Positions 1-64,000 of a stretch of 64,000 nucleotides of DNA are shown one piece after another (within the stretch, counting starts at the first letter, position 1; each line of letters starts with the position of its first letter). The position numbers and the translations under genes were made by a program. A model generated the notes under the pieces. The model ran no database searches, was not told the origin of the DNA, and saw nothing but the letters and a program-made list of their open reading frames with translations. The DNA is from Cladocopium goreaui (lineage: Eukaryota > Sar > Dinophyceae > Suessiales > Symbiodiniaceae): NCBI GenBank assembly GCA_947184155.2, contig CAMXCT020000916.1, positions 68,361-132,360 of the forward strand. The letters run 5' to 3'.

Positions 1-1393
1 CGAGCAGGAGCAAGCTGTACTTGACAGTAGATTTGCTGTGGCTGCTGGTGCTGCGGCTGTTCCTGCCTCCTGCGGCTGTGGATATCTGAATGCTGAGTGC
101 TGCATGACACATGTGGAGACATGTCGGCATGCAATGATAAACACCATGGGTTATTCCATGCCACAGAAAAACAATATCTTTCAAAGACTGGACAGAAGAC
201 CTGGACAGAAGACTGGCTCAGGCCAGTCGCTGTCATTGGGGCAGGAGACCGAGTGGAAGTCGTGCAAGTCCGAGCATTGGCTTTTGTGGCAGGACGGGCG
301 CGGCAATGGGAGTCGTGGTGGCAGGTGCGCAGCACATACAGTCATCTAATCGAAACAGCAAGTTGAGACCAGTGCAAAAATAAATGGGTTCCTGTCATTC
401 GAGATTCAAAGCCCCTTACAGTGTTGGAGACTTCTTCTTTTATCTTCCCTGCTGTGCGCAGCTTTGTTTTTGAAGGTTGATTTGGACACAGGTATGGACA
501 AGCCAGTGCCTAGCAAGGTTTTTGCAATTTTCACAACAGATTTCTAGACGTGGCGAGGACAGGCAAGGCTGGGAGTCTGGGCCTTCGCCATGGGAGACCA
601 AGTTGACCAAGGTTGGGAAGTCAGCTGTGGCAGGTCGAAGAACAAGACCCTTTAAATTGCAATCCTATGTGGATGGCATGGTTCCACTAGGATGATTTAG
701 CATCTGCGCCTTTTCTTTGTAATGGTGAGTCATCTTCGGGTTCGACGTAGCAAAGTGCTCGCAATCCAGCAGTTACCGATCAGTTGCCGTGCAAGGCATG
801 GTTTTGAGAATTGAAAAATGGAAACGTGTTCCCCGTACTGATCTTGGTAGAGCATGCTAGTACTTGGTTGCGCCGTAAGAGGTTGAGCCTGCGCAATCAC
901 GGAGCCAAAGCATTACCCTAGAAATTTCCTGCGCAACAGTCTGGATTCGGCTTTCTACGTTCAAACCAGACGGCTTTTTGATTCTTATTCACGTCTTGCC
1001 AAAGCTTTCAATCAAGAGACGAGAAGTGGGCCATGAAAACTTGATTTTGTCCAAGGGAAAGCTGGTCACATTTATATCATTTATGTTATGTCATGGTGCA
1101 TGAGAAGATCTGATCTGGCCAGGAGATGGAATGGAACGAGAACAAGTCGCAGCATTGGCGCTCATGGCAGAATGAGCAGGACAGTCGGAAGTGGGCCTGC
1201 GTGATGTTGTCTTCCACTTGCAGCAGCTTCTTCCATGCGTATCTTCTGGTCAATAGCAAGTGAATCGTTGCAGTACGCACATGTGGAACCAGGATAGTTC
1301 AACATATATATATATAGATATATGTATTTTAAATGTTGTTGGGGAGGCTGGCCCAGAAAAGATGGAACATGTGGATGATGTGTCAATGGACAT
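1..1393. other. Intergenic, no gene seen
   Basis: I find no convincing coding exon, RNA gene or strong repeat here. Short open frames in several phases have no recognisable composition or motif. A short (TA)n run lies near 1,303-1,325. Confidence 0.5.
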
Positions 1394-1610
1394 GTGCTTC
1401 GCGCCACAACGGCGTGCACTTTTCCGACATCTCAACTGCCAAAAGTGGTCCGCACCCCTAGTGTTTTGCACATTTTGACTTGGAAACGTGCTTCGCGCCA
1501 CAACGGCGTGCACTGTTTCGACATCTCAACTTCCAAAAGTGGTCCGAGAATGGTGTGTTTTGTACATTTTGACTTGGAAATGTGCTTCGTGCCACAACGG
1601 CGTGCAATTT
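1394..1610. repeat. 94-bp tandem repeat, about 2.3 copies
   Basis: The segment GTGCTTCGCGCCACAACGG starts at 1,394, 1,488 and 1,582 (the third copy has one change), giving an exact 94-bp period. The copies diverge by a few substitutions and the third is cut short near 1,610. Short open frames on both strands here arise from the repeat and are not credited as genes. Confidence 0.85.
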
Positions 1611-3540
1611 TTCATCTCTCATCTGGCCAGCTGGCTCCGCACCCGCCGCTTTAGCGAGCCTACTTTTCGACCCTCCGGAGCCACAAATCATTGGAAAAAC
1701 ACAGTGTTTTGCGACTTTCCTACCTTTTCACGCATCTGCATCTTCTTTCTTCTGACTCTTTCTCTTCTACTCTTCTCTCTTCTAATCTTTCTCTTCTCTC
1801 TGCCTCTGCCCTGCTCTGCTTTTCATCTGTCCATATTGTCGGAAGTTTGACTTCTAAACTTCCAACGATAAAAAAATATATATATCTTGTTGAAGGAGTA
1901 GCCCAGAAAAGATGGGATATTGATTTTTGTGGAGCCTAGGATGATGTGTGGATGGAACGTAAATAATATACAAACATAAATATTTACAGAAATATTTATA
2001 TATAGGAAATAAATGGATGGAGCCAGGGATGCTGTGTGGATGGAGCCAAGACAATTAGTTAATTTCAGCATAGAGGTTCGCTGAAACTGTTGGAAGCGGC
2101 GATTTCCCAATTCCTGTCCAAAGAGATGGATGGCGACAACTTGCTGTCACTTCTTTTTTTTCGTCAGGAGGAGAAGACTGGACAAGTTCTCCAGGCCTAC
2201 TTTCACAAATTAGTTCGACAAGCTTTTGCTACATGATTACGTGCCTTTGCTCAGGCGCGGTTCGTGCTGCTTCTGATAAGGGCTTGACAGAATAGTCTTG
2301 AAGTGTTTGTAGCTTCATGACGCTGCAAGAAAGCAAGTTTACAGTGATTGACGGTTGCCACGGTGTAGCTAGTTTGGGCAGATGCTACAGACAAATAAGC
2401 CCTGCTCCTGGGTTCATGATAGCCAAGCATTCGCAACCGGTGTTTTTTTCAAGTCTGCGGGCATATTTTCAGACCATGTGGTAGCCACAGCCGCGCCACT
2501 TTCTGTTTTCTACCCGCTTGCCGAGGATGTACCTGATAGCAGTGAGTGTGTCGCTTCCGCCTGGGCCTGGCTCCTTCGGTTGCTTTGACTTTTCACCGAC
2601 ACAACCATTGGAGTGAGAGATTTGATCTGTCAACGTTGTTGTTTCGCATCCTGCTCAACTCTTAGAAGTATAGACCCATATCACAGCTGATATATGCAAG
2701 ACGTGCCCTTGTGTTTTGATTGGCTGTTTGGCATTTCAACGGTGAAACACGAAAACCCATATGATTCAACCAGCATCGCGAATTCATTAACAGGATCAGC
2801 AGGAACACTAAAACATGTCAATCAAATATCTATATATAAATATTCCATGTGCCAAGTTATCAGTCATGGACAACAGACTAGAACGATCAGAAATACGCAA
2901 CCATAGCTGATCTCGTACGTCATTGCTAGCAAGATGCACCCCTTAACCAAATTTCACAATAAAGATCAATGCTTGGATCTCTCCGAGTGTGGATGCCGTC
3001 GGCAAATTTTGCCGCTTCCTGCTGAGCGGCTGGGTTCCACATGTAAGGTCCGGTCATCTTGCACAGTTGGTCCTTTTTGGGTAGGCCAATGGGGCCGCCT
3101 TGATTGTGGCATATTAATTTTTGGAAAGAAGGTGTGATTTGTCAGTACTTTCCACACAAAAAATATATTCCAGCCGCCAGAAAAGAATCAATCCCAATAC
3201 CATAGGCTACCGTAAGTTCAAATATACAGCCGTGGAACCACCGCATCCGTTGGAAGCTTTTCCTCTGGCCACCCGAGCCACGAAGGAGACACAAACGGTA
3301 CTTGTAGCTGTTGAGGCTGAAATGATTAGCATCTCATGTCACATAGTAAGACATGTAGGTTGACATGAAATCTCCACCAAGGTAATTGAGTTTTCCCTAA
3401 ATAGCTACAGAATGACGCATTGAACTAGCACACTTCTTTGGTCACATATGCGAAGAATTTCTACCAGATGTGCTTTTAATAGATTCATGTCTTTCCCTCC
3501 TACAGAGATCTAGACACGTTTAGGCTATTAGGGAGCAAGG
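1611..3540. other. Intergenic, no gene seen
   Basis: The stretch holds a CT-rich run at about 1,736-1,815 and AT-rich short repeats near 1,870-2,000. I see no exon-like segment with splice borders or a recognisable motif. Confidence 0.45.
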
Positions 3541-4330
3541 CGATCCATCGACCGCTATAGTTACATGACCCGCATACTACCCAAAAGTTTCTCGCCCGGG
3601 AGTTTTCGAGTGAAGTCTCAAACGGAATCTTTGCTCTGAAACTTTTCCGGCGGGGGCGCCGGATGGGATCAGGGTTGCGGCAGCGCGATCCATCGGCCGT
3701 TATAGTTACACGACCCGTACTACCCAACAGTTCCTCGCCCGGGAATTTGCGAGTGAAGTCTTGAGCGCTAGTTACATGACCCGTATACTACCCAAAAGTT
3801 TCTCGCCCGGGAGTTTTCGAGTGAAGTCTCAAACGGAATCGTTGCTCTGAAACTTTTCCGGCGGGGGCGCCGGATGAGATCAGGGTTGCGGCAGCGCGAT
3901 CCATCGGCCGTTAGTTACATGACCCGTACTACCCAACAGTTCCTCGCCCGGGAATTTGCGAGTGAAGTCTTGAGCGCTAGTTACATGACCCGTATACTAC
4001 CCAAAAGTTTCTCGCCCGGGAGTTTTCGATGGAAGTCTCAAACGGAATCGTTGCCTTGAAACTTTTCCGGCGGGGGCGCCGGATGAGATCAGGGTTGCGG
4101 CAGCGCGATCCATCGGCCGTTAGGTACATGACCCGTACTACCCAACAGTTCCTCGCCCGGGAATTTGCGAGTGAAGTCTTGAGCGGAATCGTTGCTCTGA
4201 AACTTTTCCGGCGGGGGCGCCGGATCGGATCAGGGGTGGGACAGCTCGATCCATCGGCCGTTATAGTTACACGACCCGTACCACCCAAAGTTCCTAGCCC
4301 AGGAGTTTTTTGAGTGAAGTCTTGTGCGGA
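3541..4330. repeat. ~210-bp compound tandem repeat, about 3.5 copies
   Basis: The mark TTACATGACCCG recurs at 3,561, 3,772 and 3,981, so the unit is 209-211 bp. Each unit holds two related halves, one with CCCAAAAGTTTCTCGCCCGGG and one with CCCAACAGTTCCTCGCCCGGG, and a GC-rich box CCGGCGGGGGCGCCGG. The last unit is rearranged. The array lies about 750 bp upstream of the giant transposase ORF, but nothing ties the two together. Confidence 0.85.
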
Positions 4331-5084
4331 ATGGTTGCCCTGACACTTTTTCTGCTGCATGGTTTGATCTATCTCGCTTGACAGCTTCTAGGGAAGTCTG
4401 CAAGAACTCCCTGGGCCGGGACTTCTCCTGCGGAGGCGCATTGTCGCTCCATTTCCATATCCATGTCAGTAGCTATGCCAAAGGGAAAGAATTCGCTGAA
4501 GAAACACAAATTTCTGCCTCTCTAGCTACGTCGCTGCAAAGATGCTGCAAGCTTACGGTCCTTGGAAAAAGGTGCGCCTCGACATTGTGTCCCTTGCCCA
4601 GCTTCGGACGAATGGTTCCTGTGTGAAATCATGGATTGGCTTTCGGGCCAGCCAAGAGCTATACAAGTCGGTGAGAGATGTCCATGGTCGGTGCGAAGAC
4701 ATGGTACAAGTTGACAATGCGGATCGTGCTTTCACTGCACGGATTTTTTCTCCCCTGAAGCCGTTTCTCAACTGGGCACCCTGTGGTTGCCATCCCCGTG
4801 TCGGGCTGCCCAGACATGTTTTGACTGCATCGAATGCATCCCTGAAAGCTTGCTTGCTGCCTAAGGTTCGATCCGTGAGTACAAGCACTTGCAGCCCACT
4901 GCTTAGCTAGCAGCTAGTGCAGCTTCTCAGCTTGTCCTTGTTCCCAGAAGTTGTGAGGGCTGTGCCGATGCTGGCAGGCTTCTTCTCATCATGCCTGCTG
5001 TGTCTCTGCCAGCGTCCCAGTGCTAGATTTTGGATCGTGACCAAATTTAGCGCATCAAGCAAAGCTGCGTCGACTTGACGTCAG
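4331..5084. other. Upstream flank with one unrecognised open frame
   Basis: A 122-codon open frame on plus (4,542-4,910) has a mixed, protein-like composition in its first two thirds, but it shows no known motif and no obvious splice borders. It may be a decayed part of the transposon just downstream, or chance. Nothing else is supported. Confidence 0.3.
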
Positions 5085-8000
5085 TTGCTCAGGTTGGCTT
5101 CTCCACTTTGGCTTGGTCCTTCCTATATGTCACCACGGTGCTCCTTTGTGTGCGTTCGTGAGAAGGGAGCGCTTTTTCACAATGCGAACTCTTACCAATC
5201 CTCGTCTTTTGCTCGCCCTGGTGATGTTTTTGTTGCTTCTTCGTTGGCTTCTGTGGATGGCTTCTCCATGGTGTCTGTGGATGCTGGCGCTGTGGAAGCC
5301 CGTTTTGTCCGGCTTGCTACTTCGGCTGACTTCCAAGTCAATCCAAGCCTAGTTGTTTTGGATTTGGATTGCTCTTCGATTCGGTCTCTGTGCAGCAAAA
5401 AGAAGCGTTGTCAGGGTTGGTCTTTGACGGGCTCCTTAACACGGCATCGCCGCCAGTCATGTCCATCACACAAGATTACACCAGAGCTCGAAGATGAAAG
5501 CACGCAGCATCGCTTGAAAGATGGAACCCACGACTTCTTGCGTGCGATAGATTGTCGTGCTGTTGAGACGGGTGCTCGCACTCATTGCTGGTGGTTCGCT
5601 CATGCGCATCTCACAAAGCAGTCCGTTTTGCACTCCATGTCTCGTGTTGTTGATGCTTGTCTCACCTCCAAAGGATTCAGCTTGCAATCCTGTGCTTCCT
5701 TGCTTGGTTCCAGCACATCAACTGCCCAAGTGGCCATTGCAGTGACAGCGATGGCCGATCAATACCTTACTGGCCTCCTTGTCGTGCATGATCCTGCTCA
5801 AGGAGCCTTCTTGTTTCTTCCAGGCGGACAGCCGCAGTTCATTTCTCTCTACCAAGCTTTGAAATGGAAGAGCAGATTTAGTATGACTCCGGTGATGCTT
5901 TTCACGAAGGCAGCCAACCAAGCTGTCGGTCACTTCTTGCCATGTCCCCGTTTTTGCTGCGCTGGAAACACCTGTGACCTAGGCCTTTGTGGGCCACGCG
6001 CTCCATGCGCTATGTGTGGCCAAGGCGTGCATACTACTGCTGCTCCCATGGATGGTGTTTTGGATAATCCTGCATGGACTGGTGAGAACGAGCGGCCCTG
6101 TTCGGATCCATTCTGCCGAATCTGTCAGCAGTCATGTGTTTCTTCCACCGTCATGTCTGTCACTGTTCCCACTGCTGTCCCAGTGAATCCAAACCTTGGC
6201 ACAGAGCGGACGCCTCCGGTCACAACTGCTTTGGATTCTGATTGCGCCAGTGGCAGTGCCGAAGGTTCTTCCCAGCCCCAGGATCTTGGTTCCTTGCATG
6301 GCAGTTCGTCGCCCGTGGTTGCTGTCCCGGTTCATCCAGTCTTTGTCACAGAGCAGATGCCTCCACTCACAGCTGCTTTGGAATCCGAACGTAATGCTGG
6401 CAGTGCCGAAGGTTCTTGTGTTGCGTTGACGTCTGAGCTTCTCCCTGTCCAGCCCCCGGAGCTTCGTTCCTTGCCTAGCAATTCTTCGCCCGTGTTTGAC
6501 TTTGAACGTTCCTTCCCCGCATGTTTGCAGCCAAATTCTACGCAGCTCAATAGTGCTCCATCCACATTGTCACAAACGTCTGCAGTGCCTGTGGCAGAGA
6601 CACTGCTGGATTCGGACTCCAGTGACGACCTACAGGCAGAGTTGCAAATCCTACGCGCTGGTTGCTCTTGTGTGGCAATGTTTGGAGTTTGTGTTTGCGG
6701 CTTTCAAAGGAGATGGGAGGCAAATGTGAAGCGTGCCCGCAGGTGCCCACACATGCAAGGCGAAGGATTATTGGAAGATGAAATGTGCAAAACTCTTGTG
6801 TCTCTGGAGATTCCGAGGTCCATTGCTCGTCAGGCAGCAGAGCTGCATCCTTCAAACCTTGATGCTGCCTTGGATTGGGCTTGCTCTTCAGAGCGTCGAC
6901 ACGCACGCTTTCACCTTGATGAAATTTTGGAAATAGAAGACAGCCCTGTGGCAGCGGTGCCCTTGCTTGCTTCAAATGGTCCTGCTTCCATGGCTTCATC
7001 AGGAGTGCCGCCCGTTCCTGCATCATGGACTTCCCGTGCTCTGGATTCACGCGGTGTTGATGTACCCAATTTGCTTGTGGACAGTCAATTGGAACCTGTT
7101 TGTGCAACGCAGCAGTCCCTCGTACCAACGCCATCATTGCTCCATGAGGACACCACCCCTTCCCTTGACATTCATGGATTTGGAGCTGGGCTGAGGCAGA
7201 TGCCATCTGCATGTTACCTGGATGATCCTCAGGGTGAAGTTGACTACTACTTTGCAGTGTTGGCCAACACACGTGGTGACTGTGCCTTGCGTCAGGATTT
7301 TTGGGAGAGCATTCCCGAATACAGCCAATACATTTCAGGTCATACTTTTGAACAAATCCTGGAGCATTCCTTGGACAATTTGGAAAGAATCCGGTCACAA
7401 AGAATTCTTGTTGAACAAGCGGCCCAACTGCCATCTGTCCTCCCACGGACCACAAGCTTGCGCTTGGCAGTTGCATGTGAGTATTTGCACCGTGGCTGTG
7501 GGTTTCCGCGGATTTTTGCCTTTGACTTGTTTCAAGCTTGCTTGGCTTCGTGCCAAAACAAAGACCTATCTGTGGGGTTGTATGCGCGTGAAAGTGAAAA
7601 CTTCACAAGCAAAGCTCGATGGTGGGCTTGCCCTGTCGGCGACCCCAATGCGGGCAAATCCCCCACCTGCTCGTTCCTCTCCAATGCTTTTCAAAAGCTC
7701 GTGCATGAGCACAGGGAATTGTTTTGGGCCATTGATCATTTTTGCAGGGTGGGAAACAATGGCAAGATCCAGGAAAGACTTCGTTCTTTGGAAGGCGTTC
7801 TTCTCCTCTGGGGGCCCGAAGCCAAACCAATTCTTGATCCTGCGTTTCCTGTCAAGGAATCTGTTGATGTAGGAAAGTATCTCGACTTCACTCGTTGGCT
7901 GGAGTGCGCCAACGGGGGGAAGTTCGAGTGGGGCACTGGCAGCGAGGAGAAGCAATCCAAATCCTCAAAACAACATCCTCCTTTGTTGGAATTTAATCCC

Positions 8001-11000
8001 ACCAATGTCAATCTTTGCCTTTTTCAACAATTTACTCTGTTCCGCAGATGGTGGGTGAAAGTTGAGCGGAATCATCAATGTGGATTTTCGGCCCGAATCT
8101 TGATGACAGCGACAGATCGTGCAATAGTTGACAGGTCGACTGGCCTGTTGGATTCCTCTGTTGTCGAGCTCTTGTTTCGGAAGATTTGGCTAGGCACAGC
8201 AACCCGTTTTGGACCGTCCATTCCAGCCGCATCTATCCTGAAACCATCGCATGCGGCACAGAAAGCTGTGCGTTCATTTTATTATGATGTGTATGAGCTG
8301 TCGAAAGCTGGAGGATGGGGGTCGGCCAGTCGCGCCGCGCTCGGCAAAATGGAATATCATGTGCCCAGCGCTGCTTGCCTCACAGCTTTCCATGGATTGC
8401 CTGAAACTTTGAATGCATGCGTGATCCCGGACAATGCTATGAAGTGCGGCATTCGCCACTTTGATTTGCGCGTGGTCCATGATTGCAATGTCGTTGACTC
8501 TGAAGTTGCAGCTTTGCCCGGGGAGTCTGCATCCTCAACTCTTGCTGTCGTCCCTCCTCGATCCCTCCCTGCTCGTCTGTTGTTGGCTTGCGTGAAAGAT
8601 CCAATCAGCCTGTCTGATGTTGGGAAGCATATCACATCCTTGCAAGGAGCATCGCAAGCGCAAGAGCGCATCACACTCTTACAATCCTTGGCCAGCATGG
8701 GGTTGGGCGAGGTACGTGAAGGTCGTCGCTTGCCTGGTGCTGACATGCGTAGTGTCTCCTTCCATCGCTTCCCCTTGTCACCTGTTGTGCGTGAGGCTCT
8801 GCGACAGCTTGATGTTCCCGAGTCACTTTGGCACGTTGCGAATCCACCTGCTATGTCCGGAGCGGGATGTCCCATAGCAACGTCCAGTCGTCCTGTTCTG
8901 TCTCTGCTTGCATTGTTCCACGAAAGCCGCAGCATGCTTCCTTGCATGGAAGGTGGTGCCAGGGACCAAGGTCGTGCAGCTGCAAAGCCCAAGCCCAAAG
9001 CCAAGCCACAAGCCAAGCGACAAGCCAAGGCAAAGGCAGGACCAAACGCCGAACCAAAACCTGTGGGTCGCCCTCCAAAGCAAGGCAAACCTGTGCGAAG
9101 CCTGGAGACCCCACCCACTGTCTTGGAGGAAGGGTTTGCAGGAAGGGAAGCGTTTCTCAATGCGCAGAAGGAGTGGGCTGCAACTCTCATTCCAGACCGT
9201 CGCATTGCTGTGAGGCATCAGTGGTCCGAACACAAGGCCGGATACAAATTGCTGTTATGGTGTAATAGCTGCACGAAATGTTCTGGCACACCTGGTGGCT
9301 GGAGCGCTTGGTGCGTCTACATGTCGGCTACTCGCACCCTCAGTCGCCACTTCACTCCAACAGCAGCCCACGGCGACTTCGACAAGCTTCGCCGATGGAA
9401 TCCCTTGACGGCCCACACTGAGCACGCCTTGAAGCAACACATGCAGCAGAACACGACTGTGTGGACACAAGACCTTTTGAGCATCGTGGAGAAAATGCAA
9501 CCAAACCAGCCGGTGGACGAAAAGTTTCTGCAGGTATGGCGCCAAAATCACAAAATACACAGGGGGGCAAAGGTATCCAAATACACGTGGCGTGTCTTCG
9601 ACTGGCAACAACTGCTCAGGTCTTTGCCACTTTTAGAATCTGTTGCAGATGCGGCTCCCAATCAGTTGGCTGTTGTCTCTTCTCACTTGGCCCCGGAAGC
9701 CACTTCGGTTGTTCTCGTGAACCCAGCCTTGTTTGTCGAGACGCTGCGGAGGGTAAGCAACAAGAACTACCTGAAAATCTGCGGTGACGGCACCTTCCGC
9801 CTCATGCAGAATGGTTGGATTTTGTTGAACCTGGGTGTTTTGGCGAAACACTATGCGCCTGTCAGTGGCACCTATGCATTCCGGTCTACATTTTGGCCCC
9901 TGCTGTTTGCCATCGTGAACAAAGAGGCGAAGCCTACGTACAAGGCCTTGTTTGACGGTGCTAAGACATGTGCGCGGGCGTGCATGGACTTGGACTTACC
10001 ACCCCGCATCGCACAGTATCACTGCGACTGGCACGTAGGTGAAAGGCTTGCACAGCTTGAATGCTTTCCTGCTTCGCAGAGAGTGGCTGACTTTGCCCAC
10101 TTCATGGGCACATGTGTTCGACCCAGAAAGAAGCCATCTGCTGAAGATGACACCATTCGAGCCTATCGGAGTGGCTTTCCGGAGACTATGAAAAAACATG
10201 CGGTGGACAAGAGCTGGGTATCTTACTTGGTGTCTTGGGTTTACGTCCTGCGGGCATGTCCCTCTGCATTGCTTTTTCACGGCATCGTCGAGAGACTTCT
10301 AGAGCTCATGCATGACTCGGGGGAAAACGCTTGTGCAGCTGCATTTCGCCAGCACTACCTGACATCAATTCCAGCAGCTGATTTCCAGATCCGTGGCCAT
10401 GACCGCCTGACTCTGGCTGACTGGTGGGCTGGACTTTCCCGCCTGCAGCCCGGCTCTGCTTCCGGCACACAGGCGCAGGAGGCGTGGCATCGGCACAAAT
10501 TGAAGAGGCACATCCGCCACCTTCGTCAAGATGTCCCTGCATTTGTGGAATCGTTGCAGGCCTTCACATCGAGCCGACTAAACCAGCTGAAGCTTCAAGG
10601 TCCTGAGCTTCCGGATATTCCTATGGAGCCATTCCCAGATAAGTTTGTCTTGTATGACTCGGATGCCTTGACCAAGCTGGGACGCTCTTCTGCCACTCAA
10701 TACCATCGCACGGCTGCCTTTGAAGTCTTTCCAGATGAGCGTGGCGGCGTATGGTACTGTATGCGCCAAACTTTGGCTACATATTGCAAGAAAACAAGCA
10801 AGTGGACAGCCACCCCGGACAACCAAGTTCGAAAGCCTACGCCGGGACTGACACAGAAGCTTCGGGCACTTTTCACTGCCAGAGATGACCCGTCTCTTTT
10901 TGTTCCCCTTGTATCCAGCGGTTGTGCGATAGACGGCTCCATTGATTTGGAATCCTTGCGGCGTCTCCTTTCTCGCCATGTCCTTGTCCTGCATGGATCT

Positions 11001-11042
11001 GTCGCCGAACAATTCTGGCATGTTCAAGCAAGTGATGGGTGA
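5085..11042 (+). CDS. Giant Mutator-like (MULE) transposase with DUF3987-like NTPase region
   Basis: A single 1,985-codon frame. Visible from the N-terminus: a Cys-rich stretch (about residues 285-350); a UBA-like helical segment (about 560-600, MCKTLVSLEIP...LDAALDWA); a region resembling DUF3987 helicase/primase-type NTPases, with Walker A-like GDPNAGKSP near residue 851, then LLLWGPEAKP and CGFSARILM; a Lys/Ala/Pro tract ending in an AT-hook-like GRPPK (about 1,298-1,335); and a MULE-type DDE core with ICGDGTFRL (first Asp, about 1,565) and CDWHVGERL (second Asp, about 1,646). The usual C-terminal SWIM zinc finger is out of frame just past the stop (see next entry). Most MULE transposases are 600-900 residues, so this one is very long. 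It should bind element ends and move DNA in the nucleus. The NTPase role is unknown. The MULE call is firm; the DUF3987 and UBA calls rest on motif resemblance. The start is the first ATG of the frame and may not be the true one. Confidence 0.75.
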   Translation: MLRLASPLWLGPSYMSPRCSFVCVREKGALFHNANSYQSSSFARPGDVFVASSLASVDGFSMVSVDAGAVEARFVRLATSADFQVNPSLVVLDLDCSSIRSLCSKKKRCQGWSLTGSLTRHRRQSCPSHKITPELEDESTQHRLKDGTHDFLRAIDCRAVETGARTHCWWFAHAHLTKQSVLHSMSRVVDACLTSKGFSLQSCASLLGSSTSTAQVAIAVTAMADQYLTGLLVVHDPAQGAFLFLPGGQPQFISLYQALKWKSRFSMTPVMLFTKAANQAVGHFLPCPRFCCAGNTCDLGLCGPRAPCAMCGQGVHTTAAPMDGVLDNPAWTGENERPCSDPFCRICQQSCVSSTVMSVTVPTAVPVNPNLGTERTPPVTTALDSDCASGSAEGSSQPQDLGSLHGSSSPVVAVPVHPVFVTEQMPPLTAALESERNAGSAEGSCVALTSELLPVQPPELRSLPSNSSPVFDFERSFPACLQPNSTQLNSAPSTLSQTSAVPVAETLLDSDSSDDLQAELQILRAGCSCVAMFGVCVCGFQRRWEANVKRARRCPHMQGEGLLEDEMCKTLVSLEIPRSIARQAAELHPSNLDAALDWACSSERRHARFHLDEILEIEDSPVAAVPLLASNGPASMASSGVPPVPASWTSRALDSRGVDVPNLLVDSQLEPVCATQQSLVPTPSLLHEDTTPSLDIHGFGAGLRQMPSACYLDDPQGEVDYYFAVLANTRGDCALRQDFWESIPEYSQYISGHTFEQILEHSLDNLERIRSQRILVEQAAQLPSVLPRTTSLRLAVACEYLHRGCGFPRIFAFDLFQACLASCQNKDLSVGLYARESENFTSKARWWACPVGDPNAGKSPTCSFLSNAFQKLVHEHRELFWAIDHFCRVGNNGKIQERLRSLEGVLLLWGPEAKPILDPAFPVKESVDVGKYLDFTRWLECANGGKFEWGTGSEEKQSKSSKQHPPLLEFNPTNVNLCLFQQFTLFRRWWVKVERNHQCGFSARILMTATDRAIVDRSTGLLDSSVVELLFRKIWLGTATRFGPSIPAASILKPSHAAQKAVRSFYYDVYELSKAGGWGSASRAALGKMEYHVPSAACLTAFHGLPETLNACVIPDNAMKCGIRHFDLRVVHDCNVVDSEVAALPGESASSTLAVVPPRSLPARLLLACVKDPISLSDVGKHITSLQGASQAQERITLLQSLASMGLGEVREGRRLPGADMRSVSFHRFPLSPVVREALRQLDVPESLWHVANPPAMSGAGCPIATSSRPVLSLLALFHESRSMLPCMEGGARDQGRAAAKPKPKAKPQAKRQAKAKAGPNAEPKPVGRPPKQGKPVRSLETPPTVLEEGFAGREAFLNAQKEWAATLIPDRRIAVRHQWSEHKAGYKLLLWCNSCTKCSGTPGGWSAWCVYMSATRTLSRHFTPTAAHGDFDKLRRWNPLTAHTEHALKQHMQQNTTVWTQDLLSIVEKMQPNQPVDEKFLQVWRQNHKIHRGAKVSKYTWRVFDWQQLLRSLPLLESVADAAPNQLAVVSSHLAPEATSVVLVNPALFVETLRRVSNKNYLKICGDGTFRLMQNGWILLNLGVLAKHYAPVSGTYAFRSTFWPLLFAIVNKEAKPTYKALFDGAKTCARACMDLDLPPRIAQYHCDWHVGERLAQLECFPASQRVADFAHFMGTCVRPRKKPSAEDDTIRAYRSGFPETMKKHAVDKSWVSYLVSWVYVLRACPSALLFHGIVERLLELMHDSGENACAAAFRQHYLTSIPAADFQIRGHDRLTLADWWAGLSRLQPGSASGTQAQEAWHRHKLKRHIRHLRQDVPAFVESLQAFTSSRLNQLKLQGPELPDIPMEPFPDKFVLYDSDALTKLGRSSATQYHRTAAFEVFPDERGGVWYCMRQTLATYCKKTSKWTATPDNQVRKPTPGLTQKLRALFTARDDPSLFVPLVSSGCAIDGSIDLESLRRLLSRHVLVLHGSVAEQFWHVQASDG

Positions 11043-11493
11043 TGGGTGTGCGCCTGCTTACCTACAGGTTGCTTGTTTCGGTTGTGCCACTTTTGCTATT
11101 CATGGCTCCTGCGAGCACATTCATGCAGCCTGGTTGCATAGCGGGCAAATCTGCATGGCCCAAGCAGAGCTACCTACATTCGGCAAAAAAAAGCATAAGA
11201 GACAGCAACTGCCAGCCATCCTCCAGCCAACTCAGAAACGTCCCCGTTGTACTGCATCCGCTTCAGAGCGAGCTTCTTCCTCCGCTCCATCAGATGGACT
11301 GAAATCTATTCTCTCAAAGCTTGGTTTTGTGTCTTTTTGGCCTTTGTTTGTCAGGGAGCAAGTGAACGTCTCCATTGTTGCTTCCTGGGACCTGGCGGCC
11401 ATGAAAGCATATTTCCCGGACATACCAGCCGGACCAGCCACACAGATTCTGCGAGCGTGCAGATCGCACGTCAGATCCTCAACGCCACTATAG
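11043..11493 (+). CDS. Frameshifted C-terminus of the MULE transposase: SWIM zinc finger and SAM-like domain
   Basis: The frame continuing the transposase encodes CFGCATFAIHGSCEHIHAAW, a SWIM-type Cys/His cluster of the kind that follows the catalytic core in MULE transposases. A Lys-rich linker follows, then a segment resembling a SAM domain (LGFVSFWPLFVREQ through ILRACRSH). The frame break coincides with a perfect 7-bp tandem duplication, GTGATGG at 11,032-11,038 and 11,039-11,045. Reading through with one copy keeps the upstream and downstream parts in one frame. I infer a recent disabling slip, or an assembly error. SWIM confidence is good; the SAM call is tentative. Confidence 0.65.
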
Positions 11494-11684
11494 CTTTGAT
11501 CCAGCACATGTGATGCGTAATGCACAGATAGTTGGCCCCTTGAGGTTGAAGCTTTGCCGGAGACTGATTCTGAGGCCCCGAGCTACCTGAAACTGCCACC
11601 GCCCTTGCCAATGCAACCTGTGATGAGGTGGACGCAGAACCTGCTGCTGTGGCGGAAGAACAGGTCGAGGCGTGGCTTTCCTCA

Positions 11685-12260
11685 TCTCTGCGACATTCAT
11701 AAGTTTCAAGCTTCAAGCGTGTCAAATTGTCTTTCCACGCAGGAGAAGAATGCTGCAAAGGACATGGGCGTGCCAGCTGAATCAGTTTGAGTTTCAAAAG
11801 TTGTCACAGGCACCAGGTTTGTGGGGGGGGGGCGTTAACGTGAGCAGGACGACCCTTCGATAGCAGACCCTGTGGACGAGGAGTGCCATACCCACGAAAT
11901 TGTCGATGCGACTTTACGTCTTGGACGTGCTCATCTGATCGTGGCAGGAAATTGGGGAGGAAGAGGTGCGGACATTTAGCATTCAAGTTTCTAGCTTCAG
12001 TCGTGCCAAATTTTATTTGGACACAGGAGGACAATGTTGCAAAGGACATGGGCTTTCCAGCTGAATCAGTTTGAGTTTCAAAAATTCTCACAGGGCCAGG
12101 TTTGTGGAGGGGTACCATTAACGTGAGCAGGACGACCCTTCAATATCAGATGTTGGGGACGAGGACCAGGACTGCCGTACCACAAAGTGTTCGATACAAA
12201 TTCATGCCTTGAAATGCCGTGTCTGATGATGACAGGAGATTGGTGAGGAAGAGGTAAGGA
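11685..12260. repeat. ~284-bp tandem duplication downstream of the transposase
   Basis: AAGTTTCAAGCTTCA at 11,701 corresponds to AAGTTTCTAGCTTCA at 11,985, and GCAAAGGACATGGG at 11,755 to the same string at 12,039, an offset of 284. A third, partial copy starts near 12,165. Copies differ by substitutions and small indels, so the duplication is not recent. It may be a terminal or 3' untranslated part of the element. Confidence 0.7.
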
Positions 12261-12976
12261 CTGACACTGTTACCTCACCCCACACCGCCCACCGATTGGG
12301 CTTCATCTGTTCGAATTGATGTTTGCCTTGGGTGCCAGGCACTGGAAGGTGATCCGGAGGTTGCCCTACAAGCCTTCGCAGCTGACAGTGATCCTGAGGT
12401 ACGCTCGCTGACGCGACGAGTGCTTGTTGTCGCCGCCACGTTTGCATGACTGTGCCAGGCCGACCCTCCTCCAGCACCATTGCCAGTTCCAGCTACCCAG
12501 GACAAGGCGGGGATTCCACCCCTACCTGCAGCAATCAGTCCAAACTCTCCATTTTCCACTTTCATTGCATTGTTCCAGGCAAAGAATGAGCAGAAAGCAA
12601 AGGCTTATCTGCGCTTGGCGGCGCGGTTTCACCCGTTGCCTTCGAAATATATGTGATTGCAAGAATGGCCTGGACCGTCGCTTCAAAATAGCACACCAGC
12701 ATGGCAAGAAACGCAAAACATGGTGGGGAGGTAAGCTGCAGCAGAAGGAAGCGGCCTTCTCGCAAGAAGCAGCACGGCTGTGCGTACTCACCAGGACCTC
12801 AAAACAGGATGCCTAAGAGATGTCCGAAGATCGTCAAAGAAGGCCGTCTAGAGGATCTGAAAGCATCTGCGCACAAGATTTTCATACAAGAACCTCTCAG
12901 AGAATGTCACGGACCTGTCTTTTGTTGGGAGACCTAGTGATTTTTAAATTTGTGGGAAAGTAACAAAGATTTGTTG
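12261..12976. other. Transposon flank, no intact gene
   Basis: Several short frames are open, with Lys/Arg-rich and coiled-coil-like composition (for example 12,580-12,760). None is recognisable and no splice pattern is convincing. The segment 12,871-12,935 recurs, diverged, near 14,930. Confidence 0.35.
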
Positions 12977-13998
12977 CGAGACCGTCTCGCAACCGTCGCA
13001 CCGCAGAGGTAGATCATCGAGGTTCGGGGACGGACTTTGTATGGAAAAACATAGGCTTTCGTGCATCTGCTATCTCTCAAAAACGCATTTCGTGCGAGAC
13101 TTCCTTCAAAACTCCATCGGCAACTCCTCCACCAGCACCACTTGCAATCCCATTTACAGTGAGGGAACGATCCTAGAGTTGCAAATCACAATGGAATTCC
13201 ATCGGCAACTCATCCACCAGCACCACTTGCAACCCCATTTACATTGCGGGAACGATCCTACAGTTGCAAATCACAATGGAATTCTGTCGACCGCACATGC
13301 ACGAAAAACAGTTGAAACCCCATTTACAATGCGGAACCGATCCGAGAATGATCCGACCATGATCCGAGACCGATCCGACCATGATCCGACCACACACGAG
13401 ACCGTCTCGCAACCGTCGCACCGCAGAGGTAGATCATCGAGGTTCGGGGACGGACTTTGTATGGAAAAACATAGGCTTTTGTGCATCTGCTATCTCTCAC
13501 AAACGCATTTCGTGCGAGACTTCCTTCAAAACTCCATCGGCAACTCCTCCACCAGCACCACTTGCAATGCCATTTGCATTGCGGGAACGATCCTACAGTT
13601 GCAAATCACACCGGAATTCCATCTGCAACTCATCCACCAGCACCACTTGCAATTCCATCTACATTGCGGGAACGATCCTACAGTTGCAAATCACAATGGA
13701 ATTCTGTCGACCGCACATGCACGAAAAACAGGTGAAACCCCATTTACAATGCGGAACCGATCCGAGCATGATCCGACCATGATCCGAACCATGATCCGAC
13801 CACACACGAGACCGTCTCGCACCCGTCGCACCGCAGAGGTAGATCATCGACGTTCGGGGACGGACTTTGTATGGAAAAACATAGGGTTTCGTGCATCTGC
13901 TATCTCTCAAAAACGCATTTCGTGCGAGACTTCCTCCAAAACTCCATCGGCAACTCCTCCACCAGCACCACTTGCAATCCCATTTACAGTGAGGGAAC
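12977..13998. repeat. ~415-bp satellite, about 2.5 copies
   Basis: The palindrome CGAGACCGTCTCG starts units at 12,977, 13,397 and 13,807 (spacing 420 and 410 bp). Each unit contains AGGTAGATCATCGA, GGACGGACTTTGTATGG and two copies of a CACCAGCACCACTTGCAA block. A 323-codon frame runs through the array, but the 10-bp length difference between units is not a multiple of three, which argues against selection on protein. Confidence 0.85.
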
Positions 13999-14535
13999 AG
14001 TTTCTTTGCTAACTCTTTCCCTCACTAACTCTTTCTTTGACTACTCTTTCCCTGACTAACTTGTTTCTTTGCTAACTCTTTCTTTGACTAACTCTTTCCC
14101 TCACTAACTCTTTCTTTGACTAACTCTTTCCCTGACTAACTGTTTCTTTGACTAACTCTTTCCCTCACGAACTCTCTTTGCTTCTGACTAACTCTTTCCC
14201 TCACTAACTCTTTCTTTGACTAACTCTTTCCCTGACTAACTCTTTCTTCTGACTAACTCTTTCCCTGACGAACTCTTTCTTTGCTAACTCTTTCTTTGAC
14301 TAACTCTTTCCCTGACATTTTCCCTGACTAACTCTTTCTTTGACTAACTCTTTCCCTGACTAACTCTTTCTTTTTCTTTGACTAACTGCTAACTTTTCTT
14401 TGACTAACTCTTTCTTTGACTAACTCTTTCCCTCACTAACTCTTTCTTTGACTAACTCTTTCCCTCACTAACTCTTTCCCTGACGAACTCTTTCTTTGCT
14501 AACTCTTTCTTTGACGAACTCTTTCCCTGACATTC
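13999..14535. repeat. 16-bp pyrimidine-rich minisatellite
   Basis: About 30 imperfect copies of CTAACTCTTTCYYTGA, alternating TTT and CCC variants. It directly abuts the 415-bp satellite. There is strong strand asymmetry: pyrimidines on plus. Confidence 0.9.
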
Positions 14536-14850
14536 TAAAAGTCCGTAACACGGAAGTTTCTCCCCCTAAACTTCCTTTGATTACATGCAAGTGACTTAGG
14601 ACTTGTGAAAGATACCCCGGGGTGGCCAAGTCCTATCTCATCATGCGTCGGACCCCTCCTGGACAAGTCCCAACTCATCAGGTGTCCGTATGAGATTAGA
14701 AACTATGTTCGATTTTTTTAGTGCGGCATGGACCACTCGTAAAACCATGATGACATAGGAATGAACTAGCAGAAATATATTAAGAATTAAGATGATCCTA
14801 AGTCATCACGCTCGTGCGCTGCAGCTATGTGGCTATTTCGTACAATATAT

Positions 14851-15045
14851 GGAAAGTAACGAAGATTAATGAGATTTGCATTTACTGCCTAGCAACTGAG
14901 ACTTTGTAAGAGCAACCCGCAAGAGCTCTCCAAGATTTTCATACAAGAAGCTCCCAGAGGATATCACCGGAACCAACTTGTTGGAAAGTAACGAAGACTA
15001 ATGAGATTTGCATTCATTGTCTAGCAACTGAGACTTTGTTTCTAT
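14851..15045. repeat. 132-bp-spaced direct repeat
   Basis: GGAAAGTAACGAAGA at 14,851 recurs at 14,983, followed in both copies by TAATGAGATTTGCATT and by CTAGCAACTGAGACTTTGT. A related GGAAAGTAACAAAGAT lies at about 12,955, so this family brackets the two satellites between 12.9 and 14.9 kb. The segment 14,536-14,850 before it shows nothing I can name. Confidence 0.7.
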
Positions 15046-15640
15046 GTTGCGCACTCCCCTTCAAATACCTATTTAAGAATAAGGCGTGTATATTTTTCAT
15101 AGCCTACAGCTGAACACCGTTTGAAGCAAAGGCGGCATTAGGCAGATTGCGCCGAAATATGCGGCCGCGGATCGTGGAGATGATTTGCGCGTTGGAGAGA
15201 AGATTGAGTTTGTGCGGAGGGTTTGGTTTTGTTGCATTTGTAAACCCTAAATATGTTCCCAATCCCTTTATTCTTCCGCTACCACAATATTATCGAAATA
15301 TCAACAAAAAACAGCTTGATGGCACCGGTGGCCCCGGGATTGCAGTGCCCTTGGAGACTTGTCCCTCGACTGTGCGATGTTGCAACCCAAAGAAAATTCG
15401 AGTGAGGCGTTCAAGTGAAGTATATGATATAGGCGGTCTAGGCAGTCTATGGGTGGTATATTATATCCAAAAAATGAAATATTATATGGATTATAGGTAC
15501 TACCTATATATTATATGTAGGTAGGGATGGATGGGGCATAAGGAGTACAGAAGCATGGTACGTCTATTGTTACGCTTGGGAAACTATAGCAAAGAAGTAG
15601 TAAGAAGTAGTATGAAGTAAAAAGAACTACAGCAATACCC
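15046..15640. other. Intergenic, no gene seen
   Basis: AT-rich, with short TATA-rich repeats near 15,420-15,530. One 125-codon frame (15,147-15,524) has no recognisable features and ends in AT-rich simple sequence. Confidence 0.4.
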
Positions 15641-16745
15641 GTGAGAACGAGGCTTGTTTGTTTAAAACCAAGCTTGTGCGCTAGCAGAGCACACTATTTG
15701 ACATGTGTGGAAATATATGTTTACAGTTTCACAGACACACATCCAACACCATGGTGCCTCGACTTACAGTTCTACACGTTCACAAGGGGCATGTTGTGCA
15801 GTATACGCACATGGAGTACCACATTCAAACTACAGCATTACTTGTGAGAATTAGGTCTTGTCTTTCTGCTTCGGGGGGGAGGCGCTGCGCCCTCCCCCCA
15901 ATCCCCCCCCTCCCGCTTCTTTATTTACAACCAGGAGTGACACATTCAAGGCCCGTCAACTACAGCAATACCCGTGAGAACAGGGCTTGTGTTCCCCCCC
16001 TTCCCCCTTGTTTGTTTAAAACCAAGCTTGTGCGCTCGCAGAACACACTATTCAATGTGTAAAAATATCTTTACACACATTTCACAGACACACAGATACA
16101 AATAAACACAGAAATTGCCATGAACTTCTTTGCATCCAACACCATGGTGCCTCAACCTACATTCTACACGTTCACAAGGGGCATGTTCTGCAGTATATGC
16201 ACATGGAGTACCACATTCAAACTACAGCATTACTTGTGAGAATTAGGTCTTGTCTTTCTGCTTTGGGTGGGAGGCGCTGCATACAGTTTCACAGACACGC
16301 ATCCAACACCATGGTGCCTCGACTTACATTCTAAACGTTCACAAGGGGCATGTTCCGCAGTATACGCACATGGAGTACCACATTCAAACTACAGCATTAC
16401 TTGTGAGAATTAGGTCTTGTCTTTCTGCTTTGGGGGGGAGGCGCTGCGCCCTCCCCCCAATCCCCCCCCTCCCGCTTCTTTATTTACAACCAGGAGTGAC
16501 ACATTCAAGGCCCGTCAACTACAGCAATACCCGTGAGAACAGGGCTTGTGTTCCCCCCCTTCCCCCTTGTTTGCTTAAAACCAAGCTTGTGCACTTGCAG
16601 AACACTATTTGACATGTGTAGAAATATATGTCTATACAGTTTCACAGACACGTATGCAACACCATGGTGCCTCGACTTACATTCTACACGTTCACAAGTG
16701 GCATGTTCTGCAGTATACACACATGGAGTACCACATTCAAGCTAC
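15641..16745. repeat. Complex tandem repeat, units of about 170-390 bp
   Basis: The mark ACCATGGTGCCTC recurs near 15,750, 16,141, 16,309 and 16,662, each followed by a TTCTACACGTTCACAAG-like block and ACATGGAGTACCACATTCAA. Two long units also carry a C-run segment (CCTCCCCCCAATCCCCCCC) and TTTATTTACAACCAGGAGTG. Uneven spacing indicates loss of internal blocks. Open frames here are by-products of the repeat. Confidence 0.8.
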
Positions 16746-17000
16746 AGCGCCATCGATAAACCATTGAAAACATGGAAACTGAACCAAACAATGGAAAATC
16801 GATGAATGCCATAGAAAATTGAAGAAAAATGTGGCAAAATCGAGGAAGGCCACAGAAATTGAAGCACAACCGTGGAAAAAACGATGAACCGGATTGAAAA
16901 CTAAAGAAAACACGTGGGAAAATTGATGAACGCCATGGAAAATTGAAGCAAAACCATAGAAAACTGAGGAAAACCATAGAAAATGGTAAGGGGAACAATG
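16746..17000. repeat. Degenerate ~40-bp repeat
   Basis: Repeated blocks of the form CCATRGAAAAYTGAAGMAAAA occur across the segment, for example near 16,810, 16,850, 16,915 and 16,965. Beyond it, to 17,122, the DNA is T-rich with a TG run. Confidence 0.55.
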
Positions 17001-17122
17001 AGTTTGGCCGGAATATTTTTTTTTTGATTGTAATAATTTTTTTTTTGATACGCTTGCCGAAATATTTCTTCGTGTGTGTGTGTGTGCGTATCTGTGTTGT
17101 CTTGTTTCGGGGAAAACAACAC

Positions 17123-17202
17123 ATAAAAGATCATAAAAGATCATAAAAGATCATAAAAGATCATAAAAGATCATAAAAGATCATAAAAGATCATAAAAGA
17201 TC
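17123..17202. repeat. Perfect decamer array, 8 copies of ATAAAAGATC
   Basis: Eight uninterrupted, identical 10-bp units. This is the most homogeneous short array in the window and is probably recent. Confidence 0.95.
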
Positions 17203-17372
17203 AATAGGAGGTTCTTGAAACCACACCCATCATCACTCATCATCACTCATCCCTCATCTTTCGCATCTTTTCTGGTGTGTCTTCTCGATGCGACCCAACT
17301 TTGGGGCCCAGTGCTTGGCCGTCTTCGGGCCTCGCAATCTGCTGGGAATTGGCATCTCCACAGATCACGAAT

Positions 17373-17516
17373 GTGGGTAAAACATGGTAAAACATGGTAA
17401 AACATGGTAAAACATGGTAAAACCATAATAAACCAACCTCCAAATCACCATTTTTATAGGATAAACCGGATAAACCATTCCCAGTCATGGGTGGTTCATG
17501 GCATTGTTTTACCCAC
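17373..17516. mobile_element. Short inverted-repeat element (MITE family 2), copy 1
   Basis: The ends are perfect inverted repeats, GTGGGTAAAACA at 17,373 and TGTTTTACCCAC ending at 17,516; with flanking AAT/ATT the match extends to 15 bp. The left part holds a five-copy GGTAAAACAT expansion (about 17,376-17,425). The core GTTTATCC...CCATTCCCAGTCATGG is shared with a copy at 46,817-46,922. Exon-like sequence abuts both sides and the left end begins with GT, a layout seen in introner-type elements (inference). Confidence 0.6.
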
Positions 17517-19010
17517 ATTGCAGATCTTGGAAGAACCAACTTGTTGAGCTGCTGTTCTGCCCGAAACAGTCGTCCCCACGAGTCGTCACCCACTCAGGGC
17601 GATGTCGGCGCGTCGGCCGGCGCCGCTGGGCTAGCGGGATGGGAAGGCGCTTCCGCCTCAAAGAATGTGGGTGGTCACCCTCCTATTGAAATAGCCGCCT
17701 CCTGGCAACCCCAAGTCATAGATAGCAAAGTTGGAAAGTTGGAAAGCCTGGAAATATGAGGAAACATTCTATTCTATACCATCCTGGAAACACGTTTCGG
17801 CATCTTTTCGGGGGTTACTGTAAACATCTATAATCTATCTATAGACTAGGTACTAACATAGATGTGGAAAACCTACCATTTGTCCATTTGTAGATCATGT
17901 TCCTAAGGAAACCTTGGGTAGAGGCAATGGGAAATTTGTATAAATTTGTGGGGATAATGTCGACCCAGGATTGGTCAACATTCAGTTTCTTAATGGGTAT
18001 CAATCTTGATAGTGATTTTTCACTATTTGGGGGGTAACCCACCCGGTTTATCAATCCGGGGTTGAAATTGTCCCGTGCTTTTACATCATGAGATAATGAC
18101 GGTACACCCAATGAGTTTTGGCATCCCCAATTCGGTCTCAACCATCCCTAATGGGAGGTGCCCTTTTTTGCCGTTGAAAAAATAACTGACTCGTCGCTTC
18201 GCCTCCAGCTGACACCTTCCCAATGTCTACTGGGGGATGATCCCATCGAGATATCAACCACAAAAACAGAGATCCTGGAGGTGATATGAAGATATATGAA
18301 GCAATGAAATCCAATAAATATGCGGGATGATTCCATTTACATCCATTTTCTATCACCTACCTGTTGGCTGAGAAAAATATGTTAAACATGGTTAAACCCT
18401 CTGATTGCCAGCCAGTGGCTTGAAGTTTATGGTTTGTCTCATGCTATGACGCAACATCATTTCTCAACAAATACAAGTACTAACTATTTTACATCCGATC
18501 CAAGAGACCTAATCTTATCAACCCATGACGCACTGGAGATCACTGGAGGTTTGAGTTTGGTGTTTGGAATATTTTGGAATCGAAAAACCGTCGCGATGAA
18601 AAAAATGGGCAGAAGCTGCAGCCGCTCGTTTCCTATCCATCAGAGCCGCAAGTCTTTGGTCTATCTGAATTTCGTGCCCAGACTTGTCCAACCAATGGCC
18701 CAATGATCCATCCTACCTTGGGAAGCGGGTTGCTGACTCTGACCCTGGTTTCAGAATCTCAGTTTGTTTGGAGTTCTGGGCATTCTGACTAGTAGCTGAA
18801 CAGCCATCGCTGCATATCTCGTTGTCAAATTGACAGCTTTCAGCCATTTCCAGCAAATGCATGCTTGCTGTACAGGCACAAAAATTCGATGGCATGAAGA
18901 ACAAACACCAGGTTCTTCATGCAAGGACAATTACAGGACTTGGATTTTAAAAATCACCTACATCTTTTTGTGGTCAAGGCCATTACCTAGGAATCCTTTG
19001 ATCTGCACAT
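17517..19010. other. Intergenic or intronic, no identified gene
   Basis: GC-richer, exon-like segments lie at about 17,270-17,365 and 17,520-17,680, but more than one frame and strand looks plausible and no family is recognisable. From 17,760 to 19,010 I see only AT-rich DNA without repeats or motifs of note. Confidence 0.35.
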
Positions 19011-20683
19011 CTATACAACTGCCTCTTGGATTCTGCCAGTAGACAGCTTTGTCCAGCTCGGCTCAGGCCAGGTGATGGAACCGGTCGCTGCGGTACCATG
19101 TTCTGTGCGTTTATTGGCCATCCATGAAACGAAGGCCAGCCATGGGATGCATGCAGCATTGATGACCAGAATGCGCCAGGGTGGTGGCACTACACTAAGG
19201 TTTACTGCTTGAATAAATGGCCAGATGCACCAGTTCATCTTTAGGGTTGGCAGCAAGCGTTCCTCCACCTTTTCGCGGGCAGTTTGGACGCTTTTCCCTT
19301 CCAGAAGCGTTGTCAAGAAGAACAGGGACGATGCTGTGATGGGAGTGAAAATCAGTTGGTCTGCGGCCACCTTGCAAGAAACCATGCGGATCGACGTCAT
19401 CGGAAATTTCCTCTCCAACAAATCCTCAGGTTGCTTTGCCCCACTGTTCCCCTTTCCAACCTGCCAAAACCAAAAAGCCAACCCAAGATCAAAATCGTGC
19501 TGTCGGAGTACATCTCAAAACCAGCCGAAACTCACCCTTGACAACCTCACCAAGTAAAGCCTTAAAAGGCAAAGTCGCAAGCATGTTTTAGGGACCAAAT
19601 GGGCCACATGCGTCATCTGGTGGTTTTTTTTAGCCACCTGAAATTATGAGTCACTTCAGGTCGCCATCCCAGGATGCGTTTGAAACCACCAACCAGCCAC
19701 AGTGGAATTTTGTGGTAGACCTGATAGTTGATGATACATGTAGATACAGTATGTTGCCTGGGCGTGTCTGAAAATGGCGTAAACCCACCTAAAATGGCAA
19801 TTCTTATAGGCAAAATGATGAACCCTTGTCACATTGTGGAAAAGTAATCCCCAAAAACCTCGAAAAATCCTCGAAAAGCAATTCACCACTATGTTAATTA
19901 TGTTAGTAGGACGTTACTCGTCCATCTTTTTGGGGTTTCTATACTTGACCAGCCCAGCATCATACCATTTCAAGGCAAGCCCAGCATAGAAGAAAACGCC
20001 ATAGCTCACCATCCGCCCTGTCCTCGCCCAATCGTGACCCAGGTCCATCTGCTCTGGCGCAATGGATTGAGAAAGAGAGTCAGATCTTAGATCCGTTGCG
20101 CAGGCACAAAACAACATGTACAATGTCTATCTGGCTGATGTCGAATTGTATGACATGACAAGATGAAAAAAATATGCACATTTTAGAAATAACATCAGAA
20201 TTTTGGTGGTGGTTGAGCCACCATCCCAACAAAACAATAATCCAAGTGATGAAACAACGAAAAAAAAAACATCCGTTGGACGTACGGATGCCTTCCAGAT
20301 TCAGTAGGCCGCCCATTGGAAAAAGAATGGTATTGGCTCAAGACATTAGTGCCCTCCATTGATTTCATCGCCCAGAAATGGGGCATACAGGTAGAACCCC
20401 CCATTTCAAGAATCATTTTTTTTCAGGGAAATGATGAGAATGTGTGAAATGATGATTAAATTATTGATAATTATTGATTTGTTTTTTCAGTCTATGATAA
20501 ACATTGATAAACCACTTAGATGTTGGCCTGAGACCCAAACATGGTGACCCAACTTTGGCCAGGAGGCACGACCCAAAGGACCGTGGTGTTGGCCATGGTG
20601 GTTCCCATTGGCCACCTAGCCATGGCACGTTGAAAGCCCTCGGCCAGACGGGCCAGTCGGAAGCTTCGCATGGGCACACGGCG
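19011..20683 (-). CDS. Mpv17/PMP22-family membrane protein, three exons
   Basis: Mpv17/PMP22 proteins (Mpv17, Sym1, PXMP2) are small four-helix proteins of the inner mitochondrial or peroxisomal membrane. I see three exons on minus, all in phase. Exon A, 20,683-20,568, encodes FQRAMARWPMGTTMANTTVL. Exon B, 20,085-19,950, encodes SDSLSQSIAPEQ, then DWARTGRMVSYG and LKWYDAGL. Exon C, 19,424-19,011, encodes KVAADQLIFTPI, then MNWCIWPFIQAVNL and VPPPWRILVIN, and ends at a stop. The DWxRTxRM, WY, KxxxDQ and WPxxQxxN signatures fall in family order. Donors are GC (after A) and GT (after B); acceptors are AG. The product would be about 220 residues, close to the family norm. Exon A opens at an AG acceptor, so an upstream targeting exon may exist; an in-frame Met lies at 20,671. 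The C-terminal tail after the domain is not conserved-looking. Confidence 0.8.
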
Positions 20684-23039
20684 CTGCGCAGAAGAAATAT
20701 GTTCAGAGCACGGGAGGAAGGACAGGTAGAATCTTGATTGATGGCTGGATATCGAAAAGTACAAATAAAAAGTACCCCCGGAAAAAATAGAACAGTGAAA
20801 TCCTACTAAAATTTAGTGGAAATGTACTTTTCTATCTTTCTCGGGGTTTCTATACATGATTAATACATGCGGACCTAGATGATCCTAGATGTCTTTGTTT
20901 CATTTATGGGAACAAAAGTACAGAAAACCAGAGTCTTTTTCCCAGACAAACGAAGGGTTCAACCAATTCCGGGACGGATATGAACCCCACGCGGCTGATA
21001 GTGAATCCAAAACTCAAATCCAGGTCTCATGATGCTGCTATCTTCTCCACATCATAGGGCTAGGAAAATAGTCGAACATAGATAAGTAAAGCTCGAAGTC
21101 CATGTATCACCTACTACAGCAGTATAAATAGATGTATAATAATTATATATATATATATGAGCAAAATGATAAATACTTGAAAAAGGCTGACATGTTTGCC
21201 ACATCGGGGCGACTGAACGTCGCCAAGCCAAGCGCTAGTGGTTGAGTGCTCTTGAGAACTGCGGAAAGCACAGGGGTGCGGCTGCAAACAAATTTATATG
21301 AAAAAACCAACCAGAAATGTACAGTAGATCATCTTCCTGTTGGGATACCATGGATTCTCCATATCAGATCATATTAATTTACATTAGGGTATCCCAAACC
21401 AAGATGGATTTGACGCCATGGGCCTAATTTTGAGAGGCTTGACCATATGCATGCGGTTCTCACTTTGCTCTGAATGTGAGGGACAACCAGTGCACACATC
21501 AGGCCCATTTGATTGTCAAATTCCAATGCATTCCACCTGCCTATGGAGTGTGGAACCAAGGATCTTTAGTGTATGACATTTGTTCTAAGACATTGGGTTC
21601 TCAAAATCTGAAGCCCCAAACTCCCATGTGTCATCATGATGATCCCCTTTTAAAAAATCAACATCGCCGTAAAATGAGGGTATATCCCGTCAAATGTGAG
21701 ACAAAACAAATATATTGGCACCCGTTGTCTTGGTTGTTATCAATGCTCCCCGCTGCGCATGTCACGGCACCGTCTCTTTCTACCCAGTCCCCCGCGGTCG
21801 GTCATGCCACGTCCATCCTGCATGAGCCGTCCAATTTTTGACGAACCCTCCTGGTTGGCAGCTTTCTTTTGCATCGTCCATGTCCATGGCATGTTGTGGT
21901 TATGTCATTAATCCTATCCCCTTCAGGATAAGCAAAAGCTTGTGATGTAAGATTATATATACAATAATGTATAATTCTAACAACTGTGTATATATATATA
22001 ATATTACTACAGTACAGTAATTTGAGAGGCAATAGGGACTAAACCAACCAGAATGAAAAAGATACAGGACATATGAATCTCTTGACATCTGTGAAGATGA
22101 TGGTAATTCACCGAAATTTCGGAGATATTTTCAGACAAGCCCATGCCTCCCCGGAAACTCCATGTGTTATCATTGTTTTCGCAAGAAAACAAAACATATT
22201 TTGGGACAAACCCAGTGCGGAACATGCTGGTCATTTGGAGTCTTCGTCTCAAAGGAATGGAAACTGAAGAAATCTTAAATAATATGTTGTTTGGGCAGTC
22301 AAGAACTGTTATGTCCTATTCATTCCCCATTGATTCCAACCAGTCTACTGTACAAATTGCATGGTAACCACCTTTGGGTTTTGCCAAAGCTCGAGCCAGA
22401 GCTCCACCATAGAAAACAATCATTGGGTTTCCATCACCAAAAATGTCATGAAGGGCTGACCATGAGAAATTCATGATCTCAAAGGTTATTCGGACCATGA
22501 AAACCACCAGTCAGACTGAATCGGATTCAGAAAACCCGGCAGGAAACCACCAGTCTCTTCTAAAACTCTCAAGGAAAATCAGGAGGCTCTGGGCCACGCA
22601 GGCACAGCAGCCCTCCCTCTCATCGATTCGCCAGTCGTTTGCTTCGTCTCACCGGCTGCCCTGCACGTGTCTCCGTGTCTCACAAATGGTCTGGTGGTGT
22701 AAAGGCAATGGAAGGGATGGGCAGAGCTAGACAATGGATATTCTTCATGGGGTTATAGTCATCACTACCTAACTGGAGTTGAACCTAGTGGCGGTTCTGG
22801 GGCGTCATTTGATATCCTTTCATCACAAGTAGAGGACCCTCCAGCACACTTACCAAAGGAGGTTTGAATCTCCCAGCTGTTGGGCATACGTAGTTCAAAC
22901 CATCAAGCAGTTTGAGTGTACTCCCATCTCTATTAATTTCTTCTAAACCTAATGTCCAATTGCACCATCCCCAAGTCATCACCATTAGTTATGGCATTAA
23001 TTATTATTAACTACTATGAACTGTGATTAACCACCATTG
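20684..23039. other. Intergenic, no gene identified
   Basis: AT-rich DNA with a (TA)n run near 21,150-21,160 and another near 21,990-22,000. A T/C-rich phrase with GGGGTTTCTATAC occurs near 20,838 and, diverged, near 19,932 inside the Mpv17 gene. A GC-richer block at 22,560-22,720 could hold an exon, but its strand and frame are unresolved. Confidence 0.35.
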
Positions 23040-23145
23040 CCCTCTGGTAAACGTTTACATAACTATGGAAAATCACCATTTTTAATGGGAAAACTCACTA
23101 TTTCTATGGCCATGTTCAATAGCTTTTTGTATGTTTACCAGAGGA
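23040..23145. mobile_element. Palindromic MITE (family 1), copy D
   Basis: Starts CCCTCTGGTAAACG and ends GTTTACCAGAGGA, with the inner block AACTATGGAAAATCACCATTT and its reverse partner around TGGCCATGTTCAATAGC. It belongs to the family seen at 56,913, 57,589 and 58,346. Its ends have drifted, and the flanking TA pair kept by other copies is lost on the left. Confidence 0.7.
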
Positions 23146-23269
23146 TAACCATTGCTTTCCATTGGCTTTTATTCCAACCATCCCCGGTCATTGTTCCAAC
23201 CTTCTTCGCTGGCAATCCGCAAGCGTTTCACCGGTCGATCCTGTGACTCGGGTTTCGGGCCAGCAACGT

Positions 23270-23766
23270 CTTGCGCGGAAACCAATGGAAACCAATGATG
23301 AATGGGATAGTAATAGTTAATTAGGGATAGTAAGATAAATATTTATTACTTGATGATAGTAATAATTATTAATACTTAATTCAAATTGAGGGTAACAAAT
23401 AGCTAAGAATAGTTGATAAACTAGTTAATAATGTAAACTAATGTTTAGTAATTAATACCTGATGATAGTCAATAATACTTACAAATAGTTAATAGCAGCT
23501 AATGATACTTAATGATAGTTGCTATTAAAGGACTGCTCATAATAGGAACCAATAGTTAATAATACTTAATAATACGTAATACTGTAATACTCAATAATAG
23601 TTAATCATTCTTAAAAGTAGTCTATATTGGTTACCCTCCCGTGAACGTGGCTTGCTGAAAAATCGACCATTTAGTTTCCCCTAAAACCTCCATTTATATA
23701 TATATATGTCTATATATATATATATGTGTGTATATATATATATATATGTATATATATAATATATGT
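23270..23766. repeat. AT-rich degenerate repeat and (TA)n microsatellite
   Basis: From 23,300 to 23,620 the DNA is a loose array of AATAGTTAAT/AATACTTAAT words. From 23,694 to 23,766 it is alternating TATATA broken by TGTC and TGTG. No coding signal. Confidence 0.75.
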
Positions 23767-26319
23767 ATAGGGAATTGCCCATTGCCACGTTTGGTTGCTA
23801 GAGGGTAAGTCACATATTAGTTTGACAATGTCTTATGTGTGAGGTATCCGTTCAATCCAGTGTTGTGGTCCAACAAATGAAATGTATTTGTTTTTACACA
23901 GAAAAAAAAACATAAATCATTTAAAAAATTTTTAAAATACATTTCAAAAAAATATATAAATCATAAATCACTGGATTGGTTTAAGGGAAAATCTACAGGA
24001 AACCATGGTTTTTACCATCAAATATAGGGCTTTCCTGTAAATTTTCCCATCATCCAATTCTATGAATAAATCCTTGAAATCCTTGAAATCCAGAGTTTCG
24101 TCTTCGCAGTTCCAGTTTTTCACCCGTTTTTCTCCAGGTCATGGGGCCGGGCCTCATCTCCAACCTGTGGCGTCATTGAAACAATGGGTAAACCACGATT
24201 TCTATGGCTGAAAAATAGCTATGTAAGAAATTACCAGAGGGTTTTTTTATGGAAATCGTGGTCTTCTATGGTTTTCTCAGGATTTTCTAAATCATTGGTT
24301 TAAAATGAGGTACCCAACAATGGATGGAAAATGAAAATAGTACAGTTATAAGTTATATAATATATATAATGTATGATAATATTGGGTTTCCATAAATGGG
24401 GATATCCCAACAATGGATGGTTTATAATGGAAAATCCACAAAAATCCTATTTTTCAGTGGATGATTTTGGGGGACCTCCATTTTGGGAAAGCGCCATTTA
24501 GGTTTGGAGACGTAAACTCAAAAATCAATTGCTTTTGTACAGGAAGACCAGGAGATGAGAGTTCTCCAAATACAGCAGAATCCTGCAACCTTTTGCGCGA
24601 AACAAAATCTGGGATCAAAAATACCCTCCTTAGAGCTCTGCAAATCTTGGTGCTGCTTTTGCCTTGCCACTTTGAGGAAGACTTTAACCCCCTGACAGGA
24701 TCCCAAGTTCCAGGGTCCATTGACTCAAGAAGTTACCTGTGCGATCCCAAAAAGAAAGTTTCTGCGGGTAGGAACTTCAGGATGTTCAAGGGAGATGTCA
24801 AGCCAGACTTGGAAGAAATGTGGTAAATCAATTGGATCGCAACAAGAACAGAATGGTAGATCCAGCTCCCGACTGAGAAGACTCGCGTTTCACGAATCTC
24901 TGTAACCCAAAAACCTATTGGTTGACTATCGGTTGACCATTTGAAAACTTCATCCATCCTCATTCCATACTATTCTCACCGTTGCTTGTAGGTTTACTAT
25001 GTGCTCCAATGATCTCCAATGCCTAATTAGCGACCCCCTGCAAAAAGCATACGGATGCTTCCGGTCTATTGCCTGGGCTGAACCTTAGCCTCTTCTGGCT
25101 GAACAAATCAATATATCAACCGAAAATTCTGCACCCTTTTTCCATACTGGATTGTGATCAACCCCAACATTGGACACTAATTGGTACAACCCCATATAAT
25201 AAATTATAATGATATGATATATCATGATATGATATAATTTATAATCAATCAACAGTTGTGAGCACTGCTGGGCACTCTCCACTGCCTGTATGACTGGCGG
25301 CGTCTTGTTGGCCTCAATGGTGGACCATGGTGTACCATCAAATCCAATGTTTCCGACAAAAAAAAAAAACACAATTCTGGGATATGAGCGTGTTACATCA
25401 ACAAGTACGATGTGTTTAAGTGTGCTCTGAACTTTCGAACTACAACTAACCTTCACCAGTGCGAAGTCAGAAGGATGTCACACTGTACGATAATCCTGGA
25501 CCAACCAGAAAAGTGGTCATTCTCAAGATCTGAAACAATTCTGTGCGTCTACGCTTTGATTGCTGCCTATTGCTGCACTCTGCCAAGGGGGTGTTGCTGG
25601 TGTGCAACCATAGTTGTACTATAGCTTGGTTTATCATATTCAAAATATGACTATAGTGGCCTCAGTTTATACTATGACTATAACATACTATACCTATAGT
25701 TACAGTACTAAAACTTTACATTGCTTGCTGGCTGTAGTCATTTTCTCTTTGTTGTATACTCGTGGTGTGATGTTCTGTGTGCTCTGCAATTGGATGTGCT
25801 GTATATGGATGGGTTTTGAGTGAGCTCTAAAGTTAAAAACGAGTGAATGATTAAAACTTAAGCGCATGAATTAGCGGAAAAATATGGGAAAATGATTGAA
25901 GAGACATGTGCATGGATGATTTTCCCATTCAAAATTGGTTCCAGTTCCACCTTGCCTCCACTCCCTTGGCTGAAGGGACAGCTGCCTGGTGGGGACCCCC
26001 GGTCATCCCATGCACTTCAGCAGTGCTATGTTGGGGCTTTAAGCAAATCACAAGAGAATTTTAGTCAATTTGGATCATGGTAGGAGGAGAAATACACAAA
26101 TCTTGGAAACCGCCCACTAGCTATCTCTGTAGGTGCTTCATGGTACTTCACATATTCATGCATGTATATGTAAAATATCTGCACACATACATTCGATAAC
26201 AATGTATATACACAGCACATGCAAACACCTTCTAATGTCTAGGGTACCCCTCTGATCAGGCTGGTCCTTAAAAGTCGAAGCCCTTAATTAAGTGGCTCAC
26301 CCTTGGGAGGGAAGTCCCT
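23767..26319. other. Intergenic, with MITE remnant and unassigned exon-like blocks
   Basis: A family-1 MITE remnant lies at about 24,186-24,241 (TTTCTATGGCTG...TTACCAGAGG). A 121-codon plus frame at 24,464-24,826 and a minus block near 25,250-25,345 look protein-like, but I recognise neither and see no firm splice borders. The rest is AT-rich, with microsatellite near 25,200-25,240. Confidence 0.35.
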
Positions 26320-26502
26320 ATGAAAGGGGAAACCTGTAAACCCAACAGAGCAAACGTGGAAGGAAGGCCACCACCAGGTGTTAGGGCCCCACTGGATATT
26401 TCACTTCTGGCGGGTTGGTTCAGATCTTGCGGCGGCAGCCCCTTGTCACTTGAAATGACATCCACCACCACTGCCCGGGCTTTTTGTTGCCCTGACAAGC
26501 GC

Positions 26503-27873
26503 CTAAATGTGGCTGAACAATTTTTCTACACTGGAATGGTTACCGCCACGGTCTGGATGGCCCCATGTCACCACGGTTCCATTTGCCAAAATCGCAGCAA
26601 AAGCTTTGCGTGTGGCAAAAATCTGCTGGACATTTCTGAGCTGATGTTGGACTATGGAGCTGTCACCACCATAGTCTGGATCGCCCCACGTCACCACAGC
26701 TCCTTCTGCCAGAATCGCAGCAAAAGCTTTGCGCGTGCCACAAACCTGCTTGACATTTCTGAGCTGATGTTGGACTCTGGAGCTGTCACCGCCATAGTCT
26801 GGATCTCCCCACGTCACCACGGTTCCTTCTGCCAGAATCGCAGCAAAAGATGCGGCTGTGCAACGAATCTCCTGGACATTTCTGAGCTGATGTTGGACCC
26901 TGGAGCTGTCACCACCACACTTCAAATTGCCCCACGTCACCACGTTTCCGTTTGCCAAAATAGCAGCAAATGCATTGCCTGCGCTACAAATCTGATGGAC
27001 ATTTCTCAGTCGATGTTGAACTCTGGAGCTGTCACCACCCAACAGTCGATGGCCCCACGTCACCACGTTTCCATTTGCCAAAATCGCAGCAAATGCATTG
27101 GCTGCGCCACAAATCTGCTGGACATTTCTGAGCTGATGTTGGACTTTGGAGCTGTCACCACCAGAGTTCAGATGGCCCCACGTCACCACGTTTCCATTCG
27201 CCAAAATCGCGGCAAAAGCTTTGCATGTGCCGCAAACCTGCTGGACATTCCTAAGCTCATGTTGGACTCTGGAACTATCAGCGCCATAGTCAAGGTAGGC
27301 ATCGCCCCACGTCACCACGGTTCCATTTGCCAAAACCGCAGCAAAAGACGAAGCTGTGCCACAAACCTGCTTGACATTTCTGAGCTGATGTTGGACTCTG
27401 GAGCTGTCACCGCCATAGTCTGGATCTCCCCACGTCACCACGGTTCCTTCTGCCAGAATCGCAGCAAAAGATGCGGCTGTGCAACAAATCTCCTGGACAT
27501 TTCTGAGCTGATGTTGGACCCCGGAGCTGTCACCACCACACTTCAAATTGCCCCAGGTGACTGCGCGACTTCCAACACACCACAAAGCAAATGCACGCCA
27601 TGTCGCAGCTACCTTTGGCTGCTGGGCAACAGCTGTAAGGCTGTCTCCATTTTGAAGCCCAGAAAGTTCCAGAGAACCTGTTTGGTCGAGAAGGCGCCCA
27701 TCAGGTGCAGCAAGCCTCAGAAAACGTTGCCCCAAGGACTGTTGTGCGGCGATTTTCAAGTCGGAAAGGCGGGCAAACTGCGAGACCACGACAGATTCAT
27801 ACCGTCCACTTGGCAGGGACACCTCAAGCTTGAGACTGTCAGCCTCCTCAGGGCCCGAAGCTTTGCGCTTCAT
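26503..27873 (-). CDS. RCC1/HERC-like repeat protein with ubiquitin-like N-terminus
   Basis: 456 residues. The N-terminus (about 15-80) resembles a ubiquitin fold: LKLEVSLPSGRY, LSDLKIAAQQSLGQ, LLDQTGSLELSGLQNGDSL. The rest is nine tandem repeats of about 41 residues with the core FAAILANGTVVTWG, a GGDSS turn and VQHQLRNVQQI, which matches the RCC1-type blade pattern. Such proteins are common in dinoflagellates and are often labelled HERC-like, but no HECT ligase domain is present, so ubiquitin-ligase activity should not be assumed. Repeats 1 and 6, and 2 and 7, are nearly identical, pointing to block duplication. No intron is needed. A 543-codon frame on the opposite strand is a by-product of the repeats. 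The start is the first Met before the ubiquitin-like part. Confidence 0.85.
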   Translation of the reverse strand: MKRKASGPEEADSLKLEVSLPSGRYESVVVSQFARLSDLKIAAQQSLGQRFLRLAAPDGRLLDQTGSLELSGLQNGDSLTAVAQQPKVAATWRAFALWCVGSRAVTWGNLKCGGDSSGVQHQLRNVQEICCTAASFAAILAEGTVVTWGDPDYGGDSSRVQHQLRNVKQVCGTASSFAAVLANGTVVTWGDAYLDYGADSSRVQHELRNVQQVCGTCKAFAAILANGNVVTWGHLNSGGDSSKVQHQLRNVQQICGAANAFAAILANGNVVTWGHRLLGGDSSRVQHRLRNVHQICSAGNAFAAILANGNVVTWGNLKCGGDSSRVQHQLRNVQEIRCTAASFAAILAEGTVVTWGDPDYGGDSSRVQHQLRNVKQVCGTRKAFAAILAEGAVVTWGDPDYGGDSSIVQHQLRNVQQIFATRKAFAAILANGTVVTWGHPDRGGNHSSVEKLFSHI

Positions 27874-29112
27874 GGCAAGCTGAGGCTGAATAGATATTAT
27901 TCGCTAGCCATCAGTGTCAAATGCAGGTTTAGTTTATCAAAATGGTGGTAACCAAGAATTGGATGCTTTAATAATGTCCCTCAAAAAAAAGACGGGATGA
28001 TCTTGGGGTAGCCCCATTTCAAGAAATACCCAGATTCCTTTCTCTGCTGACTTAATGTTGACTAATATCTTTGATCTTTACATCATCTTCCTATTGAGCT
28101 GCTGAGAGCCAAGATCATCATGTTTTTCATCACCAAGGAGCAACAATGAGACATCCAGAAGAAAATTCCAACCCACTGCCAGGATAAAACCGACAACCTG
28201 TGGATATGATCGGGATAATCGGGATATGATTTGACGGTGTTTTGTAAAGGATGTAATTCGACCTCCCTAATTTTGAATGTGGCCCCCGAAAAACTGCATA
28301 ACATACAGAACCAGGCTCTCGGGGCCGTAGCCGCACTGGGATGTTGTATGTTTTTTGAATGTTTCGAAATGTGATGTCGGAACTTAAGCAACCCTTAGAG
28401 TAGCCTACAATTTAGATGACAATCCAAATCTATAGGCAACCACTAGTTCCTGTGCATTGTGAACAAGAGTTGGCAGTAATTGTTTGTCCAACCAACCGCA
28501 AAAAGAAGACAAATTCACTACTGTAACCTATATAGATAAACTGCGAAAATGTGTAAAGGGATAGCCGGGATAGCTGGTGCGCCTAAGAATCTCCAGCGTC
28601 ACCATACAACTTTCAGGGACTCCTCCCACTCTTGCCTGCTTCCCTTTCTCCAATTCTGCCCGCGCGGCTTTCGCCACAGCTAAGGCAGCACTTGGAGCGC
28701 TCATACGCGGGGCTGCAGTGGCAGCCTAGCAGGTACACGCCCAGAGAAACTGGATCCATCATTTATAGACCCATCTATAGAATACCATCATTTATAGACC
28801 CATATATATATATATTGTATATATATATATTGTATATATATATATTGTATATATATATATTGTATATATATATACCCATCTATAGAATACTTGGGTCCAC
28901 ATGGGCGAAAAATCAGTCCATGTTTGTGTCCGAGATTTCGAGACTCACGGGCCATCGAGGTCCGCGGTCCGCCAGTGCATCAGAAATTCTTGCCATCGAA
29001 ATGTTCCGCCAATGCATCCTGATGTGGTAAAGCCAATCATAACCCGTCCCTGATAAATTATTCATCAAAGAATGGTATTATGATATCATTATTGGGTTTA
29101 CCCCACTACTAA
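27874..29112. other. Intergenic, no gene identified
   Basis: A GC-richer block at 28,640-28,740 and another at 28,920-29,020 could be exons, but strand and frame are ambiguous. A 15-bp AT minisatellite lies within (listed separately). Confidence 0.35.
28803..28873. repeat. 15-bp AT minisatellite
   Basis: About four and a half copies of TATATATATATTGTA; the ATTG mark falls at 28,814, 28,829, 28,844 and 28,859. Confidence 0.9.
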
Positions 29113-29117
29113 CCATC

Positions 29118-29269
29118 TGTAGATGCTCTATGCAGGCAATGCAAACATCACATGGCAATGCACACACCGTTTTAACCTGAAGTGGACTCTTGTGCCTACA
29201 GTGGCCACGGATCCATCGTGACTATGCGTTCAGCCAAACTGTGCATGCTGAAAATGGAGTGCATTTACA
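29118..29269 (-). repeat. 3' LTR of the copia element
   Basis: 152 bp, starting TGTAGATGCTCT and ending GCATTTACA on plus. It matches 41,207-41,358 base for base as far as I can read. It is short for a copia LTR but within range. Confidence 0.92.
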
Positions 29270-32200
29270 CTGGTCTAAAATCCTGCTGGTTTTTGTCCTG
29301 CCTTGGCATGGTTTTCAGAGGCAGGCTCAACCAGCCCGAATTAATCCTACCCCACCACTCAGTTGGCTTGAGTCTCTTGGTTAGAATGTCGGCCAACTGC
29401 TCATGCGTCGGTAACCAGTGAAGCGGTGGCCGAAGAGGTCTTTCTGGGGTTGGTTTAAATTCTTCTCCATGCTCCTGGCGCCACTGATGTTCCGCTTCTA
29501 TCATCAGTGCTTGTCTCAATCCGGCCAAGTCGATGGCCAAACGCTTTTCTGCCGGAGCACGTGGCACTCCTTCACGATGAATGTGGTCATAGAGGCTGCG
29601 ACAATCTGTCACAAGATGGAGAGGGAAGAATTGCCCTCCTTGATGATCAGGAACTCGGGCTCCGGTCGCAAATGAGATATAGAGCCCGCGCAAAAACAAA
29701 GCCCCTTCCAATCCCTCGCTGCACGCCATTGTTTCTCCAGCAAAGGTGGATCGGCAAACACGGTGCGCCGCTTTGCTCTTCCAGTCTACCAAGCTAAATC
29801 TGCCACCCTCGTTTCCCAAGCATGTTATATCAGCCAGCAAGACTAAGGATCCCAATTGAGATGCAACTTGATGATCACCGATCCAGTCGAAATCCTGTTC
29901 TTCACCCGCATCAGGTTGCGTGTTTGCCCACGCAGCGTCGTGGTACGCCAAGAAGCACAACCTCTCCTCCGGGATTTTGCGCAGTGTAACCCCGCAATGT
30001 TGGAACTGGATCGTGTCGGTGACTGCCTTGTTGGTTTGCTTGAGATCTGCTATGGATGGAGTTCGCTGTTTCTTTTGAGCCTGGCACACCTGGAACTGGA
30101 TGTCTGGCCGTGTCTGTTTTGCTAGCCAGGAAAGACACCCAATGACGGCTCTGTTTTCTTCTATTTGTTCAATTGATGCTTCTTGTTCTTCACTAACTCC
30201 TTGCTCGATGGTGACTTTCTCAACACGGCTCTTTGCATAGCCGTGCTGGCTGATGACAACCTCCTCTGCTGAACACTTGTATTCACAGCCCACATACTCA
30301 AAAGTGTCCTCCTCCCACTCATCCGCTGGAAAGAGGCGCTTGAGCTCGGACTGGATGTGCTTCGCCAGTCCATTGGGTGCCATCAGCATGAGGTCGTCAA
30401 CATGGGTGAGCAGCAAACCGCAGACTGACTTGTCTGCTTCTTTGACAAATTGGAAAACGCAGGGATCAATGACATTCTGCACAACGTGGTAGGTGTCCCC
30501 CTCATGGTCCACCTTCATTTTGCGAACATCACCAGAGAGCTTCATCCACCAAAGCTTAGGGCTAGTGCTGAGTCCAAAAACACCTTTGAGAACCTCGATC
30601 AGCTGCCCGGGCTGCAAGCCAGGGATGCCCCTTTTTGGTTGGCGAAAGTAAAGCTCCCTCGGTGCTGGGATGCCGTTGAGGAATGCCGCCCTGATGTCTC
30701 CAACTGAGACCTTCCAGCCCCGATTCAAAGCAAGTTGCAAGGCCAAAATGATGGAGTGTTTGGATGTAGTCGGTGCATCCGTTGCCATGTCGACCTTCCC
30801 CAAATCGGGGTCGTTCTGTCCAGCAATGCAAAGTCGTGCTTTGGCACGTGGAGGCACGCTAGAATCCACCTTCCGTTTGGCATAATTCTTGTCTCGGCAA
30901 ATGAATCTTGAATTGAGCACCCGGTCGGGCTTGATACGCTGGAAGACTTCTTCGCTCTCTGCAAGGCTGAGGGGCTTGACAGCTCCAAACTGGAGGTGTT
31001 CGTCCCATTGTTTTTGCTCTGCCTCCCGATACAATTGACGTTCATCAGGAGGAATCAATTGCCATGGGATCTCCTTCTCCAGTTGTTTCTCCTTGCCCTT
31101 CTCGGAGATCGCATGTTTCATCATGAAGACCTTTCTTGGTTTCTTGAGGCTGATGGGCAGGTCATCCAAGGCTTGCCGATGCCTCACATGAGCTTCTATC
31201 TCTCTCTCACGCCGCTGTGCCTGTGCTACTGGATCATTTGGATGGTCCTCCTCCATGGCGAGCTCTTGTTCTATCTCTCCATCACCAGGTTCCCATTCCA
31301 TCTCTTCCTTTTGATCCTCCTCCTCATAGTCTTGGTCAATGATGTCATCATCCGCATTCTCCACAACCTTCCGTAGCTCAGCTATCGACGCCTTGATGCG
31401 CAGCATCTCTGACACCTCCTCATGATGAGCTGTTCGTAGGTGTTCTGGTGCTGCAAGCAGGCATCGTCCGCCACGAGCCACCCAAAAGTTGTGACCTTCT
31501 TTCCCGATGACGGTTCCGGGACCGATCCATGTGCTGCCGCTCTTCTTGCCCTTTCGTTGCCGTAGTTCTCGGTGTATGAAGACCAAATCACCAGCTGCAA
31601 AGTCTTGTTTTTCAACCCGTGCTTTGTGTTGTGCAGCTCGTTGTAGTGCATCTTTGGTTTGACAACGAAAGAAGGCTGAGCGAGCCCCCAGGCGGATGGC
31701 GTGAGAACGACTCACCTTCTCATCGGCCGTGATGTTATCCAGCTCCTCAGGTCCTAGGTGACTATCAAACAAGTCACCTGCCATCTTCATTTGTGTACCA
31801 AAGACCCATTGCCTTGGTGAGTATCTTGACTTGTTTCTGAGCTGGTTCTTCGCATCGCTGGTGCATGCCACTGCCTCTGTGAACTCCTCGTCGGTGACCG
31901 TCAGGTCTTCGACGAGCTTCTTCCAAATGTTCTTCCAAGTGGCACCATGTCTCTCACAAACACCGTTTTGCCAGTGTGCCTGCCCAGCGGCGCATCTCAC
32001 AATGACGGACCGGCTGTCCATCAGCTGCAAAAATTGATCTCGAAAGCCGGAGTCGAGATCGACCAGCAAATGTTTTGGGGCTCCCGCCCAATTGATCCAA
32101 CCCTCCAACATAGCTCGGGCCAGCTCTTCTGACTTGGTGCTGGCCACAGGAATCACCACCTGGTAAGTGGAGGCGAGGTCGATCACATTCAATGCCGGCC

Positions 32201-34228
32201 TATTGCGGCTGTTGGAAGTATCCAGCCAGATCACGTCCGCAGCTATGACCTCATTGAAGTCCAATGCTACACATGGATGCGCCACCCTGGAAGACGCTGG
32301 CCTCGTACTTCGCTCACATGTCCTGCAGACCATTTGCTCTGCTGCTCGGATCACATTGTCGGGAGCACCCCCAATCCTCAGGTGTCGTACGAGATCACGG
32401 TTGGGAGGGTGCCCCAAGTTCTGGTGGATCCGCTTCAAAACTGAAGCGATCTTGGGATTGACCTTGCCTTTGAAAGAGATGGCCGCTGCCCCGAAACTAT
32501 CGGGCTCCCAGTCCTCCTCCTCTAAGGCCTGGAGTTGCTCGTCGTTGGCATCTTCAGCTCGCGCAAGATCTGTAGGGAACTGGACAAAGACCCTGTTGGG
32601 GCAGCGCCAGGCTTGGTCAGCCGCTCTTACCACAGCATTGGCAAATGCCGTGGGGTAAACGGCAGTCCATGCAGTGTCTCGCCCTTGTACTGGTCGATGA
32701 TCATGGCTGCCATCTTCACATTTCTGTGCGATGTTGTTCCCAAACGTGGTGTTGTTGGTGAGCAGAGCCAACGGTTTTCTCAGTGGCCGCCCATCTTGCA
32801 AGCTTCGGAGGCCAAACGTACAAAGATCTACCTCAGCAAATGTTGCCGACACCCCCACAAAACGCTGAAGTGCCGGATGTCGCCAGAGATCACTCCCCTT
32901 GGGGTTCTCAATCACCGCAATGCCACCCAAAGAGTGTTGTAGTTCAAAAACCCGTGCAGTGAAGTTCACCAAGGCCCCTTCTCTCTTCCGAAGACGCCGT
33001 AGTTCTTGCTTCTCATAGTTCAACCTCGAAAACTTGCACCAGTATGTGCAGGGTGGTGCCATCCAAAGCAACTTGGGTCTGTGCTCCAGGATTTCACTGA
33101 GCACCTCCTCCTGCTGACTCCGTAGTTTGAGGTTGTGGTCATACTTCAGGTCTCTAGGTTGGAGCACTGCTCGGTGTCGTTTGGCATAGGCGCTGGATAT
33201 CCTGGCATGTCCAGCAAACAGCTTAAGGCAATCAGTCCCTCCATTGTCTCGTTCATAGTGTCGAGGTTGTAGAACTGCCCAAGCTTCCCAAAGTGGATCT
33301 GCCATGACCTCATGTGCCCAGCCGCCCATTGCCACTGTGCATGCCAAAAGCACCGTGCAGAGCCCCTTTGCTTGATCTTTCATGAATTGCGTGGTACTTC
33401 TTCTCGCCATCTTCCGCCGTTTCATACCAGCCCTGGCTCTCGCCTTCGGGGACCCACTACGCGGCCCATCACCAGACGATTCGCTGCTGCTAAGCCCGAG
33501 CATCACCTCATTCACAAACACCTCGTTCTCATCCGGAGAGTCGTTGGTGTTGGTGTCATACTTGGCCTTATAGTCACCAGTGCAAAGCCCGACTGTGTCC
33601 TTATACTCAGAGACCTTGCGCTCATCCGGAGCGTCGTCACCGCTACACACATACTTTACCTCATAGTCCAGACCACCCATCGGTTTCAGCACTGTGGCAT
33701 CCTTGCTTTCAATCTCCTCCTCCCGGATGCCCTTGGTGTCGGAGATTTCACCACCAGCTGCACTGCTCAGTTGGGATTGCGCTTCTTGAGCGCTGAGATC
33801 CTGTCCTCCAACTTCTTGATGGTGAGGTTCGGATCCTCCCCCTCGTCCTCCAGATCGCTGTCGCTGATGATCTCGGGTCCCCGACGAGCCACCCCCCGAC
33901 GTGAGGAGCAGCCGCTGACCCTGCTCCACGAAGCATCTGAGTACCCCCCATGGCGACCGAGGTCCTTCATCTTGGGTGGAGGCACCACCGCATTGGCTTC
34001 CGGGTCTTTGGCCACCTCGGTCGAGCTGCTCGCTGTCTTCTGACGCCGTTCCACTTCTCCCTGCGCCCATGTGGCGAGCCTCACCAGATCGGGTGAGGAG
34101 TTCGGGTTTGCCTTCACCTCCTGCATGCTCCATTGGAGATACCCCAGCGGGACTTCTTGATACATCCATCCCTTGAACTTGCCGAAGGTCACCAAAGTCT
34201 GCCCTGGGGTGCTCTTCACATCGCGGAT
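29265..34228 (-). CDS. Copia pol: integrase, reverse transcriptase, RNase H
   Basis: The long frame (34,169-29,265, 1,634 codons) contains, in order: a methyltransferase-like block with LLWMAPPCTYW (about residue 369) and VIENPKGSD; an HHCC zinc motif, RIHQNLGHPP...CRTC (about 576-610); an rve integrase core with DVIWLD, VDLDSGF and NGVCERH (Asp, Asp, Glu; about 643-740); a reverse transcriptase with VSVGDIRAAFLNG and the catalytic LLTHVDDLML (about 1,255; HVDD in place of YVDD); and RNase H with WKSKAAHRVCRSTFAGE, VTDCRSLYD and HEQLADILTKRL. The true N-terminal reading lies in another frame from 34,228 to about 33,780 (TFGKFKGWMYQEVPLGYLQW), then shifts into the long frame near 33,780. Upstream of that point the 1,634-codon frame is therefore out of register. 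It makes the enzymes for copying and inserting the element. Confidence 0.9.
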
Positions 34229-34587
34229 GAGCCTCCCAGAAGATGAGGTTAGGTTAAAAAGGTGCTTTTAGGCTATTTTGAAAAATTAGTCAACTTTCTG
34301 CCTATTAGGTAGATCATGTTTAACCTTGAAAAGGTTATTTGATCAAATAACCTTTAACTATTTTCAAGGTTATTCATACAAGTTACCTTTGTTTTTGAAG
34401 GTTATTCATACAAGTTACCCTGTTTTTCAAGGTTATTCATAGGACTTGCCTTTTTCCCCAAGGTTATTTATATCATCTACCTGGGTGTGCTTGCTTTTAT
34501 GCTTATGTCAACAGCAGCCAATGTGACAGTACGCACGTATTGGTTTGAGTTTCTTTGTTTCAGCAAGACCAGCAAGTAAACATGGTT

Positions 34588-35513
34588 TCACCCATTTGTT
34601 GATTCTTTGGTCTGATTCTTTGGCCCTTCCACTTCGTAGGTATCAAACCTGTACATCACTTTTCCTCCTTGGTTGACCCCTGTGATGTCACCACTGGCCA
34701 GCGCCTGGTTGAAGGCATCAGCATCGCCATGGAAGTAGTGATGGAGCATGATTGCACGTGGAAAACTGGTCTGGGCATCTTTGCCAAAGCTCTTGTCAGA
34801 GGTCTCTTCAGCCAGCTTCTGAAACTGGGATTGTCTGCCTGCATTTCCCAGCAGCCTGTCTTGGAGTTCTTCTTGTAACAAGCAGTCCACCGACATGGTT
34901 TTTTCTTCCGTGGTTTCAGATTTTTCCCAGATCTCCTTGATCTGTGCTGGAACTTTTCCTGCTTTGAGCAGCCTGTTGAACTTCCACCAGCACCTCTGGA
35001 ACGCTTTTCATTGTGACCATCAGGATCCACACATTCATCCTGTTCTCTCACTTCTTCTTCTTCTTTTTCTTCTTCTCCCTCAACCTTCTCAACCTCTTCT
35101 TTCGCTTCTGGCACCCCAGACTGGAGCTTGGAGACTTGGTCTCTGGTACCACCTTTGGCAGCAGGCCTTTTGAAAGGTGCAGGGGTGTCTTCCTTTTTGT
35201 TCCTCTTTTCTTTCTTCTCCTTTTGTTTCTTCTCCTTTTTGTCCTTGGCACTTCCTTTGGCTTTGGCCTTTGGCATCGGTTTTTTCCCTTTGAAAGTCTT
35301 TGGTGGTGTCTTTGGCTTGGGTTTGCTTCCTGCCTTTGCTTTGGAAGCTGGTTTTTCAAGCGGTTGCTGCTCTTCCTCCTCTTGCTCCTCTTCCTTATTC
35401 TCATTCTCTTCATTTTCCTTCTTTTCGGGTTCCATGGCCACCTCAGAAGCCTGGCTGTAGCAAGGGCTCCCAGGTAAATACCTGGCAGTAGTTTTCACTG
35501 GGCTGTTGTGCAT
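34588..35513 (-). pseudogene. Lys/Glu-rich gene segment captured in the left arm of the palindrome
   Basis: The frame from 35,513 encodes a highly charged region (EKKENEENENKEEEQEEEE..., then KKEKRNKKEDTPAPFKRPAA). After a frame change near 34,980 a second frame ends in RQSQFQKLAEE, SFPRAIMLHHYFHGDADAF and VMYRFDTYEVEG, with stop at 34,588. The combination resembles an abundant dinoflagellate protein family of unknown function with a Lys-rich head and a globular tail (from memory, moderate confidence). The same segment occurs inverted in the right arm. I infer a host gene fragment carried by the element, not a working gene. Confidence 0.6.
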
Positions 35514-35999
35514 GGAGCGACAAAAAGTGTGTAATTGGATACCTGGTATTCACTATTTAAAAATGTTAATTTCTTGGAGTGTTACTTGAAGGTTATTAGA
35601 AAGATATTTTTACATTGTGGATAACTTCTTGAAGTGGTATTTGAAAATTATTAGAGATATATTTCTACAGTGTTCATGTTGCCAGCAAAACCTTGGAAGT
35701 GATGGTGCTTGAGAGCAGCACACACTGTGTGTGCATCTAGTCTCTACTATTTGCTGCTAATGACAAACATTTTAGATTTCAACCATGTTAGCATTGCTGC
35801 TGTTGGCTTTGGGCCTGGAAAGAATGCAACAGAAAAATGCCATGCAAGCACCTACAGGACTTCTGTTTTTGGCGATGGTTTTGATGACAACGATCCTTTT
35901 GATTTGGAGAAACAAGAAATTTTTGCAAAAGTCCCAGCCAAAAAATGATTTGTTTAGGAACTTTTGCAACACAGTGCCAAGGTGCCTTAGCAGTTTGCT

Positions 36000-36575
36000 T
36001 AGAAGTTTCTAAGCAAAGTGCTAAGGGGCCTTAGCAGTTTGCTTAGAAGTTTCTAAGCAAACTGCTAAGCTGCCTTAGAAGTTTCTAAGCAAAGTGCTAA
36101 GGGGCCTTAGAAGTTTCGAAGCAAACTGCTAAGACCACCTTGGAAGTTTCTAAGCAAACTGCTAAGGCCACCTTAGAAGTTTCTAAGCAAACTGCTAAGC
36201 TGCCTTAGAAGTTTCTAAGCAAACTGCTAAGGGCCTTAGAAGTTTCTAAGCAAACTGCTAAAGGCCTTAGAAGTTTCTAAGCAAACTGCTAAGGGCCTTA
36301 GAAGTTTCTAAGCAAACTGCTAAGGCAGCTTGGTAGTTTGCTTAGAAACTCCTAAGGCAGCTTTGCAGTTTGCTTAGAAACTCCTAAGGCAGCTTAGCAG
36401 TTTGCTTAGAAACTTCCAAGGTGGTCTTAGCAGTTTGCTTCGAAACTTCTAAGGCCCCTTAGCACTTTGCTTAGAAACTTCTAAGGCAGCTTAGCAGTTT
36501 GCTTAGAAACTTCTAAGCAAACTGCTAAGGCCCCTTAGCACTTTGCTTAGAAACTTCTAAGCAAACTGCTAAGGC
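36000..36575. repeat. Central repeat field of the palindrome
   Basis: About 15 copies of short, self-complementary words, AGCAGTTTGCTTAGAAGTTT and the reverse, spaced roughly 35-41 bp. Orientation switches at the palindrome centre near 36,300. The field can fold at several scales. Confidence 0.85.
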
Positions 36576-37045
36576 ACCTTGGCACTGTGTTGCAAAAGTT
36601 CCTTAAAAAATCATTTTTTGGCTGGGACTTTTGCAAAAATTTTTTGTTTCTCCAAATCAAAAGGATCGTTGTCATCAAAACCATCACCAAAAACAGAAGT
36701 CCTGTAGGTGCTTGCATGGCATTTTTCTGTTGCATTCTTTCCAGGCCCAAAGCCAACAGCAGCAATGCTAACATGGTTGAAATCTAAAATGTTTGTCATT
36801 AGCAGCAAATAGTAGAGACTAGATGCACACACAGTGTGTGCTGCTCTCAAGCACCATCACTTCCAAGGTTTTGCTGGCAACATGAACACTGTAGAAATAT
36901 ATCTCTAATCATTTTCAAATACCACTTCAAGAAGTTATCCACAATGTAAAAATATCTCTCTAATAACCTTCAAGTAACACTCCAACAAATTAATATGTAT
37001 AAATAGTGAATACCAGGTATCCAATTACACACTTTTTGTCGCTCC

Positions 37046-38023
37046 GTGCACAACAGCCCAGTGAAAACTACTGCCAGGTATTTACCTGGGAGCCCTTGCT
37101 ACAGCCAGGCTTCTGAGGTGGCCATGGAACCCGAAAAGAAGGAAAATGAAGAGAATGAGAATAAGGAAGAGGAGCAAGAGGAGGAAGAGCAGCAACCGCT
37201 TGAAAAACCAGCTTCCAAAGCTCAAAGGCAGGAAGCAAACCCAAGGTGCCAAAGACACCACCAAAGACTTTCAAAGGGAAAAAACCGATGCCAAAGGCCA
37301 AAGCCAAAGGAAATGCCAAGGACAAAAAGGAGAAGACACAAAAGGAGAAGAAAGAAAAGAGGAACAAAAAGGAAGACACCCCTGCACCTTTCAAAAGGCC
37401 TGCTGCCAAAGGTGGTACCAGAGACCAAGTCTCCAAGCTCCAGTCTGGGGTGCCAGAAGCGAAATAAGAGGTTGAGAAGGTTGAGGGAGAAGAAGAAAAA
37501 GAAGAAGAAGAAGTGAGGGAACAGGATGAATGTGTGGATCCTGATGGTCACAATGAAAAGCGTTCCAGAGGTGCTGGTGGAAGTTCAACAGGCTGCTCAA
37601 AGCAGGAAAAGTTCCAGCACAGATCAAGGAGATCTGGGAAAAATCTGAAACCACGGAAGAAAAAACCATGTCGGTGGACTGCTTGTTACAAGAAGAACTC
37701 CAAGACAGGCTGCTGGGAAATGCGCAGACAATCCCAGCTTCAGAAGCTGGCTGAAGACCTCTGACAAGAGCTTTGGCAAAGATGCCCAGGCCAGTTTTCC
37801 ACGTGCAATCATGCTCCATCACTACTTCCATGGCGATGCTGATGCCTTCAACCAGGCGCTGGCCAGTGGTGACATCACAGAGGTCAACCAAGGAGGGAAA
37901 GTGATGTACAGTTTTGATACCTACGAAAGTGGAAGGGCCAAAAATTCAGACCAAAGAGTTGAGAAATACGTGCGTGATATTTGTGAGAGATATTGGAGAG
38001 TATCCAGTGAAGACAGAAGGTAA
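37046..38023 (+). pseudogene. Inverted second copy of the Lys/Glu-rich segment (right arm)
   Basis: Matches the left-arm segment in opposite orientation but has extra frame breaks, for example near 37,225 (two-base changes around a run of Lys codons), 37,470 (early stop) and 37,740. The tail SFPRAIMLHHYFHGDADAF is still readable at about 37,800. The greater damage in this arm shows that the arms are not kept identical. Confidence 0.6.
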
Positions 38024-38230
38024 ATGATATAAATAACCTTGGGAAAAAAAGGTAAGTTGTATGAATAACCTTTGAAAACAAAAGGTAACTTGTATGAATA
38101 ACCTTAAGAAAAAAAGGTAAATTGTATGAATAACCTTAAAAATAGGTTAGGTTATTTGATTGGATAACCTAAAGGGTTCTGACTAATAGTTAGTTTCGTT
38201 TTACCTATTAGGCAGAAAATAGTCTATAAC

Positions 38231-41168
38231 CTAAAAGCACCTTTTTAACCTAACCTCATCTTCTGGGCTCATCAGCAGGCCCCTTGTCGGAACTGGCGGC
38301 ATGCTGATCTCCAACCGAGTTGCTTCGGCTGAGAGCTCCGCCAAGGTCATCTTGGTGAGCCCCTTCACTGGGTTCTCCCCCTTGGGCGGCTTCTCCAGCT
38401 CCTTTTGCTCCAACAGGATCGACCTCAACTCTGGCACCGTCCAGTTGTGATGAACGGCAATCCCGCGCCGATCCAGCTCTTCCACCAACTCGCTGCGCTT
38501 CATGGACCATGGCGATGGTGCGCTGGAAGGCATCGGCAGGTTCTCCGGAATTGGAGAGGCACGATTGGTCGCGTTGATCAGGCTTGATCTTGCGAAAACG
38601 ACTGCGACCAATCCAAGGATGTACCAAACCATGAGGCATGTCAATGTTGTGGTACGTGTCATCTTCAAAGTTTGTTGATACCACACCTTCGCCAAGACAT
38701 GGTATGTGTTCTGTGATGCGATGTCCATCCAATCGTGAAATCAACTGCTGCTTCAAAGAACTCAAAGTGGTCTTCCAAGATGAAGGGTTGAAAAGATGTT
38801 TCCGTGGTACAACATGTATGCGAATCAGCTCCAACTCAGTTTCAACCCAAAAATCTCTTGATTGATTTGCTGTCTTCCACCATGTAATAAAACTTGCTCC
38901 ACTCAAAACATGCTCTGATTCCAACATGAGTTGGATCTCCCTTGAAAGTTTCTTTGGAAAAAACAATGGCTTGCAACTGACGCTCGCACACATATATGTC
39001 GCTCTCGCAAGGATGTGCACATCTTCGGGTGAGAAGTCTGGGATCGTTCCAAATTGTGGGTCTTCCCCGAAGTCAGAGACCAAAAGTGCTGGATGTCCGG
39101 TCGGACTGGTCAGCAAAGGCAGCTCGGTGAGCTCGAGTCTTGACAGCCCAACCTGTTGCTTAGCAACATCATAGCACATGCCCAAGCTGGCCAGCACGGG
39201 TCTGCTGAACAAAAGTGGTACCTTGCAAGGCACTATTGAAACTCTCACAGCAAATGGCCTCCCAAGGATGGCAAACCAGGCCTTGACGGCAAACATTGAC
39301 CTGTACACCTTGGAGGCTCCAAACTTGAAATACTCAGACTCATCGACGGTCTGAACTTCCAGCCCAGCTGCATCGGCCACCTGGACATACTTCTCAAACC
39401 ATTGATAGCCTGCAACAGTCTTTGTGCAGGCCGTGTCGATGATCGCCAAGAGCTTGTTGCTCTGTGGTCCACCTCGGCCCTCATGTTGACACTCCACCGG
39501 GTCTACACCATCATGTGCCCCGTCGGTCATGCAGCAACTCCAACATGCTAGCAATTGCTCTCCTTGAGTTCCATGGGATGCGCCCGCTACATACTCAGAG
39601 TTGTAGTCGCTGTCCAGTGCAAGCAATTGGTCTCCTTGGAGTCCGTGGGATGCGCCCGCCACATACTCAGAGTTGTAGTCACTGCCCAATGCAAGCAAGT
39701 GCCCCCCGTGATCTCCATGCGCGCCAGAAGTGGTCATGAAGCACTGGTTCACAAAGTTCACAGACTGAACCTGACTGCCTCCCGACCCGCTCGTAGGAGC
39801 ACCATTGTTCGACTTCTGGCGCAGCGGACACTCAGGGTCCTTGTGCCAGTGGCCCCTCCGCTTGCAAGCGCTGCAGTAGCTCCTTTGCTTAGCGAGCTTC
39901 AATCTCTCCTGGTTTCTCTGCTCCATGGCTTGGCGGTCAACGCCTCGCCCCTTCAGCACCTCACGGTACTTCGCCTTTGCTCCCTGGTAAGTCATGTAGG
40001 CACTGTAGTGTTCAGCGGCAGTGTCTTCATCCACGAGCTCCTCTTCGTCAGAGCCCTGAGCACCTTCTTCTCCATCACTCGATAGCTCATTGCCATCCCC
40101 ATTGGTCATGTGGACGCTCTGACGCCCCCACCGTTTGCCACCATGACGACCCTCGTCACCATGCCACCCGCCTGGACGGCGAATGGCCCGATCTTGCACG
40201 AGCGCTGCATGCTGAAGCTTCCGACAGTCGTACTCGTTGTTGACACTGGAGAGAAGCGCAAGTTCCTCAGATTCTGATAACCTCAATTTGTCAAGGTAGA
40301 GCCATGCCTTGATCATTGGCGGCACATTGCACTCTATCTCAGCTAATCTGAGGACCAATCTCTCAAACTCCACATTGAAGTCCCTGATGGTTTGCTCTGG
40401 TTTCCGTTTGCCACGTTTGAACAAGTCGCCCATCATTTGTGCAACCTTTGACACCTCTATTTCCATGAAACGGGTCTGAATCCACTGCAAAAAGTAAGAG
40501 ACACCCCCCTCTGTGGCCAAGCGGTCTACGTCGAGCTCTTCCGCGTAGACCCATGCCTTGCCAGACAGAGAGTTGTAGAGTGCCAACCCTCTCTGGTACG
40601 GCGGCAATTTGGTGCAGCGCAGCCACACCTGAATCTTCCTCAGGTACGACCTAGCCGATCGGCCCAAGTCGGTGTCATTCGTTCCTTCGCCATCAAACTC
40701 AGGAACTGTGAGTTTCTCAGTCGGTTTCCCTTTTTCCTCACTCACCTCATGCCACATGTCATGACGTGCACCTCCATGATCACCTTGGTCGCCTCCATGC
40801 CACCTACCATGAAGCATCGCAGTGGTATTCTCTATCTGTGCCACATTGAACTGTCTCAGCTGAGCATCCCCCAGCCATCCATCATACTTCTTGTCATCAC
40901 TTCTAGAACCGCTACCAACCACACTTCCACTGGACCTCCATGGATCCGCCACAGGCCGATCCCACCATGGATCACTATCCCCCCTAGCTCCATCTCGGCT
41001 CACGCCTGACTCACCACCTGCAGCCCCCCAAGGTTCTTCGTCCCGGTCCTTGGCACTCCACGACCATCCAGAGTCGCCACTGTCCCATCGAGACGTTGCC
41101 CCCGTAGAAGCTGCCGCAGGCCTGCCCTCATACCTGGAGCAGGAAGGTTTCCATGCACTCATGCCCAA
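38231..41168 (-). CDS. Copia gag and aspartic protease
   Basis: 970 codons from the Met at 41,168, just downstream of the 5' LTR and primer site. A gag-type helical core (about residues 180-340, including SLSGKAWVYAEELD and LFKRGKRKPEQTIRDFNVEF) packs RNA into particles. A zinc knuckle follows near 431, with CSACKRRGHWHKDPEC. The protease site is IIDTACTKTVAG near 574, an Asp-Thr-Ala variant of the usual DTG/DSG. Near 38,500-38,590 the sensible reading changes frame: the neighbouring frame continues with a SAP-like segment (KRSELVEELDRRG...VPELRSILLEQ), ending at TRGLL where the palindrome is inserted. The terminal 80 or so codons of the 970-codon frame are therefore probably out of register. 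Confidence 0.85.
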
Positions 41169-41206
41169 AGGTCCTGGCCGTCGCCAGTACTGCTCCGCGG
41201 CACCAA

Positions 41207-41358
41207 TGTAGATGCTCTATGCAGGCAATGCAAACATCACATGGCAATGCACACACCGTTTTAACCTGAAGTGGACTCTTGTGCCTACAGTGGCCACGGA
41301 TCCATCGTGACTATGCGTTCAGCCAAACTGTGCATGCTGAAAATGGAGTGCATTTACA
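41207..41358 (-). repeat. 5' LTR of the copia element
   Basis: Identical to the left repeat. On minus it is followed directly by TTGGTGCCGCGGAGCAG (about 41,190-41,206), which starts with TGG after one base, as a tRNA primer-binding site should. The gag start codon lies at 41,168. Confidence 0.92.
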
Positions 41359-41363
41359 CCATC

Positions 41364-42424
41364 ATGTCCTGTTACTGTTCTATGGAGGCTGAAATAGGGG
41401 TACCCCCAAATCATCCATTAATGAATATATAGCGTTTTTATGCGTTTTTCCACTATAAACCAACAACCAACACTAAAGTCAAAGACGGAAAAAAAAAACG
41501 CATGACTATGGAAACCCCCATAGAAGTATATCTAAAGTCAGCAGAAATTTTTGCCCCTCTTTGCCACCTGCCTCGCCCGGCGCAGACTTTCCCTGGATGC
41601 GCAGAGAAGGTACCGCCTGCAGCGGGGCGAATTCAGCATCTTTCCACGAAAAAGGGTGGAACGTGTCCATGAAATCTGCTTGGTTGTTACTTGTTCTTTC
41701 ATGGAAAGGGAAAATCATATGCAAACAGAGTATGTTGGATCTAATTACTAGACAATTCTCGTTGCGATACATGGTGACATGGTTCCGTATTGCAATACTC
41801 TGTGATGGTTCCTACAGTTCCCACAAATGTCTAGAGTTGGCCAGAAAGGTTTCAGCAATGTACTGTCCCAAGTTGGCTAGTATCCCTTGCGTTGACCCCC
41901 ACCCACTAAGCCAATAGAAACCATAAATCCTGGTGGTGCTTATATAGCCTAGATCGTTGGGGGACTATCCCGAATCTCACGACAGTTTCCGCCTCGGCAG
42001 GCGGTGAGACCACCGTCTCCGAAACCTTCAAAACCTCTTTCGGCCGAGAGGAAATCTTCGAACCCGAGGCCTGCGCCAAAGATGGAAGAAATCCTTCACT
42101 TAAATAGGCTCTTTGCAGCAGCTGCGCATGGGTCAAGATTACTCATCAAGAAAAAAACGTGTGCCGTGTGCAGTTAAATATGGTCACTGTTAGAATACTA
42201 CGGATGACCAAATTTCTGGGCCCTTTGGTGCAATCTTTTGGACAACCACAGCCACATGCCCCAATCCACTTAGCTATGGCCTGGAATGGCTCAAAAAGTG
42301 AGGGGACCAGGAATTAAAGGACCAGATAACCCCACAAGGCAACTTCTTCCAATAATGAGCACAATATGTTGTAACGGGGACGGGGAAGAAGGGAAAGACA
42401 AAGGAGGTGGTGGAGGATCGAGAA
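41364..42424. other. Intergenic, possible unassigned exons
   Basis: Protein-like blocks lie at 41,530-41,660 and 41,965-42,110; the latter reads TTVSASAGGETTVSETFKTS on plus. Neither is identified, and opposite-strand readings are also open. Confidence 0.3.
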
Positions 42425-44225
42425 CTAAAAAAAGTTGTGTGTGACCAAGTTGTATGTGAAAGATGGTGTGTGCCAAAGAAAGATAGTGTGTGACAAAGTT
42501 GTGTGTGAAAGATGGTGCCTGTGAAAGTTGTGTGTGAAAGAGAGCGTGTGACAAAGTTGTGTGTGAAAGATAGTGTGTGACAAAGTGGTGTGTGAAAGAT
42601 GGTGTGGCGAAAGATGGTGTGTGACAAAGTTGTGTGTGAAAGATGGTGTGTAGAAAGATGATGGTGTGCGACAAAGTTGTGTTTGAAAGATGGTGTGGTG
42701 AAAGATGGTGTGTGACAAAGTGGTGCGTGAAGGATGGTGTGGTGAAAGATGGTGTGGTGAAAGATGGTGAAAAAAGTGGTGTGTGAAAGATGGTCTGTGA
42801 CGGTGTGTGAAAGATGGTGTGTGACAAAGTGGTGTGAAAGATGGTGTCAAAGATGGTGTGTCAAAGATGGTGTGTGACAAAGTGGTGTGTGAAAGATGGT
42901 GTGTCAAAGATGGTGGGTGACAAAGTGGTGTGTAAAAGATGGTGTGTGACAAAGTTGAGGGTCAAAGATGGTGTGTGACAAAGTTGTGTGTGAAAGATGG
43001 TGTGTCAAAGAAAGATGGGTGACAAAGTGGTGTGAAAGATGGTGTGTCAAAGATGGTATGTGACAAAGTTGGGTGTGAAAGACGGTGTGTGTGACAAAGT
43101 TGTGTGTGAAAGATGGTGTGTGACAAAGTGTTGTGTGAAAGATGGTGTGACAAAGTGGTGTGTGAAAGATGGTGTGTGACAAAGTCGTGCGTCAAAGATG
43201 GTGTTGGACAAAGATGGTAGGTGGATGTCACCAAGTGCCACGCCTGCCACGTGAAACGAAGGTGGATGTCGCCAAGTGCCACACCTGCCACGCAAAGTGC
43301 CGCGGCGTCACCGGCGACTAATCCAGCCCAAGCGCGCGCCACCAGAGCCAGCCCAGTGCCCTAAGTGCCACGCCTGCCACGCAAAACGAACGTGGATGTC
43401 ACCAAGTGCCACGCCTGCCACGTGAAACGAAGGTGGATGTCGCCAAGTGCCACGCCTGCCACGCAAAGTGCCGCGGCGTCACCGGCGACTAATCCAGTCC
43501 AAGCGCGCCAGCAGAGCCAGCCCAGTGCCATAAGTGCCACACCTGCCACGCAAAACAAAGGTGGATGTCACCAAGTGCCACGCCTGCCACGTGAAACGAA
43601 GGTGGAGGTCGCCAAGTGTGAAAGATGGTGTGTGAAAGATGGTGTGTGAAAGATGGTGGTTGACAAGGATGTGTGTGAAAGATGGTGTGTGAAAGATGGT
43701 GGTTGACAAGGATGTGTGTGACCTGCCACGCGAAACGAAGGTGGATGTCGCCAAGTGCCACGCCTGCCACGCAAGTTGTGGTGACAAAGTTGTGTGTGAA
43801 AGATGGTGGATGACAAAGATGATGTGACAAAGTTGTGTGTACAAAGTTGTGTGAAAGATGGTGGGTGACAATGTTGTGTGTGAAAGATGGTGTGTGACAA
43901 AGTTGTGTGTGAAAGATGGTGGGTGACAAAGTTGTGTGTGAAAGATGGTGGGTGACAAAGTTGGTGTGTGAAAAAGATGGTGGGTGACAAAGTTGGTGTG
44001 TGACAAACTTGGTGTGTGAAAGATGGTGTGTGACAGATGGTGTGTGACAAAGTATTGTGTTTAAGATGGTGTGTTTAAGATGGTGGGTGACAAAGTTGTG
44101 TGTGAAAGATGGTGGATGACAAAGATGGTGTGACAAAGTTGTGTGTACAAAGTTGTGTGTGAAAGATGGTGGGTGACAAAGTTGTGTGTGAAAGATGGTG
44201 TGTGACAAATTGCTGTGTGAAAGAT
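42425..44225. repeat. 1.8-kb TG-rich minisatellite with a GC-rich inner block
   Basis: Imperfect units of about 20-30 bp built from GTGTGTGACAAAGTTGTGTG and GTGAAAGATGG. Between 43,210 and 43,780 the array is interrupted by a second repeat, with CCAAGTGCCACGCCTGCCAC and GAAACGAAGGTGGATGTC, in three long copies. Open frames of 60-270 codons on minus (SHTIFHTQLCHT repeats) come only from the repeat. Confidence 0.92.
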
Positions 44226-44229
44226 AGAT

Positions 44230-44290
44230 GGGGTGTGAAGAGGAGGCGGCGGAGGAGGAGGAGGACGAGGAGGAGGAGGCGGCGGGATAC
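44230..44290. repeat. GA-rich (GGAGGA)n tract
   Basis: Purine-only run of GAGGAGGAGGCGGC-type words bordering the minisatellite. Confidence 0.8.
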
Positions 44291-44385
44291 AGAATCAAAA
44301 ACAAGAACCCCACACAAAGATGTGGGGAAAAAAATGGGTTGTCCGTATTGAGAGTCTAGAACCATTTGACTCTAATCGATCTTCA

Positions 44386-46191
44386 TCCAGACAGCCTGCG
44401 GCGAAACTGCCGACGTCTCGTTCGACCGCGAAGTGGAACTCGATGCCTGCAGCTGCTTGAGCCATGGAAATTCATTCGAAAGTTGGTCAAATCCATTGAA
44501 ATCCAACCATATCCCATCTTCCCAAAATATTTCACCACCCAAAAATATATAAACATGGAGAATTCTGGCATAGATGTCCATGTAGACCATCAACTGAAAA
44601 TCTGAAAATGCTAGCCCTGAAGTTCTTGAACGAGATGATTGCTAGAGTAGGTAGATGGGAAACAGGTAATTATACATCGCTATGACATAACCCTGGAATG
44701 TTGAATATTCTGTCTCCAGGACAAACCAACATGGCAAATATGATAGATCCGGAATTGTATAATACACACGCAAATATAATTATCGCACAGGCATGACATA
44801 AAGAAACATCAGATATCCAGCAGAAGCAAAACTTATGCTTTTCTAGCGAAATTCTGTATTTTTCTTGTTTTTGGTGATGTTATTTCATGTTCTTTCTAGA
44901 TACCCCTTCGTCTTCATCACAAATGTGTAACCCCTTCGGGACGATGAAGCTGTTGTCCAGGAGGCTTTCGAAGCTTTCGCTGGACTGGCTGCTGCCTGGC
45001 TCAGTGCCAGCTTTGAGAAAAAAATGCGACTTTTTGGTGATTGAAATAAGGATTCACTAGGCTCATTCTTATTTTGTGATGCGTGTTGGTGATTGTTTTG
45101 AAGGGATTTCAGATTTACCGGAGAATCAAAGTCATTGTCGAAGATGTGAGTTTTTGAGCAACAAAGAATGGGGTGATCTGACTGATTTGCCAAGGATGCA
45201 ACCAAGAAATCTGAAGTGGCATCCTGGACATGTGGCCGAAAACCGTGGTTTTTACTGCGTCCCTGGTCTTATAGTTGTTATCTATCCTTGCTTTTATCTA
45301 TACTTATAACAACCCTCAAAAAGATGGAAAAGGTTCAATGTATCACGAGTGTTGATTCAGATTTTACCAAGTTCTCTCTTTCCGAGGCCAGCCTGATGAG
45401 CCAATGATTCCCCAGTTTTTCCCACCTGGACCGCAGCCTTTGAGACGCTCTCTTCACTCACTTTGGCCTGTAAAACTCGGTGAGTCAGTCATTCCCAAAA
45501 AGATTGAAGAGTAAAGCATCACTGCATCACTACTTTAGTAAATTTGACTTTTCTATCTTTTTGACGGGTGACAATATGGTAAATCTGATGCCATAAACCA
45601 GCAGGTGGGGATGTGTGCTTTTCTACTCTTAAATCACCGATTTTGTTTACCAAACCTGGCGTCTCCATTACAGCACCTTTTCAAATAGCCATGTTTGGGG
45701 CATCCACCGCATTTCCAACCAACTCGATCAACTGAACTGGAAAGATTCTGATGGAGAAAGACTCATCTAGAGTGGCACATGAGCAGGTTGAAGTGAGTTG
45801 ATGGATATGATCAAGTTGTCTTGCATGACAAGTGAACGCACTCGTCCTTCTGCTTTTGAACCATGGACATCTGAATTTATCTAGGACTTGAGGGCTTGTC
45901 CAGCATGCCATGCCAGATAGAATTCCTGAAGCGCATGTTGTAACACAAAACCCTCGGCTCAATCTGATGCTTTTCGCCTAACTTGTAATCGCCATATGGT
46001 TGGTTGTTGAGATTGGGAACCTGCTAGTCAATATAGTTACTATAGTTCATTAAATGCCCCCCAAGAACCCCCCTCAGACATCGGCGCATCCGTCTTCTGG
46101 GACCCAGCTGATCCAAAGATTTCTGGGCCCCACCTTCCTTCGCTCCTGTTCTGCCTTTTCTTCCGCTTCCAATTTCGCAATTTGTTCTTTC
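44386..46191 (-). CDS. Unidentified gene, short candidate exons (minus)
   Basis: Two exons have clean borders. 46,191-46,134 encodes KEQIAKLEAEEKAEQERRK, a charged coiled-coil piece, between AG|G and AAG|GTGGGG. 45,467-45,426 encodes AKVSEESVSKAAVQ between CAG|G and CAG|GTGGGA. They join in phase. GC-rich blocks at 45,020-44,895 and 44,466-44,386 (for example GIEFHFAVERDVGSFAAG) may be further exons, but their frames are ambiguous. I do not recognise the protein. Strand agrees with the other host genes. Confidence 0.4.
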
Positions 46192-46353
46192 CTTGGAAGA
46201 AACACGGAAATGCATGGAAGCCTTCTCGGGTTGAGCTAGCTTGATGGTAGGTGATAAGCAAAAGTTCTGCCGGTTCTCTTTCCGTAGTTTGGTATTGATC
46301 CACAAATAGGATCAAATACATGGAATAGGGCAACACTGAGGCACCAGTAAATA

Positions 46354-46457
46354 CCATCTGGTAATTTAACATAGCTAGGCTATGGAAATGGTCATTTATA
46401 GATTATTTACCTATGAAAAGTGATAATTTTCCATAGCTATGTTAAATTACCAGAATG
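46354..46457. mobile_element. Palindromic MITE (family 1), copy E
   Basis: Starts CCATCTGGTAATTTAACATAGC and ends with the inverted GCTATGTTAAATTACCAGA, so arms of about 20 bp match closely. The outermost bases have drifted from the CCCTCTGG consensus. Confidence 0.75.
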
Positions 46458-46816
46458 TAGTAATAAATCCCGAAATCAAACTACTTTGAGTATCTTGTCG
46501 GGAGATCAAGTCGGTGGAGCAGCACTCCCACTTGCAATCTAGTAGTCTAATCTGGCAAGGGGAACATGTTTATATGTGTGTTCTCATTTAAAAAAAAACA
46601 AAAAACAAACGTCCCACCGATTGGGGGATTTACCATGGCGATGGTTTATTGTCGTTGGATCCCCATTAAAATGACCCCAAGGACTCGCAAAGTATCTCCG
46701 GATAAGTCCCTAATAAAACTTCCGGAGAAGAATCAGGTCAATAGCCAGTCACAAGCCCCGACTTGCGTATCAAGTAAGTGGGAGAAGTACTATATATATA
46801 TAATTATATATATTAT

Positions 46817-46922
46817 AATGTGGATAAAACAATAATAAACCACTCCCCAACTTCACCATTTTTATAGGTGGTACGGTTACCATTCCCAGTCATGGTTGGC
46901 GCCAATTGCATTGTTTTACCCA
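46817..46922. mobile_element. Short inverted-repeat element (MITE family 2), copy 2
   Basis: Ends AATGTGGATAAAACA and TGTTTTACCCAGC are inverted. The core TTTTTATAGG...CATTCCCAGTCATGG matches the 17.4-kb copy. On minus its right end supplies GGTAAAACAATG exactly where exon 46,994-46,920 needs a GT donor. Confidence 0.6.
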
Positions 46923-47579
46923 GCGTCGTGTACTCGATGTGACAGCCCATGGTGAAGGAGACTCCGCCCAGCGCCACATTGGCACTGGCAGATCCTGTCC
47001 CAGCACGGTGAACCGGGCGATTGAACACAACGGGATGGGGTCAACGGGTTCAACAACCAACCATCAACCAAAGGAAAACAAGATGGGAAAATCAATGACA
47101 CTCATTTGGGATATAATTCATGAAACTCAATGTGGGACATAACATAGTATTAAAAAAAATATAATATTATATATATATATATATACTATTATAAATCATA
47201 TCAAGAAAGTCAAACTGGGGTACAAAATCAATAAACATCATCCGCTTGATGGTTTGGGATCATTGATGACCATGGTCAAAACCAATTCTGGGGCTGATAG
47301 AAGCAGCAAAACAGGGATGGGTCCAAAAGATCACCTCCAAAAATGGATGGTTTAAGACTAAAAATGCCCAATTCTGTGGGTCAATAGTGTGAAGTACCCG
47401 ATGCTTGACCCATAGCCATGTGGAAAATTCACACTACAACCAGGCTTCTGAATCAATTCTGCAATCTTTGGGTTCTGGTCACTCTGAGGTATAGCTTCCT
47501 GAATTTTCTGCCGGCGTCCTCGTGTCCAAGTTCGAAGCTTCAGCAACTCCTCAGCGGAAACTGTGCCCCGAGTGCTTGT
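46920..47579 (-). CDS. Unidentified gene, two exons in phase (minus)
   Basis: Exon 47,579-47,441 encodes TSTRGTVSAEELLKLRTW and RRQKIQEAIPQ...IAELIQKP, bordered by CAG| and a GTTGTA donor. Exon 46,994-46,920 encodes SASANVALGGVSFTMGC and HIEYTTL, bordered by CAG|GA and |GTAAAA. The first ends in phase 1 and the second begins with two bases, so they fit. The second exon is apolar and glycine-rich, possibly membrane-associated. No family is recognised. A further block at 47,872-47,775 (KDDILQAAAKDT then stop) may end another gene upstream. Confidence 0.45.
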
Positions 47580-47887
47580 CTGCCCATCTCCACGATATCG
47601 CCATTCGATTGTTGTAATCATTTGATACTATTTGTGTAACCAACACTTTGGATCCTCTACCCCGCAAATTTCATGGTTATGCGGTTTTTTTGATCATTTT
47701 CCCACTTAAACAATTACCATTTGGAGGGATACCCCCCTTGTTTGGATGGCATTTGTCAGCTGCTGTGGTGTTTTTTAGGTGTCCTTGGCCGCCGCTTGCA
47801 GGATGTCGTCCTTGACCCCCTCGGTGCCTGCTCGCAAGGCGGTGTGATGTGATGTGATTCCCGTGATTGGCAGAGTCATCCTGGACT

Positions 47888-47983
47888 AACAGTTTGCTAT
47901 TGAACATGGTCATAGAAATAGTGGATTTTCCCATTAAAAATAAGGTGATGTTCTATAGCTATGTTATATAGTTTACCAGAGGG
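47888..47983. mobile_element. MITE (family 1) copy F, left end decayed
   Basis: The right half is intact (CTATAGCTATGTTATATAGTTTACCAGAGGG), with the typical middle AAATAGTGGATTTTCCCATT. The left inverted end is hardly recognisable. Confidence 0.6.
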
Positions 47984-49261
47984 TGTATATATATATATAT
48001 AGATTCTAGATGGTCATATTGTCATTCTGGACTAGTTTTTTTGAATATGATCATGCCTGGTCATTTCAACAACTCACTAAAATGGGCAGATCTTTGAAAG
48101 TCCCATATTCTTTCTATTCTAGGATGACTATACATTGACATGTTGATACTCCAGTCGCTGAGAATGTTGGATCTGATACTGCACTTCCTCATTTCTTGTG
48201 CTTTTATTCCAGTTTTCATTGGCAATATCCAGTTGAATTGTATCTTTTTCTCGGTCATAAAATCGTGATGTTATCTAGTGTTATAATACGTTAATCCGCT
48301 TTCCCTGGTGCTCAGACTCTCAGATCTTAAAAAGTGATATCCCCATCTTAGTCTCCTTCTCTCAATCTTTTGGCGCCTCATCCCGGCCGCGCTGACGTCC
48401 GGCCTGGATGATGTGACCAAGTGCCGAGGTCGTCTTCCAACACCTCATCCTCCTCGAGGCTGGCTGGGGATCTTGTGGAAGGCACTCCAGATTTTCAGCA
48501 AAATCCCAGAGTTTGCATGCATTTCAGTTGCCAAAAAAATAGAAGGGATATGAAGAGATCAAGGATTATTGCCGGGATTCTTGGAGAATATGGAAAAGAG
48601 TGATGGGCATTTCTGTGAATCACTTGGAGCGCGCGTGAACTATGAACTATGGTCATCCTTCCATGTACTCTATCATGATGATTCACCGTGAAATTGGCAC
48701 CCGAATGATCCTCCAGGAACCCGCCCTTTGTCCTGTGGCACAGCTGGTCCGTTGGACCCGCATCTTTCACAGCTCAACATGTCGTGGGTGGCACAGGCTG
48801 TCCTCTCTGAGAAAGTGAAGAGGTCCTGGCATGGCTTGGGCAGATGGGAACCCCGAGAATAGCGAGAATAGGGGGGGTTGCACATACCAGATTTAAAAAG
48901 GCCAGCCATCAGGTCTCCATGGCTATCCCATAAGCCATGGTTTATCAGGTTTATCATTAGTTTACAAAGTATTATCAAGTCAAAAGATGTAAAAACAGCC
49001 AGAAACCATAGGGGTCTCTGTCGATATTTTCCCTGTCTGGGACAAAGACAAAGCCTCAATGAATTACGCCCTTCGTGGATGGAGGCATGGCTATGTGTCG
49101 ATTCTCTCAGGTAACCTCACCTGGCGATGGTTCATTTGTTTCTTTTCTGGCAAAGCCCATATATATATATAGTGTATATATATAATTTAATCATATATAT
49201 ATAATTATATATACGTGTATATATATATATATCAGTAGTATAGATACACATTTATTCATTC

Positions 49262-49295
<34 letters not shown>

Positions 49296-49317
49296 GTATA
49301 AACCAATCCCAAATCTA
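47984..49317. other. Intergenic or intronic, simple repeats
   Basis: TATATATA runs at 47,990-48,000 and a large AT microsatellite at 49,158-49,300. Protein-like blocks at 48,390-48,470 (minus, SLEEDEVLEDDLGTW) and 48,750-48,835 (either strand) are unassigned. Confidence 0.35.
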
Positions 49318-52300
49318 CTATTTGGAAAGTTCTGCCACCAGCAGCTCCTTCACCAAATCCGAAGCCAAGCTCTCCGTCATCTGCGCTTCGTCTTCACCTA
49401 TGCAGCTCATCGCAGTGTCTGGTGGGGGAAAAAAAGTGGAAAAAGGTGGTGCGCCTGGAAAAGCTAAACCCCCAAAGAAATGACATTACACAACTGATGG
49501 TTGAACCAGCCTAGGGGATTTCAACTAGCAAAACTAGGGAAAAAAAAAAACAGGTTTGCTTCACATCTTGCGGTTTCTCCTATGAAATCTGGGTCATTTC
49601 AATCCCACAGTGGAAGCTACCGGGATGTGGTTTCTGAGCTTTGGATCTAGAAGTGTCGAGTCCATCAAGAGCATCAAGGTTTTTTGTTGGCTGCTTTTGA
49701 ACAAATATGTCTAGATTCCTGCGATAGCAAATTGCTATAAATTGCTATATTTTGCGTCCCCAAAAAAGGATAGTAATGGAATCTTCACGACTGGGGATTT
49801 ACCATTTTCTGTTTTTTTTGGGATGACTCTTGCTTACCAATGACCGTGTGCAGGTCTTTGCCGGCTCCAACTTCCAGGTCCCTTTCCGGAACATACCCAG
49901 CTGCTAGCCGGCGCCTGTTTCGGTGACCATCATGTTGGACAGGCCGTCCTGTTTCGGAAAAAACAGCATGTGTCGTTAAACGTGTCATGCTATGGACCGT
50001 GTCGTAGTACCATACGATAGCTGGTCCAGCTGGATGTACAAATTTCCTCATGGTAACAATCGGTATTGACCCATCCCCATATGGTGAGTCAAATTTTAAG
50101 ACCTGGGGTACTGTACCACAGTACAAAGACTTGCCTATTTTTAGGGTTAACCAGCGAATGATTGGGGCGCCAATTTTGACCCATACCAAAATCCATTTCA
50201 AGCAGCTATGTTTTTTGACCAGAGCTAAGGGTTTTTGACCCATACCAGCCCATACCCAAACATAACAAACATCATGTTTCCAGGAAAAGAGGCCTGTCAC
50301 CAGTTGACCTTTCGAAAAGCCAACAACATTCATGCTTGGAAGCCCAAAAAACACGACTTTGTCCTTGCAGATCTGGCGTTGGTAAACCTTCTCGTCAATG
50401 GTGCCAGTGGTAAAGAGCCTGGCCACATCAATCCGTGTTGGCTCATGTTCGCATATCTCCACACACACATGTTGACCGAGTTTACCTATACATGTCAACC
50501 AGATCCAGTTTGGAAAAACCAATCTGTTTTATCAACACCCTTGGGCTGTTTCACATGTTCAACTTGAACTGTCTGTTCAACGTCTCATTCCGTGTGTTAC
50601 CATGTTTTACCAGGCCCTGCGGAACCTGTAGATGTAGCAGGGCTTCTTTTGTCCGTCACGCCACACCCGGGCCATCGCCTGCCTCGCCGTGGAGACCAAG
50701 AAAAAATGCCACCCGAGGTGCTGAAGGGTTGGTGTGAAAGTGTCAACATCATTCCATCACAACACTACCGGAAATATCTACCAGTAAAAATTCTTATCAG
50801 CTACAGTATGACCCAACATGCCCAACAATATGTTCCAAGCTTTAGCTAGTGCCAGCGCAAATCATCTTTGGTGCCAAGAGGTTGACCTGAACATCGACCC
50901 ACCAACACCAAACTGTTGCATGCTGCGATATTTACCAACAAAACTGGGTCATTGTTTGGAAAAATGTTGGTAAATTAATATGTAAATGTAATGCACATGT
51001 TCCAACATGGAGCATATGGGTGCAATAACTCTAGCGTTTCGGTCCACCACGAAAAGCCATTTATGGCTTTTCGAAGGTCCTGGGGAGTCCCCCGTCAAAT
51101 TGGAGAGAAAACAACACACTGCAGCGGTGACACAACCCTCTACTTCTATGGTATACCCCCAAAATATGAGATATCATCATATCATACTGCAGCTTGTATA
51201 TCCCATTTAATCCCATATTATAATATATATAATTATATAATACTACTTACATCAATAATATGATGTATATGATAATGCTAATGTATATGGTACCGACACA
51301 GTATCTATAGATATCTATGTCTCAGTCTATCCATCGAGCCTATACCAAACATGTCCATGTCCAACGTAACCCGGGCCTGTCGTTGGCAGGATTCCAATCG
51401 GGGTCGAACATCACCAAGCGATTGGCGCCGATGAGATTCAGGCCACATCCACCGGCTTTCCTGACGGTTGGAAAAAGGGCTATGGAGCAAAACTCTGGTG
51501 CCCCAGTTATTGCTAAGTTTATAACATTTTATGACTATAGACTATATATAGATTATGACAGATGATGGTTATAATATAAATTATAAATAGTGATAAACCA
51601 ACTTAACTTAGCCAAGGTTACATAACTCAAATAGATGGTTTATCTAGGGGTGGCTTCGTGGTTATAGCTGTAGATGGGGTAACAGAAACCCGCATTCAAG
51701 TTTCAGGGAATCACAACCTTGCGGCACCCCCTTTCAGAATGGTATCCCTAGATATCCCTAGCCACGATACCAAACATGGGGAAACATGGGAAACATGAAA
51801 CGCCAACAGGGTCGACAGGAAACTATAGATGTCACTGAAGCAAGTGGAAAAACATCAAACAATATCTGTCATTACCGGAAATACGTAGTCTTAAACAAAT
51901 TTGAAAAAAAAAGTAAATTCTCTAGATGTTCATTGGATTTCCAACAACATTTCTACCAGCTCGAAGTCCACATGTGTTACCTACCAATTGCCACTGAGCA
52001 TGTGAAGTCTTGCGGTATCTGCCACTTGCCATCTGCCGGATCTGCCAAGTGTCGAGGAGAGCAGGAACGCGAACGCTTGCTCGTTCTCAGGTCGATTGAA
52101 ATCTGTCACCTCGGCGGTGGCAGGAATTCTTAGCGGCTTTGAAGCCCTTGGGCTCGACAAAAGGAGGAGAACAAAACCGACCTCAACAGACTTAAGATGA
52201 AAGGCTGGATGCCAGCAAATTACATGCCATGTCATCTTGAAGAGTGGAGATCAACAGACATTTCGGATCATCCCAAAGAAGTGGAACAGAAAAACATGTT

Positions 52301-53700
52301 TGAAACCAACAGCCAGACTCCATGGAATCAATGGGCCATGGTGCATTTTGCCCAACTATCTCCTTGTTTTCAAGGCAGTGAGTTGAGATATGGGTATGGA
52401 TCAATACCTATATTAATACCGTTTTTAATGGGATGAACATCCATTTACCAGCTATTTTGATGTGAACTACAGGGGTACAAGGTTTTGACCCATCCCCATA
52501 TCAGTGAAATCACAACTCGAATGACCCATTCCATTGGTGTCTCAGCACCGCGCTCTGATGAAATCTGAGGCTATTAGTCCCCCAACCGTTTTTTAGTCTA
52601 CGGCCTTAGCGAAAATACCCCCATCAAACATCAAACCTGATCAACATTAGCTTATTGAGCACCTACTAATAGCGGCGTTATCTTTGGTGTAGTAGCCGAG
52701 TCACCAGTTTCATTCGCTTGGTGATGGCCATGGTGCCATCCAATCGATGTGTCGGCCAGTTGCATTGCGCACCTAGCGAGCTATGGATGCTGTGGGCAGT
52801 CCCGGGTGCCTGTTGGGAATGCAATTTGACCTCTGAATAATTTGCTCCGTGACCTCATAAAATGAGGAGACCAAAGCTCATGATTTTCAAGCCCTAAACC
52901 TGGATGGCCATCTTCAATGCCAAGGGGCAAAGTCGCTCAATCAGGTCCAGGGTTTGTGTCCAGTTAGAGATCAGCACGATTCGATCCTTGAGGGCCAGAG
53001 ATGGGTCAAGATTGGGGTGCCCCTAAAAAGGATGTCTGGGAACTTGTAACCAAGAGAAATGGGGATGTAACATGATGTATATAACTTACTCTCCGGTCAT
53101 CAAACGTGGCAATCTGAAATCCCCTATAAATGGAAGGATTGATGGGAAAATGGATTATAAATGTGGGATTTTCCATCACCTGGGTTGATTACCTCACGGG
53201 ATGTTCATACTTCAGCCACAAACTTATGGGAAATTTAGGGACATGAACAAGCATGAATCGGACTATGTTTCGAACAAATAGGATGAACAGGCACCACATC
53301 GGAGTATCTGAGTATCACCAAAAAACTGGGGATTTGACCAGCATGGGACAACGATGTGTCCAATGACTATCTCCCTGGATTGGGGGGTCCCTTCGCTTTG
53401 GACATCTGATTGTCATCCTTCTTGTCTTGCAACAACTCCCACACCTGACCGACCAACTTGTTGGAAGCAATGACACCAGTGCGAATTTGTCTTAAAACAT
53501 GGTACCCCAAACACTTCTGGTTGATCATCAGTTTCCCAAATTTGCTATACATTGAGGGCCCATCCCCGCTTTGGCCCCGCTTTGGCCCCGCCTGCCCAAC
53601 CTGCACCATCCCCATCCAGCTGCAGCCCAGCGGCTCCGTTGCCGGAGGCTTTGATGGCAGATAAGATCTGATGGACCAAGGCCAACTTGCCTGAGAGCTC
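49318..53700 (-). CDS. RAD54-type SNF2 ATPase, C-terminal lobe, nine exons
   Basis: RAD54 is a nuclear Swi2/Snf2 DNA translocase that acts with RAD51 in recombination. Minus-strand exons: 53,700-53,650 ([15 protein letters not shown]); 52,986-52,935 ([17 protein letters not shown]); 52,772-52,705 ([15 protein letters not shown]); 52,109-52,054 ([18 protein letters not shown]); 51,460-51,377 ([25 protein letters not shown]); 50,682-50,626 ([18 protein letters not shown]); 50,418-50,364 ([18 protein letters not shown]); 49,948-49,915 ([11 protein letters not shown]); 49,418-49,318 ([12 protein letters not shown], stop). All phases agree and total 186 codons including stop. These cover helicase motifs IV-VI in RAD54 form. 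Donors in order are GC, GA, GT, GA, GC, GT, GA, GC; acceptors are AG, mostly AG|G. Motifs I-III (N-lobe) are not found upstream to 55.6 kb, although LLQHLSALTRSPLLLAAG at about 53,760-53,820 could be one more exon. Either the gene is 5'-truncated or the remaining exons escaped me. Confidence 0.85.
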
Positions 53701-54512
53701 CTGGCTCGGGGGGAAGGGATTGATGAAAAAACTAGGCTACCCCCCCTGAAATCCGCCGACCCTGGCCAGCGGCCAACAGCAAGGGGGAGCGCGTCAGGGC
53801 AGAGAGGTGTTGAAGAAGAGGAAGAAGAAGAAGAAGAACAACAACAACAACAACGTCAACATCTAGCAGGGTTTCAGACTCACAAGGGACGTTAGGCATT
53901 TTTGGTTGTTTGTTTTTGCTACATTTTGGGCGTGGCATTTTGTTGCTTCGCAAGCGTCACAAAGGCAATGTAGGAATGTAGTTTACTTTGTGTTTTGCCG
54001 CCAGAACCAACCGTAGACTGTAGACACAACATCAAACACTCAAAATCCTGCAAAGTGGCGCCACGCTGCGTTAATGATTAATGACGGCATTTCTGAATAC
54101 CAAGATTCACCAGTAAAACCAACAATTTAAAAAAACCTGTTAACCACTTGGCCCCATTCCACAATCAACCACTGAAGAAACAATCTTTGAAAAACACTAT
54201 CCACACATATCCACATCCCACAATCCCAGAAAGTTGAATCATTCCATTTCTTTTGGACCTGGACCCTTTTAATGGACCTTACCACAATTCTTTCAGAGAT
54301 GGTTACATGCTTTTTGGACCGTGCCCACCTTCCTGTTGCACCTGGCCCTGCTCCAGGGAGTGCAGCGCCCCTCTCCTTGTGACACATTGGGTTTCCCGCC
54401 TCCTTCCCACTCAGCCATCTTCTCAATTTCTACTTTTCGCACCTCTTCCGGCCTTTCTCAGTTACGCAGGGGCTCAACTTTGGTTCAATCTGGGTGAAAG
54501 TGCCTCGCTTGG

Positions 54513-54750
54513 GTATCTAAACTTCCCCCCACTTGTGCCTCTCATCAAACTTCCTAAACTTCCTGCATTTATTGAGCTTCACTATCTATACTTCCCGCCT
54601 AGCCTCTCCGCAACTTCTTGCGCTCATGTAGTTTCAAGATCTAAACTTCCTTCCCGGTGCCCCTCAACAGCTTCCTGCATTCATCGTGCTTCAATATCTA
54701 AGCTTCCTCCCCGGTGCCCCGCAGCAACTTCCTGCATTCATATGGTTTCA
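54513..54750. repeat. Degenerate ~60-bp tandem repeat, four copies
   Basis: ATCTAAACTTCC-type starts at about 54,513, 54,583, 54,639 and 54,696, each followed by a CTTCCTGCATTYAT block. Confidence 0.7.
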
Positions 54751-55274
54751 TATCTGCTGAGTAGTTGTTGGGGATTCTCATCATAGGTCACCATAATCAC
54801 TACTAAACCATCCAGTAGAACTCTTGTCTCAATCATCAACCACCGGGGGTTTTGGAAACCGCTCATTTGGCAAACTAAATCCAGCCATCGAACTCGAGGG
54901 TTGGTGGGCACTAGAAAACACTCCCTATTTGGATCTGGAGGATCATCATCCCTGGCGCTCAGCAGCATAACCAACACCTACAGCAGGAAATGGTAGATCA
55001 TGGAACACAGTTGGCACAGCCACGCCGCTGCTGTCCACGTACTTGCACTTCTTCAAATGTTTTTGCTAGGCACGGGCACAAAAACATAAATACCGTGATT
55101 TTGGCTACCGGCAAAAAACATCGCAAATACCGTGGCTTTTGGCTTCCGAGGCGCAAAAAGCATCAGTTTTTACGGTGTTTTTTTGCTCCGAGAGTGTCAG
55201 AAAAATGCGAAAACACCACCTATGTGCCAATTGTTAGGGCCCACAAAAATGCGACAATAAGATGTGTTGCAAGT

Positions 55275-55455
55275 ACAACAACAGCAACAACAACAACAAC
55301 AACAACAACCAACAACAACCAACAACAACCAACAACAACCAACAACAACCAACAACAACCAACAACAACCAACAACAACAACAACAACCAACAACAACAA
55401 CAAGAAGAAGAACAAGAACACGAACAAGAACAAGAACAAGAACAAGAACAAGCAG
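55275..55455. repeat. CAA/CAACC/AAGAAC microsatellite
   Basis: A run of CAACAACAAC, then CCAACAACAA units, then AAGAACAAGAAC. It yields long poly-Gln/Asn and poly-Leu/Val frames that are not genes. Confidence 0.95.
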
Positions 55456-55626
55456 CACAAAAATGCGACAAGAAGATGTATTACAATTACAAGCTGCGGT
55501 ATGAAAAGCACATCACAGTGCTCTGCACCTGCGCGCACGCGCAGAGCACATGAACAACACCAACGCTCACACTATACATAACCCTTCTGGAATCGCCGGT
55601 GTGCGAAGCTCTACAATCACCATTTG

Positions 55627-58600
55627 TCAATCTCCCATGGTGGATTCCATTTGCGGGTCCCAGCCGGGCCCCGCCCCGGCCTCTCGGACGGGCTTGGCTC
55701 CCCGCAAGCCGCGGTCCATGCGATCGATCTCTTCGAACATGGCCTGATTTGGTTGGGACATAGATTGGACCCTTCAAAATGGTGGTGTTACATAGATTGA
55801 ACCCTTCAAAATGGCTGGGATATCCCAGAACTAATGTGCATTCAAATGGAAAAACCATGAAAAACATCTATCATTCGAGGGATTTTCCAGCAAACTGTGT
55901 TTGATTGCCAGAGGGTAACCATTGAAAGCGATTGCCAGCGAACACATGGAATCTTTTGGATCAAAACCTTGGTACTCCCGGGCAAAATGGGTCTAGGAAC
56001 CACCAAATAAGATCATTCAAGGCTGGAAAACCAGTCCCCATTTATTTAGAAAATTAATTCCAAAAAAAAGTCTAGTTTGTTTGTTTGTCAAAACATGGTC
56101 AGAGCGCCCGCAGGAGCGCTGTACTGTTCGCGATTTTCAAAATGCATTTCTTCACATCTTATCCACAAAATTGTAGAAAACGCATGATTTTGGACACTTA
56201 TCATCAAAAATTGTTGACATGCACATGTGCAAAAACGTGGAACCGCGCGCGATCAAAAATGAGTGCTTTCATCAGAATTCATTGTGTTTTCCCATGTATT
56301 TGCAGACCCCGTCGTAAATCGCTTGAATTTCAAAACTGTTTTTCTACTTTCCATGCCGTTTGTCTTGACTGAGCTTACCCAGGCTCTTGAAAACGTGGCC
56401 CTCATTGAAGCGACGCCACTGTCCACTCCATAGGTATTTCCACAATGCGATTTCTTTGATTTTCCCTTTGGATAGCAGGTTATATGTTACAGCCAGCGTA
56501 CATGACGTTATCACACCCACCCCACCCCACCCCAACCCCACCCCCACGTGCAGACGTGTTAGCAACGTAGCCAGCGTGGCAGACATGTGTGCTGCAAGTG
56601 ATTACATGAAGTAGCACAGCGTAGCAGGTCATATAATACGCCAGCATACATGACGTTATCACACCCACCCCCCCCACCCCACCCCAACCCCACACCAGGG
56701 TCCCAGCGGTGATGGAAGGAATGTTGAAAAAATGGGAAAGCGTTGCGCTCCTCGAGGCGCTCACACCCCAAAACATAGAAAAATCGAAAAAACAACCAAT
56801 TCAAACATGACACATAACTACCATAGTTTGATAGTACACGTGGTTTTCCCAAAACGAAGCACAGCTAGTTCATAAGTATTAATAGCAAACATACATGCAT
56901 CTAATTACCATACCCTCTGGTAAACTAACATAACTATGGAAAATCACCATTTTTCATGGGAAAATCCACTATTTCTATGGCCATTTTCAATAGCTATGTT
57001 AGTTCACCAGAGGGTATGATCAACAAACAATGAGCAAAAATGACTGGCAATCAAGGCATAGGATAAAAAAAAACAGTGTCTGTCACAAAAAGAAACGGCT
57101 CTTGCGCCTTGGCTGTACGAACAGCATGGCAGCCGGTACGAAGCGTGGTTGGTGAATTTACGAAGCCATATATTGGTGCCCACAGGTTTCAATTCACAGA
57201 AGTCCTAATACACCCAAGAAAAGTCTCTTCGCCCGATTTTATCAAGTTTCCAGAATGAAACGAACAAACACTGCAACAAGGTTTTAACATGAGTAGGAAG
57301 GGATTTTGAGGTTGAGCTGGGTTGCAAGTTTCAATCCGTGATATTTCAGTTGTAATCCATCATTATCCCACTTGCTATGCCCACCGATTGGTGGTTGGTA
57401 ATTGGATATCCCCACCAGTGGCAAAACCCTTGCACCCACCGTCCAAAATTCATTGTGTGAGTGGCGGACGATTTAATTTGTTTAGCAAATATTCCATAAA
57501 CAAATAAGGTTGTCCCCTCTCGGTTGTGAAGATTTTGCACACCCGGCAAGGCGAAACAATCCCATATGCTCAATGTATGGAATATTTACCCTCTGGTAAT
57601 TTAACATAGCTATTGAAAATGACCATTTATAGTGGATTTTCCCATTAAAAATGGTGATTTTCAATAGCTACGTTAGTTTACCAGAGGGTAACCCAACATC
57701 TACCTCACGGTCGTATGGGTCAACTTCGATACTCCCGCCACCCTGGAGCACAGGGACTCGCGTCTCATCGTCGTCGAAGCCCGCCTGCCAGGCTGCCAAG
57801 GCAAAAGATCTTCCCTACATCCGGACCCTGTGAAGATGGTTAGGACAAGTAACTATAAGAAATACATACAACTATTATGTTTATGTTTATGGGTTATAAG
57901 TTGATTAGTAACTAACCATATTGGTTGAACATAATCTTATGGGAAGAATATGGTAGAATAGACCAAGTGAAGTTCTTCTGTTCGTAAATGCGCTGTTTGG
58001 TTTGTATATATGGCAAATAACAGGACAATAGCACCTATGTACTGGCAGTCACTCAAGCACGTTCGACTAATTTGAAAAATCGTGATAACAAGTCTTGACG
58101 AAATAGTTGGTTAGTAAGTTAGTATACAGTCTACATATGCATACATATGCAATGTATGTCAAGAACATTCAAGTTGTAAAGAGAAACTACCCATCCTCCC
58201 GTCTACCCAAGTGTGACTGGGTGTGATTACCCCACAGGCTACACAGGTATGAAATGCTATGAATAGGATAAGTCCGGATGAGACGCACTATGAAAGTGGA
58301 TCATCCAAGCTCATAGCTAAGTATTTTCGCTTACTGATGGAGTTACCCTCTGGTTATGTCAAAATAGCTATTGAAAATGGCCATTAAAAATAGTGGATTT
58401 TCCCATGAAAAATAAGGTGGATCTTTCCATAGTTATTGTTAAATTACCAGAGGGTAAGCAACAAAAATGGAGATTTAGTGGGATCTTCTGGGATCTTAAT
58501 GGGATGAGTATCACCAAGCGCTGCAGGATTTCTGAACTACTGAAATGACTGAAATAGATAGCTCCAGCTCGAGCTTGATTAGCCTGCGGGTAACCAGCAT

Positions 58601-58862
58601 CAGAATCCACCGTGTTGAGATATTTTGCATGTGGAAACATGGAAGTGTCCATTTCCACCCCAGTTTCTGCAAAGGTATGGTCCATGTACAGAAAATTATG
58701 GCACCCCCGGGTTCACACCAAATTAGCTTGTCGCCTTCACATAGGAAAATCAGAAGAACTGACCCATCCGCATTTGGGTTTGTCTTCCAATCATCTACTG
58801 CTTAAGGTGCACCTCCAGCTTCTGCTCCCTGGAACGCACCAGGAAGGGGTGATTTACCAAGC
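55627..58862 (-). CDS. Unidentified five-exon gene (minus)
   Basis: Exons with GT-AG borders and consistent phase: 58,862-58,813 (LVNHPFLVRSREQKLE), 58,666-58,595 (KLGWKWTLPCFHMQ...), 57,814-57,704 (RSFALAAWQAGFDDDETRV, then SIEVDPYDRE), 56,465-56,379 (GVDSGVASMRATFSRAW) and 55,743-55,627 (AMFEEIDRMDRGLRGAKP ... ESTMGD, stop). Donors are GTGCAC, GTTACC, GTAGAT and GTAAGC. The last exon begins with an amphipathic, charged helix; the rest is acidic to mixed. No signal peptide or membrane segment is evident. The first exon opens at an acceptor, so the 5' end lies further right, towards the viral insertion. I do not recognise the family. The frame of the 58.6-kb exon is the least certain. Confidence 0.5.
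56500..56700. repeat. 148-bp duplication with C-rich ACCCC tract
   Basis: ACATGACGTTATCACACCCA occurs at 56,500 and 56,648, each followed by a CCCCACCCCAACCCCAC run. The duplication lies in the intron just upstream of exon 56,465-56,379. Confidence 0.8.
56913..57014. mobile_element. Palindromic MITE (family 1), copy A
   Basis: 102 bp, from CCCTCTGGTAAACTAACATA to the inverted TAGTTCACCAGAGGG, flanked by TA on both sides. Almost the whole element is self-complementary. It lies in an intron of the unidentified gene at 55.6-58.9 kb. TA flanks fit the Tc1/mariner (Stowaway-like) class. Confidence 0.88.
57589..57688. mobile_element. Palindromic MITE (family 1), copy B
   Basis: 100 bp with the same ends (CCCTCTGGTAATTTAAC / GTTAGTTTACCAGAGGG) and TA flanks. 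Its right end is 15 bp from the GT donor of exon 57,814-57,704, inside the intron. Confidence 0.9.
58346..58454. mobile_element. Palindromic MITE (family 1), copy C
   Basis: 109 bp, CCCTCTGGTTATGTC to GTTAAATTACCAGAGGG, TA flanks. It lies in the intron between exons at 58.6 and 57.8 kb. A decayed relative (ATAACCAGAGGG) is at about 58,965-59,013 and another at 55,890-55,917. Confidence 0.88.
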
Positions 58863-59096
58863 CTGCGGCACGGAGGATAAAAAGCTGTAAAGATATATGC
58901 TCAAGTTATTTAACGTAGCCAAAAAAAATCATTAAATTTAATCTGTTTATAGCTAAACCATCAATCATCCATGGGCCATCTATACCAGAGCTATGTTAGT
59001 CATAACCAGAGGGTAACCCTCAATGCCATCCTTGTATGGGTACCATATAGGGTCAAGCTAGGCTGAACATCCGGAAATATATGGGAAAAAAATGGA

Positions 59097-59330
59097 AAAA
59101 TGGGGGTTTCAGGGCGTATATGTTTGTATGTTGCTTGTTATGATTTTGTGTTGGGGTTCAATGTTTCATCTTCGCCTTTGATGTTTTTTCAGGTGGGGTT
59201 TTGGGGGTAATTTTGTTGCTAAAGTGATGTGTCAATGTTTGGATTGAAGGGGGGTAGGATTTGTTTAGGCTGTTGGGGTTTTTGTTTGTGTTTGGGTGGG
59301 TGATTACTTCATAGTATGTGTTGTTAAGAT
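59097..59330. other. G/T-rich block, candidate left terminus of the viral integrant
   Basis: The plus strand here is almost entirely G and T with little A or C (TGGGGGTTTCAGGG, GGGGTTTTGGGGGTAATTTT, GGATTGAAGGGGGG). It lies between host-type sequence with a MITE remnant and the first viral gene. A terminal inverted repeat is expected at such a place in Polinton-like elements, but the partner end is outside the window, so this is inference. Confidence 0.35.
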
Positions 59331-59346
59331 ATTATGAATTAATCAT

Positions 59347-59823
59347 TTATGCTTTCCACTTTCCTATTCCATCCCACCAGTGTTCAATCACTCTTATTTG
59401 TGTTAAGCAAGGTTTGTTTGTATCATTTAGTTCATCCATTGCTATTGATAAAAGCGTTAGGTTGATAATCATAGCGTTGAATTTTCCATCTCGGTTGAGT
59501 TCCTTTCCACAATCAATGATGACTTTTTTATCAGTGAGGTTTTCATACATCTTTTTCATTATATCAAATCTTACGAATGAATATATTATCATTCCATTTA
59601 CTCCTTCTGCTTCTTTCATCCTATCAATTACTTTCTTCCAAAACTTTTCTCCTTCCTCATCATCTGGTGAAGGCATAGGATGGCACTTTACAAAGTCTCT
59701 AATCTTTTCATCTTCTTTTTCTATTTGTTTTCTTTCCCAATCATCGTCCTCACTATCACTACCAAAGTCAGCATATATACCAATATTCCCTGTATCTATA
59801 ACCTCAATTTTTGCTCTACTCAT
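59347..59823 (-). CDS. Viral-type protein of unknown function, 158 residues
   Basis: Intronless, AT-rich. The N-terminal third is acidic (FGSDSEDDDWERKQIEKEDEK); the C-terminal half alternates hydrophobic strands and helices (VNGMIIYSFVRFDIMKKM, KVIIDCGKEL, AMIINLTLLSIAMDEL). No family is recognised. Its start is preceded by the same TATATATAGTAGTAAGA-like motif as the two genes upstream of it on minus, so the three are probably controlled together. It is the gene nearest the presumed left end. Confidence 0.65.
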   Translation of the reverse strand: MSRAKIEVIDTGNIGIYADFGSDSEDDDWERKQIEKEDEKIRDFVKCHPMPSPDDEEGEKFWKKVIDRMKEAEGVNGMIIYSFVRFDIMKKMYENLTDKKVIIDCGKELNRDGKFNAMIINLTLLSIAMDELNDTNKPCLTQIRVIEHWWDGIGKWKA

Positions 59824-59826
59824 TTT

Positions 59827-59858
59827 CTCTTACTACTATATATAGATATTTTTTCTTT
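59827..59858 (-). promoter_or_regulatory. Promoter-like motif, 59.8-kb gene
   Basis: On minus: AAAGAAAAAATATC, then TATATATAGTAGTAAGAG, immediately before the ATG at 59,823. Shared with the motifs at 60,511 and 60,985. Confidence 0.6.
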
Positions 59859-60510
59859 AAGTATTTATCACTTTTTGTAGGTGCTCTTTTATTTCTTCTA
59901 TGTTCAAATATTTCTCATAACCGTTGAACAGTTCTTCAACATATTCACGCAAGAAAATTTCCAAAATGTTTTTTATCTTGAACTCCCTGTTTCTAAACAT
60001 AAAAGTTCGTTCAACATTAGGAAACCACCAGCATCTTCGTTGCTTACTGTAATTGATGAAATTAAGGTCGTGAAAGTTCTTTAGAATATGATAAGTGTAT
60101 TTCCAATGGTTTTTGACATAAGACTTAATCGCTTGAAGATATATCTTATCCTTTTGAAATTCTACCTTCAGTTTATAGGTGTCCAATAAAGCATCTATTT
60201 CTCTCTTCATTACTCTTAAATTTGTTCGGTCGGTGTTGGATAAATAGATAGGTGATTTTTCCATCCTTGTTTTAAAGAAATGTATTTGTTTTTCAACTCT
60301 TGTTAGTTCTTTCTCTTCAAAATGGTCGAAATGATAGCTGAATGTTATATATCTGCGTTCCTTATCATTCAACTCTTTACATTTTGAACAGTGAAGGTTG
60401 TAATCACATATCTCATCACAAATTCCAGCAGGAAAAATGTTGTTCAATAAAACCTTAATGTCAGTCATTTCTTTTTTACAACATCCACAGTTTTTATAAG
60501 TAAATAGCAT
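59857..60510 (-). CDS. Viral-type protein with Cys clusters, unknown function
   Basis: About 217 residues. CGCCKKEM near the start and CDEICDYNLHCSKCKEL somewhat later could bind zinc together. The rest is Lys/Tyr/Phe-rich and helical. The frame is open to an earlier Met at 60,531, but that extension lies on the promoter-like motif TATATACAGTAAGAGG, which precedes genes at the same distance elsewhere here, so I chose the Met at 60,510. The gap to the next gene downstream is 33 bp. I recognise no family. Confidence 0.65.
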   Translation of the reverse strand: MLFTYKNCGCCKKEMTDIKVLLNNIFPAGICDEICDYNLHCSKCKELNDKERRYITFSYHFDHFEEKELTRVEKQIHFFKTRMEKSPIYLSNTDRTNLRVMKREIDALLDTYKLKVEFQKDKIYLQAIKSYVKNHWKYTYHILKNFHDLNFINYSKQRRCWWFPNVERTFMFRNREFKIKNILEIFLREYVEELFNGYEKYLNIEEIKEHLQKVINT

Positions 60511-60535
60511 CCTCTTACTGTATATAGTCATTTTT
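60511..60535 (-). promoter_or_regulatory. Promoter-like motif, 60.5-kb gene
   Basis: On minus: CTATATACAGTAAGAGG directly before the ATG at 60,510, preceded by an A-run. Confidence 0.55.
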
Positions 60536-60559
60536 TTTAAGTAGTTTTTGGGGGCTCGT

Positions 60560-60982
60560 TCAGTTTTCGGGTTCGGGTTGGTTTTTATTTTCCCTTTCCT
60601 CCTCTTCCAGTTCTCTTATGACCATATCTATTTCACTCATTCCTTCGTTGGGGTCTTGTCCATTGGCGAGGTTTCTTAACCTCTCAAAATCCTTCACTTT
60701 GTGTCTTTCATTGGGTGGGAGGGTTTTGAGATGTTCCTTCAACTCTGTCAGGTCAAAGTATGTGTCTTCCTCTTCATCCTCATTTTCCAAAAACATTTCC
60801 ATTCGTTGCTTTTCCATCTCCATAAGTTTGTTTTCCATATATTGGAATTTCATTTGCTTCTTGTAGCACTTGCCACAAACATTCACGAAGGTTTGGAGCA
60901 AGTAGTTCCAATTAGGTTGGTTTCTATCGTTCAGGGTTATAACATCTGTCATTATACGACATCCACAGTCAAATTTAGTCAT
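60560..60982 (-). CDS. Viral-type small zinc-ribbon-like protein, 140 residues
   Basis: FDCGCRIMT near the N-terminus and VCGKCYKKQ about 25 residues later form a Cys4 pattern like a zinc ribbon. A coiled coil follows (QYMENKLMEMEKQRMEMF), with an acidic C-terminus (VIRELEEEERENKNQ). It is the first gene of the minus-strand group and starts about 90 bp from the divergent integrase gene. The function could be transcriptional, but that is only a guess from the Cys pattern. Confidence 0.65.
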   Translation of the reverse strand: MTKFDCGCRIMTDVITLNDRNQPNWNYLLQTFVNVCGKCYKKQMKFQYMENKLMEMEKQRMEMFLENEDEEEDTYFDLTELKEHLKTLPPNERHKVKDFERLRNLANGQDPNEGMSEIDMVIRELEEEERENKNQPEPEN

Positions 60983-60984
60983 CT

Positions 60985-61022
60985 TATTTAGTCTTACTAT
61001 ATATAGGTATTTTTTCTTTAAG
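60985..61022 (-). promoter_or_regulatory. Promoter-like motif, 60.98-kb gene
   Basis: On minus: AAAGAAAAAATACC, then TATATATAGTAAGAC, about 10 bp before the ATG at 60,982. It matches the 59.8-kb motif over some 25 bp. Confidence 0.6.
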
Positions 61023-61049
61023 TATATTTTTTATTGTTGATAATTTTAA

Positions 61050-61069
61050 AAAATCTAATATTATAATAT
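61050..61069 (+). promoter_or_regulatory. TCTA-type AT-rich promoter motif, integrase gene
   Basis: AATCTAATATTATAATAT, with TCTA 16 bases before the integrase ATG at 61,070. The same arrangement precedes the gene at 62,036. Confidence 0.6.
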
Positions 61070-62011
61070 ATGGCAAGGAGACTATCAAGAGATGACATCA
61101 TAAGCAATGTCTATTATAATCTTGAAACGGGCTTCGGTTCAATCAATGAGACCCTTAAGAAAGCCAAGGAGCAAGACCAGACCATCAACAGGGTGGATGT
61201 GGAAAACTTTATGAGGAAACAGCCCAACAAACAGATTAGAAAATACAGGGGGTCAAACTCCTACACCGCACCCTTCGCAAGGTTTGAATATCAGATTGAC
61301 ATAATGGATATGAAACCCCTTACCAAAGAACCAGAGACGAAAATTCCCATCAAGAACGATGAACCGAGATATGGGTTGGTGGTCATTGACATCTTCAGCA
61401 AGTTGGCAAACGTCGTCCCTATGAAAGAAAAATCCGGACCAATCACATTGTCGGCGATGAAAGAGAGTTTCAACAAAATGGGTTTTCCAATGTCCGTTTA
61501 TAGTGATAATGACCGTGCCTTCCAAGCAGGGGTAAAAGAGTTCTTTGAGAAAGAAGGCATCACTCACGTTGTCACCCTAACTCACGCCAATGTTGTGGAG
61601 CGTTTCATAAGGACAATGAAGAATATGATACACGACAGGGTGAGGTTTAATCGTGGTAGTTGGACTGTGATGTTGTCCAAAGCGTTGGATAAATACAACG
61701 ACACCGTCCATTCATCTACAAAAATGAAACCCAAGGATGCCCACGACGACAAGAACCATATGGACGTCAGGGTGAATTTGACAAGGAGGGAAAAGAACAC
61801 TCGCAAATATCCAGAGGTCAAAGTGAATGATATGGTCAAGGTCTTTGAGAAGAAAAAAGACAACTACACCGAGAGGAAGGAGTATAACTCAAAGTGGAGC
61901 AATCAATCCTACAAAATCGTCAAGATAGAATACGACGACGTCGGAAACAGAACCTTCAAACTGGAAGGATTGAACAAACCGTATTTGAGGCACGAGATTT
62001 TGAAAGTATAA
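61070..62011 (+). CDS. DDE (rve-type) integrase of a Polinton-/virophage-like element
   Basis: 313 residues. A short N-terminal helical part leads into the retroviral-type integrase core. First Asp in FEYQIDIMDMKPL (about residue 79), followed by YGLVVIDIFSKLANVVPMK; second Asp in MSVYSDNDRAFQ (about 145); Glu in ANVVERFIRTMKN (about 176). The C-terminal part has the basic, beta-rich SYKIVKIEYDD...GNRTFKLEG pattern of the SH3/chromo-like tail of such integrases. Unlike the copia enzyme it stands alone, without reverse transcriptase, and in a compact AT-rich gene group, as in Polintons, virophages such as mavirus, and related DNA viruses. It would insert the viral genome into host DNA. All catalytic residues are present. 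Confidence 0.88.
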   Translation: MARRLSRDDIISNVYYNLETGFGSINETLKKAKEQDQTINRVDVENFMRKQPNKQIRKYRGSNSYTAPFARFEYQIDIMDMKPLTKEPETKIPIKNDEPRYGLVVIDIFSKLANVVPMKEKSGPITLSAMKESFNKMGFPMSVYSDNDRAFQAGVKEFFEKEGITHVVTLTHANVVERFIRTMKNMIHDRVRFNRGSWTVMLSKALDKYNDTVHSSTKMKPKDAHDDKNHMDVRVNLTRREKNTRKYPEVKVNDMVKVFEKKKDNYTERKEYNSKWSNQSYKIVKIEYDDVGNRTFKLEGLNKPYLRHEILKV

Positions 62012-62014
62012 AAA

Positions 62015-62035
62015 AATTATCTATAATATTAATAT
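62015..62035 (+). promoter_or_regulatory. TCTA-type AT-rich promoter motif, 62.0-kb gene
   Basis: ATCTATAATATTAATAT with TCTA at 62,020, 16 bases before the ATG at 62,036, the same spacing as at the integrase gene. Confidence 0.6.
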
Positions 62036-62854
62036 ATGACAGAGGTAGTCGTAAAAGAGATTGATAATGAAGAACCAAAGGAAGAAACAATACCAGAACC
62101 AATACAGGAAGAAGCACCGAAGGAAGAGGAGAAACCAGAAGAAATAATTGAAACACCAGTTCAAGAGAAACCGCAACAAGCAACGGTAGTCCCAAAGCCC
62201 AAAAGGGTAAGACCGTCAAGGGCGAAACCACCTTTTGACCCAGAAGCATTCAAAAACGACCTTGTAAAGCAACTGAAGGAAGAACTACAGAGTGCAATGA
62301 CCGCCAGAGACACCTACAACAAAGCCAAAGAGGAAAAGAACAAAGCGACGAGAGAGAAATTGAAATCTTTAGCATCAAAAATTTGTAAAGTATTATATAT
62401 AAAAATGAACATCAAGGAACAGAAAACGGAACTCAACAAAACTGACATCTACGAAAACGTCCGCAAGGACATCAACAGAAGACAAACCGTCCATTCAAAC
62501 AAAAGTGCCAACTACAGGAGCGGAACGCCCGAAATGCCAGACAGAAGAAAAAAAGTGTATAGTAGTTATGACCACTACTACCACAACGACAGCAACACGG
62601 CAAGGATGCCAACTCACAACCATCATCTTTACCTAAAGCGTCTTCTTGAATATCACAACACCGAGCACGACTACAAGGTCTTACAAGTAAAGCAGAGGAT
62701 GAAGGAAGAGAATGAGATGCTACAGAACGAAATGACAAGGTTGAGGGAGGTGAGGAAAAATCACAGATTGGAAGATTACGGGGCGAACGTCCAGAATATG
62801 AAACAGAGAATTGATGAGTATAAACAGTGGTTGAGAGGCGATACACAAGATTAA
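62036..62854 (+). CDS. Viral-type Lys/Glu-rich protein, possibly two genes read as one
   Basis: 272 residues in one frame. Residues 1-60 are acidic/Pro-rich (EEPKEETIPEPIQEE). A basic stretch PKPKRVRPSRAKPPF and a helical region follow. From about 124 onwards another charged, His/Tyr-containing region (NHHLYLKRLLEYHN) ends in a long coiled coil (QRMKEENEMLQNEMTRLREV). At 62,387-62,404 an AAAGTATTATATATA motif occurs inside the frame, 18 bases before an in-frame ATG at 62,405. The next gene has nearly the same motif at the same distance. A second protein starting at 62,405 is therefore likely. No family is recognised; composition suits structural or DNA-binding proteins. Confidence 0.6.
   Translation: MTEVVVKEIDNEEPKEETIPEPIQEEAPKEEEKPEEIIETPVQEKPQQATVVPKPKRVRPSRAKPPFDPEAFKNDLVKQLKEELQSAMTARDTYNKAKEEKNKATREKLKSLASKICKVLYIKMNIKEQKTELNKTDIYENVRKDINRRQTVHSNKSANYRSGTPEMPDRRKKVYSSYDHYYHNDSNTARMPTHNHHLYLKRLLEYHNTEHDYKVLQVKQRMKEENEMLQNEMTRLREVRKNHRLEDYGANVQNMKQRIDEYKQWLRGDTQD
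62387..62404 (+). promoter_or_regulatory. Internal promoter-like motif
   Basis: AAAGTATTATATATA, 18 bases before ATG 62,405; compare AAAGTATTAATATATA at 62,867, 18 bases before ATG 62,885. Confidence 0.55.
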
Positions 62855-62859
62855 TATAA

Positions 62860-62884
62860 AAATCTAAAGTATTAATATATAGCA
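62860..62884 (+). promoter_or_regulatory. TCTA-type AT-rich promoter motif, last gene
   Basis: AATCTAAAGTATTAATATAT, TCTA at 62,863, start codon at 62,885. Confidence 0.6.
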
Positions 62885-64000
62885 ATGACAGCAGAAGTAA
62901 TCAACGCAAAACAGGGATTGACACGAATACCCACTTACGCAGAACTCATCAAGGAAATAGACAGGGAAAAGTTCAAAACCAATGACATCAGAAAAATCTT
63001 TGATAGGAACGCTTGGTATTTTCACGAAAGTCCGCAGGGTCAAGCACTGAACACAAACAACATCCACCCAGCAGACTTACAGCAAATGAACTTCAAAAAG
63101 ATGGCAGAGGAAGCGACCGCAAGGAAGGAAGAAGAAACACCCAACCTTGACTTTGAAGATATGACCAACTTGAGGGACGACGCCATCAGCGACTTTGAGA
63201 TGTCCTTTGACAGAGAGGCAGAGTTGAGGGAAGAGAACGAAAGGAGAGTAGCAGAACAGGCAAATTTAAGTCATTCACAAGACCACTATATGGCAAACAA
63301 AGGAACATACGACGCCGTTGGAGCAACAGCATCGGCAGGGATACAAGAAGACGAAGAATCGCCTTCAAGCAGTAGAAGCATCTTAAAGAACTTCCTTAAA
63401 TCATCCAAACCAGTCATCAAAGCAGTCGCCACAGCAGGAGGAACAGCAAAGGGAGGGTCAATAGGAGGACTAATAGCATCAAAACTGACAGACACCATCA
63501 TACCCGACGAAGACGAGGAAGAGAAACCGTCCAAGATAAAACCAACACAAAAACTAATCAACAAACAAGTCAAAAAGGTAAATCACCAAAAGAAGTTAAA
63601 GGAGGAAAAATCAAAGATGAATGTAGATGTAGTGCCCGACACCGCAGAAGCAATGGACACAACAGCAATACCAACAGCAGAAAAGAGGAAACCCTTAAGC
63701 GTGAGACAGTCCAAAGCAAAGAGGCAGAAACCAAAACCGCCAACGCAGGAGAAGAGAGAATTTCAGGAAGACCCATCCACGACCACCAAACCACCCAAAG
63801 CAAGAAGAGTAAGAGGAAAGCAACCACAACCACAAGCATTAGGAGCAACAATCAACATCCCCAAAGACAACAAGACACCCAATGTAGATGAAGCAGAGAC
63901 AGCACAGGAAGAAACAGGGGCGTCATCTTCATCAAAAGCACCAGTCAGGAAACCAGCAATGAACAAGGCAATATCACCAAGCAAGGTAGGAATACAAGTG
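62885..64000 (+). CDS. Viral-type large protein, C-terminus beyond the window
   Basis: The frame opens at 62,885 and stays open for 372 codons to the window edge. N-terminus: TRIPTYAELIKEIDREKF and IRKIFDRNAWYFHESPQG. An acidic middle follows (LDFEDMTNLRDDAISDFEM), then an apolar Gly/Ala stretch (about residues 178-208: VIKAVATAGGTAKGG, SIGGLIASKL) that might insert into or bind a membrane or capsid. After it comes a long low-complexity tail rich in Lys, Pro and Thr with basic patches (KAKRQKPKPP, KARRVRGKQPQ). The layout recalls minor virion or core proteins of adenovirus-like DNA viruses, but I cannot name it. It is in line with the preceding plus-strand genes and has its own TCTA motif. 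Confidence 0.65.
   Translation, partial: MTAEVINAKQGLTRIPTYAELIKEIDREKFKTNDIRKIFDRNAWYFHESPQGQALNTNNIHPADLQQMNFKKMAEEATARKEEETPNLDFEDMTNLRDDAISDFEMSFDREAELREENERRVAEQANLSHSQDHYMANKGTYDAVGATASAGIQEDEESPSSSRSILKNFLKSSKPVIKAVATAGGTAKGGSIGGLIASKLTDTIIPDEDEEEKPSKIKPTQKLINKQVKKVNHQKKLKEEKSKMNVDVVPDTAEAMDTTAIPTAEKRKPLSVRQSKAKRQKPKPPTQEKREFQEDPSTTTKPPKARRVRGKQPQPQALGATINIPKDNKTPNVDEAETAQEETGASSSSKAPVRKPAMNKAISPSKVGIQV

Follow-up and report, generated by a model that had tools for sequence, protein, structure and literature searches.

The right end of the window (the whole stretch of 64,000 nucleotides analysed here) most probably holds the start of a ~17-kb DNA virus lying in the chromosome of a single-celled eukaryote. 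We regard this element, hereafter element A, as an endogenous Polinton-type DNA virus of a protist, now partly decayed, with a rough probability of 0.88. Judged from the sequence, the rve integrase, a probable pPolB, a capsid set, a packaging ATPase and compact AT-rich genes together argue strongly for the Polinton-type assignment. The signs of decay are a polymerase end without its body, two genes each lying in two frames and GC-rich repeats against the capsid gene.

The assembly is eukaryotic (1.17 Gb), and the sequence beyond the right window edge was also read. Element A extends from about position 59,102 of the window to at least 12.6 kb past its edge, through L009 to about L010:2610. A first-pass annotation had placed a switch in gene style at about 59.1 kb, and this boundary could be refined. 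The terminal stretch at 59086..59214, in which the end of the element lies at ~59,102 and starts with GGGGGTTTC, matches the integrase-side end of a sister element, B (L022:7525-7398), at 75% over 130 bp (E 8e-18), and the GC content is 0.469 in window positions 1-58,900 as compared with 0.367 in the element once the tandem array is set aside. Terminal inverted repeats, for which that annotation had advised a search, were not found in element A when window 58,001-61,100 was compared with L010:1-4000, and the right end of the element, which was not located, may be lost. In sister B an inverted match of 75% over 159 bp was not accepted, its left arm being ~4.5 kb outside the AT-rich element. Such repeats are absent from about half of the published high-quality elements as well. 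With regard to the dinoflagellate origin given in that annotation, no spliced-leader-like site was observed within 319 kb, and Rfam (gathering scores) and a tRNA scan gave no lead.

Inside the window, three ORFs on the minus strand (59347-60982) diverge from three on the plus strand (61070-64000, the last extending past the edge), consistent with the earlier description of two divergent groups around a stand-alone rve integrase. The minus-strand ORFs were assigned to an early class. ORF158 (59347..59823) has an early-type promoter box directly upstream; its match to CagD (E 0.0025, 18.1 bits against a Pfam cut-off of 25) was taken as chance. ORF224, counted from its second ATG (59857..60510), has a promoter box overlapping the first ATG; in two pieces, at 69% and 85%, it matches paired frames of sister B. 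ORF140 (60560..60982) matches sister B at 73% over 73 aa and is preceded by an early-type box (60983..61028, minus strand) with the CTTAAA class motif, a class assignment that is partly circular. On the plus strand, late-type TCTA motifs lie at 61054..61057, 16 nt before the integrase ATG; at 62020..62023, 16 nt before ORF272 (62036..62854), which had no Pfam match; and at 62863..62866, 22 nt before ORF431. The first 372 codons of ORF431 occupy 62885..64000, its stop lies past the window edge at L009:180, and its end shows 30% identity over 56 aa to ORF396 of sister B (E 2e-4). As had been noted from the letters, the five non-integrase proteins of the window went unrecognised, none having a Pfam match above cut-off.

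The integrase (61070..62011, plus strand, 313 aa) is a stand-alone ORF with an open frame, and its D-D-E residues, which the first reading had called intact, could be read by eye in QIDIMDM, YSDND and NVVERF. It matches the integrase of sister B at 67% over 313 aa. Among profiles, the NCBIfam IS481 transposase was hit with E 2.2e-12 (47.1 bits; cut-off 224), Pfam gave only rve_3 below cut-off (E 0.072), and the PDB matches were retroviral integrases at E 0.018 and weaker. We obtained 323 homologues, and PF00665 is annotated on many of the 120 listed.

The viral identity proposed in the first-pass annotation was supported by the 12.6 kb past the edge, where an ATPase for packaging, a fibre and a capsid-family protein are encoded, along with a probable minor capsid protein and what is probably the end of a pPolB. 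The ATPase matches Pfam Pox_A32 (E 1.1e-10, 41.8 bits against a cut-off of 22.8). The fibre, a gene split over two frames, carries an S74 chaperone end above the Pfam cut-off (E 1.1e-10), and this end matched tail fibres among phage records at <30% identity. A C5 DNA methyltransferase was also above cut-off (E 2.8e-5), and a lipase-like gene is spread over two frames. The capsid-family protein (L009:229-1629) has 86 database relatives; one of eight distant relatives matched Capsid_N (E 0.025), and these distant relatives presumably resemble PgVV-type capsids. The probable minor capsid protein (L009:5904-6731) matches that of sister B at 33%. The capsid, minor capsid and lipase had no named match in any profile library searched, and the capsid found nothing in the PDB; the PDB searches with element proteins gave no match or weak ones only. 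Among the genes that had been suggested as search targets, the ATPase and candidates for the capsid, minor capsid and polymerase were recovered, but an adenovirus-type capsid maturation protease was not found among the scanned element ORFs, possibly through lost sequence.

The probable pPolB of element A is represented by its last part only, adjoining the tandem array. This end matches phrog_1907 (PHROGs, E 1.2e-4) and matches, at 90-93%, the terminal part of a polymerase-like gene of sister B. The 1,119-aa frame of that gene reads YLDANNLYG, KLMNNAVYGK and IYTDTDS, which we take to be the Polinton pPolB motifs A, B and C. Searches of Pfam, PHROGs, NCBIfam and the PDB linked this frame to no polymerase family; its only matches were endonuclease VII families (Pfam E 0.001, below cut-off; PHROGs E 3.6e-5).

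Nine contigs were compared at E 1e-4, and an integrase relative was present on three (C3053, C259 and C109) and on none of the other six. Three sister elements (B, C and D) lie on other contigs, with module exchange among them. Sister B has the same gene set as element A. The capsid and minor capsid recur in both B and C (minor capsid of B versus C, 84%), and the ATPase is also conserved in sisters. Sisters C and D carry an SF1-helicase-like replication frame together with rve integrases, and C also has GIY-YIG genes. Prokaryote contigs gave no lead, nor did phage records for a capsid relative.

We then considered the upstream regions. TCTA, which is also the late motif in CroV, ChlorV and mavirus, occurs shortly before the ATG in 19 of 26 late-class genes and was the most enriched tetramer upstream; dinucleotide-keeping shuffles gave a mean of 9.9, and none of 4000 reached 19. 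The B ATPase start as counted in this set was 3 nt off, with the same outcome. In a hold-out set that left out the B fibre and included 'B ORF184', whose guessed start fell near the ATG of a C ORF194 homologue, TCTA was found in 11/17 genes (reached by 9/4000 shuffles); with the B fibre in place of 'B ORF184' the count was 10/17 (48/4000). The CTTAAA box was present at 7/7 early-class starts against 0/26 late-class starts, and at 8/8 once B ORF101 was added, for a class that covers elements A and B only; as the class was set after the motif had been seen (the ORF224 start was moved to the second ATG, and PolB was assigned by its own upstream), the 7/7 and 8/8 are partly circular. ORF158 of element A, an early gene, has both motifs. 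The early-looking starts of D ORF186 and C GIY-YIG are similar in layout without CTTAAA and were left out of the count. The capsid gene of element A has no TCTA. Some 26 bp ahead of its ATG the sequence turns into DNA that is GC-rich and does not look viral, and within ~70 bp the tandem array starts.

Could the element be something other than a virus? That these ORFs belong to a different large transposon, or lie together by chance, is very improbable. Such a reading would fit the fact that most of the proteins are unnamed by any library, but the ATPase, S74 fibre and methylase exceed curated cut-offs and sister B repeats the gene set. The first-pass annotation had named reverse transcriptase, or a lack of capsid and packaging genes beyond the edge, as evidence against viral identity; no scanned element ORF matched reverse transcriptase, and with the ATPase, fibre and capsid family present we rejected a retrotransposon or other transposon. 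A Polinton living only as a transposon, mobilised by its integrase and polymerase, with promoters of its own and capsid genes that are remnants, seems unlikely, though less so. The cut polymerase, the lipase and fibre genes in two frames and the open integrase frame are in its favour, as is the lack of a virion relative among viral contigs (IMG/VR, queried with capsid, integrase, ATPase and B capsid). Against it, element A keeps open frames for the capsid, the minor capsid, the ATPase and the methyltransferase, and the conservation of capsid, minor capsid and ATPase in the sisters is expected if these genes are still selected.

The meaning of TCTA is more evenly balanced. We give about even odds that the motif arises from the AT-richness of the spacers, or serves transcription by the element itself or by the host, and carries no information on a giant virus. 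The spacers are very AT-rich and shuffles already yield 9.9/26; the hold-out is moderate; some counted genes are related between elements, as with the B/C minor capsids; and the C integrase, C methyltransferase, C lipase, B ATPase and B fibre are among the late genes lacking the motif. On the other hand, neither the 19/26 count nor the top rank of TCTA fits a by-product easily, TCTA precedes only 67 of 420 host ATGs with upstreams of >=70% AT, and the two motifs split along the gene classes.

Returning to the endogenous virus, we envisage that pPolB copied the viral DNA, that the ATPase packaged it into a jelly-roll capsid bearing the S74 fibre and that the integrase inserted it into the chromosome. 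The genes fall into two promoter classes, one with the early-type box and one with the TCTA late-type motif. The latter suggests activation by a giant virus: the late capsid-module genes might be transcribed by the apparatus of a giant virus infecting the same cell, as happens in mavirus, a tentative proposal drawn from the motif and much less certain than the identity of the element. In its general form, which we hold equally tentatively, chromosomal Polintons would be provirophages with late genes behind CroV-type TCTA promoters, switched on only upon infection by a CroV-like virus; the host would thus carry a dormant antiviral reserve, and capsid, fibre and replication modules would be shuffled between co-resident elements. 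Thousands of such capsid genes have been counted in one dinoflagellate genome (PMC10120064), and we found no trigger named for them. The CroV-type promoter link, if true, would open the question of what wakes these elements to direct test. The module exchange illustrates how such viruses diversify within one genome.

The first-pass suggestion of a new lineage did not survive. Element A is not a brand-new kind, as dinoflagellate Polintons and a separate dinoflagellate ('Dino') capsid group are already in print (Bellas et al. 2023, PMC10120064), the latter with a representative from S. kawagutii (Haro et al. 2025, PMC12721341), and databases hold the many relatives of the capsid mentioned above. 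The fresh part is the promoter classes, with a shared early box and TCTA before most late genes. Compared by published description, the Dino group resembles element A in being of the 15-30 kb class, AT-richer than the host and integrated, with ATPase, rve integrase and probably also capsid and pPolB in common, whereas the copy in element A is broken and its capsid is only a putative member of the group. Mavirus and the EMALE type 4 provirophages of Cafeteria (PMC8547959, PMC10945749) share with it the rve integrase, probably pPolB, integration in a protist and TCTA in AT-rich upstreams; unlike them, element A has a second, early-type box, an S74 fibre and a C5 methyltransferase, no protease was recognised in it, and its capsid need not be of the virophage type. 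Dino capsids are distantly related to those of PgVV (Bellas et al. 2023, PMC10120064), and PMC7805220 describes Polinton-like viruses as rarely carrying pPolB or rve; element A differs from the PgVV type in its rve integrase and in what is probably the end of a pPolB. OmPLV of Oxyrrhis marina (PMC12721341) is like sisters C and D in its SF1-helicase-like replication, and like C in its GIY-YIG, but it uses a tyrosine recombinase and has no rve integrase, whereas C and D have rve integrases.

Element A lies on contig C916 (CAMXCT020000916.1) of the Cladocopium goreaui assembly, which comprises 1.17 Gb in 6,202 contigs. We analysed both the window, positions 68,361-132,360 of this contig, and the remainder of the contig to its right (L009:x and L010:x), where 2,500 bases are N. 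The GC content is 0.469 in the first 58.9 kb of the window versus 0.367 within A, excluding its tandem array. The left end of A is at ~59,102, where a 130-bp stretch is 75% identical to the terminus of a sister element (E = 8e-18), and the parts recognised span ~17.5 kb. The part inside the window carries three minus-strand genes without known function, divergent from the integrase, ORF272 and ORF431.

Beyond the window we observed a capsid-family protein of 466 aa (L009:229-1629, minus strand), a GC-rich tandem array (~L009:1695-4816), a lipase-like sequence split over two frames (L009:5151-5850, minus strand), a probable minor capsid protein (L009:5904-6731, plus strand), a C5 DNA methyltransferase (L009:6699-7331, minus strand; profile match E = 2.8e-5, over the cut-off) and a protein with two Cys-x-x/x-Cys pairs (L009:7847-8278, minus strand). 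These are followed by a packaging ATPase (L009:8781-9527, plus strand; Pox_A32, E = 1.1e-10, over the cut-off), a fibre gene that is split over two frames and has an S74 chaperone at its end (L009:9565 to L010:1851, plus strand; S74, E = 1.1e-10, over the cut-off), a small ORF (L010:1883-2086) and the end of a probable polymerase (~L010:2125-2610, minus strand; phrog_1907, E = 1.2e-4), which a 16-bp tandem array adjoins (L010:2635-2942). The capsid, minor capsid and lipase of A had no named match in the profile libraries; these putative labels come from position, relatives and a resemblance to PLV (Polinton-like virus) proteins.

Copy A is unlikely to be autonomous, because its polymerase is cut and the lipase and fibre genes each lie in two frames; a possible cause of the two-frame state is assembly error. 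Large tandem arrays occupy L009:1695-4816 within A and L010:2635-5731 beside the polymerase stump, and possibly lie at break points of decay.

A single-sequence search with the A capsid found 39 relatives and a profile search 86, some of them fragments and almost all without a name; the nearest, 98% identical, represents 412 sequences. Against the PDB, the family gave only chance-level matches (E = 0.38 or weaker), and one of eight distant relatives matched Pfam Capsid_N (E = 0.025). In a tree of 21 capsid proteins, A falls within a group of 12, separate from a group of nine that holds sister element B and more distant relatives, B being a long branch of unsure placement.

Nine further contigs were taken from rve sites of the assembly, and three of them have integrase relatives (B on C3053, C on C259, D on C109). 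B has most of the gene set of A. Its polymerase-like frame is at least 1,119 aa long, with the last part in another frame, and shows Polinton polymerase motifs; searches of protein-family libraries and the PDB returned endonuclease VII families only, and no polymerase family. C and D form a second element type (L034 and L016; L018 and L035) with an rve integrase, 35% and 34% identical to that of A, respectively, and adjoining helicase-type replication frames (AAA_30, E = 3.9e-5, below the cut-off). The C sequence covers only DNA up to the capsid gene, so that it may carry pPolB beyond. C also has two GIY-YIG-like genes that share 32% identity, one of which matches GIY-YIG over the cut-off, and a probable reverse-transcriptase-like ORF was read by eye near D (L035:4892-7666).

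The likenesses among the four elements cross. A and B share the integrase (67%) and the polymerase end (90–93%), whereas their capsids are only 26–27% and their minor capsids 33% identical. B and C share the capsid (86% over the 126 aa of C compared) and minor capsid (84%), A and C are alike in the fibre (71% over 495 aa) and the methyltransferase (69%), and C and D in their helicase-type frames (81–92%) and integrase (80%). These crossing likenesses therefore show that modules have been exchanged between the elements.

The dinoflagellate host was an inference of the first-pass annotation; no spliced-leader-like site was found in the 319 kb searched. To the left of A lies an LTR retrotransposon, recognised by a long open reading frame whose product has a reverse transcriptase domain of copia type (window 29268-34253, minus strand; RVT_2, E = 6.8e-12). 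In the host flank at 56909-59016, a short TACCCTCTGGTAA-like sequence recurs in several facing, MITE-like copies, the last <100 bp from the end of A. Contig C1 carries many near-identical short rve frames (E = 4e-18) across 7 Mb; as they resemble bacterial insertion sequences, the assembly may include a bacterial genome.

Two upstream classes were recognised in A before B, C and D were examined. The early-type box ahead of the ATG reads ACTTAAAGAAAAAATAyCTATATATAGTAAGA. Its CTTAAA occurs at 7/7 early-class starts versus 0/26 late-class starts, in a count that takes in A and B, leaves out C and D and uses a partly circular classing; one additional early-class start of B also has it.

The late-type motif, TCTA shortly before the ATG, was the most enriched tetramer upstream of mechanically chosen ORFs, being present at 26 of 63 in the four elements, where 5000 simple shuffles averaged 8.5 and peaked at 20. 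It was seen at 125/886 other element ATGs with AT-rich upstreams and at 67/420 and 5/75 host ATGs with upstreams of at least 70% and at least 80% AT, respectively. Among curated late-class genes it precedes 19 of 26 (dinucleotide-shuffle mean 9.9, maximum 17 in 4000), and 10 of 12 in A alone (reached by 3/4000 shuffles). The hold-out of B, C and D gave 11/17, reached by 9/4000 shuffles, or 10/17 with an alternative gene choice (48/4000). TCTA precedes the capsid genes of B and C and is missing at that of A, perhaps owing to the GC-rich DNA that starts ~26 bp before this ATG. Sites of the mimivirid early motif AAAATTGA are few (two in A, four in B and four in the analysed part of C).

The sequences themselves show the gene content, one of the termini, the decay, the exchange of modules and, as patterns, the promoter classes; from these we infer every step from expression to insertion. 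The early genes would be switched on first and pPolB would replicate the genome; the late capsid-module genes would be transcribed by a giant-virus-type machinery recognising TCTA, the ATPase would package the genome and the integrase would carry out insertion.

In Polarella glacialis, Bellas et al. 2023 counted 2,535 capsid genes, and they also described a distinct dinoflagellate capsid group (PMC10120064). A figure of Haro et al. 2025 shows a dinoflagellate Polinton (PMC12721341), and a study of Breviolum minutum reports an enrichment of Maverick elements at the boundaries of chromatin domains (PMC11071213); the kind of element that A represents is therefore already known. Our literature search, thin on subscription journals, found no publication on such promoter motifs in dinoflagellate Polintons. 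According to three further papers, TCTA is the late motif of the giant viruses ChlorV and CroV (PMC13196603), TCTA amid AT-rich sequence is that of mavirus and EMALE type 4 (PMC8547959), and EMALE type 4, a bearer of the motif, is the sole type responding to CroV (PMC10945749). What is fresh in A and its sisters is this promoter link, together with the mosaic of modules.
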